Source: an uncultured Spirochaetota bacterium (lineage in GTDB: Bacteria; Spirochaetota; UBA4802; UBA5550). From it: a stretch of 53,074 nucleotides of DNA. Below are positions 1 through 53,074 of this stretch, one piece after another; position 1 is the first letter of the stretch, and every line of letters begins with the position of its first letter. The position numbers were made by a program, and so were the translations under genes. The stretch lies in the NCBI GenBank assembly GCA_937872225.1, contig CALMRZ010000057.1, forward strand, positions 1 through 53,074, written 5' to 3'. The notes beneath the pieces are model-generated. The model was given only the letters and a program-made list of their open reading frames with translations. It searched no databases and was not told the origin of the DNA.

Positions 1-713
1 GACATGATGGCGCTGGGCATGCTCCCGTACCCTACCTGGATCGTGTCGCCGTCGTTCACGATGCTGGCCACGTAGCGGCCGATCTGGTGGGCAATCTCGT
101 CGGGCACCGCCGGATTGTATTCCAGGAGCGGCTCGTCATGGACGACGATATAGCCGATGTCCTCCAGGCTCATGAAGGTGTCGCCGTGCACCCGGGGCAT
201 CTTCGGGTTCATCTGGGCTATGACCAGCTTTGCGTTCTCCACGGCATCCATGCTTATGTCAACGCTCACCCCCAGGCTTACATAGCCGTTCTGGTCCGGG
301 AGAGATGTTTGTATCAGGGCCACGTCGATGGGTATCATCTTGTTGCGGAAGAGCTGCGGTATCCGCGAGAGAAATATGGGTGTATAGTCCGCCATGCCGG
401 TATTGACCGAATCCCGGGTGTTGTCTCCCACGAAAAAGGAGTTGTGCCTGAAGTTGGCACCGAACTTCTGGTCAGAGTACGGCGCCACCCCGAGGGTCCA
501 CACCTGCATCAGCTCCGCGTCGACGATAGCCTTGGGGTGCGACTCGGCGTACTTGACCAGGGACTGCACCAGGTACTGCGGCTCGCCGCAGGCGGTGCTA
601 ATGAAGAGCCGGTCCCCCCGGTGTATGCTGGAAAAGATCTTCTCCTCGGTTTCGAATTTCTCGGGAAACCGCTCCTCCCACATCTGCAGATAATCGCCCC
701 GTCGTCTGTCCAT
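1..713 (-). CDS. Acetyl-CoA hydrolase/transferase family protein (CoA-transferase), C-terminus cut by the window edge
   Basis: About 237 N-terminal residues are present and the frame runs off the left edge. The translation begins MDRRRGDYLQMWEERFPEKF and contains blocks typical of the 4-hydroxybutyrate CoA-transferase/acetyl-CoA hydrolase family: a FISTACGEPQYLVQ segment near residues 35-50, NSFFVGDNTRD, and the later QTSLPDQNGYVSLGVSVD and VGYGSMPSAIM blocks. The family moves CoA between acyl groups in the cytoplasm through a glutamyl-CoA intermediate; the catalytic Glu would lie beyond the edge, so activity cannot be checked here. The ATG at 711-713 is the only start that leaves this homologous frame intact from its beginning. 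No operon partner is visible on its upstream side. Family call is firm, substrate unknown. Confidence 0.85.
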   Translation of the reverse strand, partial: MDRRRGDYLQMWEERFPEKFETEEKIFSSIHRGDRLFISTACGEPQYLVQSLVKYAESHPKAIVDAELMQVWTLGVAPYSDQKFGANFRHNSFFVGDNTRDSVNTGMADYTPIFLSRIPQLFRNKMIPIDVALIQTSLPDQNGYVSLGVSVDISMDAVENAKLVIAQMNPKMPRVHGDTFMSLEDIGYIVVHDEPLLEYNPAVPDEIAHQIGRYVASIVNDGDTIQVGYGSMPSAIM

Positions 714-928
714 AGCGCCATCCTTACAACATGAAAATATGGTACCCTGTTTCAATACTACAATCAATTATTCTTATTACAAGGATTATTTGGGGATAGC
801 CGCGGGTTAACCGGTAAAATTTGCAGGCCACCAGGAGAATCGATTTACGGAACGACACCGGCGAGCGAGTAACATCTCATGGTTTTTTTATTATGTTCCG
901 GCGGCAAGGCTGACGGACCATAGGGGAC

Positions 929-1921
929 CTATCCCGCCGCCACGGCCCTTTTCCCGATCGGGCGGCCTTTGCCGCCGGCGCGAAGCGCCGCCTTTTTCTT
1001 CGAGGCGGGTTTCTTCCCTTTCATGAAAAAATCATGGGCATCCCGGGCGGTCACGGCCGGGATCTCCTCCATCGGCATGTGTCCGCATTCATCGTACATC
1101 ATCAGCTCTGCATGGGGAAGATCCCGCTGCCAATCGTTAATGGTTTCTTTCCACCGTGACCAAATATCCTTCTTCCCCCACGCCATCATAACCGGGGCCT
1201 TCACCTTCTTCACATCAAGATAAATTGTGTCCGACTTGCTCATGTCGGCGATCAGCTTGAAAATTTTCGTCAGGGTGCGCCGGTTCCCTTCGCGCATGAT
1301 CAGGTCCCAGTACATGTCATACACTGCCGGCGTGATCCGCTCCTTTCTTCCGTACAGCCTCCGTATGCTCGTTTTGATGAGTAGCCGCGGCAGCATTACA
1401 TTATTGATGAGGGGCTTCACGCCGGGTATCCGTGCCAGTTGGAATTCATACGGCAGGGACTGGTTAAACGCTATGGGGTCGAGCAGGACCAGCTTCTCAA
1501 TCATGTCGGGCCGGTGGACGGCATAATTCCAGGCATAATAGCCGCCCAGCGAATTGCCCGCCATGTAGCAGCGCCTGACCCCGAGGGCGCCCAGGAATGA
1601 ATCGAGAAAAACATTCATGGCGCCGGCAAGATAATCCTCGTCCGGTGACGGTCCGGTCAGGCCCCAACCCGGCAGGTCTAGGCGGATGATGCGGTAGCGG
1701 TCTTTCAATTCATCATACCAGCCGTCCCAGGTATGCAGAAAGGAAACCACGCCGTGGAGCAGCACCAGCACCGGGCCCTTTCCCTGGTCCTTGTAATGCA
1801 CATTCATTCCGTTTATCGTTATGAACCGTGAATCCGCATCGCAGTATTTACGCTTTAGTTCATCAACCGAGTTTGAACGGATTCCGGGATTAAAATTCTG
1901 GATAAATCTTTCCACTGACAT
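929..1921 (-). CDS. Alpha/beta-hydrolase fold protein
   Basis: About 330 residues. The oxyanion-hole region LVLLHGVVSF lies near residue 55, the nucleophile elbow GNSLGG (Ser nucleophile) near residue 120, and the C-terminal His in ECGHMPMEE. The acid probably lies in the WGKKDIWSRW segment, as in haloalkane-dehalogenase/esterase-like hydrolases. The frame can be extended 44 codons upstream to 2053, but the ATG at 1919-1921 has an AGGGG ribosome site seven bases away and the upstream residues do not look like the family, so I start there. A lysine/arginine-rich tail of about 25 residues (KKPASKKKAALRAGGKGRP) follows the catalytic domain and is unusual. Substrate cannot be predicted. Confidence 0.85.
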   Translation of the reverse strand: MSVERFIQNFNPGIRSNSVDELKRKYCDADSRFITINGMNVHYKDQGKGPVLVLLHGVVSFLHTWDGWYDELKDRYRIIRLDLPGWGLTGPSPDEDYLAGAMNVFLDSFLGALGVRRCYMAGNSLGGYYAWNYAVHRPDMIEKLVLLDPIAFNQSLPYEFQLARIPGVKPLINNVMLPRLLIKTSIRRLYGRKERITPAVYDMYWDLIMREGNRRTLTKIFKLIADMSKSDTIYLDVKKVKAPVMMAWGKKDIWSRWKETINDWQRDLPHAELMMYDECGHMPMEEIPAVTARDAHDFFMKGKKPASKKKAALRAGGKGRPIGKRAVAAG

Positions 1922-2165
1922 GATGGACCCCTGTGAAATAATTTTAAATCGCATGGCGCTACTTGCGCCGGACCGGCAATAGTATTGCTTGTCGATAATC
2001 CGACCGTCTGTATGGATTAAATTTATCACTGATACATATATTTGTCTGGCCACTAACTGTTATATCAGAATCTGTCTTTTCAGTGATCAGCTGGGCTGTT
2101 ATGCCAAACTAAGATCGTTCTTGATATGGCCAGATATTAATTTACAGGGCGGATTTTACACCTTC

Positions 2166-2278
2166 GGGGGTCAGAGTAAAACTGCCGAAGCCATGGTGTC
2201 ATAGCAACGCCCCACATGTGCACCGATAACTATCTGCGACAAAGTAAAAGACGGGGGTCAGACGGGGGTCAGAGCAAC
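2166..2278. repeat. GGGGTCAG-type dispersed repeat cluster
   Basis: The gap between the hydrolase start and gltS (1922-2346) holds no recognisable gene. It contains GGGGGTCAGAGTAAAAC at 2166-2182 and a tandem ACGGGGGTCAG / ACGGGGGTCAGAGCAAC at about 2251-2278. Similar GGGGTCAGAGY strings sit at the ends of repetitive elements mobilised by Y1 (REP-associated) transposases in other bacteria; that link is from memory and no transposase is present here. Confidence 0.45.
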
Positions 2279-2346
2279 GTCACAGATGTCCGGATTGTGA
2301 TAATTTATTCATTGACGCCACTCTTCTTCTATGGACAATTTCCCGC

Positions 2347-3579
2347 ATGTTTATGCTGGACATGATACAGACCGTGGCCTTTGCCGGGATCGTCGTTTTC
2401 GCCGGCTATGGCATCAGGAAGATCATCCCGGTCCTGGCGCGCTATAACCTGCCCGCTCCGGTGCTGGGCGGGCTGGTCATAGCCCTGATCAACCTTGCGG
2501 CCCGGGGCCTCGGCCGGACTCCCTTTACTTTCGACACGTCCCTGCAGGCGCCACTCATGACGGCCTTTTTCACCTCAATCGGCTTCGGCAGCAGCCTGAT
2601 GCTCTTCCGGACCGGGGGACCTAAAATACTCTCATTTTTAATTATCGCAATTCTATTTACGATTATCCAGAATGCAATCGGGATCGCCGTTGCCGTGCCA
2701 TTGGGCCAGCACCCCCTCTTCGGCGTGTTCAACTCGTCCGTGACCCTGGTGGGAGGGCCGGCCACGGGCCTCGCCTTCGCTCCCCTCTTCGAAAAGGCCG
2801 GAGTTCCCGGCGCGTCGTCTCTTGCGGTAGCCTCCGCCATGACCGGCATACTATGCGGGGGCCTCATCGGTGCGCCCATAGGCACCTGGCTCATCGAGCG
2901 GTACCGGCTGCGCCATGGCACCGACAGCCCCATCCCTGGCCCCGTGCCTGCTTCGACCGAGATCGTGGAAGAGCAGATTCCTGAAACTGATGCGGCGTCG
3001 CCATCCGGTGAGGACCCGTCCGCCTATGTTTTGCTTAAAAACCTGGTGGCCATCCTCGCCGCCATGTGGATAGGGTACTGGATAAGCCGGGGTTTCACCG
3101 CGTTGGGCATGACATTGCCCGCCTACATAGGCGCAATGTTCGCCGGCGCCATCATCCGCAACCTTGCGGACTTCACCGGCATCATCTCCCTGTCACAGAG
3201 GTCGATCGACGATATCGGCACCGTGTCCCTCACCATCTTCATCGCCATGGCCATGATGACCCTGAAGCTCTGGGAGTTGGCGGGGGTCGCCCTGCCCATG
3301 CTGGCGGTCGTGGTCGCGCAGGTCGTCATTGTCGGCGCCGCCTGCTTCTGGCCCCTGTTCCGCCTCTTCGGGAAGGATTACGACGGCGCGGTCACCTGCG
3401 CCGGCTTCTGCGGCTTCATGCTGGGTACCACCGCCAACGCCATGGCGAGCATGGAGTCCCTTGTCGAGCGGTACGGGCCTGCCAAGCGCGCCTTCCTCGT
3501 GGTGCCCATCGTGGGGGCCTTCTTTATCGACTTCGCCAACGCCATCATCATAACAGTGTTCCTGAATTTGTTTAAATAA
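2347..3579 (+). CDS. gltS: Sodium/glutamate symporter, GltS family
   Basis: 410 residues, close to the usual 400 for GltS. The protein is almost entirely hydrophobic, with about ten to twelve membrane segments in two halves separated by a hydrophilic loop (residues ~185-225, rich in Pro and Glu). Family blocks include APVLGGLVIALINL near residue 37, GGPATGLAFAPLFEKAG near 137 and the second-half equivalent CGFMLGTTANAMASMESL near 355. GltS imports glutamate with Na+ across the inner membrane. The ATG lacks a strong ribosome site. The gene stands alone on the + strand and converges with the VOC/aminotransferase/DUF819 unit; a link through amino-acid metabolism is possible but unproven. Confidence 0.9.
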   Translation: MFMLDMIQTVAFAGIVVFAGYGIRKIIPVLARYNLPAPVLGGLVIALINLAARGLGRTPFTFDTSLQAPLMTAFFTSIGFGSSLMLFRTGGPKILSFLIIAILFTIIQNAIGIAVAVPLGQHPLFGVFNSSVTLVGGPATGLAFAPLFEKAGVPGASSLAVASAMTGILCGGLIGAPIGTWLIERYRLRHGTDSPIPGPVPASTEIVEEQIPETDAASPSGEDPSAYVLLKNLVAILAAMWIGYWISRGFTALGMTLPAYIGAMFAGAIIRNLADFTGIISLSQRSIDDIGTVSLTIFIAMAMMTLKLWELAGVALPMLAVVVAQVVIVGAACFWPLFRLFGKDYDGAVTCAGFCGFMLGTTANAMASMESLVERYGPAKRAFLVVPIVGAFFIDFANAIIITVFLNLFK

Positions 3580-3609
3580 TATCAGATGAATACATGATGA
3601 AACCTGGAT

Positions 3610-3680
3610 GCCCCTAAATCCCCCGGAGGGGGACTTTCATGAAAATAATTAGCTGAAAGAGCCGCCTCTGGGGGGCTCTT
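3610..3680. repeat. CCCCCGGAGGGGG-type intergenic repeat between convergent genes
   Basis: AAATCCCCCGGAGGGGG (3616-3632) is followed by a second G-rich half (CCTCTGGGGGGCTC, about 3665-3678). Related C-run/G-run pairs occur at 8301-8326, 8504-8530, 24196-24313, 27130-27155 and 41912-42030, always outside genes. It lies between gltS and the opposing VOC gene and could also act as a bidirectional terminator. Confidence 0.5.
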
Positions 3681-3681
3681 C

Positions 3682-4053
3682 TTACAGGTATTGTATCAGC
3701 TGAATAATGACCCCGTCCGGATCGCGTATGAAGGAAATCTTCCGGTCCGGCCTGAACTGTGACACCGGCAGCATGAATTCCACGCCCTTAGCCATCAGGT
3801 CAGCCGCGGTCTTTTCAATGTCGTCCACGGTAAAACAGAGGTGGTACAGGCCGGAATGCTGCCGCATGTCCGCCTGCGTATCATCCGGCTTGCACGGCTC
3901 TATCTCGATATTCACCGTGTCGTTGCCTACGAAATGGTATATCTTCCCGAGGACTTCGACATCCTCCAGCCTGCTGAAACCGAGAATATCGCAGTAGAAA
4001 TGAAGCGACTTTTTCAAATCCGCAGTCTTGATGCCGGTATGGTTCCATTTCAT
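3682..4053 (-). CDS. VOC (glyoxalase/bleomycin-resistance fold) family protein
   Basis: 123 residues, a single VOC module of two beta-alpha-beta-beta-beta halves. Candidate metal ligands are His5 (KWNHTGI), a Glu in NIEIEP near 50, His in LYHLCF near 71, and a C-terminal acid/Gln position (DGVIIQLIQ), which resembles methylmalonyl-CoA epimerase and glyoxalase I relatives. The gene starts one base after the aminotransferase stop (TGA-C-ATG) with its GGAGG site inside that gene, so translation is coupled. This suggests it acts on a substrate or product of the aminotransferase. The exact reaction is unknown. Confidence 0.82.
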   Translation of the reverse strand: MKWNHTGIKTADLKKSLHFYCDILGFSRLEDVEVLGKIYHFVGNDTVNIEIEPCKPDDTQADMRQHSGLYHLCFTVDDIEKTAADLMAKGVEFMLPVSQFRPDRKISFIRDPDGVIIQLIQYL

Positions 4054-4054
4054 G

Positions 4055-5293
4055 TCAGCCTCCGAACTTTACCTTGGTCAGCCTGAAGCACTCGGCGGAA
4101 ACATCGAGGGTCTTTCTGATGTCCCTGTCCGTGATGGCCGCGCACACAAACCAGTTATGGTGAGGATGGAAGAAGATCCCCCGCCGGGCCGCCTCGCCGC
4201 AGAAATACCGGTTCTTTTCATGGCTGGCGTCGTTGTCGAAGTTCATGTAGGGCATGGCCGGCGGGCCGGACAGGACGACCTTCATGCCCTCGGACGCGGC
4301 GGCGTCGCCAAGGCCCTCCATGAGCTTCTTCCCCATGGCGTCTATCTTTTCGATGGCGCCGCTCGCCCTGTTCTCCTCGATGGCGGCCAATGCCGCGGCA
4401 AAGGGAACGCCGGAAAAAAAGTGGGTCCCGGTGAAATAGACCTTCGCCGCCGCCTCCATGAGCTCGCGCTTGCCCATGGCCACGGCGATCGGGTACCCGT
4501 TGGCCATGGCCTTGCCGAAGCACTGGAGGTCCGCGTCATAGCCGTACCATTTGGCGCTCCCCGCCAGGTGCAGCCTGAATCCGCACCGTACGTCGTCGAT
4601 GATGACCTTGAAGCCCTCGCTTCTGGCCAGGGAATTGACCGTGTCAACGAATTCCTTCGTGGGGAGTTCCTGGTCTATGAAGGCGTCGTGGCGGTGGGGC
4701 GTCAGCATGATGGCGGCTATTGTTCCCCTGTTCGCTTCAACCACGCCCTTCAAGGAGGCGGGATTGTTGTAATCGATGTAATGGATATGCGCCTTCCACT
4801 CCTCGGGGACACCGGCGCCGTGGGGCTGGCACCAGAAGTGCGCCCCGTGGTACGATCCCTTTGCGAGGATGATGCCCCATTTGCCGGTGGCAACGCGCGC
4901 GACTGAGATGGTGTACGACGTGACGTCGGAACCGTTTTTTCCGAAGACGCACCAGTCGCCGTTGTGCACCGTTTCCGTCATCTTCTTCGCCAGCGGCACC
5001 CAGAGGTCGCTCGGGAGGGTGAAGCAGTCGGCGTTCTTCATCTGCTTCCTGACCGCCTTCTCGACTTTCGGATTTTTCAGTCCCAGGAGGTTCGTGCCGA
5101 AGGAGCACATATAATCAATGTATTCATTGCCGTCCACGTCCCATACGCGGCACCCCTTGCCGCGCCTCAAAAAGGCCGGGTACGACCCGAAGGTGAGAAA
5201 CCGCGGCGTCCGCGGCCCGTAGATGCCGCCGGGCACGTATTTCTGGGCCTCCTCGAAGAGTTCATAGGATTTCGTGAATTCATAGAGCTTCAT
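4055..5293 (-). CDS. Class III pyridoxal-phosphate aminotransferase (glutamate-1-semialdehyde aminomutase-like)
   Basis: About 412 residues. It has the fold-type I layout: FLTFGSYPAFLRRGKGCRVWDVDG near the N-terminus, the PLP-binding Asp in IIDDVRCGFR near residue 220 and the Schiff-base Lys in CFGKAMANGYP near residue 247. It resembles GSA aminomutase, but no haem-biosynthesis neighbours are present, so another amino-group transfer or mutase reaction is equally likely. The ATG at 5291-5293 has GGAGG eight bases upstream; a TTG two codons earlier is less likely. It is the middle gene of a DUF819-aminotransferase-VOC unit with short gaps. Confidence 0.85.
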   Translation of the reverse strand: MKLYEFTKSYELFEEAQKYVPGGIYGPRTPRFLTFGSYPAFLRRGKGCRVWDVDGNEYIDYMCSFGTNLLGLKNPKVEKAVRKQMKNADCFTLPSDLWVPLAKKMTETVHNGDWCVFGKNGSDVTSYTISVARVATGKWGIILAKGSYHGAHFWCQPHGAGVPEEWKAHIHYIDYNNPASLKGVVEANRGTIAAIMLTPHRHDAFIDQELPTKEFVDTVNSLARSEGFKVIIDDVRCGFRLHLAGSAKWYGYDADLQCFGKAMANGYPIAVAMGKRELMEAAAKVYFTGTHFFSGVPFAAALAAIEENRASGAIEKIDAMGKKLMEGLGDAAASEGMKVVLSGPPAMPYMNFDNDASHEKNRYFCGEAARRGIFFHPHHNWFVCAAITDRDIRKTLDVSAECFRLTKVKFGG

Positions 5294-5320
5294 GGACAAT
5301 TCCTCCGCGTGGACATGAGT

Positions 5321-6466
5321 TTACACCGGCAGGTTGTGGAGCAGGTAGGCGACGCCTATGCCGAGATAGGTGCCTATCACCCATCCGATGATGCCGGTCA
5401 CGACCCCGGTGATGACGATCTCCCTGTTCTTTAGAGCCGACGCCACCATCGGCACCAGGGGCGGCGAGCAGATCCCCGCCACCGAGGTTATGATGACTGT
5501 ATCAGCATCGATCTTCAAAAAAGAGGAAAACATCACATGCAGCAGCAGGCACATGAATAAGGTAAAGGTCACATAGACCAGCATGACCGGCGCCGTGGCG
5601 ATAAGCCTGTTGATGTTCGCCATGGAGCTCACCACCAGGCTGAAGACAAGGATGAAGTAATTCCCCAGCTGGTAGGTCATCTTGATGTTCCGGATTCCGG
5701 GCACAAACGAAAAGGCAATGCCGAGGGTCGCAATGACCAGGATTGCAACCACGAATGCCGTGTCCTCGCTTAAGACGAGGAAGGCCAGGCAGCCGACAAC
5801 AAAGATGAGAAGCGACAGCCCGAAGGCGCCCAGGAGCGGTACCGAAATTTCCTTCCTGAAGATACCCTCATAGGAATTGAAATTAAAGGTCTCCTCAGGG
5901 CCGCTTTCGGCGGCGGGCTTAAATGGCGGCAGCATTTTCAGGAATAATTTCTGGCCGATGGTCATGAGAAAGAGCAGGTACACAGAGGAAACAACGACAT
6001 CCGAGGTGTGTGCCGCCAGGTAGAGGGTCCGGTCAGTCTGGAGGGCCGTGGCAATGGCCCCCAGGTTGATCGTCCCCCCGGTGTACACGCCGATGAACAT
6101 CCCCGCTATTTTCCATGTCTCAGGCCCCACATAGCTCCTGAACATGAAAAATCCTGCCGTGGCGATTATTACAATGGACAGGGTCTGCAGCGCAAAGGAC
6201 AGGATCGACTTCCCGGCCAGTCTGGTCCAGCGCTTGATATCGAGGGAAAAGAACATGAGCGGCAGAGCGAGGCAGATGTTGACCAGCATCAGGGGGTTCT
6301 GCACCTTGTCAAAGCCGGCGGGAAGTATCCCCGCGTTGCCGATCAGGGCGCCGACGATGTAGCAGATTACAACAGCGCCGATTTTATCGAGAAAGGAAAA
6401 TGTTCTGCAGAGATAGATCACCAGTGCGGGGAACAGCAGGAAAAAAACAACAAAGACTACCGCCAT
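5321..6466 (-). CDS. DUF819 family integral membrane protein, probable transporter
   Basis: 381 residues with about ten hydrophobic segments. Diagnostic stretches are YIVGALIGNAGILP near residue 37, GMFIGVYTGGTINLGAIATAL near 125-145 and a C-terminal ADTVIITSVAGICSPPLVPM near 330. DUF819 proteins resemble gluconate/glutamate-type permeases and are usually annotated as membrane proteins of unknown substrate. The ATG has AGGAGG nine bases upstream. It is the first gene of the unit with the aminotransferase and VOC protein, so the likely substrate is an amino acid or derivative that the aminotransferase acts on. That functional link is inferred from position only. Confidence 0.82.
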   Translation of the reverse strand: MAVVFVVFFLLFPALVIYLCRTFSFLDKIGAVVICYIVGALIGNAGILPAGFDKVQNPLMLVNICLALPLMFFSLDIKRWTRLAGKSILSFALQTLSIVIIATAGFFMFRSYVGPETWKIAGMFIGVYTGGTINLGAIATALQTDRTLYLAAHTSDVVVSSVYLLFLMTIGQKLFLKMLPPFKPAAESGPEETFNFNSYEGIFRKEISVPLLGAFGLSLLIFVVGCLAFLVLSEDTAFVVAILVIATLGIAFSFVPGIRNIKMTYQLGNYFILVFSLVVSSMANINRLIATAPVMLVYVTFTLFMCLLLHVMFSSFLKIDADTVIITSVAGICSPPLVPMVASALKNREIVITGVVTGIIGWVIGTYLGIGVAYLLHNLPV

Positions 6467-6701
6467 AATAAAAATCCTCCTGTCGTCAAGATGCCGGATA
6501 TTTACTAAAAAGCGTTCAAATTATGAACATTATTCATTATTATCCCGCATTGTCAAACCATTAATTAAAATTGTGACGATCTTTTCATTGGTCCACCAAC
6601 AGGCGTGAACCGGCGGTGTGGGCACCGGGTTATATCCCGCATTCAGTCAACGTTCCGGCATTTCCCGGAAGATGCCAATCGTGTTGTGCCGCGGGTGTTT
6701 T

Positions 6702-7118
6702 TCAACGCCCCGGGGGGAGGAGGGAAGAGGTCGCCAGGAGCGCCGAATCCTCAAGGGCATCCTCGCGGTATTTGTGTATTTTTTTGTAATCGGGCCGCGA
6801 GATCATGGAAAGGAAGGCCTTCCGCGAGGGATACTCCACCAGGAGGACCTCGTCCCAGCGGTCTTTTTCGGCGCCGATGAAGACCTGCCTGACCGCGCCG
6901 AGCCAGAGGACCTTCGCCCCTATTTCATTGAGGATCGGCGCGACGGCCCGGCCGTAGCGTTCATAGGCGGCCCTGCCCGTCTCTCCGGCATCGGTCTTCT
7001 CCCTGAACCTCAGCATATTTACCATGACGACCGGTCCTTCGTCGGCGCTTCCGGCGAGTTCCTGTATCTGTTTTCCCGTCGGCTGAATTGACCCCATCGC
7101 GGCCCTCTTTTTTTGCAT
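6702..7118 (-). CDS. DUF1330 family protein
   Basis: 138 residues of the ferredoxin-like dimeric alpha/beta-barrel type. GPVVMVNMLRFREK near residue 30, the Y-x-x-Y-G block (RAAYERYGRAVAPILNEIGAK), and DEVLLVEYPSRKAFLSMISRPDY are the family core. The role is unknown; members resemble small monooxygenase or EthD-like proteins. The start at 7118 has a GGGAGGG site nearby; a second ATG seven codons on is possible. The gene lies 29 bases downstream of the QueG-like gene on the same strand and may be cotranscribed. Confidence 0.8.
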   Translation of the reverse strand: MQKKRAAMGSIQPTGKQIQELAGSADEGPVVMVNMLRFREKTDAGETGRAAYERYGRAVAPILNEIGAKVLWLGAVRQVFIGAEKDRWDEVLLVEYPSRKAFLSMISRPDYKKIHKYREDALEDSALLATSSLLPPGR

Positions 7119-7147
7119 ACGCCCTCCCCCACCGGGAGGAAAAAGTT

Positions 7148-8275
7148 CTATACTGCGCGCCCGTTTCCCAGCGCCGCCTCTATCTCTTCGCGCACCATGC
7201 CTTCGCTCTTTGCGTGAAAGGCCTCCAGGGCGTTCATTGCCGGCCCTCCCCCGATCCTTCCCAGCGCCCAGGCGATCATCCCCAGCACCCGTTCGTCCTC
7301 GTTTTCACTGAAGGCGCGCTCCAGGTCCGGCACGTAGCTTTCGTCGAGGCTGTTTCCCATGACGCGGGCGACGTTCATCTTCCATTTCCAGATGTCGTCC
7401 GGCGACATGTAGAACATGTGGGGCCACACCCGTGCGGTGAAGTAGTCCCGGTCCATGCGGAGGAGCGCCCTGATATCAAAATTGCTCGCCTTGGCCTCCA
7501 CGCGCCGGTTTGCCGGCAGTTCCTGAGAGAGCCAGGGCCTGTTCCGCGGACAAACGTTCTGGCACACGTCGCAGCCGTACACGTACATCCCCATCGGCTC
7601 GCGCAGCTCCCGCGGTGTGATCTCCTTCCCGAAATAGGTCATGTATGATATGCACTTCCGCGGATCAATGGTCCCATTGCCTTTCAGGGCCCGGGTCGGA
7701 CAGGCCGCGATGCAGGCATTCCTGCACCAGTCGGGGCATCCCATCCGCACCGTCGGTTTTCCCGGCGCGAACGCGCGGTCGACTACCACGGTGATCGGGA
7801 GAACCCAAGAGCTCTGCCGCGCCGCGCGGCCCGCGTAGAAAAGGCAGTTTTTCCCGAAGGTACCCATGCCGGCACGGGCCGCGGCCACCCGGTGCGGGAG
7901 GTTGAAGGGGACCTTGGAATCGATACCGTTGTCGCGGAGATACGAGCGGAACGATTTTATCCTGAGGGCAAGGCCGTCTTTCGTGATACGGTCGTCGTCA
8001 AGGTAACAGCGGCCGAAATTTCCCTCCAGGAACCGGGGGAAGGACTCCCTGCAGTAGCAATCGAGAAGAACGATAATCGATTGTGCCCCGGGCAGGACCG
8101 TTTTCGGATCCGTTCCGTCCATGAGGGCAAGGCCGGCTTTCTCGGCCCAGCCGTACTCTTCGCGCCTCTCCCGGAGGAATTCCCGGTGCGATTCAAAGGG
8201 CTCCGCGGTGGTGAACCCCGCGTCAGCGAAGCCGATCTCCAGTGCCTTATCAATAATTTCCTTTTCAGTGATCAT
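7148..8275 (-). CDS. QueG-like double [4Fe-4S] cluster protein (epoxyqueuosine reductase family paralogue)
   Basis: 375 residues. The N-terminal cobalamin-binding-like domain carries the family stretch AAARAGMGTFGKNCLF near residue 131, then a ferredoxin-like domain, then short HEAT-like helical repeats at the C-terminus. Cluster cysteines are C180, C184, C188, C192 and C208, then C235, C238 and C242 (GCDVCQNVCP). The first motif reads CPDWCRNACIAACP, with three residues between each Cys, whereas QueG and bacterial ferredoxins normally have C-x2-C-x2-C-x3-CP. True QueG reduces epoxyqueuosine in tRNA. The altered spacing and weak match to the active-site region suggest a paralogue with another electron-transfer or reductase job. 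Confidence 0.75.
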   Translation of the reverse strand: MITEKEIIDKALEIGFADAGFTTAEPFESHREFLRERREEYGWAEKAGLALMDGTDPKTVLPGAQSIIVLLDCYCRESFPRFLEGNFGRCYLDDDRITKDGLALRIKSFRSYLRDNGIDSKVPFNLPHRVAAARAGMGTFGKNCLFYAGRAARQSSWVLPITVVVDRAFAPGKPTVRMGCPDWCRNACIAACPTRALKGNGTIDPRKCISYMTYFGKEITPRELREPMGMYVYGCDVCQNVCPRNRPWLSQELPANRRVEAKASNFDIRALLRMDRDYFTARVWPHMFYMSPDDIWKWKMNVARVMGNSLDESYVPDLERAFSENEDERVLGMIAWALGRIGGGPAMNALEAFHAKSEGMVREEIEAALGNGRAV

Positions 8276-8300
8276 GTCATTACTCCGCTAATTGTCGAAT

Positions 8301-8530
8301 TGCCCCCTGTCCCACGGAGGGGGCATGTAATATCAAATTTATCTTTGAATCAATTTATTAGTCATATGCAAAACTGCCATTTCGACGAATCCCGAATTTG
8401 GACATAATGAAAATCCTTATGGAGTCTCATCACGATACGCGGATCTCAAAATGACAAAATGAAAAAATACTATTAAATTTTACCGCGATAGTTTCCATCC
8501 TTCGTGCCCCCTCGGGGGGTCAGGGGGGAG
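8301..8530. repeat. Intergenic repeat block with two CCCCC/GGGGG units
   Basis: The gap between the QueG-like gene and the TetR gene holds no ORF of interest. It contains TGCCCCCTGTCCCACGGAGG at 8301-8320 (running on into GGGCAT) and CCCCCTCGGGGGGTCAGGGG at about 8507-8526. These are members of the same G/C-run family seen at 3610-3680 and elsewhere. A different element at 8375-8456 sits between them. Confidence 0.45.
8375..8456. repeat. TGTCATTTCGA-type imperfect inverted-repeat element (about 82 bp)
   Basis: The left end reads TGCCATTTCGACGAATCCCG and the right end GATCTCAAAATGACA, i.e. imperfect inverted ends with a short AT-rich middle. It resembles the longer copy at 35032-35134, whose ends are TGTCATTTCGAAC and GTTGAAATGACA. 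Such small non-coding repeats are common in environmental genomes. Confidence 0.45.
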
Positions 8531-8568
8531 ATTATCCGCGTCGGTGCACCTGTGTTGTGATACCTCTT

Positions 8569-9150
8569 TCACTTTATCCCGATCAGCTTTTCCAGGTATT
8601 TGATGCATTCGGCAATGGGATCTTCCCGCTTGTACAGACGGGCCATCATGATGCTTCCCTCCATGGCGGAGACGATATGCCGGGCCATCGGCTCGGGCCT
8701 GATACCCGCCGGAAGCACTCCTGCCTTCCCGGCTTCGCGCAGCAGGCCGGCCAGTATATGCACCCAGCGGTCGAAAACCTCCATTATGAGGGCGGCATAT
8801 CTGCCGTCCGTGTCGCCCATCTCAAGGGCGGTGTTCCCGAAAATACATCCGCCGACAAATCCCGTTCGGCGGTGGAACCTGAGAACGGCCCCGAGGATGT
8901 CCCGTATCTTCCCCAGGGGTTCCCTGCTCGTGATGCTCTTCGACAGGTACTCGAAGTACCGTTCTGCGGCTTCCCGTATGATGGAAAGGCCCAGGTCATC
9001 CTTCCCCGAGAAATGAAAATAGAGGTTTCCCTTTTTCACGCCGGTTTCGTCTATTATATCCTGCATGCTCGTGTTCCTGAGGCCCTTGCGGTTTATAAGG
9101 ACCATGGCCGAGTCCAGCACCCGGGTGCGGGTTTCTTCACCTTTTTTCAT
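8569..9150 (-). CDS. TetR/AcrR family transcriptional regulator
   Basis: 193 residues. The N-terminal helix-turn-helix spans residues ~8-55 (TRTRVLDSAMVLINRKGLRN, SMQDIIDETGVKKGNLYFHF). The C-terminal ligand domain resembles TetR_C regulators of the AcuR/YxaF type (VGGCIFGNTALEMGDTDGRY). The ATG has AAGGAG eight bases upstream. A near-palindromic site 20 bp upstream (9171-9188) is the probable operator, so the gene is likely autorepressed. There is no divergent efflux or enzyme gene except a truncated VOC fragment at 9319, which may be a remnant of the former target. The inducer is unknown. Confidence 0.9.
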   Translation of the reverse strand: MKKGEETRTRVLDSAMVLINRKGLRNTSMQDIIDETGVKKGNLYFHFSGKDDLGLSIIREAAERYFEYLSKSITSREPLGKIRDILGAVLRFHRRTGFVGGCIFGNTALEMGDTDGRYAALIMEVFDRWVHILAGLLREAGKAGVLPAGIRPEPMARHIVSAMEGSIMMARLYKREDPIAECIKYLEKLIGIK

Positions 9151-9170
9151 GGGACGTGCTCCTTATTTTT

Positions 9171-9188
9171 GTACCGACCGTTTGGTAC
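9171..9188. promoter_or_regulatory. Candidate TetR operator palindrome
   Basis: GTACCGACCGTTTGGTAC: the two nine-base halves match at seven positions (GTACC..../....GGTAC). Its position just upstream of the TetR start, overlapping where the promoter should be, and its similarity to TACCGACC-type TetR operators support an autoregulatory site. Confidence 0.6.
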
Positions 9189-9318
9189 ATTATTTTCCAC
9201 CCCGTAATTTGTCAAGAAAAATCAGATACTGCAGGCATTTTAAAACAGCTTAATATAAAATTAGGTTGCTAAAAACAGAAGTCTCTGGTCATCTCCATCG
9301 AGGCTCCTGTGAGGAGCC

Positions 9319-9561
9319 ATGGTCAATAATGCAAGATATGTTCACACCAACATGAAATCAGAAGACTGGGAAAAGCTTGCCCGGTTATACGAGGAGGCAT
9401 TCGGATGCGTCCGGGTCCTGCCTGAGCGGGACGTATCCGGGACCAGGATCGAGAACGGGAACATCGTAGAGATCCAGAGCTGGAAGAAATACCCGGGTCT
9501 CAGCGGTATTCATGGGGCACGGAATAGAGCTCTCCGGGGTCCCGGCCGATCTCAGACCTGA
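9319..9561 (+). pseudogene. Truncated VOC/glyoxalase gene (N-terminal fragment)
   Basis: The first ~65 residues (MVNNARYVHTNMKSEDWEKL, ARLYEEAFGCVRVLPERDVS) match the N-terminal half-module of VOC proteins, which are usually 120-150 residues. Homology stops around the GLSGIHG segment and the frame then crosses into the 3' end of the opposing gene at 9500, reading its antisense to a stop after 80 codons. The second VOC half, with the remaining metal ligands, is missing. The ribosome site GGAG is held in a hairpin GGCTCC-TGTGA-GGAGCC (9302-9318) directly before the ATG. Most likely a remnant cut off by a deletion, though a tiny expressed half-VOC is possible. Confidence 0.6.
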
Positions 9562-10303
9562 TCCCCGAGTTTCGCCTTGTCCGTCCCGCGTAATACTTGA
9601 AAATCGGCCCTGATTTGTCTTCATCGCACTGCAGGCATTCGTTCAGGCTTCCGTCGGCCCTGTTCAGGGGCTCGCGCCGGAGCCAGGACAGGAGGCAGGT
9701 CCCCATGCAGTTCCTGCCGGTATTTACGATATTATAATACCAGGTAAGGGCGCATTCATGGGAGAACCCTATTTTTTCAAGGCAGGATAGTATCGGCCCC
9801 CGGGCGATCCTGAAGGAGCAGGCCCGCACGGCATAGGTCAGGTCGCGGCGCTGCAGATACACGGCAAGGTCCTGCAGGGTGGAACAGGTCCCGCAGTATC
9901 CCCGGTGGGTCACCGAATAGCCGTCGCGGGAGGCGGCGCCCTCGTCGCTGAATGTCCGTATTTCATATCGTTTCCGCCGGGAATCGACAAACCTGATCCC
10001 GCATACTGCTGTTTTTATTGAATGCCCCCCCGGCGGTTCCGTCACCCTCTCATTTCCGGCCGCATACGGATCGCCCTCCTGCCGCACGGGGTTAACGATG
10101 ACCGCGCTCCTGAAAGCGCGCATCATGTCCCGGGACGGTGACGGGTCCGCTGTTTTCCCGCCGCCAGTGGCCCGGCCCGGTCCCGTCGTCGTGGCCGGTA
10201 CCGGCCCTCCCCCCAGGTCCGGCGCACCATCATACTGCATAAAACCGATAACAGCAGCGAGCATAACCACCACGACGATAGAGCTTAACACCAGTATCCG
10301 CAT
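9500..10303 (-). CDS. Exported or membrane-anchored cysteine-rich protein of unknown function
   Basis: 267 residues. A hydrophobic N-terminus (residues 3-22, VLSSIVVVVMLAAVIGF) is a signal anchor or uncleaved signal, followed by a Gly/Pro/Thr-rich linker to about residue 60. The remaining ~170 residues form a domain with about eleven cysteines, including GYCGTCSTLQDLAVYLQRRD, NCMGTCLLSWLRRE, and near the C-terminus ECLQCDEDKSGPIFKYYAG followed by RTRRNSGI. The paired cysteines suggest disulphides or a metal site in the periplasm. I recall similar blocks in uncharacterised, partly eukaryotic, proteins but cannot verify this here. No enzymatic motif is recognised. The last ~60 bases overlap the broken VOC frame. 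Confidence 0.65.
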   Translation of the reverse strand: MRILVLSSIVVVVMLAAVIGFMQYDGAPDLGGGPVPATTTGPGRATGGGKTADPSPSRDMMRAFRSAVIVNPVRQEGDPYAAGNERVTEPPGGHSIKTAVCGIRFVDSRRKRYEIRTFSDEGAASRDGYSVTHRGYCGTCSTLQDLAVYLQRRDLTYAVRACSFRIARGPILSCLEKIGFSHECALTWYYNIVNTGRNCMGTCLLSWLRREPLNRADGSLNECLQCDEDKSGPIFKYYAGRTRRNSGIRSEIGRDPGELYSVPHEYR

Positions 10304-10463
10304 ATCCTAACTAATCCCGCCATGAATTTCCGTGCAATTCGTGTGCATTCTTATGGTCAAGATGCCGTCGTCAATGCATATTTATGTTGACATTCTCCGG
10401 GGGAGGAAAAAATGTTTACAATATATAAATCATGCGTACTTGTTTTAAGCGGGGGATATAACC

Positions 10464-11129
10464 ATGGATTTCAAACCGTCAAAAAATCTGGCCGAACAGA
10501 TAGCCCAGTACCTGGGCGACAAGATAATCCTTTTCCAGCTGAAGCCGGGCGAGCGGCTCATAGAGGAAGACCTGGCGCGGGAGCTGGGCGTCAGCCGCAG
10601 CCCCCTCCGGGAGGCCCTGCGCATCCTGGAGAAAAAATGGCTGGTGGACCTGATACCCCGCCGCGAGGCCCGCGTATCGATCCTCAACGAGCAGATGCTG
10701 ATCTCCACCGGCGACATCCTGAAAGAGATTTACGGTCTGGTGGCGCGGAGGGCCGCGGAATTCGGCAACAAGGAGGAGCTTGATCTGATCTCCAAAAAAC
10801 TCACGGCGCTGGAAGAATGCGCGAAGAACCAGGACAGGCGCGGATATTTCGACGCTCTCATTGAATACGAATCGGCCTGTCTCAGGGCCGCCAAGAACCC
10901 CGTCCTGGACATACTCCTCAAAGACCTGTGGCCGTCGACCCGCCGCGTGCAGTACGCGACCATCAAGCTCCGGACCGAAGACCTTACCGACACCGTCAAG
11001 TACTTCAAGCAGGCCTTTTCGTTCCTGACGGAAAAAAACGGCGACAAGGCCGCCGCCATCATTCGCGAAGTCATCGGGATTGAAACGCGCTACAGCGTGA
11101 AATACTTTTCACAGTTCAATTCGCTGTAA
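10464..11129 (+). CDS. GntR family transcriptional regulator (FCD-type)
   Basis: 221 residues. The winged helix at residues 5-75 has the GntR signature IILFQLKPGERLIEEDLARE and LGVSRSPLREALRILEKKWL. An all-helical C-terminal domain of about 140 residues follows, of FCD/VanR type, with RAAEFGNKEEL and the YESACLRAAKNP segment carrying likely metal or ligand residues. Such regulators respond to organic acids. The neighbours (chemoreceptor downstream on the other strand, cysteine-rich protein upstream divergently) do not reveal the target. Confidence 0.9.
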   Translation: MDFKPSKNLAEQIAQYLGDKIILFQLKPGERLIEEDLARELGVSRSPLREALRILEKKWLVDLIPRREARVSILNEQMLISTGDILKEIYGLVARRAAEFGNKEELDLISKKLTALEECAKNQDRRGYFDALIEYESACLRAAKNPVLDILLKDLWPSTRRVQYATIKLRTEDLTDTVKYFKQAFSFLTEKNGDKAAAIIREVIGIETRYSVKYFSQFNSL

Positions 11130-11214
11130 CACGATCCGGGGAACGGATTTCACCGGCACCTGCGCCACCGGTCCGGGCTCCTGCCGCAGAGAGCCGCCGT
11201 CATCATGCAGGCAA

Positions 11215-13527
11215 TCAGGTCCTGAACTTTTGAACAAGCGACAGCAGATCCTGCGCCTGGCGCATCATCTCCTCGCTCGCGGAAGCCGTTTCCTCGACCA
11301 TGGAGGCGTTCTGCTGCGTCATCTGGTCAAGGTCGGAGACCGCCGTATTAATCTGCTCCATCCCCTTCCTCTGCTCGGCGCTGGCCTCGGTTATTTCGGA
11401 CATGATGCGGGCCGACTCTCGGGCGGTACCGGAAATGTCCGCCAGAGCCTCGCCGGTGCGGATGACCAGGTCGGTCCCCTTTTCCACGATGCGCACCGTT
11501 TCCTTTATCAGGCCCTCAATTTCCTTTGCCGCGTTACCGGACCGCTGAGCCAGGTTCCTGACCTCGCCGGCGACGACGGCAAACCCCCGTCCCTGCTCGC
11601 CCGCGCGGGCCGCTTCGACCGCCGCGTTGAGGGCGAGCAGGTTCGTCTGGAACGCGATCTCGTTGATCATGGCGGTAATGTCGGCAATGCGGATGCTTGC
11701 CCTATTCATCTCGTTTATGGCGCCGATGGCGTCCCTGGCCACGGCGTTACCCTGCTCGGACTTTTCCGCTCCCTGATCGGTAAGATCGCGGGCCCTAACG
11801 GCATAGTCGGCGTTTTGGTTGATGATGGAGGTCGCCTCCTCTATCGTCGACGCGACCTCTTCCAGCGATGACGCCTGCTCCGCCGTGCGCTGTGACATGT
11901 TCTGGTTGCCCCGGGCGATCTGTTCCACCACCTGCGTGAGACTCTGCGACGACACGCTTACCGTGGCTATCATGGAACGGACATTTTCAATGGACTTATT
12001 GAGGGCGTCCATCAGGAGGCCCATCTCGTCATTGATGCGGCCTTCATAATTTCTGGTAAAGTCCCCCTCTGCAACCCGGTCAAGGACCTCAATGGTCTTC
12101 TGCACGGGCCTGCTGAAACGCCGTGTTATGACAAAGAGGGTTCCCATGGTGATGGAAAAGAGCAGAAGCAGCAGCCCGACCACCTGGAACATGATCATGT
12201 TGAATTCAGCGTAATACGACGACGGATCGGCAAAAACAACAATGGTCCCGTTCATGACCGGGAACCGCGCCGTCAGGGCAATCTTCTTCACACCGTTAAA
12301 AGTCACCTTGCAGGCCTCGTCCTTCGGCGAGAGCAGCATTCCGGTGCCGGAGAACCTGCTGCTGTCATCGGCTATGTCCTTGCCGATGGTTTTATTGAGT
12401 AATGACGCGTCCGGGCTAGCCATCACGACCCCTTTCCGTGAAAGGAGCAGGTATTCAACGCCGTTTTCTTTTCCGGCCTTAACGATATAATCCCGTATTG
12501 AGTCAAGAGGTATCGTTACTCCGAAAACGCCGATTCTCCGGTCCCCGTGCATGACCGGCACGGCGCCCACGATAACATCTTTACCCGTCGCCCTGCTCTT
12601 CAGGGGCTCGGTAAAAATCCTATCACCTTTCTGCATGAGCTCCTTGAAGTATTCCCTGTCCGCGATATTCACCGCTTTCCCCGCATTGGTCACGGAGTGT
12701 CCATCCGGGCGTGCCGAAAAATAGGCCTCGGTCATTTCCTTCCGTTTTTCGAAAAGGGTCTCCATCAGCGGCTGCAGCTGTTCGGGATTGACGGCCGCAT
12801 ATCTGCCGGTATCAGCCAGCACCTGCAGCTCGCCGGTCAGGTTCTCTACGATACCCTCGACTCCCCGGGTGGTCTTTTCCTGCATCAGCTTCAACGTGCT
12901 TTTGGACAGGGAAAGAACGTTATCCGCCGCTATCCGGTATACTCCGATGCCGGTGGCGATAAGCAGGATCATCAGCATGGAAACAATGGGCACCGAAAGC
13001 TTCATGAATATTGACAGGGGCCGGTAATCAATATACGCGCGCAGCGGGTACAGTTCCGTTTTGGAGATATAATACAGCATCATCCCCACGACAAGGGCTT
13101 CGAACTGGCCCGCCATGATGAAGAATAACGCCTGCTGGAAGGAAATCAGCACTCCCATAATCATTCCCAGGACGCCGACCAGCATCGGTCCTCCCGAGTT
13201 GCCGATAAACATAAACAGCGCCATTTTGAACGGATATGCCGATGCGAACCTGGAAGATTCTTCCCTGGAAACCGACATGTCGCCCTTCTGAAGGGCAAGA
13301 ATGATAGAGCGCAATTTTCGGGAAAGCAGAAAAAGGTAGATCGCTATGGCGATCAGGATCGGAGGGGCGAGTATTCCCAGAATTTCGGCAATTACCATGA
13401 ATTCACCGGAACCGATGGTGATAAGCATCATAATCCCGAAAAACAGGGGATCCAGGATGAACAGTATCAGGAACCAGCGGAAAAGGAAAAAGGGTATTGA
13501 TTCAATTGGCCTCTCAAACCTTGACAT
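11215..13527 (-). CDS. Methyl-accepting chemotaxis protein with extra N-terminal membrane module
   Basis: 770 residues. Four hydrophobic helices in residues 10-170 form an N-terminal membrane module. A fifth (near 185, [18 protein letters not shown]) leads into a periplasmic Cache-like sensor of ~210 residues ([51 protein letters not shown]), then a sixth TM near 440, a HAMP domain and the cytoplasmic signalling hairpin. The tip [40 protein letters not shown] is canonical. It should bind a small ligand outside the cell and control CheA. Start ATG has AGAGG eight bases upstream. Most MCPs have two TMs, so the four extra helices are notable. No che genes are nearby. Confidence 0.93.
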
Positions 13528-13822
13528 GGAAATACCTCTGTTTTTAATGATCTCACTGTTTGCTCATTTCACACCGAAAATCAAACTGCGACTATTTAAA
13601 TATACAAATATATACAACGCCAACAACATACATTTTTATTTTTTACAAAAATAGCGAATTCCACCATTGTTCCCGTCAGGGAATTCACTTTCGCATGAAA
13701 TGGTATAAATGGAAATGCCTTGGACGTAAAGAAGACATTTAGAGAGGACTGTTTGATTATGAACAATCACCATTCAATTGCATAAAGGCAATACCGGCAT
13801 GAGTATATAAAAAAGCGGCCGC
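13528..13822. other. AT-rich intergenic region upstream of the chemoreceptor, no gene seen
   Basis: About 295 bases of clearly AT-richer DNA between the chemoreceptor start and the hydrogenase terminator. It must hold the chemoreceptor promoter on the minus strand; I cannot assign -35/-10 boxes with confidence. No coding frame with family similarity was found. Confidence 0.5.
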
Positions 13823-13854
13823 AAAAAAGAAGGCGAGGATTTCAATCCCCGCCT
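13823..13854 (-). terminator. Rho-independent terminator of the hydrogenase operon
   Basis: Read on the minus strand, an eleven-base-pair stem (AGGCGGGGATT pairing with AATCCTCGCCT, one G-U pair, 13831-13854) is followed by TTCTTTTTT (13823-13830). It lies about 30 bases after the large-subunit stop codon. Confidence 0.85.
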
Positions 13855-13883
13855 CCGCTTTACTCAATTTATTGTCGATCGAA

Positions 13884-15449
13884 CTAGCAGACCTTGAAGG
13901 TACCGATCTCTCTGTCGCCCTCGACGACGTGGACCGCGCAGGCGATGCACGGGTCGAAGGACCGCACCACGCGGGCGGCTTCGATCGGGTTCTTCGGGTC
14001 TGATATCGGCGTGCCGATAAGGGCCTGCTCGACGGGGCCTTTGACGCCGTCGTCGCCGCGGGGACCGCAGAACCAGGTGGTGGGAACGACCGCCTGGTAG
14101 TTGGCGATTTTCTTGTCTTTCACCACGATCCAGTGGCCCAGGGCGCCGCGGGAAGCCTCGACGAGACCCATGCCTTCGCCGGTGTCGGGTATGTCGAAGG
14201 AGTTCCTCGGCTTGCCGTTCACGTCAAGCTCGTCGATCCACTTGCGCATCTCGGCTATGATGAGCTTCGCCTCGATGGCGCGGGCGGCGTGCCGTCCGAG
14301 GGTCGAGAACACGGCGGATATGTCGGCGTTGAAGACCTTCAGCAGGGCGTCGACCTCGCTCTTGACCGCCGCGTTGCCGGAGAGGTAGCTGACGACCACG
14401 CGGGCCAGGGGGCCGACCTCCATCGGCTTCCCGTCGTACCGCGGCGCCTTGAGCCAGGTATAGGCGCCGCCCTTGCCGGGCTGCGGCTCGGTCTGCCCCT
14501 GGTAGGGGTGCAGGTTCGACCCGGAGCTGTACCGCGCGTACCGCACCTGTTCCCTGATCTTCTCGGCGTCGAAGCTCTCGAGCTTGGTCCCGTAGGCGAT
14601 CCCGCGCTGCAGGAAGAACTTCTTGTCTTCCGTATCAAGATCAAAGAGACCATATGACATGAAGTTTGTGAAAGCGCCGATCTTGAAGTAGTCCTTGAAG
14701 GTTTTCGCCACGGCGATGACATGGTTCATGTACACGTCGTTGATGAAATTTTCGATTTCCTTGATGTGCTTCTTGTATTCCCTGATCATGGCGCGTGTCG
14801 GCACCTGGGTAACGCCGCCCGGCACCAGGCCGATGGCGTGGGGGGCGCGGCCGCCGATGGCGGAAACCATCTTGTGGGCCTTCATGCGCATTTCCAGCGC
14901 CTTCACGTAGCCGGCGATGGCGTCGATATTGGTGTCAACGTCCTTGATATAGAAGTTGCCTTCATACCGGGGCAGGAAGGGTGCGCCGGCGGTAATGGCG
15001 TCGACACGTCCCTTCTTGGCCTTCACTTCACTTTCCACCCAGGCCTTCAGGTTGTTGATCTTGGAGTCGCCGCCTTTGTATTGCAGCAGTGCGGTGATAT
15101 CAACATAGTCAAGGGCGGCCAGGTGGTAGAAGTGGATCAAGTGCGAATGCATGTAGTTGGCCGCCAGCATCAGGTTCCTGAGCACGCGGCCGTTGTTGTT
15201 CGGTTTGATCCCGAAGGCGCCCTCGAGGCACTTGCTGGAGGCGATGCCGTGCGAGATTGGGCATACGCCGCAGATCCGCTGCGAGAGCTGGTTCGCGTCG
15301 AGGGGGTTGCGGCCTAAAAAGATCTTTTCAAAACCGCGGAACATGTCGCCTATGCTCTTCGCGTCGACGACTTTCCCGTTCTCGACATCTATTTCTATTG
15401 AAAGGTGACCTTCAATCCTTGTGATGGGGTCAATTAATACCTTAGCCAT
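13884..15449 (-). CDS. hynB-like: Periplasmic [NiFe] hydrogenase large subunit
   Basis: 521 residues. The N-terminal nickel-ligand motif is QRICGVCPISHG (Cys60, Cys63) and the C-terminal one DPCIACAVH (Cys501, Cys504, His507). The 14 residues after His507 (VVEGDREIGTFKVC) are the peptide that the maturation protease removes after nickel insertion; the protease gene is in the same operon. The N-terminus DPITRIEGHLSIEIDVENGK is typical of group 1 uptake enzymes. The large subunit has no signal and is exported with the Tat-targeted small subunit. Its GGAGG site overlaps the end of the small-subunit gene. It oxidises H2 or, less likely, produces it. Last gene of the operon. Confidence 0.96.
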   Translation of the reverse strand: MAKVLIDPITRIEGHLSIEIDVENGKVVDAKSIGDMFRGFEKIFLGRNPLDANQLSQRICGVCPISHGIASSKCLEGAFGIKPNNNGRVLRNLMLAANYMHSHLIHFYHLAALDYVDITALLQYKGGDSKINNLKAWVESEVKAKKGRVDAITAGAPFLPRYEGNFYIKDVDTNIDAIAGYVKALEMRMKAHKMVSAIGGRAPHAIGLVPGGVTQVPTRAMIREYKKHIKEIENFINDVYMNHVIAVAKTFKDYFKIGAFTNFMSYGLFDLDTEDKKFFLQRGIAYGTKLESFDAEKIREQVRYARYSSGSNLHPYQGQTEPQPGKGGAYTWLKAPRYDGKPMEVGPLARVVVSYLSGNAAVKSEVDALLKVFNADISAVFSTLGRHAARAIEAKLIIAEMRKWIDELDVNGKPRNSFDIPDTGEGMGLVEASRGALGHWIVVKDKKIANYQAVVPTTWFCGPRGDDGVKGPVEQALIGTPISDPKNPIEAARVVRSFDPCIACAVHVVEGDREIGTFKVC

Positions 15450-15452
15450 TTC

Positions 15453-16439
15453 CTACACCTCCGTCCTGTGATTAAAAACCGACACCCGGTGTTCCGGCTT
15501 GATGAGTTTCTCATTCCGCGCGGTCAGGTGCTTGAAGACGCCCCTCCTTCCGTAATCCGGGAATACGTCTTCGGTGCAGCCGATACAGCCGGCGCCGCAC
15601 TGGGTGCAGGAGTTGACGCCGCCGAGCCATTTCCGCTCCGGTATGTCGCAGCAGGAATCCATGCCGAGGCAGCCGACATTGTAGAGACACCCTTCATCGC
15701 CCCAGTGTTTGGCGAATTTTCCCGCTTTATAATCGCTCAGGCGCTCGCACTGCTCGTGTACGGTCTTGCCGTAATACATCTTGGGCCTGTTATATTCGTC
15801 AAGTTCCGGCATCCCCTTCAGCAGCACATGAAGGAGGGTACCCACCATCCAGTCGGGATGGGGCGGGCAACCGGGTATGTTCAGCACGGTCTTGCCCTTC
15901 ATGATCTGAGCAAGGCTGACGGCCCCGGTCGGGTTGCCGCTGCCGTCGCGCATCTGCCCGGCGGGGATTCCGCCGAAGGCTGCGCATGTCCCGATGGAGA
16001 CAAGGGCCTTTGCGTTCGCCCCGAGTTTCTCGATCCACTCACGGGCGCCGATTATCCTGCCATCCATTTCGCCGATGGTGCAATATTTGTCGTCCTTGGT
16101 GGGAATGGAACCTTCAACTATAAGCACATAATCCTTCCGGTTTTTTTTCACCGCTTCCTCCAGGACGCTGATGGCCACGTGTCCGGTCCCGGCCATGAGG
16201 GTCTGGTGGTAGTTAAGGCTAATGTACTCCGTTATAACCGAAACGATACTCGGGTCCATTTTGTTCAAAATCGAAACCGAACAACCGGAACAGGACTGCG
16301 CCTGTATCCATATTACCTGAGTGCGCTCAGCAGCTTTTTCCAGTGCCTTCTTGCATCCCTGCAGTATCACCGAGGGAAAGGCGAAAGCGGCCGTCGTTCC
16401 GCCCATCAGCTTCAAGAAGTCCCTTCTGTTAAAAGACAT
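15453..16439 (-). CDS. hynA-like: [NiFe] hydrogenase small subunit, Tat-exported
   Basis: About 328 residues from the ATG at 16439, which has AGGAGG eight bases upstream; 35 extra upstream codons are rejected. The N-terminus MSFNRRDFLKLMGGTTAAFA is a twin-arginine signal. It ends in VILQGC (Cys29), which resembles a lipobox, so lipid anchoring is possible. Cluster ligands are visible: SCSGCSVSILNKMDPS (proximal), IGTCAAFGG, NIPGCPPHPDWM, and the later His/Cys sets of the distal and medial clusters (EQCERLSDYKAGKF; GCLGMDSCCD; CTQCGAGCIGCTED). No C-terminal membrane helix is seen. Electrons probably pass to the c-type cytochromes encoded just upstream in the operon. Confidence 0.95.
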   Translation of the reverse strand: MSFNRRDFLKLMGGTTAAFAFPSVILQGCKKALEKAAERTQVIWIQAQSCSGCSVSILNKMDPSIVSVITEYISLNYHQTLMAGTGHVAISVLEEAVKKNRKDYVLIVEGSIPTKDDKYCTIGEMDGRIIGAREWIEKLGANAKALVSIGTCAAFGGIPAGQMRDGSGNPTGAVSLAQIMKGKTVLNIPGCPPHPDWMVGTLLHVLLKGMPELDEYNRPKMYYGKTVHEQCERLSDYKAGKFAKHWGDEGCLYNVGCLGMDSCCDIPERKWLGGVNSCTQCGAGCIGCTEDVFPDYGRRGVFKHLTARNEKLIKPEHRVSVFNHRTEV

Positions 16440-16635
16440 ACATATCCTCCTCTGTTTTTTTAATGAGTCGCGGCGTCGAGAATTATTTCCGCAGCACGGG
16501 GAATTTGATCCATGACAGCCCGAATCTCTGTGTTGTAGTAACACTACCTATAGTGCCGGAAACGCTCCGGATCATACGAAAACCAGGACCGTAACCCGTC
16601 AGTTGCGCGCGTCTTATCATGAGCATCAACAATAA

Positions 16636-17019
16636 TCAATGGCATTCCTTGCAATGCTGCGGCCCTTCCTTCTTTTCTATGTGACAATCGACGCACAGAC
16701 CATGCATGGTCTCGTAGCCGTTGTCCCCATTGTGGCAGCTTGCGCACTGCTTTATCCTGTCAGGATTGCCCTTTTTATGATGGCAAAAAACGCATTGTAC
16801 CCCGGCATCCTCATGGGTCTTGTGGGAAAACCTGACGGCACCGACGGCGCTTTTCATCGGTGGAATCCCGTCGGCTGCCTTGCCATGAGCGGTGGTCTTT
16901 GTAATGGTTACCATATTGGGGTATTCTTTCCCCACAACCCAGGGATCAAGGCTGCAGGCACTTACCATGAAAGCTGCCAGGGCGACAAATGATGCGATGA
17001 AAATATGATTGTACCTCAC
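16636..17019 (-). CDS. Tetrahaem class III c-type cytochrome lipoprotein
   Basis: About 127 residues with four CXXCH motifs: CVFCHH, CASCHN, CVDCHI and CKECH at the very C-terminus. The best start is a GTG at 17017-17019 with GGAGAAGG upstream, giving the signal VRYNHIFIASFVALAAFMVS before lipobox Cys (SAC). Ten codons of upstream frame are possible but lack a ribosome site. The haem-binding part begins with AVRFSHKTHEDAGVQCVFCH, as in cytochrome c3/c7. It should be a periplasm-facing lipoprotein taking electrons from the hydrogenase small subunit, whose gene follows. Confidence 0.9.
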   Translation of the reverse strand: MRYNHIFIASFVALAAFMVSACSLDPWVVGKEYPNMVTITKTTAHGKAADGIPPMKSAVGAVRFSHKTHEDAGVQCVFCHHKKGNPDRIKQCASCHNGDNGYETMHGLCVDCHIEKKEGPQHCKECH

Positions 17020-17056
17020 GACCTTCTCCAATTGATTGTTTTTTATCACTAAGCCA

Positions 17057-17168
17057 TTGTTAATAACAATATCATGGTTTATTATATCCTTTATATTAAT
17101 AATAACATATATGTCAACAATAATGTTATTATTTACGATATTATGTTGATATTTGCAACAATAAGAAG
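17057..17168. promoter_or_regulatory. AT-rich spacer with inverted repeats inside the hydrogenase operon
   Basis: The 239-base gap between protease and tetrahaem cytochrome genes is much richer in A/T than its surroundings. It contains a perfect 15-bp palindrome ATTGTTAATAACAAT (about 17057-17071), an 11-bp inverted repeat AATAATAACAT / ATGTTATTATT (17098-17108, 17123-17133) and TGTTG-N7-CAACA further right. This is a likely internal promoter or operator for the structural genes. The last motif recalls CRP/FNR-type sites but does not fit the FNR consensus. Confidence 0.45.
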
Positions 17169-17258
17169 GATGAATCGGTGGATGTAAAGAACTAACAGTA
17201 AATCAAACAGCGATTAGAAGCGCGATAAAACCGGGTATAACGATTATTCCTGTTACAT

Positions 17259-17714
17259 TCAATGAGCCGCGGCGTCGAGTATCACTTCCACAGCCCGGGG
17301 TATTGAATCCAGAACAACCTGGCTTATAGTTGTATCTACATCGTCTATATTCTCCGGGACGATCCCGACGAATTCTATCTCAGGATTGTTATCCATGATC
17401 CTGAGAGTTTTGATCACTTCCATGATACCGACTTCATGCAGGGAGTACTGCGCGCGGCGCTCAACCGCATGTTCCGGCGTGAACCGGTAAATACTACCCG
17501 GCCTGTCGTCGGTTTTGAGGGCGTCCACGATAACTATTTTATCGTAACCGTCGATCAGGCCCAGCAGATCAAACCCGGCGGTTCCCCCGTCAAGAAGCTC
17601 AACTCCTTCCGGCAGGGCGATCCCTGATTCCTCCATCTGTCTGACGATATATACACCCAGGCCATCATCGCAGCGCAATGTATTGCCGATGCCCAGGATC
17701 AACACTTTCCGCAT
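17259..17714 (-). CDS. Hydrogenase maturation protease (HyaD/HycI family)
   Basis: 151 residues, family length. The N-terminal block ILGIGNTLRCDDGLGVYIVR carries the first nickel-sensing acid (Asp16 or 17), IVIVDALKTD near residue 60 the second, and YSLHEVGI near residue 93 the His. The enzyme checks for nickel in the large subunit and then cleaves after the C-terminal DPCxxCxxH motif; the matching 14-residue tail is present on the large subunit at 13884. It sits between the two cytochrome genes of the operon. No hyp accessory genes are in the window, so they must be elsewhere. Confidence 0.93.
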   Translation of the reverse strand: MRKVLILGIGNTLRCDDGLGVYIVRQMEESGIALPEGVELLDGGTAGFDLLGLIDGYDKIVIVDALKTDDRPGSIYRFTPEHAVERRAQYSLHEVGIMEVIKTLRIMDNNPEIEFVGIVPENIDDVDTTISQVVLDSIPRAVEVILDAAAH

Positions 17715-17745
17715 CGATACCCGCTATAGTTACGTCTTTATAAGA

Positions 17746-18054
17746 CTACTTGCCGTTTGCCTCGTGGCATTTCAGGCATGTGTCTTTGGTTATCTGAACA
17801 ATATCTTTCTGATGGCAATTGGAGCAGTTCCTGATCCTGTCAGGGTTCTCCCATTTATGGTGACACCTGTAGCAGTCTATACCCGTTTTTTCATGCGTCT
17901 TATGGACGATATCCATCTCATCTTTGGTGCTCCGGGTGGAAACTATGCGCGTCAGCTCGGCCATGTCAGTGGGACCCTTCTTTTTGCAGGAAACAAACAG
18001 GGTTGGAATCATTACGGCAACGATGCAGCACACAAGGAGGTTTGTTCTGTTCAT
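17746..18054 (-). CDS. Three-haem c7-like cytochrome lipoprotein
   Basis: 102 residues. The signal LLVCCIVAVMIPTLFVSC ends in a lipobox Cys, followed by KKKGPTD. Three CXXCH motifs are present (CYRCHH, CSNCHQ, CLKCHE), with extra His residues (VHKTHEKTG) that can be sixth ligands. It resembles the downstream tetrahaem protein (CHHKxxNPDRI in both), so the two are probably paralogues, one lacking the last haem. First gene of the hydrogenase operon; the leader may hold an operator (18146-18166). Confidence 0.9.
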   Translation of the reverse strand: MNRTNLLVCCIVAVMIPTLFVSCKKKGPTDMAELTRIVSTRSTKDEMDIVHKTHEKTGIDCYRCHHKWENPDRIRNCSNCHQKDIVQITKDTCLKCHEANGK

Positions 18055-18145
18055 TATGGCTGTTGTTCTCTTAAAGGTTTATTATTTATACCCTGGGGCC
18101 GATTAAGCACCAGCCAGGTTCAAGACCATGAAACAAATACAGTCA

Positions 18146-18166
18146 TTCAAAGTAATGAACTTTGAA
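18146..18166. promoter_or_regulatory. Candidate operator upstream of the hydrogenase operon
   Basis: TTCAAAG-TAATGAA-CTTTGAA: perfect seven-base arms around a seven-base centre, about 92 bp before the first gene of the operon. The 334-base gap 18055-18388 contains nothing else I can support apart from A/T-rich stretches. The regulator is unknown. Confidence 0.4.
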
Positions 18167-18388
18167 CACGCTAACTTTTCGGTAACCTATGTCAACAGAT
18201 TTTTTCAAAATGCCGGCAAAATCAGATAATCCCGAAAAAAAAAATTTTCGCGTTTATACAACAAAGCAGCAAGGAAATGTTTAAGCCGGTAACGGCTACC
18301 TGATCAAGATATGTTTTCTGGATATCAGTGATTTATGAGCCGGCGCTCAGGCACCGGTATCGGGAAACAATACCTGGTTTGACCGACC

Positions 18389-19246
18389 CTATTCCTTTCC
18401 GCCCGCCGCCCTGAGGAGGATAACCGCTTCCGCATTGCCGTACTGGACGGCCTTGGTCAGGGCAGTCTGCCCCAGGTTGTCCCGGACGTTAACATCGGCC
18501 CCGTGGGCGAGAAGGAGTTTTACCACCGCCGCGTGGCCGTTCAGGGACGCCAGCATCAGGGCGGTTACGCCGTACGAGTCGGCCAGGGTTATCCTGGCAT
18601 TGGTCCGGGCTCCGGCCCCGAGGAGCAGGGCCGCAACGCCGGCATGGCCCGCGTAGGACGCCTTGAGGAGGGGGGTCCATCCGTCATCATCGGCCGCGTT
18701 TACGGAGGCATTGTGGTTAAGGAGAAATTTCACCATATCAGCCTGACCCGCCCCTGCTGCCGCCATAAGAGGGGTCGCGCCATGGCCGTCACGGGCATCG
18801 ACATGGGCGCCGACCTTCACCAGGAACTCGGCGACATTCACGGGGCCGTATTCGGCAATCCGCATGAGGGGCGACATGCCGTTGATGTCCCGCGCGTTAA
18901 CGCCGGCGCCGGCAATGAAGAGCGCCCTTACCGCATCAACGCTGCCGCTTTCCGCGGCCATCATGAGGGCCGTCCTGCCGTAAGCATCCTTCAGGTTGAC
19001 GTCCGCTTTCCGGGCGATCAGCAGCTTTATGATATCGCTGTTGCCGGCGCCGGAGGCCGCCATCAGGGCCGTCAGGCCTTCGCCGTTCCTGGCATCCACC
19101 GGGGCGCCGGCCGAAAGGGCCGACCGCACGCCCTCAATGGACCCGTCCCGGGCGGCGCTGACAAGATCATCATTGATCCCGGCATGGGCCGCGGAAAATG
19201 CGCAGAGAACCATGACGGCAGCCGCGATACAATCCAAGGGTCTCAT
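18389..19246 (-). CDS. Exported ankyrin-repeat protein
   Basis: About 285 residues. The start at 19246 has AGGAGG seven bases upstream and gives a signal peptide MRPLDCIAAAVMVLCAFSAA-HA; the 49 upstream codons are not convincing. Seven or so ankyrin repeats follow, each with the pattern DxxGxTALMxAAxxGxxxxVxxLLxxGADVN, e.g. KDAYGRTALMMAAESG and RDNLGQTALTKAVQYG. One repeat is stretched (GARTNARITLADSYGVTALM). It is probably a periplasmic protein-binding scaffold; partner unknown. Confidence 0.9.
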   Translation of the reverse strand: MRPLDCIAAAVMVLCAFSAAHAGINDDLVSAARDGSIEGVRSALSAGAPVDARNGEGLTALMAASGAGNSDIIKLLIARKADVNLKDAYGRTALMMAAESGSVDAVRALFIAGAGVNARDINGMSPLMRIAEYGPVNVAEFLVKVGAHVDARDGHGATPLMAAAGAGQADMVKFLLNHNASVNAADDDGWTPLLKASYAGHAGVAALLLGAGARTNARITLADSYGVTALMLASLNGHAAVVKLLLAHGADVNVRDNLGQTALTKAVQYGNAEAVILLRAAGGKE

Positions 19247-19435
19247 CGGGTACCTCCTTGCAGTGCAGAGGGGGAACAACTGGCCGCTGCACTCCCCGGC
19301 ACAGCGTCTACTATCAGCCATTTCCGCTGAATGTCCATATTTTTTTCGTTCTTTAACAACAATAGCGGAAGGGTGGATGAATTCCATCGGCAACCAGGAA
19401 TTCAGGGCGGCGCGTCAGTCCTAAAGATAAAACCC

Positions 19436-20413
19436 TCAAAACGCCATTGACAGGCCCAGACCGAAATTGAGCTGTCCCTGCGTCCCGGGCCCGGACATTC
19501 CGTCATAGAGGGCGGGCACAACCAGGGAAACATCGCCGGACTGCGCGTTCCCGGCGTCTGCCGCCGCGTGGTATATATTCCGGCCGATAAAAGTGGTCAG
19601 CATGACCACGGCAAAGCCGCCGACGCCGGCGCTGATATAATAGTTTCTTTCCCTCAATCTCTCCGCCCGGTGGCGCCTGTTTTTCCTTTCTTCATGATCC
19701 ATTAACACCATGCAGGAGAAAAAATCCGGATTGACCGAATAAAAAGGAAACATCATCCAGAAGTACATATCATTAAACAGGCGGGTTATACTATACCTGG
19801 TCCTCCACACATAGCTTTCGTGGGCTATGGCAAAACCCGACGCGCACGCGATGCCGGAACCGAGTGCTATCCACCCAAAGGGGTCCTTTGCCGGACGATA
19901 AGAGTATTCGGATACCCGGAACCGCTTAACCGGTATTGAATTCCCGAGCCTGTCCTCCCTATAAAGCTTTTCGCCCGTGAGCTTCCCGGCCACCGTATCG
20001 CTGAACCGTTGCGCCATGTAGAACTCATCGGACTGCATCAGGGCCCTCTCGTTTACGGCAAAATCCACGGTTCCCTTCTTAACATCGATAATACGGCAGG
20101 TTATGGTAAGCCGTTCCCCCATCCTGAACAGCGACCCGATCAGGACCTTGTCGGCGCCAAGCTCTTTGCCCGCCTGTACCGCGCAAAGACTATCAGCGCA
20201 GGCAGCGCCCCTTCCGGCCGGCTTCCGGTCCAGCACGGCAAGGCCCCTGGAATTGCTCAATTCATTACGTATAAGGATGGTGATCTTTTCCGCTTCCGAT
20301 GCCGGAATGTCGCCGGCATCGAGGTCCATGACCGCCAGAGATATCCTTTCCGCGCTCAAGGCCGGGACGCCGAGCAGCGGTATAATCACCAAAAACGACG
20401 CGATGATTTTCAT
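19436..20413 (-). CDS. Exported CsgG/LpoB/FlgO-like protein of unknown role
   Basis: About 325 residues. The ATG at 20413 has AAGGAG upstream and gives a signal MKIIASFLVIIPLLGVPALS-AE; a start six codons earlier is unlikely. Residues ~25-140 resemble CsgG/LpoB-type domains: ISLAVMDLDAGDIPASEAEK, LSNSRGLAVLDR, a short CADSLCAVQAGKELGADKVL segment, then IGSLFRMGERLTITCRIIDV. The second half has two hydrophobic stretches (ALGSGIACASGFAIA and AGVGGFAVVMLTTFIG) and a tail QLNFGLGLSMAF that might be a beta strand. Proteins of this build are frequent in spirochaetes; cell-envelope location is likely. Confidence 0.7.
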   Translation of the reverse strand: MKIIASFLVIIPLLGVPALSAERISLAVMDLDAGDIPASEAEKITILIRNELSNSRGLAVLDRKPAGRGAACADSLCAVQAGKELGADKVLIGSLFRMGERLTITCRIIDVKKGTVDFAVNERALMQSDEFYMAQRFSDTVAGKLTGEKLYREDRLGNSIPVKRFRVSEYSYRPAKDPFGWIALGSGIACASGFAIAHESYVWRTRYSITRLFNDMYFWMMFPFYSVNPDFFSCMVLMDHEERKNRRHRAERLRERNYYISAGVGGFAVVMLTTFIGRNIYHAAADAGNAQSGDVSLVVPALYDGMSGPGTQGQLNFGLGLSMAF

Positions 20414-20615
20414 CCTTTTCTCCTTGTCCATTTATATTGGCAGCCTATACCGCCGGGGTCAACTGAAATACCGTTCTGACACTATAGTGTAACAGAGTTC
20501 CCGGAATGAACATTTTTTTTCATGGGGCCGCCCTGTGACGCGGGCCAAAATACACGTGACGCGGCCGGTTCAATGGGTGAGGATTTTCTTATAAGGATAT
20601 CGATTCCCTCCGTCT

Positions 20616-21122
20616 ATGCCCGAAAAACAGACTATCATAATAATCGAAGACGAGCCGGGAATCGCCGACACCGTCACGTATGCCCTTTCCCGGGAAGGCT
20701 TCGATGCGGTCTGGGCGGCCACCGGCGCCGAGGGCATGGAACTGCTGGAGCGGGGCGGCATCGACCTGGCCATCCTGGACATCGGCCTCCCCGACATCTC
20801 CGGTTTCGACCTGGCCAGGACTATCAGGAAGCGGTCGGACGTGCCGCTCCGCATGCTTACCGCCCGGTCCGACGAGATCGACCGGGTCCTGGGACTGGAG
20901 CTGGGAGCCGACGACTGCATCGTCAAGCCCTTCAGCCCGCGGGAGCTGGTCGCCCGCGTCAGGGCCGTACTCAGGAGGAGCGGAGGGACGCCGGCGGATT
21001 CCGGCGGCAACGCCTTCGCCATCGACGCCGACCGCCGCCGGATCACCTATCGCGGGTCGATCCTCGACCTGTCGCGCTATTAATACGAAATACTCTGCCT
21101 CCTCGCGCGGCGGCCCGGCTCC
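20616..21122 (+). pseudogene. creB: creB response regulator, broken by a nonsense codon and truncated
   Basis: The receiver domain is complete and looks functional: acidic pair in IIIEDEPGIADTV, phosphoacceptor Asp in LAILDIGLPDISGFDLAR, MLTARSDEIDRVLGLELGAD, and Lys in VKPFSPRELVARV. This matches CreB closely. In the winged-helix domain the frame reads ILDLSRY, then TAA at 21081-21083, then YEILCLLARRPGSV in the same frame. The expected residue at the stop is Glu (LTxxEYELL), so GAA to TAA is the simplest origin. After PGSV the rest of the DNA-binding domain is missing and creC kinase sequence begins. The stopped product is a stand-alone receiver of 155 residues without DNA binding. Confidence 0.85.
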
Positions 21123-21908
21123 GTGAAGTCCCTCCGCGCCGGTAACCGTGCGGCGTTTCCCGCCTTTTCCGCGGTGGAGATACGGGACCCGGGGCCCGCC
21201 TTCGAGGAAATGCGCGCCGAGCTCGAAGGGAAGGATTACATCGAGAAATACGTCCAGGCCCTGACCCACGAGCTCAAGAGCCCCCTCTCGTCAATACGGG
21301 GCGCGGCGGAGCTGCTGGAAGACGACATGCCGGAGGAGCAGAAAAGAAAGTTTCACCGGAACATTCTGGCCGAGACGGGCCGCATCGACAGCATCATCGG
21401 GAAGCTGCTCCAGCTGACGGCCCTTGAGAAGCGGAAGGAGCTGAAGGGCATAGAAACCGTGGATATCAGGGCCGTCGCGGCCGACGTCATCGCGAGCCTT
21501 GAGCCGCAGTTAGTCAGGGGAGGCGTACTGATCGTCAACAATGTCCGGCCGGGCCATCAAGTTGCCGGCGAAAAATTTCTCATCACCCACGCGGTCCTGA
21601 ACCTGTTTAAAAACGCCGTCCAATTCACCCCGGACGGCGGCGCCATCACCCTTGCTTCCGAATCCAGCGGGAACTTCATCATTCTGCCGATATCCGACAC
21701 CGGTACCGGCATACCCGACTTCGCCCGGGAAAGGATCTTCGACCGCTTTTACTCCCTTCCCGCCAGGGACCGGACGCGCGGCACCGGTCTCGGCCTCCCC
21801 TTCGTGCGCGAGGTGGCGCACCTTCACGGCGGTTATGCCGAGGTGCGCGACAATGACGGCGGGCCCGGCGTTACCGCGACGCTCGCGCTGCCGGAAAAAC
21901 GCTCCTGA
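21123..21908 (+). pseudogene. creC: creC sensor kinase remnant: kinase core without sensor, fused in frame to creB
   Basis: From about residue 26 of this stretch the sequence follows the end of the CreC HAMP region (AFEEMRAELEGKDYIEKYVQ) and the full kinase core: His box ALTHELKSPLSSIRGAAELL, N box ITHAVLNLFKNAVQFTP, G1 SDTGTGIPDFARERIF and G2 RGTGLGLPFVREVAHLHGG. The periplasmic sensor, both TMs and most of HAMP are absent. The stretch is in the same frame as creB, so the deletion fused them. A GTG at 21123 could start a soluble 261-residue kinase, but no ribosome site is obvious. The kinase motifs are intact, so residual expression is possible. Confidence 0.85.
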
Positions 21909-22050
21909 CATGGCGTTTTTCACCCTCTATGAAAATTTTTTATCCTTACATTTATTTCTCGATTATTTTCCGGCATTTTTGTCTAATCTTCATCACGCGA
22001 TCGGGTAGCACCGCATTGCGACAAATTCACGTATCACATCGGAGAAAAAA

Positions 22051-22710
22051 ATGGACAACATGAAACAGCTGGTTGCGTACTGCCTCCTCCTGCTGGTGCC
22101 GTGCGCCGTGTTTGCGGACCAGGCCTCGGACATGATGGGCGAGTACATGAAAATGGGGGAAAACACCGCAAAAAACTTTCCGAAGGAGCTGGAATCACTG
22201 ATGCCGAAGGGCGTGCCTGTTAAATCGAAGACCTTTGTCTACGCGGAAACCCAGAACACGTTCCTCTGCCTCGGCATTCAGGGCGAGAAAAAAGACTCCC
22301 GCCAGGGCCATTACAGCCTGGAGCTCCAGGTCGGCGTCATGGGCTACAACCCCCGGACTGCCGGTTACATGACGCCCACATGGGCCCAGATGACCCAGCA
22401 GGCGAAGCAATACGGCAAAATGGACGGACTGAAGAGCCACGCCGACCATGTTTACGAGCCGGTCACCAAAACCTCCATCAATGGAGCCGACGTTTATATC
22501 CAGAAGATGACGCAGAAGGGCGTCGAGCTGGACAATAGAACGACCGTCGATTATTTGTACTATATCGCGGAAGCGTCCCTGTACAAGAACAACATGGTGC
22601 TGCAGATACGGATAGTCCACATGCCGGACAGGGTCGAGAACGTGCACGCCGCCATCAGGGAGATCACCGCGGTATTCCTCGCCACTAAGTGGGACAAGTA
22701 CATGAAGTAA
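22051..22710 (+). CDS. Exported protein of unknown function within the cre locus
   Basis: 219 residues. GGAGAAAAAA precedes the ATG. The signal peptide MDNMKQLVAYCLLLLVPCAV-FA is clear. The mature part is small and mixed alpha/beta with no recognised motif; notable segments are MMGEYMKMGENTAKNFPKEL, TFLCLGIQGEKKDSRQGHYS and TTVDYLYYIAEASLYKNN. It is intact although the genes on both sides are broken, and it is not CreA. Position between creC and creD suggests insertion or an accessory gene of the locus. Confidence 0.75.
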   Translation: MDNMKQLVAYCLLLLVPCAVFADQASDMMGEYMKMGENTAKNFPKELESLMPKGVPVKSKTFVYAETQNTFLCLGIQGEKKDSRQGHYSLELQVGVMGYNPRTAGYMTPTWAQMTQQAKQYGKMDGLKSHADHVYEPVTKTSINGADVYIQKMTQKGVELDNRTTVDYLYYIAEASLYKNNMVLQIRIVHMPDRVENVHAAIREITAVFLATKWDKYMK

Positions 22711-22732
22711 AGGTTTGGAATCATTACCATGG

Positions 22733-22774
22733 CTTTCTGTTAGCCTGGGGTTTAAACCCCAGGCTAACAGAAAG
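22733..22774. repeat. 42-bp perfect palindrome
   Basis: Two 18-base arms (CTTTCTGTTAGCCTGGGG and its exact complement) meet at TTTAAA (22751-22756). It lies 23 bases after the stop of the exported protein and before the creD remnant. There is no T-run, so it is not a normal terminator. A cruciform-forming site, a short mobile element or a strong 3' hairpin are possibilities. Confidence 0.85.
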
Positions 22775-22895
22775 CGAATATTCATATTCCCGTCCAACCC
22801 GCCTCCGGGTCATAAAAAAAGACACTTCACACAGAGTTCATAATAACTTCACTCCCACATTCCATGTTTATTCAAACATAAGATGGAGGATATCC

Positions 22896-24206
22896 ATGTC
22901 ACGAAAATAAGTTTCAGAATCATTTGCTTTTAAAACCCTCTTCACCGGCATCGTGACCGAGCGGGAATCCCGCCGGGCAGCGGCAGTGAGCGAGGTGAGC
23001 GGCAAGTGGGGCGGCGACCAGACGATCATCGCCCGGTGCTCACGGTGCCGTACCGGCGCTATTACCGGGATGAAAAGAACGTCACGAGCATGTCCATAGA
23101 ACACGCATATTTTCTCCCTGACTCCCTGGCGATCGACGGCGTCATCATGCCGGAAAAAAGATCGCGCGGGCTCTATGAGGTTATCCTCTACCGTATCGAG
23201 GAGATCGAGGAGCTGTCGATAATCTGCCGGTTCAGCGTCCCGGATTTTTCCCGGCTCCGCATACCGGAAAAAGACATTCTCCGGGAGGATGCCTGCATTA
23301 CGGTGGAGATACCGGACACCCGGGGCATACAGCGGCGCGCGTCCCTTGCCTGGAACAGGAAGGCCATCCCGTTCCTTCCCGGCGTCCGCGGCAGCGGCCT
23401 GTACCGGTCGGGGATACACGCCTTCATCAGGGACATCCGTTCCGGCGGCCGCTCCTTCGACTTTGCCATGAAGCTCTCGATCCAGGGAATTTCGTCCCTC
23501 AGCTTCGCGCCGCCTGGCCAGGAAACAACGGTCCGCCTCAGGTCGTCATGGCCGCACCCGAGCTTCACCGGCGCCTATCTTCCCTCAACGCGGAAGATCA
23601 CCAAAAAAGGCTTTGAGGCCGGCTGGAAAGTGTCCTACTTCGGCAGGAACTTCGCCCAGGAATTTACCGATGACAAGGAGGTCAAACCGGCGGATACGGC
23701 CTTCGGTGCGGCGCTGTATCAGCCGGTGGATTTCTACCAGAAGTGCGTGCGCGGTCAAGTACGGCTTTCTGTCCATATCGCTCACATTCCTCTGCTTTTT
23801 TCTCTTCGAGGTGTTCATGGGGCTTAAGATACACCCCCTGCAGTACCTGATGGTGTGGTCCGCCCTGTGCCTGTTCTACCTGCTCTTTCTGTCCCTGTCC
23901 GAATACATGAACTTCATCGTTTCCTGCCTGGCGGCGAGCGCCGGGGTCATAGCGATGATCACCGGGTACAGCGTCAAGGTGCTCAAGACAAGGAAGCGCG
24001 GCGGGATCATGGCCGGCCTGCTGACGGCCCTGTACGCGTATCTCTTCCTGCTGGTGCAGAACGAGGACTACACCCTTCTCCTGGGGTCGGTTGCGCTCTT
24101 CGTCATTCTCGGCGTGGTGATGCACATCACCAGAAACATAGACTGGTACAAAGTGAGGTTGAACCCGCAGGCGCAAGCGGCCATTCAAGACCACCCGTCC
24201 CGTTGA
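22896..24206 (+). pseudogene. creD: creD inner-membrane protein gene with several lesions
   Basis: Original start: GGAGGA at 22885-22890 and ATG at 22896 (MSRK), followed at once by TAA (22908). The frame continues VSESFAFKTLFTGIVTERES, lacking the first membrane helix found in CreD. Near 23030 a one-base deletion shifts the frame from KWGGDQTII into PVLTVPYRRYYRDEKNV. The periplasmic domain then follows to SSWPHPSFTGAYLPSTRK and DFYQKCVR. At about 23750 a two-base loss in a CG run shifts it again into AVKYGFLSISLTFLCFFLFE and the C-terminal membrane helices, ending in TRNIDWYKVRLNPQAQ. CreD homology is unmistakable (HPLQYLMVWSALCLFYLLFL). No intact product is possible. Confidence 0.88.
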
Positions 24207-24313
24207 GGGGGCATGATTTTGAACGATTAGTTGCCTTATCACTATCGGGAGGGATGGAACGGTGACACGATACAGTATAACCCCATGCCCCCCTGGGGGA
24301 CAGGGGGGGTTAT
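24196..24313. repeat. CCCCC/GGGGG-type intergenic repeat
   Basis: CCCGTCCCGTTGAGGGGGCA on the left and CCCCATGCCCCCCTGGGGGA with a following GGGGGGG run on the right border about 70 bases without a gene, between the end of creD and the end of the opposing SGNH-like gene. Same family as 3610-3680. Confidence 0.45.
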
Positions 24314-25461
24314 TGTTTCACCGCCGTCACATATGCCGGCGATTTCAGCAGGAAGTGTTCGGCGATCTCGAAGATCACGATATCCGGTTTTTCGGCCTCG
24401 ATAACGTCGCGGTCATAGCGGCCGTAGCTCTGGAAACACGCCATCCTGCTGAAATGCCCCGCCATCAGGGGCTTGAGGAAATTGAAAAATGAATCATGGA
24501 ACACCACGGCCCTCGGCTTGCTCCGGTCAGCGGACTCAACGGCCTCCGTAAACCGGCTGAAGGGCGCCGGGTACGCCACCGGCATCAGTTTCGGCTTCAT
24601 GCCGTCCTTCCGGGTGAACAGGTAGTAGTCCTCGGTAAACCGGTCCTTGAGGCCGAGCATGTTCGCGAGGTCGCCGCCGGTGAAGCTGACGGCCGATACC
24701 GTGTAATCGTCCAGGGTCAGCGGCCGGACGGGCGCAAGCATGGCGGAGATTTTCTCCATAATCCCGCGGTACGCGTAAAAGGCCCCGTAGCCGTTCCAGT
24801 GCACATCGTGCTTGATGAAAACAAGGTGCTCCTTTTTGCCCGCCATCAGGTCCGGGCCGGTGTCAATGAAATCCAGCGCCGTGCGCTTCTTCAAATACTC
24901 CATCATCTGGTCGAGGCGGGTCCTGTCCTGCACCGGCCTCAGGTACGCCGGCACGTATTCCGGATATATCCGCGGCTTCATGGGAACGAACACGACGAGC
25001 ATGCGGATGCCCCGCTCGGCGAGATTTTTCCGTATCTCATCGAGGGGCTTCGCCCACTCCTCCATCTCCTTCTCGTCCTTGAACAGCGAGAGGGAACGGT
25101 AGTAGTCAAGGGAATTGTTCCCCTCGTCGTCCTTGATGAGATAGAGCCAGCCGTCCTTTCCCACGAGGACCTTGGGGAACTGGTCGACCTTGAGGACGTT
25201 AAGCTTGAAGAGGCTGTTCCACCGGATGAGAACGTTGCGGAATCCGAAATTATCGACATAGTACTTCATGAACCTGCTCTGGAACCGGATGATCGATTTC
25301 CGGTCAAGCTTCAGCTCCGGCAGCTTCGCCATGGCGCGCTGTTCCGAGCTTTCGCCCGGGGATATATTGAGCATGCTCCCGATGTTCGGAAGCCAGATGG
25401 CCAGGACGAAAAGGGCAATGGTTACGGTATAGGCAATGGATGTTATTCTCGTTTCCTTCAT
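24310..25461 (-). CDS. AlgX/AlgJ-like SGNH-hydrolase-fold protein, partner of an MBOAT acyltransferase
   Basis: About 384 residues. One N-terminal membrane helix (SIAYTVTIALFVLAIWLP) anchors a periplasmic domain. AlgX/AlgJ-like motifs are VGKDGWLYLIKD near residue 100, the DVHWNGYGAFYAY block (catalytic Asp/His) near 225 and VVFHDSFFN (Ser of the GDS-like box) near 320. Such proteins O-acetylate extracellular polysaccharides with acyl groups passed by an MBOAT protein. The MBOAT gene is directly upstream (10-base gap). The ATG at 25461 has GAGG eight bases upstream; a GTG three codons earlier is rejected. Confidence 0.87.
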   Translation of the reverse strand: MKETRITSIAYTVTIALFVLAIWLPNIGSMLNISPGESSEQRAMAKLPELKLDRKSIIRFQSRFMKYYVDNFGFRNVLIRWNSLFKLNVLKVDQFPKVLVGKDGWLYLIKDDEGNNSLDYYRSLSLFKDEKEMEEWAKPLDEIRKNLAERGIRMLVVFVPMKPRIYPEYVPAYLRPVQDRTRLDQMMEYLKKRTALDFIDTGPDLMAGKKEHLVFIKHDVHWNGYGAFYAYRGIMEKISAMLAPVRPLTLDDYTVSAVSFTGGDLANMLGLKDRFTEDYYLFTRKDGMKPKLMPVAYPAPFSRFTEAVESADRSKPRAVVFHDSFFNFLKPLMAGHFSRMACFQSYGRYDRDVIEAEKPDIVIFEIAEHFLLKSPAYVTAVKQ

Positions 25462-25471
25462 CGGTAGCACC

Positions 25472-26917
25472 TCAGAACTGCCGGTACAGGAACGGCGTGT
25501 AGGTATCGCTCGCCAGGGCCATCGCCGAGAGGAGCAGCACGCCGGCCAGGAACAGTATCTGCGCCGTGAAGAAGGCCACCGAAAGCGCGCGGCCGGCGGC
25601 CCCGCTCCGGGAATCGATAAAGGCCTCCACTTTGCCCCTTATGAGGGGGGCCAGGGGCACGGACCCTATAAGGGCCAGGAAGATGGCTATCATGACATCG
25701 GTGTTGCTCACGAACTGGACGATGCCGTACCGCACCGTTTCCGGACGTATGATGCCGTACATGGTGCCGATATACGTCCCCGCCGCGGAAAGATCGCTGA
25801 CGCGGAAAAAAACCATGGTCGTAAAATGGAACAGGAGCAGGTACAGATGGCCCAGGGGCGTCCGCTCGGTCGCCTTGCCGGTGGCCTTTTCGAAGGCCGA
25901 AAAGATGCCGTGGCACATGCCCCATACCACGAAGGACCAGGCCGCTCCGTGCCAGAGGCCGGATATGAAAAAGATGATGAGAACATTGAAATAGGCACGA
26001 GCCGGGGCGACCCGGTTGCCCCCGAGGGGGATATAGAGATACTCCCGGAACCAGGCGGTCAGCGTCATGTGGTTGCGCTGCCAGAACTCGCGGATGGAGC
26101 GGGAAACCAGGGGATAATTGAAGTTTTCAAAGAATGTAAAGCCGAACATCTTGCCGAGTCCGATGGCGATGTCGTTGTACGCTATCAGGTCGAAGAGTAT
26201 CTGGAGCGTGTAAAGGATCGCGCCGAGCCAGGCGACGCCCGCTGACAGGTCCTGGGCCGGTACGGCGAATATCTTGTCCACGGGCCCGCCGAGGACGTTG
26301 GCGATAAGGGCCTTCTTGCCCAGGCCCATGATGACCCTCCTCACGCCTTCGGCGAAATCGGCCCTGGTGACGGTGCGGTCCGCCAGCTGCGGCGCCATGT
26401 GGTGATAATTCTCAATGGGCCCCTGCATGACCTTGGGGAACAGGGTGATGAACAGGCCCACCTTGACCGGGTCCCGTTCCGCTGCGATCTTGCGGCGGTA
26501 CACGTCGATGCAGTAGGTCAGTATCTGAAAGGTATAGAACGAGAGGCCCACCGGCAGCTTGAGGCGCGGCACCTCGAAGGGCGCTGCGCCGAAGAGCGCG
26601 ATGATGCTGTTGACATTGCTGACGAAAAAGCCGGTGTACTTGAAAAAGACCAGGGGAAATATGTTGCACACGAGGGAAATGACCAGGATCGTCTTCCGGC
26701 GCCCGTCGGCGCGGTCGATGAGGATCCCGAAAAAATAGTTCATGACCGTGAACACCACGAGAAGGACGGTGTATATCTTCTCGTCCCAGAAATAGAAGAC
26801 CAGGCTCGCGACGAGCAGGTACACGTTCCGCGCCATCGGCCTGTTTCTGAGGAAAAAGAAAACGGCCAGTGTTATGGGGAAGAAGAAAAAAAGGAACGAT
26901 ACTGAACTGAAAACCAT
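25472..26917 (-). CDS. MBOAT family O-acyltransferase (AlgI-like)
   Basis: 481 residues with ten or more membrane helices. Family marks are VGLSFYTFQILTYCIDVYRR near residue 120, REFWQRNHMTLTAWFREYLY IPLGGNR near 270, and the catalytic His in FISGLWHGAAWSFVVWG near 315. It moves an acyl group, normally acetyl, across the inner membrane to a periplasmic partner, here the SGNH-like protein whose gene follows. No polysaccharide synthase is adjacent, so the acceptor is unknown. A second, different MBOAT pair lies at 32292-34982. Confidence 0.92.
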   Translation of the reverse strand: MVFSSVSFLFFFFPITLAVFFFLRNRPMARNVYLLVASLVFYFWDEKIYTVLLVVFTVMNYFFGILIDRADGRRKTILVISLVCNIFPLVFFKYTGFFVSNVNSIIALFGAAPFEVPRLKLPVGLSFYTFQILTYCIDVYRRKIAAERDPVKVGLFITLFPKVMQGPIENYHHMAPQLADRTVTRADFAEGVRRVIMGLGKKALIANVLGGPVDKIFAVPAQDLSAGVAWLGAILYTLQILFDLIAYNDIAIGLGKMFGFTFFENFNYPLVSRSIREFWQRNHMTLTAWFREYLYIPLGGNRVAPARAYFNVLIIFFISGLWHGAAWSFVVWGMCHGIFSAFEKATGKATERTPLGHLYLLLFHFTTMVFFRVSDLSAAGTYIGTMYGIIRPETVRYGIVQFVSNTDVMIAIFLALIGSVPLAPLIRGKVEAFIDSRSGAAGRALSVAFFTAQILFLAGVLLLSAMALASDTYTPFLYRQF

Positions 26918-27129
26918 AGGGTGTTTTTCGTTATTGTCCTGACTAGTTTCGTTGCGGCGTTATAGCGCGATGCGGCCCCACTTCATGGAATCCGGCCGTA
27001 ACATCATCATTATAAAAAAGTTGTGCAATACTATATGTCTTCCGGCACAAGTCAAGAAAAAATCGGACAGCGATCAGTTGCACGAATGGGATCAGATCAT
27101 TTTCACGTGAAATCATAGTATCTTGCGCG

Positions 27130-27155
27130 TGCCCCCTTCGGGTGACAGGGGGGAG
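27130..27155. repeat. Short CCCCC/GGGGG repeat unit
   Basis: GCCCCCTTCGGGTGACAGGG followed by more G, a small copy of the family described at 3610-3680, placed just beyond the stop of the MBL/CNBD gene. The rest of the 250-base gap 26918-27167 shows no gene. Confidence 0.4.
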
Positions 27156-27167
27156 TTCGGTGAGGTT

Positions 27168-29309
27168 CTAAAAGTCGTAGACCAGTTTCATCAGGAGGCC
27201 GGGATTGTTGTTGATGAACTTTTTGATGTCATCGCTTTTCATGGCGTACACGGCGACGGTCTCGCGGTTGGAAAAGGTAAAATCCGCCGGCTCGTTCAGA
27301 TGGAGCCTCTGGACCGAGCCGATGAAATCGCCCCTCTTCAGCGCGGCGACGGGCCTTCCCCCTTTCGTCACTTCCACTTCCCCGCTCCTGAGGATATAGA
27401 TGTATTGCATCTGGTCCCCTTCATGGATGATATCGCCCGCCTGCAGCTCCATGGGGACGAATATCGACTCGAGCCAGGTCTTCTGCGAGGAGGTGCAGTA
27501 GCGGAAAAAGTCGCTGGTGGAAAGGAGGTTCCACGTCTCGCTGTTCCGGATCCGCGCCAGCCGCTGGAGCATCTTCTCGAACTCGGTGCCGACGATGAAA
27601 TTCTGGAACTTCTCCCTGCTGATGGTGTACACCACCAGGTCGGTTTCGGCTATGACGTCGGCGGCCCGGCTCTGCTCGGTTACCAGGGCCACCTCGCCGA
27701 AGTAGTCGTAGGTGCCGTAGATCTTCTTTTCCGCGAGGCCGCCGCTGTCGACGGACACGTTGCCGGAGTAGATGATGAAGAACTTGTCCCCGACGGTCCC
27801 TTTCCGGATGATCACATCGCCCTTCTTGTAACGCTCCTCCTCGACGATATCGAGGAACTCCTGGGCCTTGGACAGGGGCAGGGCCTCGAAGAAATCGATA
27901 TTTTTCAGGATACCCATGATCTGGTAGGCGGTCTCGAAGCGGGGGTGTTTCGTCTTGAAGTACAGGGTGTTCTCGATGCCGAACTTCGCCAGGGTCAGGG
28001 CCGTCTTGGACGGAAAATCCTTCTTGGCAATATGGTACACGACGATCTTCTTCCTGATCTTTTTCGGCAGTGAATTCAGGTACGTTATGGGGGTATGGAG
28101 CGGCGCGATGCCCGACTCGTGGTAGATGACCTTCGAGTCCCAGGGAAAATTGGCGAGCTCGTCGTAGCGTTCCCTGGTGATAATGCCGTTGCCGAGCAGC
28201 TCTTTGTGGATGCCCGGGTCATTGTTGTGGTCCGAGGAATAAACAAAGGTCTGGTCTGAAAATTCCATCTTGAACCCCATGGTGGGGATCGAGTGGAGCG
28301 TGTAGAACATGTCGAACCTGCCGCCGTGGATGAAGGTCGGCTTGCCGATCCTGACGGGATGGAAGTCGAAGAGCCTCATCAGGTATGATATGGGCATGTT
28401 GCTCAGCGCCGAATACTTCCGGAGGAAGCTCATCATCACCGTCTCGGTGGTATAGATGGTCACCCGCTGCTCCTGCAGGATCTTCTGGAAGGTGCCGGCG
28501 TCATGGTCCGCGTGGCAGTGGGTGAGGATGATACTGTCGGTAAGCTTCGGGTTGACGTTGGAGTCGACGAGCCATTCCGTGGAGTTCACCGGCGGGTCCA
28601 CCATGACGCCGTTGTGGTTCAGCCAGACGATGAACCCGGAGGTGTTCTCTTCCGGGTCGAAGCCGTGGCTGGGCCCCAGGCAGGTCACGCCGAAGAGGGG
28701 GGGCTTGTACGGCTCCGGGAGCCGCTTGCCGATGAGGTACTTCGGCTTGTATTCGACCCGCGCGGGAACCACGGCGATCACGTCGTTCCCTTCCTTCACG
28801 CGGAAATCGCCGTCATCGCCGATCTCGATGGTTATTCCCTGGAGGGTGAAGCTGTTGTCCTTGAAAAAGCCGAAGGATAGGAGATCGGAGAACTTGAGGC
28901 CCCTCCGGAAAAAGTCCATCTCCATCTTGATGTCGGGGACCGTCCGGCCCCCCGACGACAGGTCATAATCCGCGGAAATGTCGAACTCCTTCGGGCCGAA
29001 GAGGGCCTCCTGGAGGACTTTTTTCATCTGCTCGAACTGGCCCTCGCGGCATATGATGGTGGTCCGTCTCTTCTTGAGGAAAAAATTATAATAGATGGGG
29101 AACTCTATCTCGGCGATGCTGATGCCCTTCAGCCAGTTGAAAAGCTCGTTGGTGAGGACAAAGATCTGCGGCACGCCCTTGGGCATGGCCATGGTGTCCT
29201 TGATGGTCTCCGGCGGCGATCCGAACTGGATATAGCCGGCCGGCGTATCCACCAGGTAGCCGCCCCGGGGGAGGACCGTGATGTTCTGCATGAGATGTTG
29301 TTCTGTCAT
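27168..29309 (-). CDS. Metallo-beta-lactamase-fold protein with two C-terminal cyclic-nucleotide-binding domains
   Basis: 713 residues. Residues 1-210 are a domain I do not recognise. The MBL domain follows, with the metal motif LTHCHADHDAG near residue 262 and further His/Asp positions (YSSDHNNDPG, YHESGIAPLH). Two CNBDs occupy about 470-590 and 595-713. The first keeps the phosphate-binding cassette FGEVALVTEQSRAADV, so it can probably bind cAMP or cGMP. In the second the equivalent reads FIGSVQRLHLNEPADF without the Glu and Arg. The protein may be a cyclic-nucleotide-controlled hydrolase, or a phosphodiesterase with product/substrate sensing. No signal peptide, so cytoplasmic. The start lacks a strong ribosome site; an ATG seven codons later is possible. 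Confidence 0.85.
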   Translation of the reverse strand: MTEQHLMQNITVLPRGGYLVDTPAGYIQFGSPPETIKDTMAMPKGVPQIFVLTNELFNWLKGISIAEIEFPIYYNFFLKKRRTTIICREGQFEQMKKVLQEALFGPKEFDISADYDLSSGGRTVPDIKMEMDFFRRGLKFSDLLSFGFFKDNSFTLQGITIEIGDDGDFRVKEGNDVIAVVPARVEYKPKYLIGKRLPEPYKPPLFGVTCLGPSHGFDPEENTSGFIVWLNHNGVMVDPPVNSTEWLVDSNVNPKLTDSIILTHCHADHDAGTFQKILQEQRVTIYTTETVMMSFLRKYSALSNMPISYLMRLFDFHPVRIGKPTFIHGGRFDMFYTLHSIPTMGFKMEFSDQTFVYSSDHNNDPGIHKELLGNGIITRERYDELANFPWDSKVIYHESGIAPLHTPITYLNSLPKKIRKKIVVYHIAKKDFPSKTALTLAKFGIENTLYFKTKHPRFETAYQIMGILKNIDFFEALPLSKAQEFLDIVEEERYKKGDVIIRKGTVGDKFFIIYSGNVSVDSGGLAEKKIYGTYDYFGEVALVTEQSRAADVIAETDLVVYTISREKFQNFIVGTEFEKMLQRLARIRNSETWNLLSTSDFFRYCTSSQKTWLESIFVPMELQAGDIIHEGDQMQYIYILRSGEVEVTKGGRPVAALKRGDFIGSVQRLHLNEPADFTFSNRETVAVYAMKSDDIKKFINNNPGLLMKLVYDF

Positions 29310-29389
29310 ACCGTATGCCGCTGAACCGGAACACGCCTGATGAAGGCTGGTTCATCAAAATAAAATTCTGAAACCAATCACGAAATAAA

Positions 29390-31435
29390 TCAAGTACTTT
29401 TTATCTCCAGAAGGGCCCTCATATCTGCCGCGGTGTGAACCGGCGGAAAGCACCGCTTACCCCGGCACACATACGCGGCCGCCCTCCCGCCGCCGGCCCG
29501 CATCGCCGCGGTAAAGGGCGCGAGCCGACCGATGCGTTCCCCCGGTTCCCCGTCGGGCCTTGCCATGATTACGCAGCCCGGCCGGTATTCGCGGTGCAGA
29601 TCCCCGGCCATTTCCTTGAAAGCGCCGTCGTCAGCATCCCCGGCCAGGACAACCTCGCAGGATTCCCCAAGGGCATACTGGAGGCCGGCCAAGAGCATGC
29701 CATACCCGAGGGGATGGCGCCGCAGGCCCTCGCCGGCTCCGGCAAGGATCCTCTCCGCCGAGGCTTCCCAGGCGGGGTCGCCGGTCAGCCGCGATATCCT
29801 CACCAGGTTATAGTACGCCGCCGAATGCCCCGACGGGTACGCCCCGTCATGGGTTTCAACGGTCTCCGCGACCAGTTTTTCCCCGTCACGGGGCGCGAAG
29901 GCCAGCCTGCCGCCGCCGTCGGCAAAATGCTTCAGCATGGAGGCGGAAAGCCGGATCGCCAGGTCAAGGTGCTCCGGGTCGAAGCCGGCCTGGTAGAGCT
30001 CGATCAGGCCCCAGGCGACGAAGGCGTAATCGTCCAGGTTGCCCGGCACCGAGGCCCCGCCGTTCCGGAACCGGTGGAGGAGCCTGTCGCCCCCGGTCAT
30101 CATCCTGCTCCCGATGAAGGAAGCAGCGTCCCGGGCCATGCGGAGATACCGGTCGTCTCCCAGGGCCCTGGCCCCCAGCGCCAGGGCCGCTATCATGAGG
30201 CCGTTCCAGTCGGCGAGGACCTTGTCGTCCCGGAAGGGCCGCGGACGCCGTTCCCGCGCGGCAAAAAGCTTTTCACGTATAGATTCCATTCTCGCGGTGT
30301 CCCCGGGGACCGCGCCGAGATGAAGGATGTTCTCACCTGTCATGCGCCCCGTCGCCTCATCCCTGAAGTTGCCCCGGTCGCTGATGCTGTACGCCTCCAT
30401 GGCGCGCCGACCGTCACCGGCGCCCAGCAGGTCCATTATTTGCCCCGCCCTCCAGAGATAGAAGGCCCCTTCCCTTCCTTCGCTGTCGGCGTCCTCGGCG
30501 GAATAGAAACAGCCCTCCGGCGAGGTCATGTCCCGGGACACGTACTCGAATATCTGCCGCGCAGTCTCCGCGAAGAGCGGGTCACCGCAGGCCTGATAGG
30601 CCTCGGCATAGGCCATGGCCAGCATGGCCTGGTCATAGAGCATCTTCTCGAAATGGGGCACCAGCCACCGCCCGTCGGTGGAATAGCGGTGGAAGCCGAA
30701 GCCGACATGGTCGTAAATGCCGCCCATCCGCATGCGCCGCAGCGTCTCGATGACCATCGCGCCGGCCCTGTCGTCTCCGCCCATCTTCCACCTTCGCAGG
30801 AGGAAGAGCAGGTTGTGGGGCGACGGGAACTTCGGCGCTTCGCCGAACCCTCCGTTGACCGCGTCGAACATGGCGGCGAAAAGATCCGAGGCGCGGCGCA
30901 GTTCCTCTTCGCCGGCCGCACCGGAGGCCGCCGGTGCAGGTCTCCCGCCCAGGGCCGCGGTTACGCTCTCGGCCGAAGCGTCGACCTCGGCGCGGCGGTC
31001 CCTCCACACATCCTTGACGCGTCCGAGGATTTCCAGGAGCCCGGCCCTGCCGCGGGCGCTTTTCCTCGGAAGATAGGTGGCGGCGAAAAAGGGCTTCCCC
31101 GCCGGGGTCATGATGATGGTGAGGGGCCACCCGCCGGTCCCGGTCATGAGATGGCATGCCGTCATGTAGACCCGGTCAATGTCGGGCCGCTCCTCCCGGT
31201 CCACCTTGATGGAAACGAAGGACCCGTTCAGCGCGGCCGCGACGGCCCCGTTCTCGAAGGACTCCCGCTCCATGACATGACACCAGTGGCAGGTCGAATA
31301 ACCGATTGAGAGGAAAATCGGCCTGTCCAGGGACCGCGCGAGGGCGAAGGCCTCTTCCCCCCAGGGATGCCAGTCAACGGGATTGTGAAGGTGCTGGAGC
31401 AGATAGGGGCTCTGTTGTCCCTTGAGGTGGTTCAT
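29390..31435 (-). CDS. SPATA20/YyaL family protein (thioredoxin-like DUF255 plus alpha/alpha barrel)
   Basis: 681 residues, typical length. The N-terminal thioredoxin-like domain begins [20 protein letters not shown] and has the CHWCHVM redox pair near residue 49, then [11 protein letters not shown]-type sequence ([16 protein letters not shown]) and [16 protein letters not shown]. An (alpha/alpha)6 barrel resembling N-acylglucosamine 2-epimerase follows ([37 protein letters not shown]). The family is widespread but its reaction is unknown. Lies about 80 bases upstream of the MBL/CNBD gene on the same strand. Confidence 0.93.
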
Positions 31436-31664
31436 TTCGATATCCTGGCCGGCACAGGCCCATTCCCCTGTTCCGGATAAATTACATTAATATAATGAAG
31501 GCAACGCTGATAGTCAATCGGATGGTTAGGTTTTTTAGATAGAGCTGAATTATCCATGGCTGTTGTTGAAAGTATTTGACATGGACGGATTGATTGATAC
31601 TATGATGAATCACCCCGGCTTCTCCCATGGCAATGGAACATGAAAAAAATTACGGTGCGCCTCC

Positions 31665-31793
31665 TGTCATCGCGAGCAAAGCGAAGCGGTCCGGCGATCG
31701 ACAATTACCGGACTGCATACAACACCTCCAATTCATGTATAAACTGTCTGTCAACATGAGGGTTGTTTCGTCGCGGGGCCGCCCGCAATGACA
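31665..31793. repeat. TGTCATCGCGAGC-type inverted-repeat element (about 129 bp)
   Basis: The ends TGTCATCGCGAGC and GCCCGCAATGACA are inverted copies matching at 11 of 13 bases; the left arm continues AAAGCGAAGCGGTCC. This is the sort of short non-coding repeat found scattered in many environmental genomes. The surrounding gap 31436-31860 (425 bases) has no other feature that I can support. Confidence 0.6.
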
Positions 31794-31860
31794 ATCAGAA
31801 CAAGGCCCCGGCCGTGATCTCAGAGCCTTATACCGGCAGTATATCAACCGGAGGATCCCC

Positions 31861-32256
31861 ATGCTGCACTTCCTCGACTGCTTTTTCCTTTTCTTCCATA
31901 CGGTCTTCACCCTCTTCAATATGACGGGGTGGATTTGGAAAAAGACGAGAAAGTACCACCTGGCCGCCATCGCGGCCACGGCCTTCTCCTGGTTTGTCAT
32001 TGGGATATGGTACGGCTGGGGGTTCTGCTTCTGCACGGACTGGCACTGGAAGGTCCGGGCGGCCCTGGGCAGGCCCGTCGCCTCCGATTCTTACATACAT
32101 TTTCTCATAATCGAACTGACGGGGATAGACCTGCCGCCGCGCATGGTAGACGCGGCCACCATCGCGGTCTTTGCCGCATGCTGCACTGCTAGCGTCGTTC
32201 TGAACCTGAGGGATTATGTTAAGAGGCGGACGGAAAAAAGCCGGGGTGAAGGCTAG
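31861..32256 (+). CDS. DUF2784 family small membrane protein
   Basis: 131 residues, three to four membrane helices. GGAGGATCCCC precedes the ATG. Diagnostic stretches are FTLFNMTGWIWKKTRKYHLA near residue 17, FSWFVIGIWYGWGFCFCTDW with HWKVR near 42-65 and YIHFLIIELTGIDLPPRMVD near 80-100. Function of the family is unknown. It stands alone on the + strand among minus-strand genes. Confidence 0.85.
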   Translation: MLHFLDCFFLFFHTVFTLFNMTGWIWKKTRKYHLAAIAATAFSWFVIGIWYGWGFCFCTDWHWKVRAALGRPVASDSYIHFLIIELTGIDLPPRMVDAATIAVFAACCTASVVLNLRDYVKRRTEKSRGEG

Positions 32257-32291
32257 CGGCCGCCAGGCGCAGGGCAAAGACGTTCAACGCC

Positions 32292-33356
32292 CTACTTCCA
32301 GAGCGCCTGTCTGCACGGGGCGCAGTTCAGCTTGACCTTTTTCTTATTAATCTCATGGGCCCGCTTCGCTTCCGCGGTAAATGCCGCGACATTCGACCTG
32401 GTCACCAGCTTCCCGAAATCGGCCGGCGCCACATCGGGGACGTTGAATATCCTTGCCATCATCATCCTGCCGACCGGCCGGCGGAAATGTATCAAGTCGA
32501 CATAGTTGTACATGTCCCCGGTAACCGACGATGAACCGTTGAAATCCCAGAAATCAGTTATCTCGGAAAAACGAAAGCAGACTTTATTTATGAAGTCTAT
32601 GTCCGCGCAGAGATATGACGGGGCATACTCGGGATTAATGAAAAACGTGGTCGTGATGCCGTTTGCCCTGCAGAGAGAAATGATCTGCTTTATTTCACTC
32701 AGGGTCTTGTCGATACGGTCATCGCACACCACCAGGATGGGAAACTGGAAACGGGCGGGATGCTGTTCCGGATGCTCGGCAATGCTTTTTTCCTTTTTCA
32801 GGAAGGTATACTCACCGGTGCCGAATATGTCATAGGCGACATCCTTGCCGTCGAAATTGAGTTCGTTGAAAACGGTGCTGTCAAAGGGCAGGAACAGGTA
32901 ATCGAAGTAATTCTTCATCCGTTCCCACGGATCATCCGGATACATGATGCCCCGGTAAAACTGGGCCGGCGTGGCCCCCTGGAATGAATAATAATCAAGG
33001 CCTATCAGGACATGCTTGATGGCGACCTTGTTGCGCACCAGGATTTTCAGGATACTCAGATGGTCGGAGGGAACGCCGGCCATCAGGGTCATGTTATAGT
33101 ACCTGCCTCCGGTATGCTGGTTGATGAACTCAATCGGTAACTGGCTGCCCCGGGACGAGCTGAACACAATGGAATCATACTTCGCGGGGTTCTTGATAAG
33201 ATATTCGGTCTTCACCCATCGCTCATTGGGGAGCACCCGCATCGATGCAACATTCTGCCGAAGGACGAAATACTGGTCGATGAAATAATTATACAGGGCC
33301 ACCGGGGTCGCCGAGATCAGGGCAATGACAGCAATTTTTCCAATCAGTCGTTTCAA
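32292..33356 (-). CDS. Periplasmic SGNH-like protein, partner of the second MBOAT acyltransferase
   Basis: 354 residues. An N-terminal membrane helix (IAVIALISATPVALYNYFI) is followed by a periplasmic domain. The segment SIVFSSSRGSQLP near residue 64 is in the place of the SGNH nucleophile block (GSSR type), and DLIHFRRPVG near residue 295 of the Asp-x-x-His block. It is distinct from the AlgX-like protein at 24310. It starts with TTG, with AAGGTG six bases upstream, nine bases after the MBOAT stop, so the two are an operon. The acceptor is unknown. Confidence 0.75.
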   Translation of the reverse strand: MKRLIGKIAVIALISATPVALYNYFIDQYFVLRQNVASMRVLPNERWVKTEYLIKNPAKYDSIVFSSSRGSQLPIEFINQHTGGRYYNMTLMAGVPSDHLSILKILVRNKVAIKHVLIGLDYYSFQGATPAQFYRGIMYPDDPWERMKNYFDYLFLPFDSTVFNELNFDGKDVAYDIFGTGEYTFLKKEKSIAEHPEQHPARFQFPILVVCDDRIDKTLSEIKQIISLCRANGITTTFFINPEYAPSYLCADIDFINKVCFRFSEITDFWDFNGSSSVTGDMYNYVDLIHFRRPVGRMMMARIFNVPDVAPADFGKLVTRSNVAAFTAEAKRAHEINKKKVKLNCAPCRQALWK

Positions 33357-33365
33357 AGATGCACC

Positions 33366-34982
33366 TTAAAATCTGAAATATATGAACTGCGCGGCGCCGC
33401 GGACTCCGAAAAACAGGATGGCGAAGCAGATCAGGCAGTACAGGGCCATCCGCACCCATGCCGGCCGTGTCCGTATCAGCGCCCGTATGCTGCCGCGGTA
33501 TTCCTGCGTGTATTGTATTACCATGAACACCGCGACGACGGCTATCATGAGAATAAACTGTATCGTGTCATCCAGCAGGGGAGCGGCATTCCGTGTCGGC
33601 GCGAAGGCGTGGGTGAGCATGTATAAACCGTCTTTCACGCTCCTGACTCCGAAAAACACGCCGCTGTAGGCGAAGAGATGGAACGTGGCCGCCATCATCC
33701 AGAATTTCTTGAGCCCCGCGGTGAAGCGCGCGTAGGGTTCCCCCTTTGTTCTCACGATGCCGGCGGCGAGGAAGGCCAGTCCGCCGATCACGGACAACAC
33801 CCTGCCTACGGCGCTTAACCGGATCCCGACCATGGGCAGCGCAACGACAGCGGTCACCAAGGCCGCGGCAAGGACGAAATGCATCGCTGCCGGCACCCTG
33901 TCGATGCCGCGGAAAATATGTTCCCGCACCCACCCGCGCGGCTTCTCCGTCATGCGGCTTATGATGATGAACAGGCCGTTCAGGGAACCCCAGAGAACGA
34001 AGGTCCACTGCGCCCCATGCCACAGGCCGGAGACGGTGAAGATGATCATCAGGTTAAGGTATTGCCGCCATTTCGGAACGCGGTTGCCGCCCAGGGGGAT
34101 ATACAGGTAGTCCCTGAACCAGGATATGAGGGATATGTGCCACCGCCGCCACATGTCCGCCAGGGATATGGCCAGGAAGGGCCTGCGGAAATTCTCCGTG
34201 AGCTTGTATCCCATGATCAGTGCCACGCCGATGGCCATGTCGGTATACCCGGAAAAATCGCACAGCACCTGGATGGGATACAGGTAAACCGCAGCCAGCA
34301 CCGGAAGCCCTGAGAAGGCCTTCGGGTTCGCCTGGACCTGGCTGATGAAGAGGCTGAGACGGTCGGCCACGACAAGCTTCTGGAAATAGCCCCAGGCCAT
34401 GAGCTTCAGCCCGTCCGTTACCCGGTCATAGTCGAACTCCATCTCCTTGTAGAACTGCGGCAGGAGCGTGGTCGACCGCTCGATGGGGCCGCAGAGGAGC
34501 ACCGGGAAGAAGCTGACGTAAAGGGCGAAGATGCCGAAATGCCGCTCCGGCTTTCTCGTACCCCGGTATATGTCTATGGTATAGCTCAGGGCCTGGAAGG
34601 TGTAAAAGGAAATGCCGATCGGCATAAGGATGTTCAGGGACGGCACCGTGTAGCCGACGCCGAACAGCGAGAAGAGGTCCTTCAGGCTGCTGTTGATGAA
34701 ATTGAAATACTTGATCGTCGCCAGGATCGATATGTTGATGAGGACGCTGACGGCCACCAGGAGCTTTTTCACAACCACGGCCCTTCCCTCCATCAGGAGT
34801 GCCGTGCCGTAAACCACCACGGTGGTCGTGAAAATGAGGATCGCGTACCGCGGGTCCCAGTACATGTAATAGAAATAACTGGCCCCGAGCATCAGGATCC
34901 ACCGGAACCGGTGGGGCAGCGCGAAAAACAGTCCGATGACGACGACAAGGAAAATGAAAAATTGGTATGTATTAAAAAGCAT
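33366..34982 (-). CDS. MBOAT family O-acyltransferase (second copy)
   Basis: 538 residues, with about twelve membrane helices. Family marks are MPIGISFYTFQALSYTIDIY near residue 120, MWRRWHISLISWFRDYLYIP LGGNR near 280 and the catalytic His in FTVSGLWHGAQWTFVLWG near 320. A C-terminal extension of about 100 residues with extra helices distinguishes it from the copy at 25472. GGAG precedes the ATG. It should supply acyl groups to the SGNH-like protein encoded downstream. Confidence 0.92.
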   Translation of the reverse strand: MLFNTYQFFIFLVVVIGLFFALPHRFRWILMLGASYFYYMYWDPRYAILIFTTTVVVYGTALLMEGRAVVVKKLLVAVSVLINISILATIKYFNFINSSLKDLFSLFGVGYTVPSLNILMPIGISFYTFQALSYTIDIYRGTRKPERHFGIFALYVSFFPVLLCGPIERSTTLLPQFYKEMEFDYDRVTDGLKLMAWGYFQKLVVADRLSLFISQVQANPKAFSGLPVLAAVYLYPIQVLCDFSGYTDMAIGVALIMGYKLTENFRRPFLAISLADMWRRWHISLISWFRDYLYIPLGGNRVPKWRQYLNLMIIFTVSGLWHGAQWTFVLWGSLNGLFIIISRMTEKPRGWVREHIFRGIDRVPAAMHFVLAAALVTAVVALPMVGIRLSAVGRVLSVIGGLAFLAAGIVRTKGEPYARFTAGLKKFWMMAATFHLFAYSGVFFGVRSVKDGLYMLTHAFAPTRNAAPLLDDTIQFILMIAVVAVFMVIQYTQEYRGSIRALIRTRPAWVRMALYCLICFAILFFGVRGAAQFIYFRF

Positions 34983-35031
34983 GATGCTCCGGTAATGTCA
35001 TTTGTGATGAGACTGCATGCTATTCTTGATT

Positions 35032-35134
35032 TGTCATTTCGAACCCCGCTCGCCGGGGTGGAAAATCGAACAGGATTACTATTTTAATCATGATTTCTCC
35101 TCATCCCGGAATACCGGGACTCGTTGAAATGACA
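35032..35134. repeat. TGTCATTTCGAAC-type inverted-repeat element (103 bp)
   Basis: The ends TGTCATTTCGAAC and CGTTGAAATGACA are near-exact inverted copies, with inner hairpins CCCCGCTCGCCGGGG and TCCCGGAATACCGGGA. It fills most of the gap between the MBOAT gene and the lipoprotein gene. A degenerate relative lies at 8375-8456. Confidence 0.65.
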
Positions 35135-35208
35135 GTTGCCCGTCTTCGAAAATATCAACCAATAGCGGTTCGAGAAAAAATGTCAAGTAAATTGTTTCCG
35201 GTCTGCGG

Positions 35209-35673
35209 TCAAAAACCGATCTTTTCTTTTCTCAATTCGGGAACCGGAATATTTTTTATCACTCCGTAGGAACCGGCGGGGAGCTTCTCGCTCCACGGAC
35301 GCTCGGCGACGATGAGGCGCTGGAGCTGCTCGTTGAAGCGGACGATGACCTCGCTGCCCCGTCCCTGGTGGTTTGTGACGAACCCGGAAATTGTCCCGCC
35401 CACCATTTCGCGGTTGATCTCGCCGGGGCTCAATATTCTCCTGACCCTTCCGTAGAAGACGCCGATCCGGTGCCTGTGCTCCCGGCTGCCGTTGATTACC
35501 AGGGCCGCCTCGGTATAGGGTTCGCCGTCCCTGTCGGCGCTTGAGAATTCCCACGTCACGAAGATCGCGTCCTGCCGCTCGGCCCGCGGCGCTTCGCGCA
35601 CGCTCTTCCTGCACCCCGCGGCGCACATGCCGGCGACGGTCACGGCAGCGATTATTGCGATACCGTATCTCAT
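35209..35673 (-). CDS. Lipoprotein of unknown function
   Basis: About 154 residues from the ATG at 35673, which has AAGGAG seven bases upstream; the 40 upstream codons overlap moaA and are rejected. The signal MRYGIAIIAAVTVAGMCAAG ends in Cys (lipobox AAGC). The mature part has a single domain of mostly beta strands (AIFVTWEFSSADRDGEPYTE; GRVRRILSPGEINREMVGGT; SEVIVRFNEQLQRLIVAE). No family recognised. It follows moaA by 46 bases on the same strand. Confidence 0.7.
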   Translation of the reverse strand: MRYGIAIIAAVTVAGMCAAGCRKSVREAPRAERQDAIFVTWEFSSADRDGEPYTEAALVINGSREHRHRIGVFYGRVRRILSPGEINREMVGGTISGFVTNHQGRGSEVIVRFNEQLQRLIVAERPWSEKLPAGSYGVIKNIPVPELRKEKIGF

Positions 35674-35719
35674 GGGCTTCTCCTTCTCCTTCACGTTCCT
35701 TGCCGCTCCGCGCCCGGTC

Positions 35720-36718
35720 CTAGCCGCCGATCTTGGACATGGACCTGGACCCGGACCGGACCGAGCACCCGCCGTCATCATGGTCACAGTCAAGGCTGTG
35801 CCCCTCCCTTTTCTCCGACACGGCCCGCAGTATCTCCGCGCGGACCCTGTCGTCGTCGGCGCCCTCGCGGATGAGCTTTTTCAGGTCATGGTCGACGCTC
35901 GAATGCAGGCATGTTTTTAAATACCCGTCCGACGTGATCCTGAGGCGGTTGCAGGCGGAGCAGAACTTCTGCGTCAGGGGCGGTATCACCCCGATTTTCA
36001 TCGGGTACCTGCCCCGGTACAGGTAATCATACATAAGCGCCACATTCGTGTCGGTTCCCATGTTGCGCTTCAACTCGCCCCGGGCACGGAGTTCCCCCAT
36101 GAGCGCTTCCGATGAAAGAAAGGGCCCGCCGGCCTCATCGGCTACGAAGGGCATTTTTTCTATGAAGCGGAGGGTCACGTCGCGCCCCCTGAAATAATCA
36201 AGATACTCATCCAGCTCCGCCATGGTATCCCCGAAGAGCACGGCATTGACCTTCACATCGAAAAAACCAGCTGCAAGGGCCCTGTCAATAGCCGCGAGCA
36301 CATCGTGAAGACCGTCTCGCGCTGTGATGGCGCGGTACCGTTCCCGTGAAATGGTATCGAGGCTGATGTTCAGCTTCCTGACCCCGAGCCTTTCCAGGTC
36401 GTCGATGTAATTGCCGAGGAGAAGACCGTTGGTGGTAAGGCAGAGCTCCAGCGCCGGGTGCAACGACCTGGTCCGGGTGACGATGTCTATGAAGCCCTTA
36501 CGGACGAGGGGCTCGCCGCCGGTGAACCGCACCTTCACGACGCCCAGGGACACGAAAATGCCGATTAGCCGCACGAACTCCTCGTTCCTGAGGACCTGCC
36601 CGTGCGGAAGAAGCTCGACGCCCTCGGGGGGCATGCAGTAGCGGCACCGCAGGTTGCACTTGTCGGTTATGGATACGCGCAGGTAATCGTGTTTGCGCTT
36701 GTAGGCGTCAGTCAGCAT
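35720..36718 (-). CDS. moaA: GTP 3',8-cyclase MoaA (molybdenum cofactor biosynthesis)
   Basis: 332 residues. The radical-SAM cluster motif is CNLRCRYCM near residue 21, with the SAM-binding block VKVRFTGGEPLVRKGF near 62. The second cluster is KFCSACNRLRITSDGYLKTC near residue 255-274. The C-terminus ends in Gly-Gly (SKIGG), the tail that reaches into the active site in MoaA. It converts GTP to 3',8-cyclo-7,8-dihydro-GTP, the first step of Moco synthesis. A longer than usual acidic and Cys-containing insertion (SLDCDHDDGGCSVRSGS) comes just before the tail. No other moa or molybdoenzyme gene is in the window. Confidence 0.95.
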   Translation of the reverse strand: MLTDAYKRKHDYLRVSITDKCNLRCRYCMPPEGVELLPHGQVLRNEEFVRLIGIFVSLGVVKVRFTGGEPLVRKGFIDIVTRTRSLHPALELCLTTNGLLLGNYIDDLERLGVRKLNISLDTISRERYRAITARDGLHDVLAAIDRALAAGFFDVKVNAVLFGDTMAELDEYLDYFRGRDVTLRFIEKMPFVADEAGGPFLSSEALMGELRARGELKRNMGTDTNVALMYDYLYRGRYPMKIGVIPPLTQKFCSACNRLRITSDGYLKTCLHSSVDHDLKKLIREGADDDRVRAEILRAVSEKREGHSLDCDHDDGGCSVRSGSRSMSKIGG

Positions 36719-36899
36719 ACCGTCTTCAACAATCCCCCGTTACATGAGGTCCTGATCCATTTTATGATACAACAGAAACGGGGGAATATTGACAAGTATT
36801 TTAAGACGCGGCGGAATTTTTTATTTTAAATAAAAGTGTTGACTAATTGCGGCTTTATTTTCCCATTTTAAGGCATATTCATTACACAGAGGCTACGAT

Positions 36900-37937
36900 A
36901 TGGGAAAAAAAGTACTGGTTACCGGCGGGTGCGGATTTCTCGGGTCCCATGTATGCGAATACTACATACAGCAGGGCGACAAGGTTGTTTCCTATGACAA
37001 CATGACCAAGAACGAGCTCAAGCGGACGGGATTTGCCGCCGACGAGGCCCGCGTCCACAACTGGAATTATCTTAAAAAGCTCGGGGTCGACCTGGTCAAG
37101 GCCGACGTCCGGAACTTCGAAGAACTGATGGACCACGCCAAGGGCTGCGACTATATCATCCACACGGCGGCGCAGCCGGCGATGACCATAAGCTGGGAAG
37201 ACCCCCGGCTCGATATAACGACCAATGTCATGGGGACCTTCAACGTCCTCGAGGCGGCCCGGACCATGAAGATACCGGTGGCGTGCTGCGCCACGGTCCA
37301 CGTGTACGGCAATGAAATCAACAATACATTAAAAGAAGAAAGCAACAAATACGTGCGGCATCCGGTCGGCATCGATGAGCTGCACCCGACCCTCGAAGGG
37401 GTCCTCACGCCGCTCCACGCGTCGAAGGCCGCCGGCGACATCTACACGAGGGTCTTCATCGACACCTACAAGCTCGAGGCGGCCAGCTTCCGCCTTACCG
37501 GCATATACGGCACCCGCCAGTTCGGCGGCGAGGACCACGGCTGGGTGGCCAATTTCGCCATCCGCGCCGCCGTGGGCTGGCCCTGCGTCATGTACGGCAA
37601 CGGCAAGCAGGTGCGGGACATCATCTACGCCACGGACGTGTGCCGCGCCTTTGACGCGTTCTACAAGACACGGAAGCCGGGCATCTACAATATCGGCGGC
37701 GGTCCCCGGACCGCGATCTCGCTGCTGGAATGCATCGACATCCTCGAGGATATCCTCGGCAAAAAGCCCGAGGTCAAATTCGAGGCCGACCGCCACGGCG
37801 ACCTGCGCTATTTCATCTGCGACATAGCGAAGGCGAAAAAACTGCTCGGCTGGGAGCCCCAGGTGATGCCCCGCGAAGGCATCGGCAAGCTCATGGACTG
37901 GATACAGCAGAACATAGAGATATTCAAAGGAGGATGA
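36900..37937 (+). CDS. NAD-dependent epimerase/dehydratase (extended SDR) without the catalytic Tyr
   Basis: 345 residues. The Rossmann motif VTGGCGFLGSH is at the N-terminus and D33 (YDNM) indicates NAD(H). The Ser/Thr region reads CCATVHVYGNE. At the place of the YxxxK motif the sequence is TPLHASKAAGD, so Lys176 is kept but the Tyr is Leu172 (codon CTC). The C-terminal half (GIYGTRQFGGEDHGWVANFA; YNIGGGPRTAISLLECIDIL) is close to nucleotide-sugar epimerases such as CDP-paratose 2-epimerase. AGAGG lies eight bases before the ATG, and a TTGACT at 36839 may be the -35 box. A GT4 gene follows 55 bases later, so a glycan role is likely. Confidence 0.88.
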   Translation: MGKKVLVTGGCGFLGSHVCEYYIQQGDKVVSYDNMTKNELKRTGFAADEARVHNWNYLKKLGVDLVKADVRNFEELMDHAKGCDYIIHTAAQPAMTISWEDPRLDITTNVMGTFNVLEAARTMKIPVACCATVHVYGNEINNTLKEESNKYVRHPVGIDELHPTLEGVLTPLHASKAAGDIYTRVFIDTYKLEAASFRLTGIYGTRQFGGEDHGWVANFAIRAAVGWPCVMYGNGKQVRDIIYATDVCRAFDAFYKTRKPGIYNIGGGPRTAISLLECIDILEDILGKKPEVKFEADRHGDLRYFICDIAKAKKLLGWEPQVMPREGIGKLMDWIQQNIEIFKGG

Positions 37938-37953
37938 GCGGCCCTCATCCTCC
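37929..37953 (+). terminator. Hairpin over the epimerase stop codon
   Basis: GGAGGATGAG and CTCATCCTCC are perfect ten-base arms around CGGCC. The stop TGA lies within the left arm. No T-run follows, so this may be a 3' stabilising or attenuating hairpin between the epimerase and GT4 genes rather than a full terminator. Confidence 0.45.
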
Positions 37954-37992
37954 CCGGCCGCTTGACCGGTTCATCACCGCAACGGACCCCAC

Positions 37993-39219
37993 ATGAGAAT
38001 AGCCATTGAAGCATTATCGCTGTCATCGAAAAACCTGACCGGCATAGGGAACGTTACGCTGAACTATATCAGGGAACTCCAGAGACTGGATCCCGACAAC
38101 AGCTATTTTATATACACCATTGACGCCCTTCTCCATGCGGACCTGCCCAACGAAAAGTGGAGGCATGTCCGGTACGACTGGCGCGTCAAAAAATTCAAAT
38201 ACAGGATCACGGACGCCCTGGGGGTGTTGAAGGGCGGCAGCGAGAAAACGCTGCCGGCGCTATCCCGGATCGTTCTGTACCGCATCCTCAAGATGGCCCT
38301 CGAGGCGATCGACCGGGCCTGCCTCTACTTCTGGCTCGCGAAATCGATGCGCGACAACAGGATCGATGTTTACCTGGGTTTCTTCGCCGACTTTTTCCCC
38401 CTCTGCTTCTTCTCCGGGGTGAGAAAGATATGGCTCATCCACGACCTGGTATGGAAGCTCTATCCCGAAACGACGGACATCAACAGCCGAAACAAGAAGC
38501 GCGCCATCGTCCGGAACATGAACCGCGCCGACCTACTCCTCTCCGTGTCCGACAGCACCAGGAACGACCTGGTCAGGCTGCTGAAGATACGGAAGGACAT
38601 AATAACGCTGCACAACGCCGCCGACCGGAAGATATTTCACCCCGCGGACCCGAAATCCGTTACGCGCGTCAAAAAGAGCTACGAGATCACCCGGCCGTAC
38701 ATCCTGTCCGTATGCACCCTGGAACCGCGCAAAAACCTGGCGACCCTCCTCGACGCCTACGCGAAGGTCCATAAACGCGTGCGGCACCAGCTGGTGCTGG
38801 CGGGCATGAGCGGATGGAAAAACACGAAGCTTTTCGAAATGATTGAACGCCACCCGGCCAAACATTCAATAATCGTCACGGGATACGTGCCGTCGCAAGA
38901 CCTGGCCCCCCTGTACAGCGGGGCGGACGTTTTCGTGTTTCCAACCCTCTACGAGGGCTTCGGGATGCCGGTCCTCGAGGCGATGCAGTGCGGGTGTCCG
39001 GTCATTTCCTCAACGTCATCCTCGATTCCGGAAGTGGCCGGGGACGCGTGCGTCCTGGTGGACCCCCTTGACACCGAAGCTCTCGCGGCGTCGATGGAAA
39101 AGATCCTGTCCGACAGGGCCCGGAGGAGCGCCATGACCAGGAAAGGCCTTGCCCGGTCAAAGCAGTTTTCCTGGGAAAAATCGGCGGCGCGGCTCCTCGA
39201 AATCATCAGGACGATTTGA
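37993..39219 (+). CDS. Glycosyltransferase family 4 (GT-B fold)
   Basis: 408 residues. The C-terminal donor domain is clear: SVCTLEPRKNLATLLDAYAK near residue 235, TGYVPSQDLAPLYSGADVFV near 295 and FPTLYEGFGMPVLEAMQCGC with the E-x7-E pair near 320. The N-terminal acceptor domain (SLSSKNLTGIGNVTLNYIRE) is typical of GT4 enzymes that build surface glycans. It acts at the cytoplasmic face of the inner membrane on an unknown acceptor. It follows the epimerase on the same strand. Confidence 0.92.
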   Translation: MRIAIEALSLSSKNLTGIGNVTLNYIRELQRLDPDNSYFIYTIDALLHADLPNEKWRHVRYDWRVKKFKYRITDALGVLKGGSEKTLPALSRIVLYRILKMALEAIDRACLYFWLAKSMRDNRIDVYLGFFADFFPLCFFSGVRKIWLIHDLVWKLYPETTDINSRNKKRAIVRNMNRADLLLSVSDSTRNDLVRLLKIRKDIITLHNAADRKIFHPADPKSVTRVKKSYEITRPYILSVCTLEPRKNLATLLDAYAKVHKRVRHQLVLAGMSGWKNTKLFEMIERHPAKHSIIVTGYVPSQDLAPLYSGADVFVFPTLYEGFGMPVLEAMQCGCPVISSTSSSIPEVAGDACVLVDPLDTEALAASMEKILSDRARRSAMTRKGLARSKQFSWEKSAARLLEIIRTI

Positions 39220-39238
39220 CGGCCCCTGTCAGAGGGCG

Positions 39239-39691
39239 TCACTCCTTCCCGTCACGGTAATCGGCGAAACTCTGGAAGTTTTTTCTGAAAGCGGCATTGT
39301 CCGGCTCAATGCGGCATGCTTCGATGTACATTTTGAAGGCCCCGTCCCTGTCTCCGCCGGCCTCGCAGATCACCCCGAGGTTGTTGAGCGCCGCCGCGTC
39401 ACGGGCATCCTCCGCGAGGACCTCCCTGAAAAGAATCTCCGCCTCGCCGTACCGGCCCTGCAGGGCAAGGTCAACGGCCCTGTTGTTGATGAAGGCAGAC
39501 GGCGAGAGCGAACCTTCCCGGGCGAGGACCTTCCCCACGGGAAGGCGGAACCGCGCCGCCCGCACGGGGACGCCGGCCGCGTCCGTGCGGTACAGGCCAT
39601 GGGTCCGCTCGATGGTGACGGCCCTGTAGCAATAGCACGATTCCACGGCAAGGGGCGCGCACAGCGCCAGGATTACAGCGAAACGGGTCAC
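39239..39691 (-). CDS. Small exported TPR-repeat protein, probable lipoprotein
   Basis: 150 residues. The N-terminal signal MTRFAVILALCAPLAVESC has a weak lipobox at VESC. Two tetratricopeptide repeats lie near residues 70-135: NRAVDLALQGRYGEAEILFR EVLAED, and AALNNLGVICEAGGDRDGAF. Converges with the GT4 gene (20 bases between stops). A protein-binding role at the envelope is likely. Confidence 0.75.
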   Translation of the reverse strand: MTRFAVILALCAPLAVESCYCYRAVTIERTHGLYRTDAAGVPVRAARFRLPVGKVLAREGSLSPSAFINNRAVDLALQGRYGEAEILFREVLAEDARDAAALNNLGVICEAGGDRDGAFKMYIEACRIEPDNAAFRKNFQSFADYRDGKE

Positions 39692-39951
39692 GGGAGTTCT
39701 CCTGTCATGTCCAGCAGAAACCCCTTACATCGGAGGATGTCAATATAAAAACCGGGACGGCCCGCATCTCCGCCCCCGCCCGTCCCCGGAATTACTTGTA
39801 ACCTTTCCAAATAATAATTGACTAATTCCTTTATCTGCTTTTTGTAGTGACTGCTGCCCTGCGAGGGGAATTGCGGGGGAGGTAGCCCCTTGACCCCCGG
39901 TGGAACAATATATGTTGCAGCAATACTAATTTCATCCCGGAGAGAAACCCC

Positions 39952-41898
39952 ATGTCGAAAAAGTACCTGGTCCTGATCGCGACCTTCGCGATCGTCCTAT
40001 CCTGCTTCAAGAATTCCGAAGGTCTCAAAAAGAATGACGTCCCCGCGCTGGTCAACCAGTTCCTCGCCATGCACGTGCAGTACCACTCCCTGAACGACGA
40101 GCTGTCCGAGCGGATCCTGGACAACCTCATCATGTCGCTTGACTACGGCAAGTACTACTTCTACAGGAAGGACATCGAGGGTTTCCAGAAATACCGGCAC
40201 AAGATAGACGATTACGTCCAGAACAACCAGTTCGATTTCCTGGACGATATCTATTCGGTCTACAGGAAGCGCTTCCTGGAGAGCAACAACCTCATCAACG
40301 AGCTCATCAAGAGCAAGTTCGACTTCACCGTCGATGAAAAGATAATCGTCGACCGCGACAAGGTCGACTACGCCGAAACGAAAGCGGAAATGAGGGACCG
40401 CTGGCGCAAGAACGTCAAGCTCCAGCTCCTCAACTACCTCTCCTCCGGGCAGAGCCTGGCCGAGGCGAAGAAAAAGCTCGCCAAGAAATACGACCTCCTC
40501 AACAAGCGGGTCGAGGAAATAGACGAGGAAAAGCTCCTCGACCGGTTCATGAACGCCTTTTCCATGTCACTGGACCCGCACTCCAATTACCTCACCCAGG
40601 AGGAGAACGAGGACTTCAGCATCTCCATGAAGCTGAAGCTTGAAGGTATCGGCGTGCGCCTCAAGTCCGAGGACGGCTTCGTCATTGTCGAGTCGATCAT
40701 CGCCGGCGGGGCCGCCGACAAACTGCCGGACAAGATAAAGCTGAAGCCGGGAGACAAGGTCATTGCGGTCGCCCAGGGAGACGGCGAGCCGCTGGACGTG
40801 GTCGACATGGACCTCCGCGACGTGGTGAAAAAGATACGCGGCACCAAGGGCACCGAGGTGCGCCTCACCGTCCTGCGCGAGTCCGGCGAGGGAAACAAGC
40901 CGATACGGATGGTGGTCCCCATCGTCCGCGAGGAGATCAGCCTCAAGGACAGCGCCGCGGAATCCCAGATACTGACCATCGACGGCGACAAGAGCCGAAA
41001 GGTCGGATACATCAAGCTCCCTTCCTTTTATTACGACAAGGAGCGGGGCAAGAGCTCTTCCGGCGACGTGCGTGAAATACTGCTGAAGCTGAAAGCCGAA
41101 AAGGTCAAGGGAATCATCCTCGACCTCCGGGGCAACCCCGGGGGCCTCCTCAACGAGGCCATCGATATCGCGGGCTTCTTCATCGCCGGCGGACCGGTAC
41201 TCCAGATCGTGGACGGCAGGAACCGGCCCCACGTGGTCAACGACAACGACGAAAGCATCGTTTACGACGGCCCGATGGTCGTGCTGATCGACAAGTTCAG
41301 CGCGAGCGCCTCCGAGATCCTTGCCGGCGCCATCAAGGACTACCGGCGGGGGCTCATCGTCGGCCCGGACAGCACCTTCGGCAAGGGGACCGTGCAGTCC
41401 TACAACGAACTCCCCTTCAAGAAGGGCGCCATCAAGATAACCATATCGATCTTCTACCAGCCCGACGGGTCGTCGAACCAGCTGACCGGCATCGCGCCGG
41501 ACATCAAGGTGCCGGACCTCTCATCAATCTGGGACATCGGCGAGAGCAAGAACAAGTATCCCCTCAAGTGGAAGAAAATACCCTCCGCGGAACACAGGAA
41601 ATACAATCTGGTGAACGAGGCAATAATATCCCAGCTTGGCGGGGAATCCCTGGCGCGGATCAATGCCAGCGAAAAGTACCGCAAGCTCAACGAAAAGATA
41701 AAAAAGTACAAGGAGCAGATCAACAGCAAGACCATCAGCCTCAAGGAGGAGTCCGCCATCGAGAAGCAGAAGCAGAAAGAGCTGGAGAAGACCTTCAACA
41801 AGGAAAGCGGCAAAAAACTTATCGACCTTGAAAACGACCTTTTCCTCGGCGAAGCCTTCAAGATCACCGGGAACTACATCAACAGGGTGGGCAAGTAA
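39952..41898 (+). CDS. prc: Carboxy-terminal (tail-specific) processing peptidase, S41 family
   Basis: 648 residues, like Prc. The signal MSKKYLVLIATFAIVLSC ends in a lipobox Cys, so it may be a periplasm-facing lipoprotein. Order: N-terminal helical domain (residues 40-210, FLAMHVQYHSLNDELSERIL), PDZ domain (about 215-330, IGVRLKSEDGFVIVESIIAG), then the S41 protease with GIILDLRGNPGGLLNEAIDI, catalytic Ser454 in SASASEILAG and Lys478 in TFGKGTVQSY. The Lys/Glu-rich C-terminal region is charged helix. It degrades or trims periplasmic proteins from their C-termini. GGAGAG precedes the ATG. No neighbour shares its strand. Confidence 0.95.
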   Translation: MSKKYLVLIATFAIVLSCFKNSEGLKKNDVPALVNQFLAMHVQYHSLNDELSERILDNLIMSLDYGKYYFYRKDIEGFQKYRHKIDDYVQNNQFDFLDDIYSVYRKRFLESNNLINELIKSKFDFTVDEKIIVDRDKVDYAETKAEMRDRWRKNVKLQLLNYLSSGQSLAEAKKKLAKKYDLLNKRVEEIDEEKLLDRFMNAFSMSLDPHSNYLTQEENEDFSISMKLKLEGIGVRLKSEDGFVIVESIIAGGAADKLPDKIKLKPGDKVIAVAQGDGEPLDVVDMDLRDVVKKIRGTKGTEVRLTVLRESGEGNKPIRMVVPIVREEISLKDSAAESQILTIDGDKSRKVGYIKLPSFYYDKERGKSSSGDVREILLKLKAEKVKGIILDLRGNPGGLLNEAIDIAGFFIAGGPVLQIVDGRNRPHVVNDNDESIVYDGPMVVLIDKFSASASEILAGAIKDYRRGLIVGPDSTFGKGTVQSYNELPFKKGAIKITISIFYQPDGSSNQLTGIAPDIKVPDLSSIWDIGESKNKYPLKWKKIPSAEHRKYNLVNEAIISQLGGESLARINASEKYRKLNEKIKKYKEQINSKTISLKEESAIEKQKQKELEKTFNKESGKKLIDLENDLFLGEAFKITGNYINRVGK

Positions 41899-41911
41899 CA
41901 CGGGCCCTCTC

Positions 41912-42030
41912 AATCCCCCGGAGGGGGACTTATCCACAACAGCATCACCCCTCTGGGGCCAACGCATTCGGCGCATCCCGGGCATGCGTCGGCATCAACC
42001 TTATCCTGAGAACGCGGGCTTGGGGGGATT
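41912..42030. repeat. AATCCCCC...GGGGGATT intergenic element (119 bp)
   Basis: AATCCCCCGGAGGGGG begins the element and GGGGGGATT ends it, so the outer ends form an inverted repeat; there is an internal CCCCTCTGGGGCC. It lies between the convergent protease and 2-hydroxyacyl-CoA dehydratase-like genes, and is the clearest copy of the family seen at 3610-3680. Confidence 0.6.
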
Positions 42031-42035
42031 AACCC

Positions 42036-43088
42036 TCACATCCTGCTTACATATTCCCTCACCGTATCCGCCGCATCCACCGTTGTCACCACCAGGGGGT
42101 CCACGCCGGACCGCATGAGGCGAACGCGCAGTTCGCCGATGTCCCTGCCCCGCGCCGGGCAGCAGATGTCTTCGATGAAAATCACGGCCTCAATGCCGTG
42201 GCCTTTGATCATCGAATAGAGGAGCGCTGTCCGTTCCTCCACGGTACGCACCGAGGGGCACCGGGGACGGTACGAGAACGCGTCAAGTATTTCATGATAG
42301 AGTTCGGCCGACTCGTGGTTGTACGACATGTCGAACTGCCGCCTGCCCCCGCAGGCGTCATCCTCGACCACGAGGCACCCCGCCTCCTCGATCTCGTCCA
42401 GCACCGCGGCATCGGCGGCAAAGCCCGCGTAGACCATCACCGGAACGCCGGCGGCGGACACGGCGGATTCCGTCCGGTTCAGGCCGTCCAGGACCGCGGC
42501 CAGAAAATCGGCCGTCACGGCCGGCGGGAACACCATGGCCGCTTCCATCACCGTCCCCAGATCGCGGCACGAGAGAAGGTCGGGCTTTTCGCGCCGGGCA
42601 GCCGCGATTCCCCGCACCGCCCGCCTCACCCTGTTGTACATCGCGGTAACGGACGAAAGGACCGCTGGGTCAAGGCGGGAGAGCCCGCCGCGGCCGGCCC
42701 GCTCCAGCAGCTTTTCCATGGACGCCTCCATGCCGCGGCATGATTCCTCGCCCCAGCCGGACGGGCAGAAGAACTCGCTCACCGCGTCCGCCCTCCCGGA
42801 GAGGCCGTCCCTTCCGGCGCACCCCCGCGGCACCACCAGGAGATCATAGGTCTCCCCGATGCCGTCGAGCGACGACGCTCCCGCAGCGGTGCAGCGCCCG
42901 ATCATCAGCGACGGGATCCGCAGGGGCACAAGCCCCAGCGCCGCGGTTATCTCTGCCGGAAACATGTCGCAGGTGACCCCGGCCAGGACGGCCCCGCTCT
43001 CTTCGCGGAACCTGCCGATCACCATGCCGAACTGGAATATCATTTCCCGGAGCGGATCGACCAGATGTGAAAGTTTCGATTCCAGCAT
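42036..43088 (-). CDS. 2-hydroxyacyl-CoA dehydratase family protein (HgdB/double-cubane cluster type)
   Basis: 350 residues. Family blocks are VTCDMFPAEITAALGLVPLR with Cys40, VVPRGCAGRDGL, VYAGFAADAAVLDEIEEAGC LVVEDDACGGRRQF and EAVIFIEDICCPARGRDIGE. These supply [4Fe-4S] cysteines in the HgdB/BcrB fold. True dehydratases need a second subunit and an ASKHA-type activator ATPase; neither is adjacent. It may therefore belong to the single-polypeptide double-cubane branch of unknown function, with an activator elsewhere. No ribosome site is obvious at the ATG. Confidence 0.8.
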   Translation of the reverse strand: MLESKLSHLVDPLREMIFQFGMVIGRFREESGAVLAGVTCDMFPAEITAALGLVPLRIPSLMIGRCTAAGASSLDGIGETYDLLVVPRGCAGRDGLSGRADAVSEFFCPSGWGEESCRGMEASMEKLLERAGRGGLSRLDPAVLSSVTAMYNRVRRAVRGIAAARREKPDLLSCRDLGTVMEAAMVFPPAVTADFLAAVLDGLNRTESAVSAAGVPVMVYAGFAADAAVLDEIEEAGCLVVEDDACGGRRQFDMSYNHESAELYHEILDAFSYRPRCPSVRTVEERTALLYSMIKGHGIEAVIFIEDICCPARGRDIGELRVRLMRSGVDPLVVTTVDAADTVREYVSRM

Positions 43089-43304
43089 GTTTTTATTATC
43101 CGTTTTACGCCGCAGGCGGAGAAGAATTCTTCAAACCATTATTTTTAAAAAAAATGTTTGTATTTATGCAGATACCCGATTATTGTTGCTATTTGCAAGA
43201 AGAAAAAAGATTTGCCGCATAGCCGGCGCGTCCGATCCGGGACATACCCACACCGCAAGGCCGGCAGGCATTTCTGACAAACAACCGTGACGTGGAGAAT
43301 CCCT

Positions 43305-44297
43305 ATGCCATCGGCAAAACCAGCACAGAAAAAAAAGTCCGCCGCGCCCTACCTGTCCGTCGTCCTCCCGGTCTACAACGAGGAGGGAAACATATACCTC
43401 CAGTATGAAGAAATCATCAAGGCCCTGAAGCCCCTCAATATCACCTATGAAGTTATTTTCATCGACGACGGCAGCATCGATTCATCGCCGGACATCCTCC
43501 GGGACATCGCCAAGAAGGACCGGAACATCAAGGTCATCCTGTTCCGCCGCAACTTCGGGCAGACGGCGGCGATGTCGGCCGGCATAGATTACGCCGCCGG
43601 GACCATCATCGTGTTCATGGATTCCGACCTCCAGAACGATCCCAACGACATCGGCATGCTTTTCAAAAAGATAGAGGAAGGATACGACGTGGTGAGCGGC
43701 TGGCGCAAGAAGAGGATGGACAAGTTCCTGTCCCGGAAGCTCCCGTCCCGCATCGCCAACTGGCTGATCGCGAGGGTCACCGGCGTCAAGCTCCACGACC
43801 TGGGGTGTTCCCTGAAGGCATACCGGAGCGAAATTCTGAAGCAGGTCAGCCTCTACGGCGAGATGCACCGGTTCATCCCGGTCCACGCATCGTGGATCGG
43901 GGCAAAGATCACCGAAGTCCCGGTCACGCACCACCCCCGCCAGTACGGCCAGTCCAAGTACGGCATCAAGCGGACCTTCAAGGTCATTCTGGACCTCATC
44001 ACCGTCACTTTCATGGGCAAGTATTCGACCAAGCCGATCTATGTCTTCGGCGGCACGGGGTTCATCATGTTCACGCTGAGCATACTCACCGGGGCGGCGG
44101 TCATCTGCATGAAGGTGTTCCTCTACCTTCCCATGAACAGGAACCCGCTCCTCATCCTCACGGTCATGCTGCTCCTCCTCGCCGTCCTCTTCATCCAGAT
44201 CGGCATCCTGGCGGAGATCCTGATACGGATATACCACGAGGCGCAGAACAAGCAGCCCTACAACGTCCTCGAAACGTTCAACGTCCCCAAAAAATAG
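43305..44297 (+). CDS. Glycosyltransferase family 2, polyprenyl-phosphate sugar transferase type
   Basis: About 330 residues from the ATG at 43305 (GTGGAG eight bases upstream; a GTG six codons earlier is rejected). GT-A fold: SVVLPVYNEEGNIYLQYEEI near the start, EVIFIDDGSIDSSPDIL, NFGQTAAMSAGIDYAAGTII and metal motif FMDSDLQNDP near 110. The conserved HRFIPVHASWIGAKITEVPV and QYGQSKYG blocks follow. Two C-terminal membrane helices (VFGGTGFIMFTLSILTGAAV and LLILTVMLLLLAVLFIQIGI) match DPM1/GtrB/ArnC-like enzymes that make undecaprenyl-phosphate-linked sugars. It converges with the Mla-like operon (eight-base gap). Confidence 0.92.
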   Translation: MPSAKPAQKKKSAAPYLSVVLPVYNEEGNIYLQYEEIIKALKPLNITYEVIFIDDGSIDSSPDILRDIAKKDRNIKVILFRRNFGQTAAMSAGIDYAAGTIIVFMDSDLQNDPNDIGMLFKKIEEGYDVVSGWRKKRMDKFLSRKLPSRIANWLIARVTGVKLHDLGCSLKAYRSEILKQVSLYGEMHRFIPVHASWIGAKITEVPVTHHPRQYGQSKYGIKRTFKVILDLITVTFMGKYSTKPIYVFGGTGFIMFTLSILTGAAVICMKVFLYLPMNRNPLLILTVMLLLLAVLFIQIGILAEILIRIYHEAQNKQPYNVLETFNVPKK

Positions 44298-44305
44298 GGC
44301 GGCGG

Positions 44306-45037
44306 TTATTCCTTTTTTCCGCTGAAAAGGAACTTCATCGGGTTCCTCTTGATTTCGCTGGACACCTCGTCCAGGGTGCGGGCCGTTTTCCGCATGCTGC
44401 CGATGATGTCGATGATGTCCTTCTGCGAATTCTGCAGAATGCTGTTTATATTCTGGATGCTGCCGGCCAGGCTGGAGACGAGCCTGCGGATGTCGCCGCG
44501 GCTCTCCTGCGAAACCTCGCGGTAGAGGGTCACGATGGCCGTCACCTCGGTCAGCAGCGTGTTGACCTTCGTCATGATGTCCTCGATGCTGCCCGACTCG
44601 ATACCCTCGATGACGTCCCCCTCCCTCAGGAAGGCCCCCTTCTTCTCGGGGTTGCGGAGCTCCACCACCGGGTCTCCGATGACGTTCTGGTTGGTGATGA
44701 CGGCGGCGCAGTCCTCGTACAGCTCGATGTCTTTCCCGATGCGGAGGGTGGCGATGAAATGGAGTGCCGGCTTGAACAGGGGCCGGACGTCAACGACGCG
44801 GCCGAGCTGGTACCCCTTGATCTGGACCGGCGTCCCCTTCTTGAGGGAGGAAATGCTGTTCACCTTCACGTAGATATCCATGGTGGACGTGGCCAGGGAA
44901 TAGCCGAGCTTCACCAGTATGAAGAGGACAACGACGACGGCCGGGATGAGGACGAAGAGCCCCACCCGGTATTCGAGCCTTCCCAGTCCTTCGCGGACCC
45001 TGCCGATCATCCGTTTCATGTCGGTGTTCATGTTCAT
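44306..45037 (-). CDS. mlaD-like: MlaD-family MCE-domain protein
   Basis: 243 residues. One N-terminal membrane helix (LEYRVGLFVLIPAVVVVLFI), a single MCE domain (residues ~50-140: VNSISSLKKGTPVQIKGYQL GRVVDV and NQNVIGDPVVELRNPEKKGA), then a long helical coiled tail (VTAIVTLYREVSQESRGDIR). MCE proteins bind phospholipid between inner and outer membranes. Last gene of the permease-ATPase-MlaD operon; 11 bases after the ATPase-like gene. An in-frame ATG two codons later is an equal start. Confidence 0.88.
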   Translation of the reverse strand: MNMNTDMKRMIGRVREGLGRLEYRVGLFVLIPAVVVVLFILVKLGYSLATSTMDIYVKVNSISSLKKGTPVQIKGYQLGRVVDVRPLFKPALHFIATLRIGKDIELYEDCAAVITNQNVIGDPVVELRNPEKKGAFLREGDVIEGIESGSIEDIMTKVNTLLTEVTAIVTLYREVSQESRGDIRRLVSSLAGSIQNINSILQNSQKDIIDIIGSMRKTARTLDEVSSEIKRNPMKFLFSGKKE

Positions 45038-45048
45038 ACGCCCTCGCC

Positions 45049-45798
45049 CTAGCGGATATCCATGGGCCCTTCCAGGGCCACATTCCGGTACTGGACCAGG
45101 TAGGGATTCTCCGATTCCCGGAACTCCCGGCGGTCCCCTGAAAAAACGACCCTGCCTTGATACAGCATTATGAAGTTATCGGCAAAATCAAGAAATTTTT
45201 GCGGATCATAGGTGACGAAAACGACCGATTTATCAGGGCTCTCCACGCGCCTCTTTAACACGTCCATAAAGGAGCTGATATTCAGGGGCGACAGGCCCGT
45301 GAAAGCATGCTCGATTATGAGCAGGCCGGGGTCGTGGGCCACCGCCCGGCCATAGGCGGTGCGGAAGATCTGCGACGCGGTTAGCTCCACGGGCCTCGCC
45401 TTCCTTTTATCGAGGATATTCAGTTCGCCCATGAGCCGCTCGGTTATCCGGGTGATCTCCCCGGGGGAATACTCGGAATAATAATCAAGGCGCAGCGCGA
45501 TGTTCTGCTCCACCGTCATGTTAGAAATGAGGCCGTAGTCGCCGTGGACGTAGCCGATCTCGTTCTTGTAGCGGAGCTTCCCCAGGTAGTCGAGGCCCTG
45601 CAGCGTCTTTCCCCGGTAGCGGATGTCGCCGGAATACAGCTCCTCCAGGTTCAGCATCAGCTGCGTCAGCGTCCTCAGTCCCGACTGCTCCACTCCGAAG
45701 AACACGGCGTTCTCGCCCGCGCCGATGGAGAAGGAGAGCCCTTCCACGGGCTCGGCCGCGGCGCAGGATACGTTGATGAATTCAAGGAGCGGCGCCAT
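45049..45798 (-). CDS. MlaF-like ABC ATPase homologue with degenerate catalytic motifs (pseudo-ATPase)
   Basis: 249 residues, MlaF length and fold order. Walker A reads GVEQSGLRTL (35-44): the Lys of GxxGxGK[ST] is Leu41 followed by Arg42. The Q-loop YVHGDYGLISNMTVEQN has Gly86 for Gln. The signature is LTASQ (139-143) instead of LSGGQ. Walker B plus catalytic Glu is LLIIEHAFTGL, with Glu163-His164 for Asp-Glu. The H-loop is VTYDP, Tyr197 for His. D-loop-like GLSPLN remains. GGAGTAGGAC precedes the ATG and the gene is otherwise undamaged, between intact permease and MlaD genes. It may be a structural subunit with another ATPase supplied elsewhere. Confidence 0.85.
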   Translation of the reverse strand: MAPLLEFINVSCAAAEPVEGLSFSIGAGENAVFFGVEQSGLRTLTQLMLNLEELYSGDIRYRGKTLQGLDYLGKLRYKNEIGYVHGDYGLISNMTVEQNIALRLDYYSEYSPGEITRITERLMGELNILDKRKARPVELTASQIFRTAYGRAVAHDPGLLIIEHAFTGLSPLNISSFMDVLKRRVESPDKSVVFVTYDPQKFLDFADNFIMLYQGRVVFSGDRREFRESENPYLVQYRNVALEGPMDIR

Positions 45799-45801
45799 GT
45801 C

Positions 45802-46629
45802 CTACTCCAGCCACGTAAAATAGAACGCCACCGAGATGGCCGCGTTCAGCAGGATGGTGAAGAAGAGGGTCCGGCTCACCGCGCGGGAAACGAATATCGG
45901 TATCTCAAATTTTGACCGGGGCATCATCCCGTAGTAGCAGCTGGCCAGGGGAATGAGGAGGCCGAATACGAGGCTCTTGAGGATGGTGGCCGCCAGGTCT
46001 TTCAGCGAAAATGCCGTGCCCAGGTTCTGAAAAAACATGTCCAGGGGGATGTAAATCGTCGTGAGGGATATGAAATAGCCCCCCAGAAAGGCGACGATAT
46101 CGAAAAAAATGATCAGGGAAAATATCGAAAGGATCGTGGCCGCGATGCGCGGGATCACGATGAAAAGGCGGGGATCTATGCCGGAAATCTCCAGGGCAAG
46201 GATCTCCTTGCTCCACTGCTGGGTCGCCGTTTCCGTGGCCATGGCGGACCCGGAGCGGCTTATCACGATGAGCGCCGTCACCAGGGGACCCAGCTCGCGG
46301 GCGATAATTATCACCAGCAGATTGCCGAAATAACCCTCGATGCCGAATTTCGGGAGGTTGGTCATGCCCTGGATGATGACCACGCCGCCGAGGAGCATGG
46401 CGATCACGATGATAAAGGGGAGCGCGTCGATGCCGGTGTACTTTGTCTGCTGCAGGATAATGGCGTAGATCGCCCTCATGCGGATGAACCGCAGGGACTT
46501 GAAGGACTGGAAGATCGAGTAGACGAAGGCCCCGAAGTCCCGGACCCCGTCCCAGAAGCGCAGGACCGCCGCGCCGATTGTTACCGGCAGGGCCCCGACC
46601 CGAGTCCCGTTGTTCTGTCCGTCAGCCAT
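45802..46629 (-). CDS. mlaE-like: MlaE-family ABC permease
   Basis: About 275 residues from the ATG at 46629; a 36-codon upstream extension is rejected as non-family sequence. Five to six membrane helices. The cytoplasmic coupling helix region ATETATQQWSKEILALEISG IDPRLFIVIPRIAA is the MlaE hallmark, as is ELGPLVTALIVISRSGSAMA. First gene of the operon; three bases separate it from the ATPase-like gene. It should form the inner-membrane channel of the lipid transporter. Confidence 0.92.
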   Translation of the reverse strand: MADGQNNGTRVGALPVTIGAAVLRFWDGVRDFGAFVYSIFQSFKSLRFIRMRAIYAIILQQTKYTGIDALPFIIVIAMLLGGVVIIQGMTNLPKFGIEGYFGNLLVIIIARELGPLVTALIVISRSGSAMATETATQQWSKEILALEISGIDPRLFIVIPRIAATILSIFSLIIFFDIVAFLGGYFISLTTIYIPLDMFFQNLGTAFSLKDLAATILKSLVFGLLIPLASCYYGMMPRSKFEIPIFVSRAVSRTLFFTILLNAAISVAFYFTWLE

Positions 46630-46921
46630 CAATCGACACCGCCACCATCGTTCTCGTCCAGGCAGGGAGATACTATGGACGGGGACGTCATTAAAATCAA
46701 TTACAATTTGCCACAAAGAGGCGGGGTTAAACGACACCCGGCGCCGTCGTTCACTTCATCCCTCATCCCTTCTTTAAACGGACTGTTCACGCCGGGACCG
46801 GGTCCCCTGCGGCAGCATCCGGATGGACCGCCCCCCGCCTCTATAATTATCACTCCCTTTCAAAAAATCATTGATTATAGACGCAGGATATTATGTCATG
46901 TACCGCGAACGGGATCCCGTG

Positions 46922-48397
46922 ATGAACAAAAACCTGAACTACATCATCGTTGCGTTTCTCGGCGCCTGCACCGTCGCCGCCGGCATCATCACGCATTTCG
47001 ATACGGTCCTCTATCTCCACGACTGCATTCTCAGCATGTACATCGAAACGGCCGAGACGCTGGTCCCGTCAAGCCCCACCTACACCGTTGTCGACCACCG
47101 CGATTACCGGCCCCAGGTGCGGACCTACCGCGACCTCCCCCGCGGATTCATCCACAACGGGAGCATCCTGATGTACCGTGCCGGCCGGGAGGACGAAGAC
47201 CTCGGCGACATCGCGTCGGAAGCGGTACGGTACACCGATTATTACCGGGCATCATCCCTGGCGTCATCGATCAGGGAATACAACGGGCTCCGGGGCACCG
47301 ACGTGCCCGCCGGCACCGCCCTGGTGATACCCGGCTCGGCGCCGGCCCTGAGAAGTGACCCGAGGAACCAGGTGATGCCGCCCCTCATCACGGCCCGCGG
47401 CCTCTATTTCACCGGCACCAGCGTGGGGGGAAACAAGATCCTGGGCAACCTGGACCGGTTCAGGGAGCTCGGCATCAACACCATCGTCTTCGACGCCAAG
47501 GACATCGGCGGCGACCTCAGCTATTACAGCAGGGTCCCCGAAGTGCAGCGGCTCGGCACCCACGACAAGCGCACCATCGACAACATCGAGAAATTCATCC
47601 GCACCCTCAAAGAGAACGGCTTCTACACCGTGGCGCGGATGGCGGTTTTCCACGACCACCTCCTGCGCAAAAAGGACCCCTCCCTGGCCATACGGTCGCG
47701 CGGCGGCGGCCCCTGGAACCCCGACGCGAAGGAAAAGTGGTGCGATCCCACCAACAGGAAGGTGCAGGACTACAACATCGCCATGGCGGCGGAGCTTGCC
47801 GAGATGGGGGTAGACGAAATCCAGTTCGACTATATCCGCTTCCCCACCAAGGGAAACCCGAAAGACGCTGACTTCAAGTACGATTTCGGGAAGATGTCCC
47901 GGGAGGCGGTCATCACCCACTTCCTCAAGCGGGCCCACGAGGCCATTGCCGCGCGCAAGACGCGCCTCTCCATTGACATCTTCGGCGTTGTCGCCTGGGG
48001 AAAGGGCGTCGATATCGAAAGCACGGGCCAGCGGATCGACCTCCTGGCAAAGCACTGCGACATCATATCTCCCATGCTCTACCCCTCGCACTTCAACGAC
48101 GACTTTGACGGCTACGCGAGGCCCGGCGATAATCCTTACTATTTCATTTCAAGCGGGTGTCAGAAGGTTATTCAGCTCGCGGGGAAAAACACCGTGGTGC
48201 GGCCCTGGCTGCAGGCGTTCCGCTGGCGCGTCTCAAACTACAACAGCCAGTATATCAAGACGCAGATCAAGGCAACGAACGATTCCGGCGCAAAGGGCTA
48301 CCTGTTCTGGAACGCGGCGAACGATTACGAAACCGTCCTCAGGGCCCTGGAAGACCTGAACGGCGTGAAAAAGCCTAAAGAGGGACAGGACGAATGA
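46922..48397 (+). CDS. Exported LysM plus DUF4015 glycoside-hydrolase-like protein
   Basis: About 491 residues. An N-terminal membrane helix (YIIVAFLGACTVAAGIITHF) directs it outside. A LysM-like segment lies near residues 90-135 (DLGDIASEAVRYTDYYRASS; LRGTDVPAGTALVIPG). The C-terminal 330 residues are a DUF4015-type (beta/alpha)8 barrel: ITARGLYFTGTSVGGNKILG, NTIVFDAKDIGGDLSY, EIQFDYIRFPTKGNP with likely acid catalysts and LSIDIFGVVAWGKGVDIEST. It probably binds peptidoglycan or another glycan, cut or not. An ATG at 46898 (AGGA upstream) is an alternative start. Followed by dapF-like and carbonic-anhydrase-like genes in a possible operon. Confidence 0.85.
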   Translation: MNKNLNYIIVAFLGACTVAAGIITHFDTVLYLHDCILSMYIETAETLVPSSPTYTVVDHRDYRPQVRTYRDLPRGFIHNGSILMYRAGREDEDLGDIASEAVRYTDYYRASSLASSIREYNGLRGTDVPAGTALVIPGSAPALRSDPRNQVMPPLITARGLYFTGTSVGGNKILGNLDRFRELGINTIVFDAKDIGGDLSYYSRVPEVQRLGTHDKRTIDNIEKFIRTLKENGFYTVARMAVFHDHLLRKKDPSLAIRSRGGGPWNPDAKEKWCDPTNRKVQDYNIAMAAELAEMGVDEIQFDYIRFPTKGNPKDADFKYDFGKMSREAVITHFLKRAHEAIAARKTRLSIDIFGVVAWGKGVDIESTGQRIDLLAKHCDIISPMLYPSHFNDDFDGYARPGDNPYYFISSGCQKVIQLAGKNTVVRPWLQAFRWRVSNYNSQYIKTQIKATNDSGAKGYLFWNAANDYETVLRALEDLNGVKKPKEGQDE

Positions 48398-48436
48398 CCG
48401 GCCGGCAGGCCCTGTCATTCAACGAGGAGCATGATC

Positions 48437-49288
48437 ATGGACTTCTATAAATACCACGGACTGGGCAACGATTATATCGTCATCGACCCCGCGAAGAACG
48501 GCATTACCCTCTCACCGGAAACCATCAGGCTCATCTGCGACCGCAACCTCGGCATCGGGTCCGACGGGATCCTCCATGGTCCTTTCTCTGACAATGGCGC
48601 CATCAGCGTGCGCATATTCAATCCCGACGGCAGCGAAGCTGAAAAGAGCGGCAATGGCGCGAGGATATTCGCGCGCCACCTCCACGAGCACGGTCATGTC
48701 AACGGTGACACCGCCGCCTTCAACACCCTCGGCGGGCCCATCACGGCGCGGGTGCTGGACCCGGCGTCGTACCTGATAAAAGTAAACATGGGCGCCTGCA
48801 TCTTTGACAGCGAACGGATCCCCGTGTCGGGCCCGCGCCGCGAGGTCATGAATGAGCCTATCGAAATCGGCGGGAATAGATACCTCATGACCTGCGTTTC
48901 GATGGGGAACCCGCACTGCGTGATCCCCCTCAAGGCGATATCGCGGGAGCTGGCCTGCGAACTCGGGCCGTCCATCGAGCGCCATCCCCTCTTCCCCAAC
49001 CGGATCAACATGCAGCTGGCGCAGGTCATCGACCGTCAGTCTTTGCGGATAGAGATCTGGGAGCGCGGCGCCGGCTACACCCTGGCGTCGGGGAGCAGCA
49101 GCTGCGCCGCCGCCTGCGCCGCCCGGCGTCTCGGCCTGGTCGACGGCAGCGTCACCGTGCACATGCCGGGCGGCACGCTTTTGATAGACATCGGCAGCGA
49201 CTGGTCGGTTTCCATGACGGGGCCCGTGGCCAGCGTGTCCGAGGGAAACTTCACGCCGGAGCTCAGGAAGCTCCTGGCCGGCGTCTGA
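48437..49288 (+). CDS. DapF-family epimerase homologue with both catalytic cysteines replaced by serine
   Basis: About 283 residues, full DapF length. ATG at 48437 (GAGGAG seven bases upstream) is preferred over 48431. Substrate-binding blocks are kept: YHGLGNDYIVIDP, GIGSDGIL, FNPDGSEAEKSGNGARIF, and IWERGAGYTLASGSSSC. In DapF the two acid/base thiols are in MCGNG and LACGTG. Here they are Ser71 (codon AGC, 48647-48649) and Ser218 (TCG, 49088-49090). I recall Ser/Ser homologues in other genomes annotated as DapF. Meso-DAP formation by the usual two-thiol mechanism is therefore doubtful. Follows the LysM/DUF4015 gene. Confidence 0.88.
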   Translation: MDFYKYHGLGNDYIVIDPAKNGITLSPETIRLICDRNLGIGSDGILHGPFSDNGAISVRIFNPDGSEAEKSGNGARIFARHLHEHGHVNGDTAAFNTLGGPITARVLDPASYLIKVNMGACIFDSERIPVSGPRREVMNEPIEIGGNRYLMTCVSMGNPHCVIPLKAISRELACELGPSIERHPLFPNRINMQLAQVIDRQSLRIEIWERGAGYTLASGSSSCAAACAARRLGLVDGSVTVHMPGGTLLIDIGSDWSVSMTGPVASVSEGNFTPELRKLLAGV

Positions 49289-49308
49289 AACCGGAGGGCG
49301 GCGCAACC

Positions 49309-49833
49309 ATGAAATACGACCTGGGCGACAGGAAGATAATCATAGAGGGCGACGATTATTTCATCGCGGAGAGCGCCGTGGTGGCGGGATCGGTGCGCAT
49401 CGGCAACAACGCGAGCGTATGGTTCAACGCCGTGGTGCGCGCCGATGACGGCACGATAGTCATCGGCGAGAATTCAAACATACAGGACGGGGCCGTCCTC
49501 CACTGCGACGAGGAGAACGACCTCGTGATCGGCCGGGGCGTCACCGTGGCGCACAAGGCGACGCTGCACGGCTGCGTCATCGGCGACGACTCCCTCATCG
49601 GCATCAACGCGGTGGTCATGAACGGGGCGGTCATCGGCAGGAACTGCCTTATCGGCGCCGGCGCGCTGGTGCTGGAACACAGCGTCATTCCCGACAACTC
49701 GATGGTCCTGGGTTCCCCGGCCAGGGTCTTGCGCCCAGTTACGCAGGAGCAGATTGACGATATCCTGTACGCCGCCGAACACTATGTTAAGAATTTCAAG
49801 GACTTCAAAAAGCACCTGAGGAAGGTGCCGTAA
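49309..49833 (+). CDS. Gamma-carbonic anhydrase family protein (left-handed beta-helix)
   Basis: 174 residues of hexapeptide repeats ([LIV]Gxxxx): VVAGSVRIGNNASVWFNAVV RAD, NIQDGAVLHCD, VTVAHKATLHGCVIGDDSLI. His residues in VLHC, VAHKATLHG are in the positions of the zinc ligands. Such proteins (YrdA/PaaY-like) are often thioesterases or inactive carbonic anhydrases. C-terminal helix ends AAEHYVKNFKDFKKHLRK. 20 bases after the dapF-like stop, so probably cotranscribed. Confidence 0.9.
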   Translation: MKYDLGDRKIIIEGDDYFIAESAVVAGSVRIGNNASVWFNAVVRADDGTIVIGENSNIQDGAVLHCDEENDLVIGRGVTVAHKATLHGCVIGDDSLIGINAVVMNGAVIGRNCLIGAGALVLEHSVIPDNSMVLGSPARVLRPVTQEQIDDILYAAEHYVKNFKDFKKHLRKVP

Positions 49834-49847
49834 AAGGCCGCCCTTTT

Positions 49848-50261
49848 TCACTCCGGCTTGTATCCCTTGCAGTACGGCACGTACGCCGCGTCCGTCACCA
49901 TCAGGTGGTGTTCCAGCCACTGCCGCACCTGGCGGTCCAGCTCCATCGCCAGGTAGCTATCCGCCCCCTTCACCCTGTATTCCTGCAGAATTCTCCCGTA
50001 CACTTCCTTGAATTTCTTATGCTCTTCATAATGCTTCGAGAAGTCGGGATAATTGACCTTCATCATCATTTTCTCTTCAGCCTCGAAATGCCCGCTGACA
50101 TAGGTGGCCAGGTACTCGAGCATGATGACCAGTTCCGTCTTTGCCTTCCCGCTGTATATGGCAAGGTCCAGGGCGTCAATATGCCTGATAAGATCCCGGT
50201 GCTGGTTATCGATCAGATCTATTCCGGTCTCGAATTTCTTGTTCCATTCCAGCTTGGTCAT
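49848..50261 (-). CDS. Bacteriohaemerythrin (copy 1)
   Basis: About 137 residues. The ATG at 50261 has GGAG nine bases upstream; the 26 upstream codons are rejected. Di-iron ligands are in order: NQHRDLIRHIDAL, GHFEAEEKMM, HYEEHKKF and HHLMVTD, giving the His/Glu/Asp set of haemerythrin. It binds O2 (or NO) and may store or sense oxygen in the cytoplasm. A tandem paralogue lies immediately upstream (50279-50680) and LarA-like before it. Confidence 0.93.
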   Translation of the reverse strand: MTKLEWNKKFETGIDLIDNQHRDLIRHIDALDLAIYSGKAKTELVIMLEYLATYVSGHFEAEEKMMMKVNYPDFSKHYEEHKKFKEVYGRILQEYRVKGADSYLAMELDRQVRQWLEHHLMVTDAAYVPYCKGYKPE

Positions 50262-50278
50262 AGTTTCCGGTCTCCTTC

Positions 50279-50680
50279 TCACTGTTTCACACAGGGCACA
50301 AAGGCCATGTCCGATCTCATTATGTGGTTCTCCCACCATTTCCTGATTTCCTTATCCACATCCAGCGCCATGTAGGAATCGACGCCTTTCCTTTCGTATT
50401 CATCCCTGATTTTTTTATAGAGCTCGCGGAACTCCTGGTGCTCCTGCCGGTGTTTGTTGAAGCCGGGATAGCTGAAGCGCAGCATGAGGCTTTCCTCCGC
50501 TTCAAAATGCTCCTCCACGTACGACCCCAGGTATTCGATCATTATCACCGTTTCGACTTTCGGTTTCCCGCCGTACAGGGACAGCTCCAGGCTGTCGATG
50601 CGTTTAAACAGCTCCCGGTGCTGGTCATCCACCTCGGCGATGCCGGTTTCCAGGCCCTTATTCCATTTAAACCCTGCCAC
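50279..50680 (-). CDS. Bacteriohaemerythrin (copy 2)
   Basis: 133 residues, starting with GTG and GGGAG six bases upstream, inside the end of the LarA-like gene. Ligand motifs: DDQHRELFKRID, EHFEAEESLML, HRQEHQEFREL and ENHIMRSD. Clearly a duplicate of the downstream copy. The gap of three bases to the LarA-like stop indicates translational coupling. Confidence 0.93.
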   Translation of the reverse strand: MAGFKWNKGLETGIAEVDDQHRELFKRIDSLELSLYGGKPKVETVIMIEYLGSYVEEHFEAEESLMLRFSYPGFNKHRQEHQEFRELYKKIRDEYERKGVDSYMALDVDKEIRKWWENHIMRSDMAFVPCVKQ

Positions 50681-50683
50681 TGC

Positions 50684-52006
50684 TCACTCCCTGCCAATGA
50701 TGGGGAAGGTAACGCCCGCCTCGGGGAACACGGCAACCGTTGCGTGTTTACCGATCTTTTTCATGCCCCGCCGTATCACCTCCGCAGGGTCCTGGCATCT
50801 CACGAACATGCTGATCGCTTTCGCCTCGGCCTTATTCAGGGTCGGCACATAGAAGAAGAGGTCGTACTGGCGCACGAGCTGCAGCGAATAATACATCAGG
50901 AACTTGTCCTCGACGCCGAACCCCTTCTTCACCATGTCAAGGAAGCCCTTGACCCGCGACGGCCCGATGAGGCGCAGTATCGCCTTCAGCAGCGGCAGCG
51001 GCACGCCCCCCTCCGGGAGCCTGATATCGTCCATGCCGCGCTCGGCGCGCATGAAGGCCATCACCGCGCCGCCGGGCCTGAGGGCCGGAAGGGAATTGCC
51101 TACGCACTTCATCCCCTGCTTGAAGTTGATGTCCATGGGACAGGAATTGACGATGATACCGTCGACGGGCCGGTCGACGCGGAGGCCCATCCTTTCATAC
51201 AGGTACCTGACGCCGGACCGGTGCGACTCGACCGGGTCACCGGCAAAGGACGCGGCGATGGTACGCGCCTGGTCGATATAGACGTTCAGGCAGAAAATAT
51301 CCGCGCCGATCATGCGCCGTGTCTCCTCGAGCTCGAGGCGGAAGGAGTTGTCCTCGGGCATCATTCCCACGCGGTTGAACCGGTACGGGGGCTCAGCCAG
51401 GATGCCGTGGTGGATACCGATGGTCTCGGCGTAGGCCACGCCCGGCAGGATGTTCTTCATGCCGCCGCCAAACCCCGCCCAGAGGTGGGGCTCGATGATG
51501 CCCAGGAGAACGACCAGGTCGGCGTCTTTCAGGTTCTTGTTGAGGTAAATTGGCGTCTGCCGGCCCGTCGATCCGAAGTAGTGGTTCGCCTTCAGGTCAA
51601 AGGCGTTATGGTTCTCCCATTTCACCTGCTTCAGGTTCTTCGGCCCCAGCTTCTGCGCCATCTCCTCCTGCGTCATGGGCGTGTGCACCCCCAGCCCGGG
51701 GATTACCAGGATGTTTTTCGGCAGCGCCCCCGCCTTTTTCAGGTCCTCCAGGACAAGATGGAAATACCGGTGCGCCGGTGTGGGCCGGGTATTGTCATCG
51801 ACGATGATGATGATTTTTTTGCCCCTGAGCTTCCGGCCCGCGAGGGGCCTGGCGCCGATCGGTCTGCGGAGCGAGTCCCTCACCAGGGCAAGTTCATCGG
51901 TCTTTTTTTGATTGTCGATACGCGCCCGCCGGGGGAGGATAACATCCCACGTGTCAGGAAGCTGCACCTGGATGGAGCCGGGGCCCCAGGGTAAGGTTAT
52001 TTCCAT
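50684..52006 (-). CDS. LarA-like nickel-dependent racemase family protein (DUF2088)
   Basis: 440 residues. DDNTRPTPAHRYFHLVLEDL near residue 70, GLGVHTPMTQEEM near 107 and EPHLWAGFGGGMKNILPG near 172 are the blocks that in LarA carry the catalytic His residues and the Lys that binds the pincer nickel cofactor (here Lys in GGMKN). LarA interconverts L- and D-lactate; homologues act on other 2-hydroxy acids. The larB/C/E cofactor genes are not present. GAGGTG precedes the ATG. It heads an operon with the two bacteriohaemerythrins. Confidence 0.85.
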   Translation of the reverse strand: MEITLPWGPGSIQVQLPDTWDVILPRRARIDNQKKTDELALVRDSLRRPIGARPLAGRKLRGKKIIIIVDDNTRPTPAHRYFHLVLEDLKKAGALPKNILVIPGLGVHTPMTQEEMAQKLGPKNLKQVKWENHNAFDLKANHYFGSTGRQTPIYLNKNLKDADLVVLLGIIEPHLWAGFGGGMKNILPGVAYAETIGIHHGILAEPPYRFNRVGMMPEDNSFRLELEETRRMIGADIFCLNVYIDQARTIAASFAGDPVESHRSGVRYLYERMGLRVDRPVDGIIVNSCPMDINFKQGMKCVGNSLPALRPGGAVMAFMRAERGMDDIRLPEGGVPLPLLKAILRLIGPSRVKGFLDMVKKGFGVEDKFLMYYSLQLVRQYDLFFYVPTLNKAEAKAISMFVRCQDPAEVIRRGMKKIGKHATVAVFPEAGVTFPIIGRE

Positions 52007-52134
52007 CGGTCACCTCAAAGGAAAGGATTCAATAGATACCGGTTCCCGCCGCTGCATGAAACAAACGCGCATGTTATATTTTATATCATGACAGCCGATT
52101 CAGAAAATTTGCAAGCTTTTTTATTAATAAAGGA

Positions 52135-52325
52135 TTCAATGCAGAGACGCAGAGTGCTCAGAGATCAGAGAGAGGTATTTGTTTATTCATGACTTCGGGC
52201 TTTATAGTTGGATATTTATAATTTATATGACAGATAGAGGGATATTTTTATATCATGCTTCAATGATAAAGACAAACCTTAAAACCTCTGTGTTTCTCTG
52301 CGACCTCAGCGCCTCCGCGTTGAAA
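52135..52325. repeat. TTCAAYGC-GAG inverted-repeat element (191 bp), MITE-like
   Basis: The left end TTCAATGCAGAGACGCAGAG and right end CTCAGCGCCTCCGCGTTGAA are imperfect inverted copies (16 of 20 bases match), with AGAGATCAGAGAG and TCTCTGCGACC further inside. The gap 52007-52352 holds no gene. Similar CGCAGAGACGCAGAG strings are common dispersed repeats in environmental genomes. The element is non-coding. Confidence 0.65.
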
Positions 52326-52352
52326 TAATTATAGTATCTTTTTTCAGGACCG

Positions 52353-53003
52353 TCACCACACGCAGGGAATTATTCTTTTTCTTGTTTTTGCGAATTCAAT
52401 ATACCCGTCAACCGTCATCAGGGTTTTTTCTTCAACCAGGATCCTGATAACTATCGAAGGAACCAGCAGCAGCACGAGGACCGCGGCGGCAACGTAATTG
52501 AAATAAAAGACCGCGATCCCCACGTGGGCCGTTATCATGCCGGTATAGGCGGGATGCCGCAAAAAGCCGTAAGGTCCCGAATCAACGATCCGGTGGCCGT
52601 CAATTTTCCTGACGCTGTGGGAATAATATTTCCCCAGGGTCTCTATCGCCCAGATCCTGAAGCATACCCCGGCAATGAAGATCACGAGGCCGATGACATG
52701 CCATGGCCCCGGCCCGGTCCAGACCGGCTCAAACCAGAGAGCGGAAAAAACAGTCAACGCCTGGCTCAACCCGTACAATTCGCGCGTGCCGAAATCCCTG
52801 ACAACGGTATCCTGACCGGCGTCTACCGATGACACTTTCACCTCATACACTATCCAGATTGCGTACAGGCCGATGATCACAATGTCAAAATTGAAATAAA
52901 ACGAGTCCCACAGTTCATGGTGATAACTGATTTTGAACCAGGCCAGAACTCCAATCCCGGCAAGGAGTGACAGGGGGAGCAATAATGATACTATTTTCTT
53001 CAT
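52353..53003 (-). CDS. Isoprenylcysteine carboxyl methyltransferase (ICMT)-like membrane protein
   Basis: 216 residues, about five membrane helices. The C-terminal SAM-binding block is canonical: YSHSVRKIDGHRIVDSGPYG FLRHPAYTGMIT, then RILVEEKTLMTVDGYIEFAK. Family members methylate isoprenylcysteine, phosphatidylethanolamine or other lipids at the inner membrane. The bacterial substrate is unknown. GAGAGG precedes the ATG. No partner on its strand within the window; 53004-53074 shows nothing further. Confidence 0.88.
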   Translation of the reverse strand: MKKIVSLLLPLSLLAGIGVLAWFKISYHHELWDSFYFNFDIVIIGLYAIWIVYEVKVSSVDAGQDTVVRDFGTRELYGLSQALTVFSALWFEPVWTGPGPWHVIGLVIFIAGVCFRIWAIETLGKYYSHSVRKIDGHRIVDSGPYGFLRHPAYTGMITAHVGIAVFYFNYVAAAVLVLLLVPSIVIRILVEEKTLMTVDGYIEFAKTRKRIIPCVW

Positions 53004-53074
53004 GCAACGCCTCTCCAGCCCGATACCGGCATCTCACCGCTCCATCTTCTTTTCCATAAAACATACGGTAAAAG

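Follow-up and report, generated by a model that had tools for sequence, protein, structure and literature searches.

What becomes of an Mla-type lipid transporter whose motor subunit no longer carries the motifs of an ATPase? The question is posed by an operon of an uncultured Spirochaetota bacterium, and it touches on an open one, namely the ATP requirement of MCE systems and the direction of lipid flow to which it applies. We analysed a stretch of 53,074 nucleotides, hereafter the window, which makes up contig C57 of a draft genome of 4.69 Mb. The pseudo-ATPase in its Mla-type operon is real and conserved: it has the fold and operon context of an MlaEFD system but not the ATPase motifs that define one.

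Operon layout and genomic setting

The operon has the order permease–nucleotide-binding domain (NBD)–MCE, as in most relatives, with stop-to-start gaps of 3 and 11 bp between its three genes:

45802..46629, minus strand: MlaE-family permease (type C), operon gene 1 (Pfam PF02405 MlaE, 1.7e-52)
45049..45798, minus strand: pseudo-MlaF, 249 aa, an ABC NBD fold without nucleotide motifs (Pfam ABC_tran, 2.4e-9)
44306..45037, minus strand: MCE (MlaD-like) protein (Pfam PF02470 MlaD, 1.6e-11)

The permease reading frame (45802–46737, minus strand) likely starts at the ATG at 46629, with a possible extension to a GTG at 46737. The initial annotation had drawn the operon as 45049–46629, a span that holds the permease and NBD genes and leaves the MCE gene just outside. 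The MCE protein, whose alignment is conserved among relatives, has an N-terminal transmembrane helix, one MCE domain and a C-terminal helix of about 80 residues (low-confidence model, pLDDT 70, pTM 0.38). Measured against MlaEFD-type systems, the locus has MlaE permease and MCE-domain genes in a single operon, as judged by Pfam, and an NBD subunit with the MlaF fold and C-terminal segment; the ABC ATPase motifs are absent from that subunit.

Three flanking genes recur beside the operon in relatives:

43287..44297, plus strand: GT2 glycosyltransferase, convergent with the operon
46871..48397, plus strand: DUF4015 glycosidase-like protein, divergent from the operon
42036..43088, minus strand: 2-hydroxyglutaryl-CoA dehydratase D-type protein

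The first two are retained in many relatives and point at the cell envelope, while leaving the substrate unfixed.

Nucleotide motifs and fold of pseudo-MlaF

Losses in Walker A, Walker B, the Q-loop, the signature and the H-loop had been listed in the initial annotation, and every substitution named there is present in the sequence:

45670..45696, minus strand: former Walker A, GVEQSGLRT (against GxxxxGK[ST]T), Leu41 replacing Lys
45529..45555, minus strand: former Q-loop, GYVHGDYGL (HG for FQ), Gly86 replacing Gln
45370..45384, minus strand: former ABC signature, LTASQ for LSGGQ (family consensus L[ST]xSE)
45307..45324, minus strand: former Walker B, LLIIEH (against LLLLDE), Glu163-His164 replacing Asp-Glu
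45202..45216, minus strand: former H-loop, VTYDP (against VTHD), Tyr197 replacing His
45061..45108, minus strand: retained MlaF-type C-terminal segment, NPYLVQYRNVALEGPM, which aligns with the tail of the genome's canonical MlaF, NPIVRQFVRGMVEGPI

The D-loop is altered too (GLSPLN for GLDP). Pseudo-MlaF has no catalytic residue and lacks most nucleotide-binding residues. Its C-terminal segment, NPYxxQY...GPM, is conserved in the family, with N231, Q236, G244, P245 and M246 nearly invariant.

According to an AlphaFold2 model built with 21 orthologues (pLDDT 90.1, pTM 0.86), pseudo-MlaF keeps the MlaF fold. Foldseek matched the model to ABC NBDs with E-values down to 2.7e-21, and among the matches listed E. 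coli MlaF (6xbd_I) covers it best, with a TM-score of 0.92. A second aligner gave Z-scores of 27–30 for MlaF chains (6xbd_I: VIA Z 29.3), with which several other importer NBDs tie. In an unrooted tree with long branches, pseudo-MlaF and its sister group form one clade (100/99) in which each group is monophyletic (99/97), and this clade does not group preferentially with canonical MlaF over nine other ABC ATPases.

Conservation and selection

Relatives were searched by protein search, and 393 genomes of the phylum with a profile. The pseudo-NBD was found in 42 of the 46 genomes of the Spirochaetota order and in 13 of the 347 other sampled genomes; these are draft genomes, in which absence calls depend on completeness. 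The match in one genome, G029, is its canonical MlaF. A contig scan with a single pattern gave strong matches only in Spirochaetota MAGs, which does not show absence elsewhere. Chance and assembly error are ruled out, since independent MAGs agree and the same losses occur in 42 genomes of the order. An extra pseudo-operon on a 6.9 kb contig of a genome from another family (L008; G045 C242) groups with the genus of the window; it is probably bin contamination, possibly a transfer.

Among 36 aligned orthologues, the Walker A Lys and the catalytic Glu of Walker B are absent throughout (0/36 each), the former replaced mainly by Ile (14) and Leu (13) and the latter by His (33/36). The Walker B Asp is retained once and is Glu in 34, and the H-loop His is likewise retained once and is Tyr in 31, while E37, G40 and P199 are invariant (36/36). 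Some orthologues retain a near-signature, LSGSE or LSGSQ, and four relatives have a Lys shifted one place later (GSGLKT). When conservation was scored in windows along the alignment, the Q-loop region ranked near the top (7% of windows are as conserved); the P-loop, signature and D-loop regions were only average, so our claim of conservation is restricted to single fixed residues.

Reading frames are open, with no internal stops, in all orthologues listed. For twelve pairs of pseudo-MlaF genes, dN/dS (NG86) was 0.014–0.20, comparable in magnitude to the values for the permease and MCE genes; the ratios are rough because several dS values are high, and none is near 1. Purifying selection thus maintains the motif-less state across the order. 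The initial annotation had suggested selection for a non-hydrolytic role, and had taken canonical Walker motifs in close relatives, or a dN/dS near 1, as marks of simple decay; canonical Walker motifs are found in no close orthologue and no ratio approaches 1, which supports its suggestion.

The sister clade and the permease

The sister group comprises 13 genomes from two other families (f22 and f38), in which pseudo-MlaF adjoins an MCE gene. It stands half-way: the Walker A Lys is retained in 12/13, whereas the catalytic Glu is found in one genome only (L071), LSGGQ in none, and the H-loop His is replaced by Tyr in all 13. On these sequences, the parsimonious order of loss would be signature, catalytic Glu and H-loop first, and Walker A Lys afterwards.

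The permeases have changed as well. In a tree with long branches, a split with 100/99 support sets type C and sister-group permeases apart from the canonical types A and B. The cytoplasmic motif AELGTMKVxEQIDAL of MlaE-type permeases, which we take to face the NBD, reads AEIATQKQNxEILSLE in type C, and a similar change is seen in the sister group. MlaE was searched for in 37 genomes of the order: the type C permease occurs in 33/33 with pseudo-MlaF and 0/4 without. The absences amount to about three independent losses, and the co-inheritance accordingly counts as supportive and not as a statistic from a large sample. The permease gene is still present, though unlinked, in the sister group and in G008. 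Pseudo-MlaF is inherited with one permease clade having a remodelled coupling motif.

A second type of degenerate NBD

MlaE–NBD–MCE operons with a different degenerate NBD were found in the Nannocystaceae MAG NORP301 of the Myxococcota (L129:5165-7736) and in G005, a member of the window's genus (L200:1360-3586). The two NBDs match each other at 7e-14. Neither has a normal Walker A (GEQQTRLTQ and GGFKASSLI, respectively), and both have PxEYQK for LSGGQ and Asp at the H-loop; the Walker B DEP is retained in G005. As PxEYQK and the Asp are common to these two and absent from the window's family, NBD function may have been lost more than once in MCE operons.

Other MCE systems in the genome

Three MlaE and three MCE genes were identified in the genome of the window (G000). 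They belong to a canonical operon B, located on contig C78, to a system A and to the pseudo-system, C. Outside operon B and the window, the following genes are of interest:

G000 C44:39767-40402: system A permease, solitary
G000 C12:49306-49527: system A MCE gene, solitary
G000 C43:9072-9824: canonical MlaF without a linked permease
G000 C87:8080-8811: canonical MlaF without a linked permease

System A is fully dispersed: its permease, its MCE gene and, in most genomes, two different canonical MlaFs are unlinked, and are kept or lost jointly across the order. Its two MlaFs are possibly a heteromeric canonical ATPase pair. In a congener, the MlaE gene of type B is broken into two reading frames (G001 C1:39636-40072) beside an open MlaF, a possible pseudogene or assembly error. 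A search of the window's genome for MlaC found none, in line with a bridge and not a shuttle.

Proposed mechanism and alternatives

We propose, with a probability of about 0.5, that the operon encodes a lipid transporter of the MCE class, built like MlaEFD but with MlaF turned into a dedicated pseudo-ATPase, and that it serves as a lipid conduit without ATP hydrolysis by its own NBD. Two copies of pseudo-MlaF would dock onto the MlaE dimer, held together by their retained C-terminal tails and by the former ATP interface in its reshaped form. The pair could act as a scaffold or a gate. Lipids would then pass the MlaE cavity and the helically extended MCE hexamer with no ATP hydrolysis by pseudo-MlaF, either down a gradient or by another force, so that the system would functionally resemble the ATPase-less PqiAB and LetAB. 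We infer that pseudo-MlaF does not bind nucleotide, and note that it may bind it in an unconventional mode. More tentatively, we envisage an NBD pair that binds no nucleotide at all, and thus a one-time pump that now conducts lipids passively or through a gate, long kept across the order, with a half-way state in the sister group and a second, separate degeneration in the Myxococcota and the congener.

A shared or heteromeric motor is unlikely, although it deserves consideration ahead of the other alternatives. In this model the type C permease would bind a canonical MlaF encoded elsewhere, in an asymmetric pair whose non-catalytic member is pseudo-MlaF. Candidates are available in the genome (the orphan MlaFs on C43 and C87 and the canonical operon on C78), and among the genomes examined for all systems every one with a pseudo-operon has at least one canonical MlaF that could be borrowed. 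The ATP sites of ABC dimers are composite. Because pseudo-MlaF lacks both the Walker side and the signature side, neither site would be intact in a mixed dimer; this argument is weaker in the few species whose orthologues have LSGSE or LSGSQ. Of the two roles that the initial annotation had offered as examples, the structural half in a heteromeric pair of ATPases is accordingly disfavoured by the loss of Walker motifs and signature in one polypeptide, and a transporter driven by another mechanism appears, from sequence comparison, the better supported. Precedents exist for sharing, as one ATPase is common to mycobacterial Mce systems (PMC10517005), and degenerate sites are common among ABC transporters; however, the known degenerate transporters have their deviations concentrated at one composite site, with the other intact (PMC7756269), and here neither would be complete.

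The distribution of the canonical genes also argues against an obligatory canonical partner. The orphan MlaFs are retained or lost together with the A permease and the A MCE gene, from which we conclude that they belong to system A: G002, G021 and G030 have a single permease and a single MCE gene, of type A, and both orphans, whereas in G020 and G028 (96% complete) all four genes are jointly missing and the pseudo-system is kept. It is likewise kept in G003, G004, G007 and G010, where canonical operon B is missing, so that no single canonical MlaF is obligatory. Conversely, orphan MlaFs remain in G002, G021, G029 and G030, all of which lack the pseudo-system. Canonical MlaFs lacking their own permease, for which the initial annotation had proposed a search, do exist (C43 and C87), but their presence follows that of another permease and MCE gene (C44 and C12), and the phylogenetic profile does not support a dedicated canonical partner.

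We consider it improbable that pseudo-MlaF is a regulatory subunit, one that holds the permease closed, competes with a true NBD or senses a non-ATP ligand at the reshaped site. The new conserved residues at the former ATP site (E37 in 36/36, E163 and H164) suggest a retained site, and Mce1N, which competes with MceG in mycobacteria, provides a precedent (PMC10517005). Yet pseudo-MlaF occupies the operon place of MlaF, follows a single permease clade and does not occur in genomes with canonical systems only, so an integral subunit fits better than a general regulator. Simple decay of an ATPase gene heading for loss, as the loss of all motifs in one gene and the lack of the system in four genomes of the order might suggest, is practically impossible and is rejected on account of the open frames, the dN/dS of 0.014–0.20, the fixed replacement residues, the occurrence in 42 genomes and the changes partly common to the sister clade.

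The conserved motif-less motor gene suggests an ABC-type transporter whose own motor subunit hydrolyses no ATP. A dead-looking but conserved NBD, a half-degenerate sister and canonical paralogues in the same cell would together allow a direct test of any role of the NBD beyond hydrolysis. Caution is also needed in annotation, as profiles call such motif-less genes 'ABC transporter ATP-binding protein'.

Comparison with known systems

No description of a pseudo-ATPase MlaF was found in the literature searched, which excluded most subscription journals. Like TM287/288, TAP, ABCC and ABCG5/G8, pseudo-MlaF has non-catalytic NBD motifs kept by selection; unlike these, which keep one consensus site (PMC7756269), it has lost the residues of both roles in one chain. 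The window's chain can form no complete ATP site, and no obligate canonical partner was found among the genomes profiled.

In mycobacterial Mce systems, MlaE-like permeases and MCE proteins are served by the ATPase MceG, common to several systems (PMC10517005). The operon of the window differs in having its own, non-catalytic-looking NBD, and no obligate shared ATPase was identified for it. PqiABC and LetAB (YebST) are MCE transporters whose inner-membrane part has no working ATPase (PMC12436622). PqiA and LetA are without any NBD, whereas the window keeps an MlaE permease and a pseudo-NBD; its permease gave no match of the PqiA/LetA type in Pfam, only PF02405 MlaE.

The operon shares with MlaFEDB/MlaEFD of E. 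coli, P. aeruginosa and Veillonella the order permease–NBD–MCE, the MlaE and MlaD domains, and an NBD with the MlaF fold (TM 0.92) and MlaF-type C-terminal segment. No MlaC was found in its genome, as in the bridge system of Veillonella (PMC10665443). Unlike those systems, it has an NBD without the Walker A, Walker B, Q-loop, signature and H-loop residues, a permease with a remodelled coupling motif, and a helix of about 80 residues after the MCE domain.
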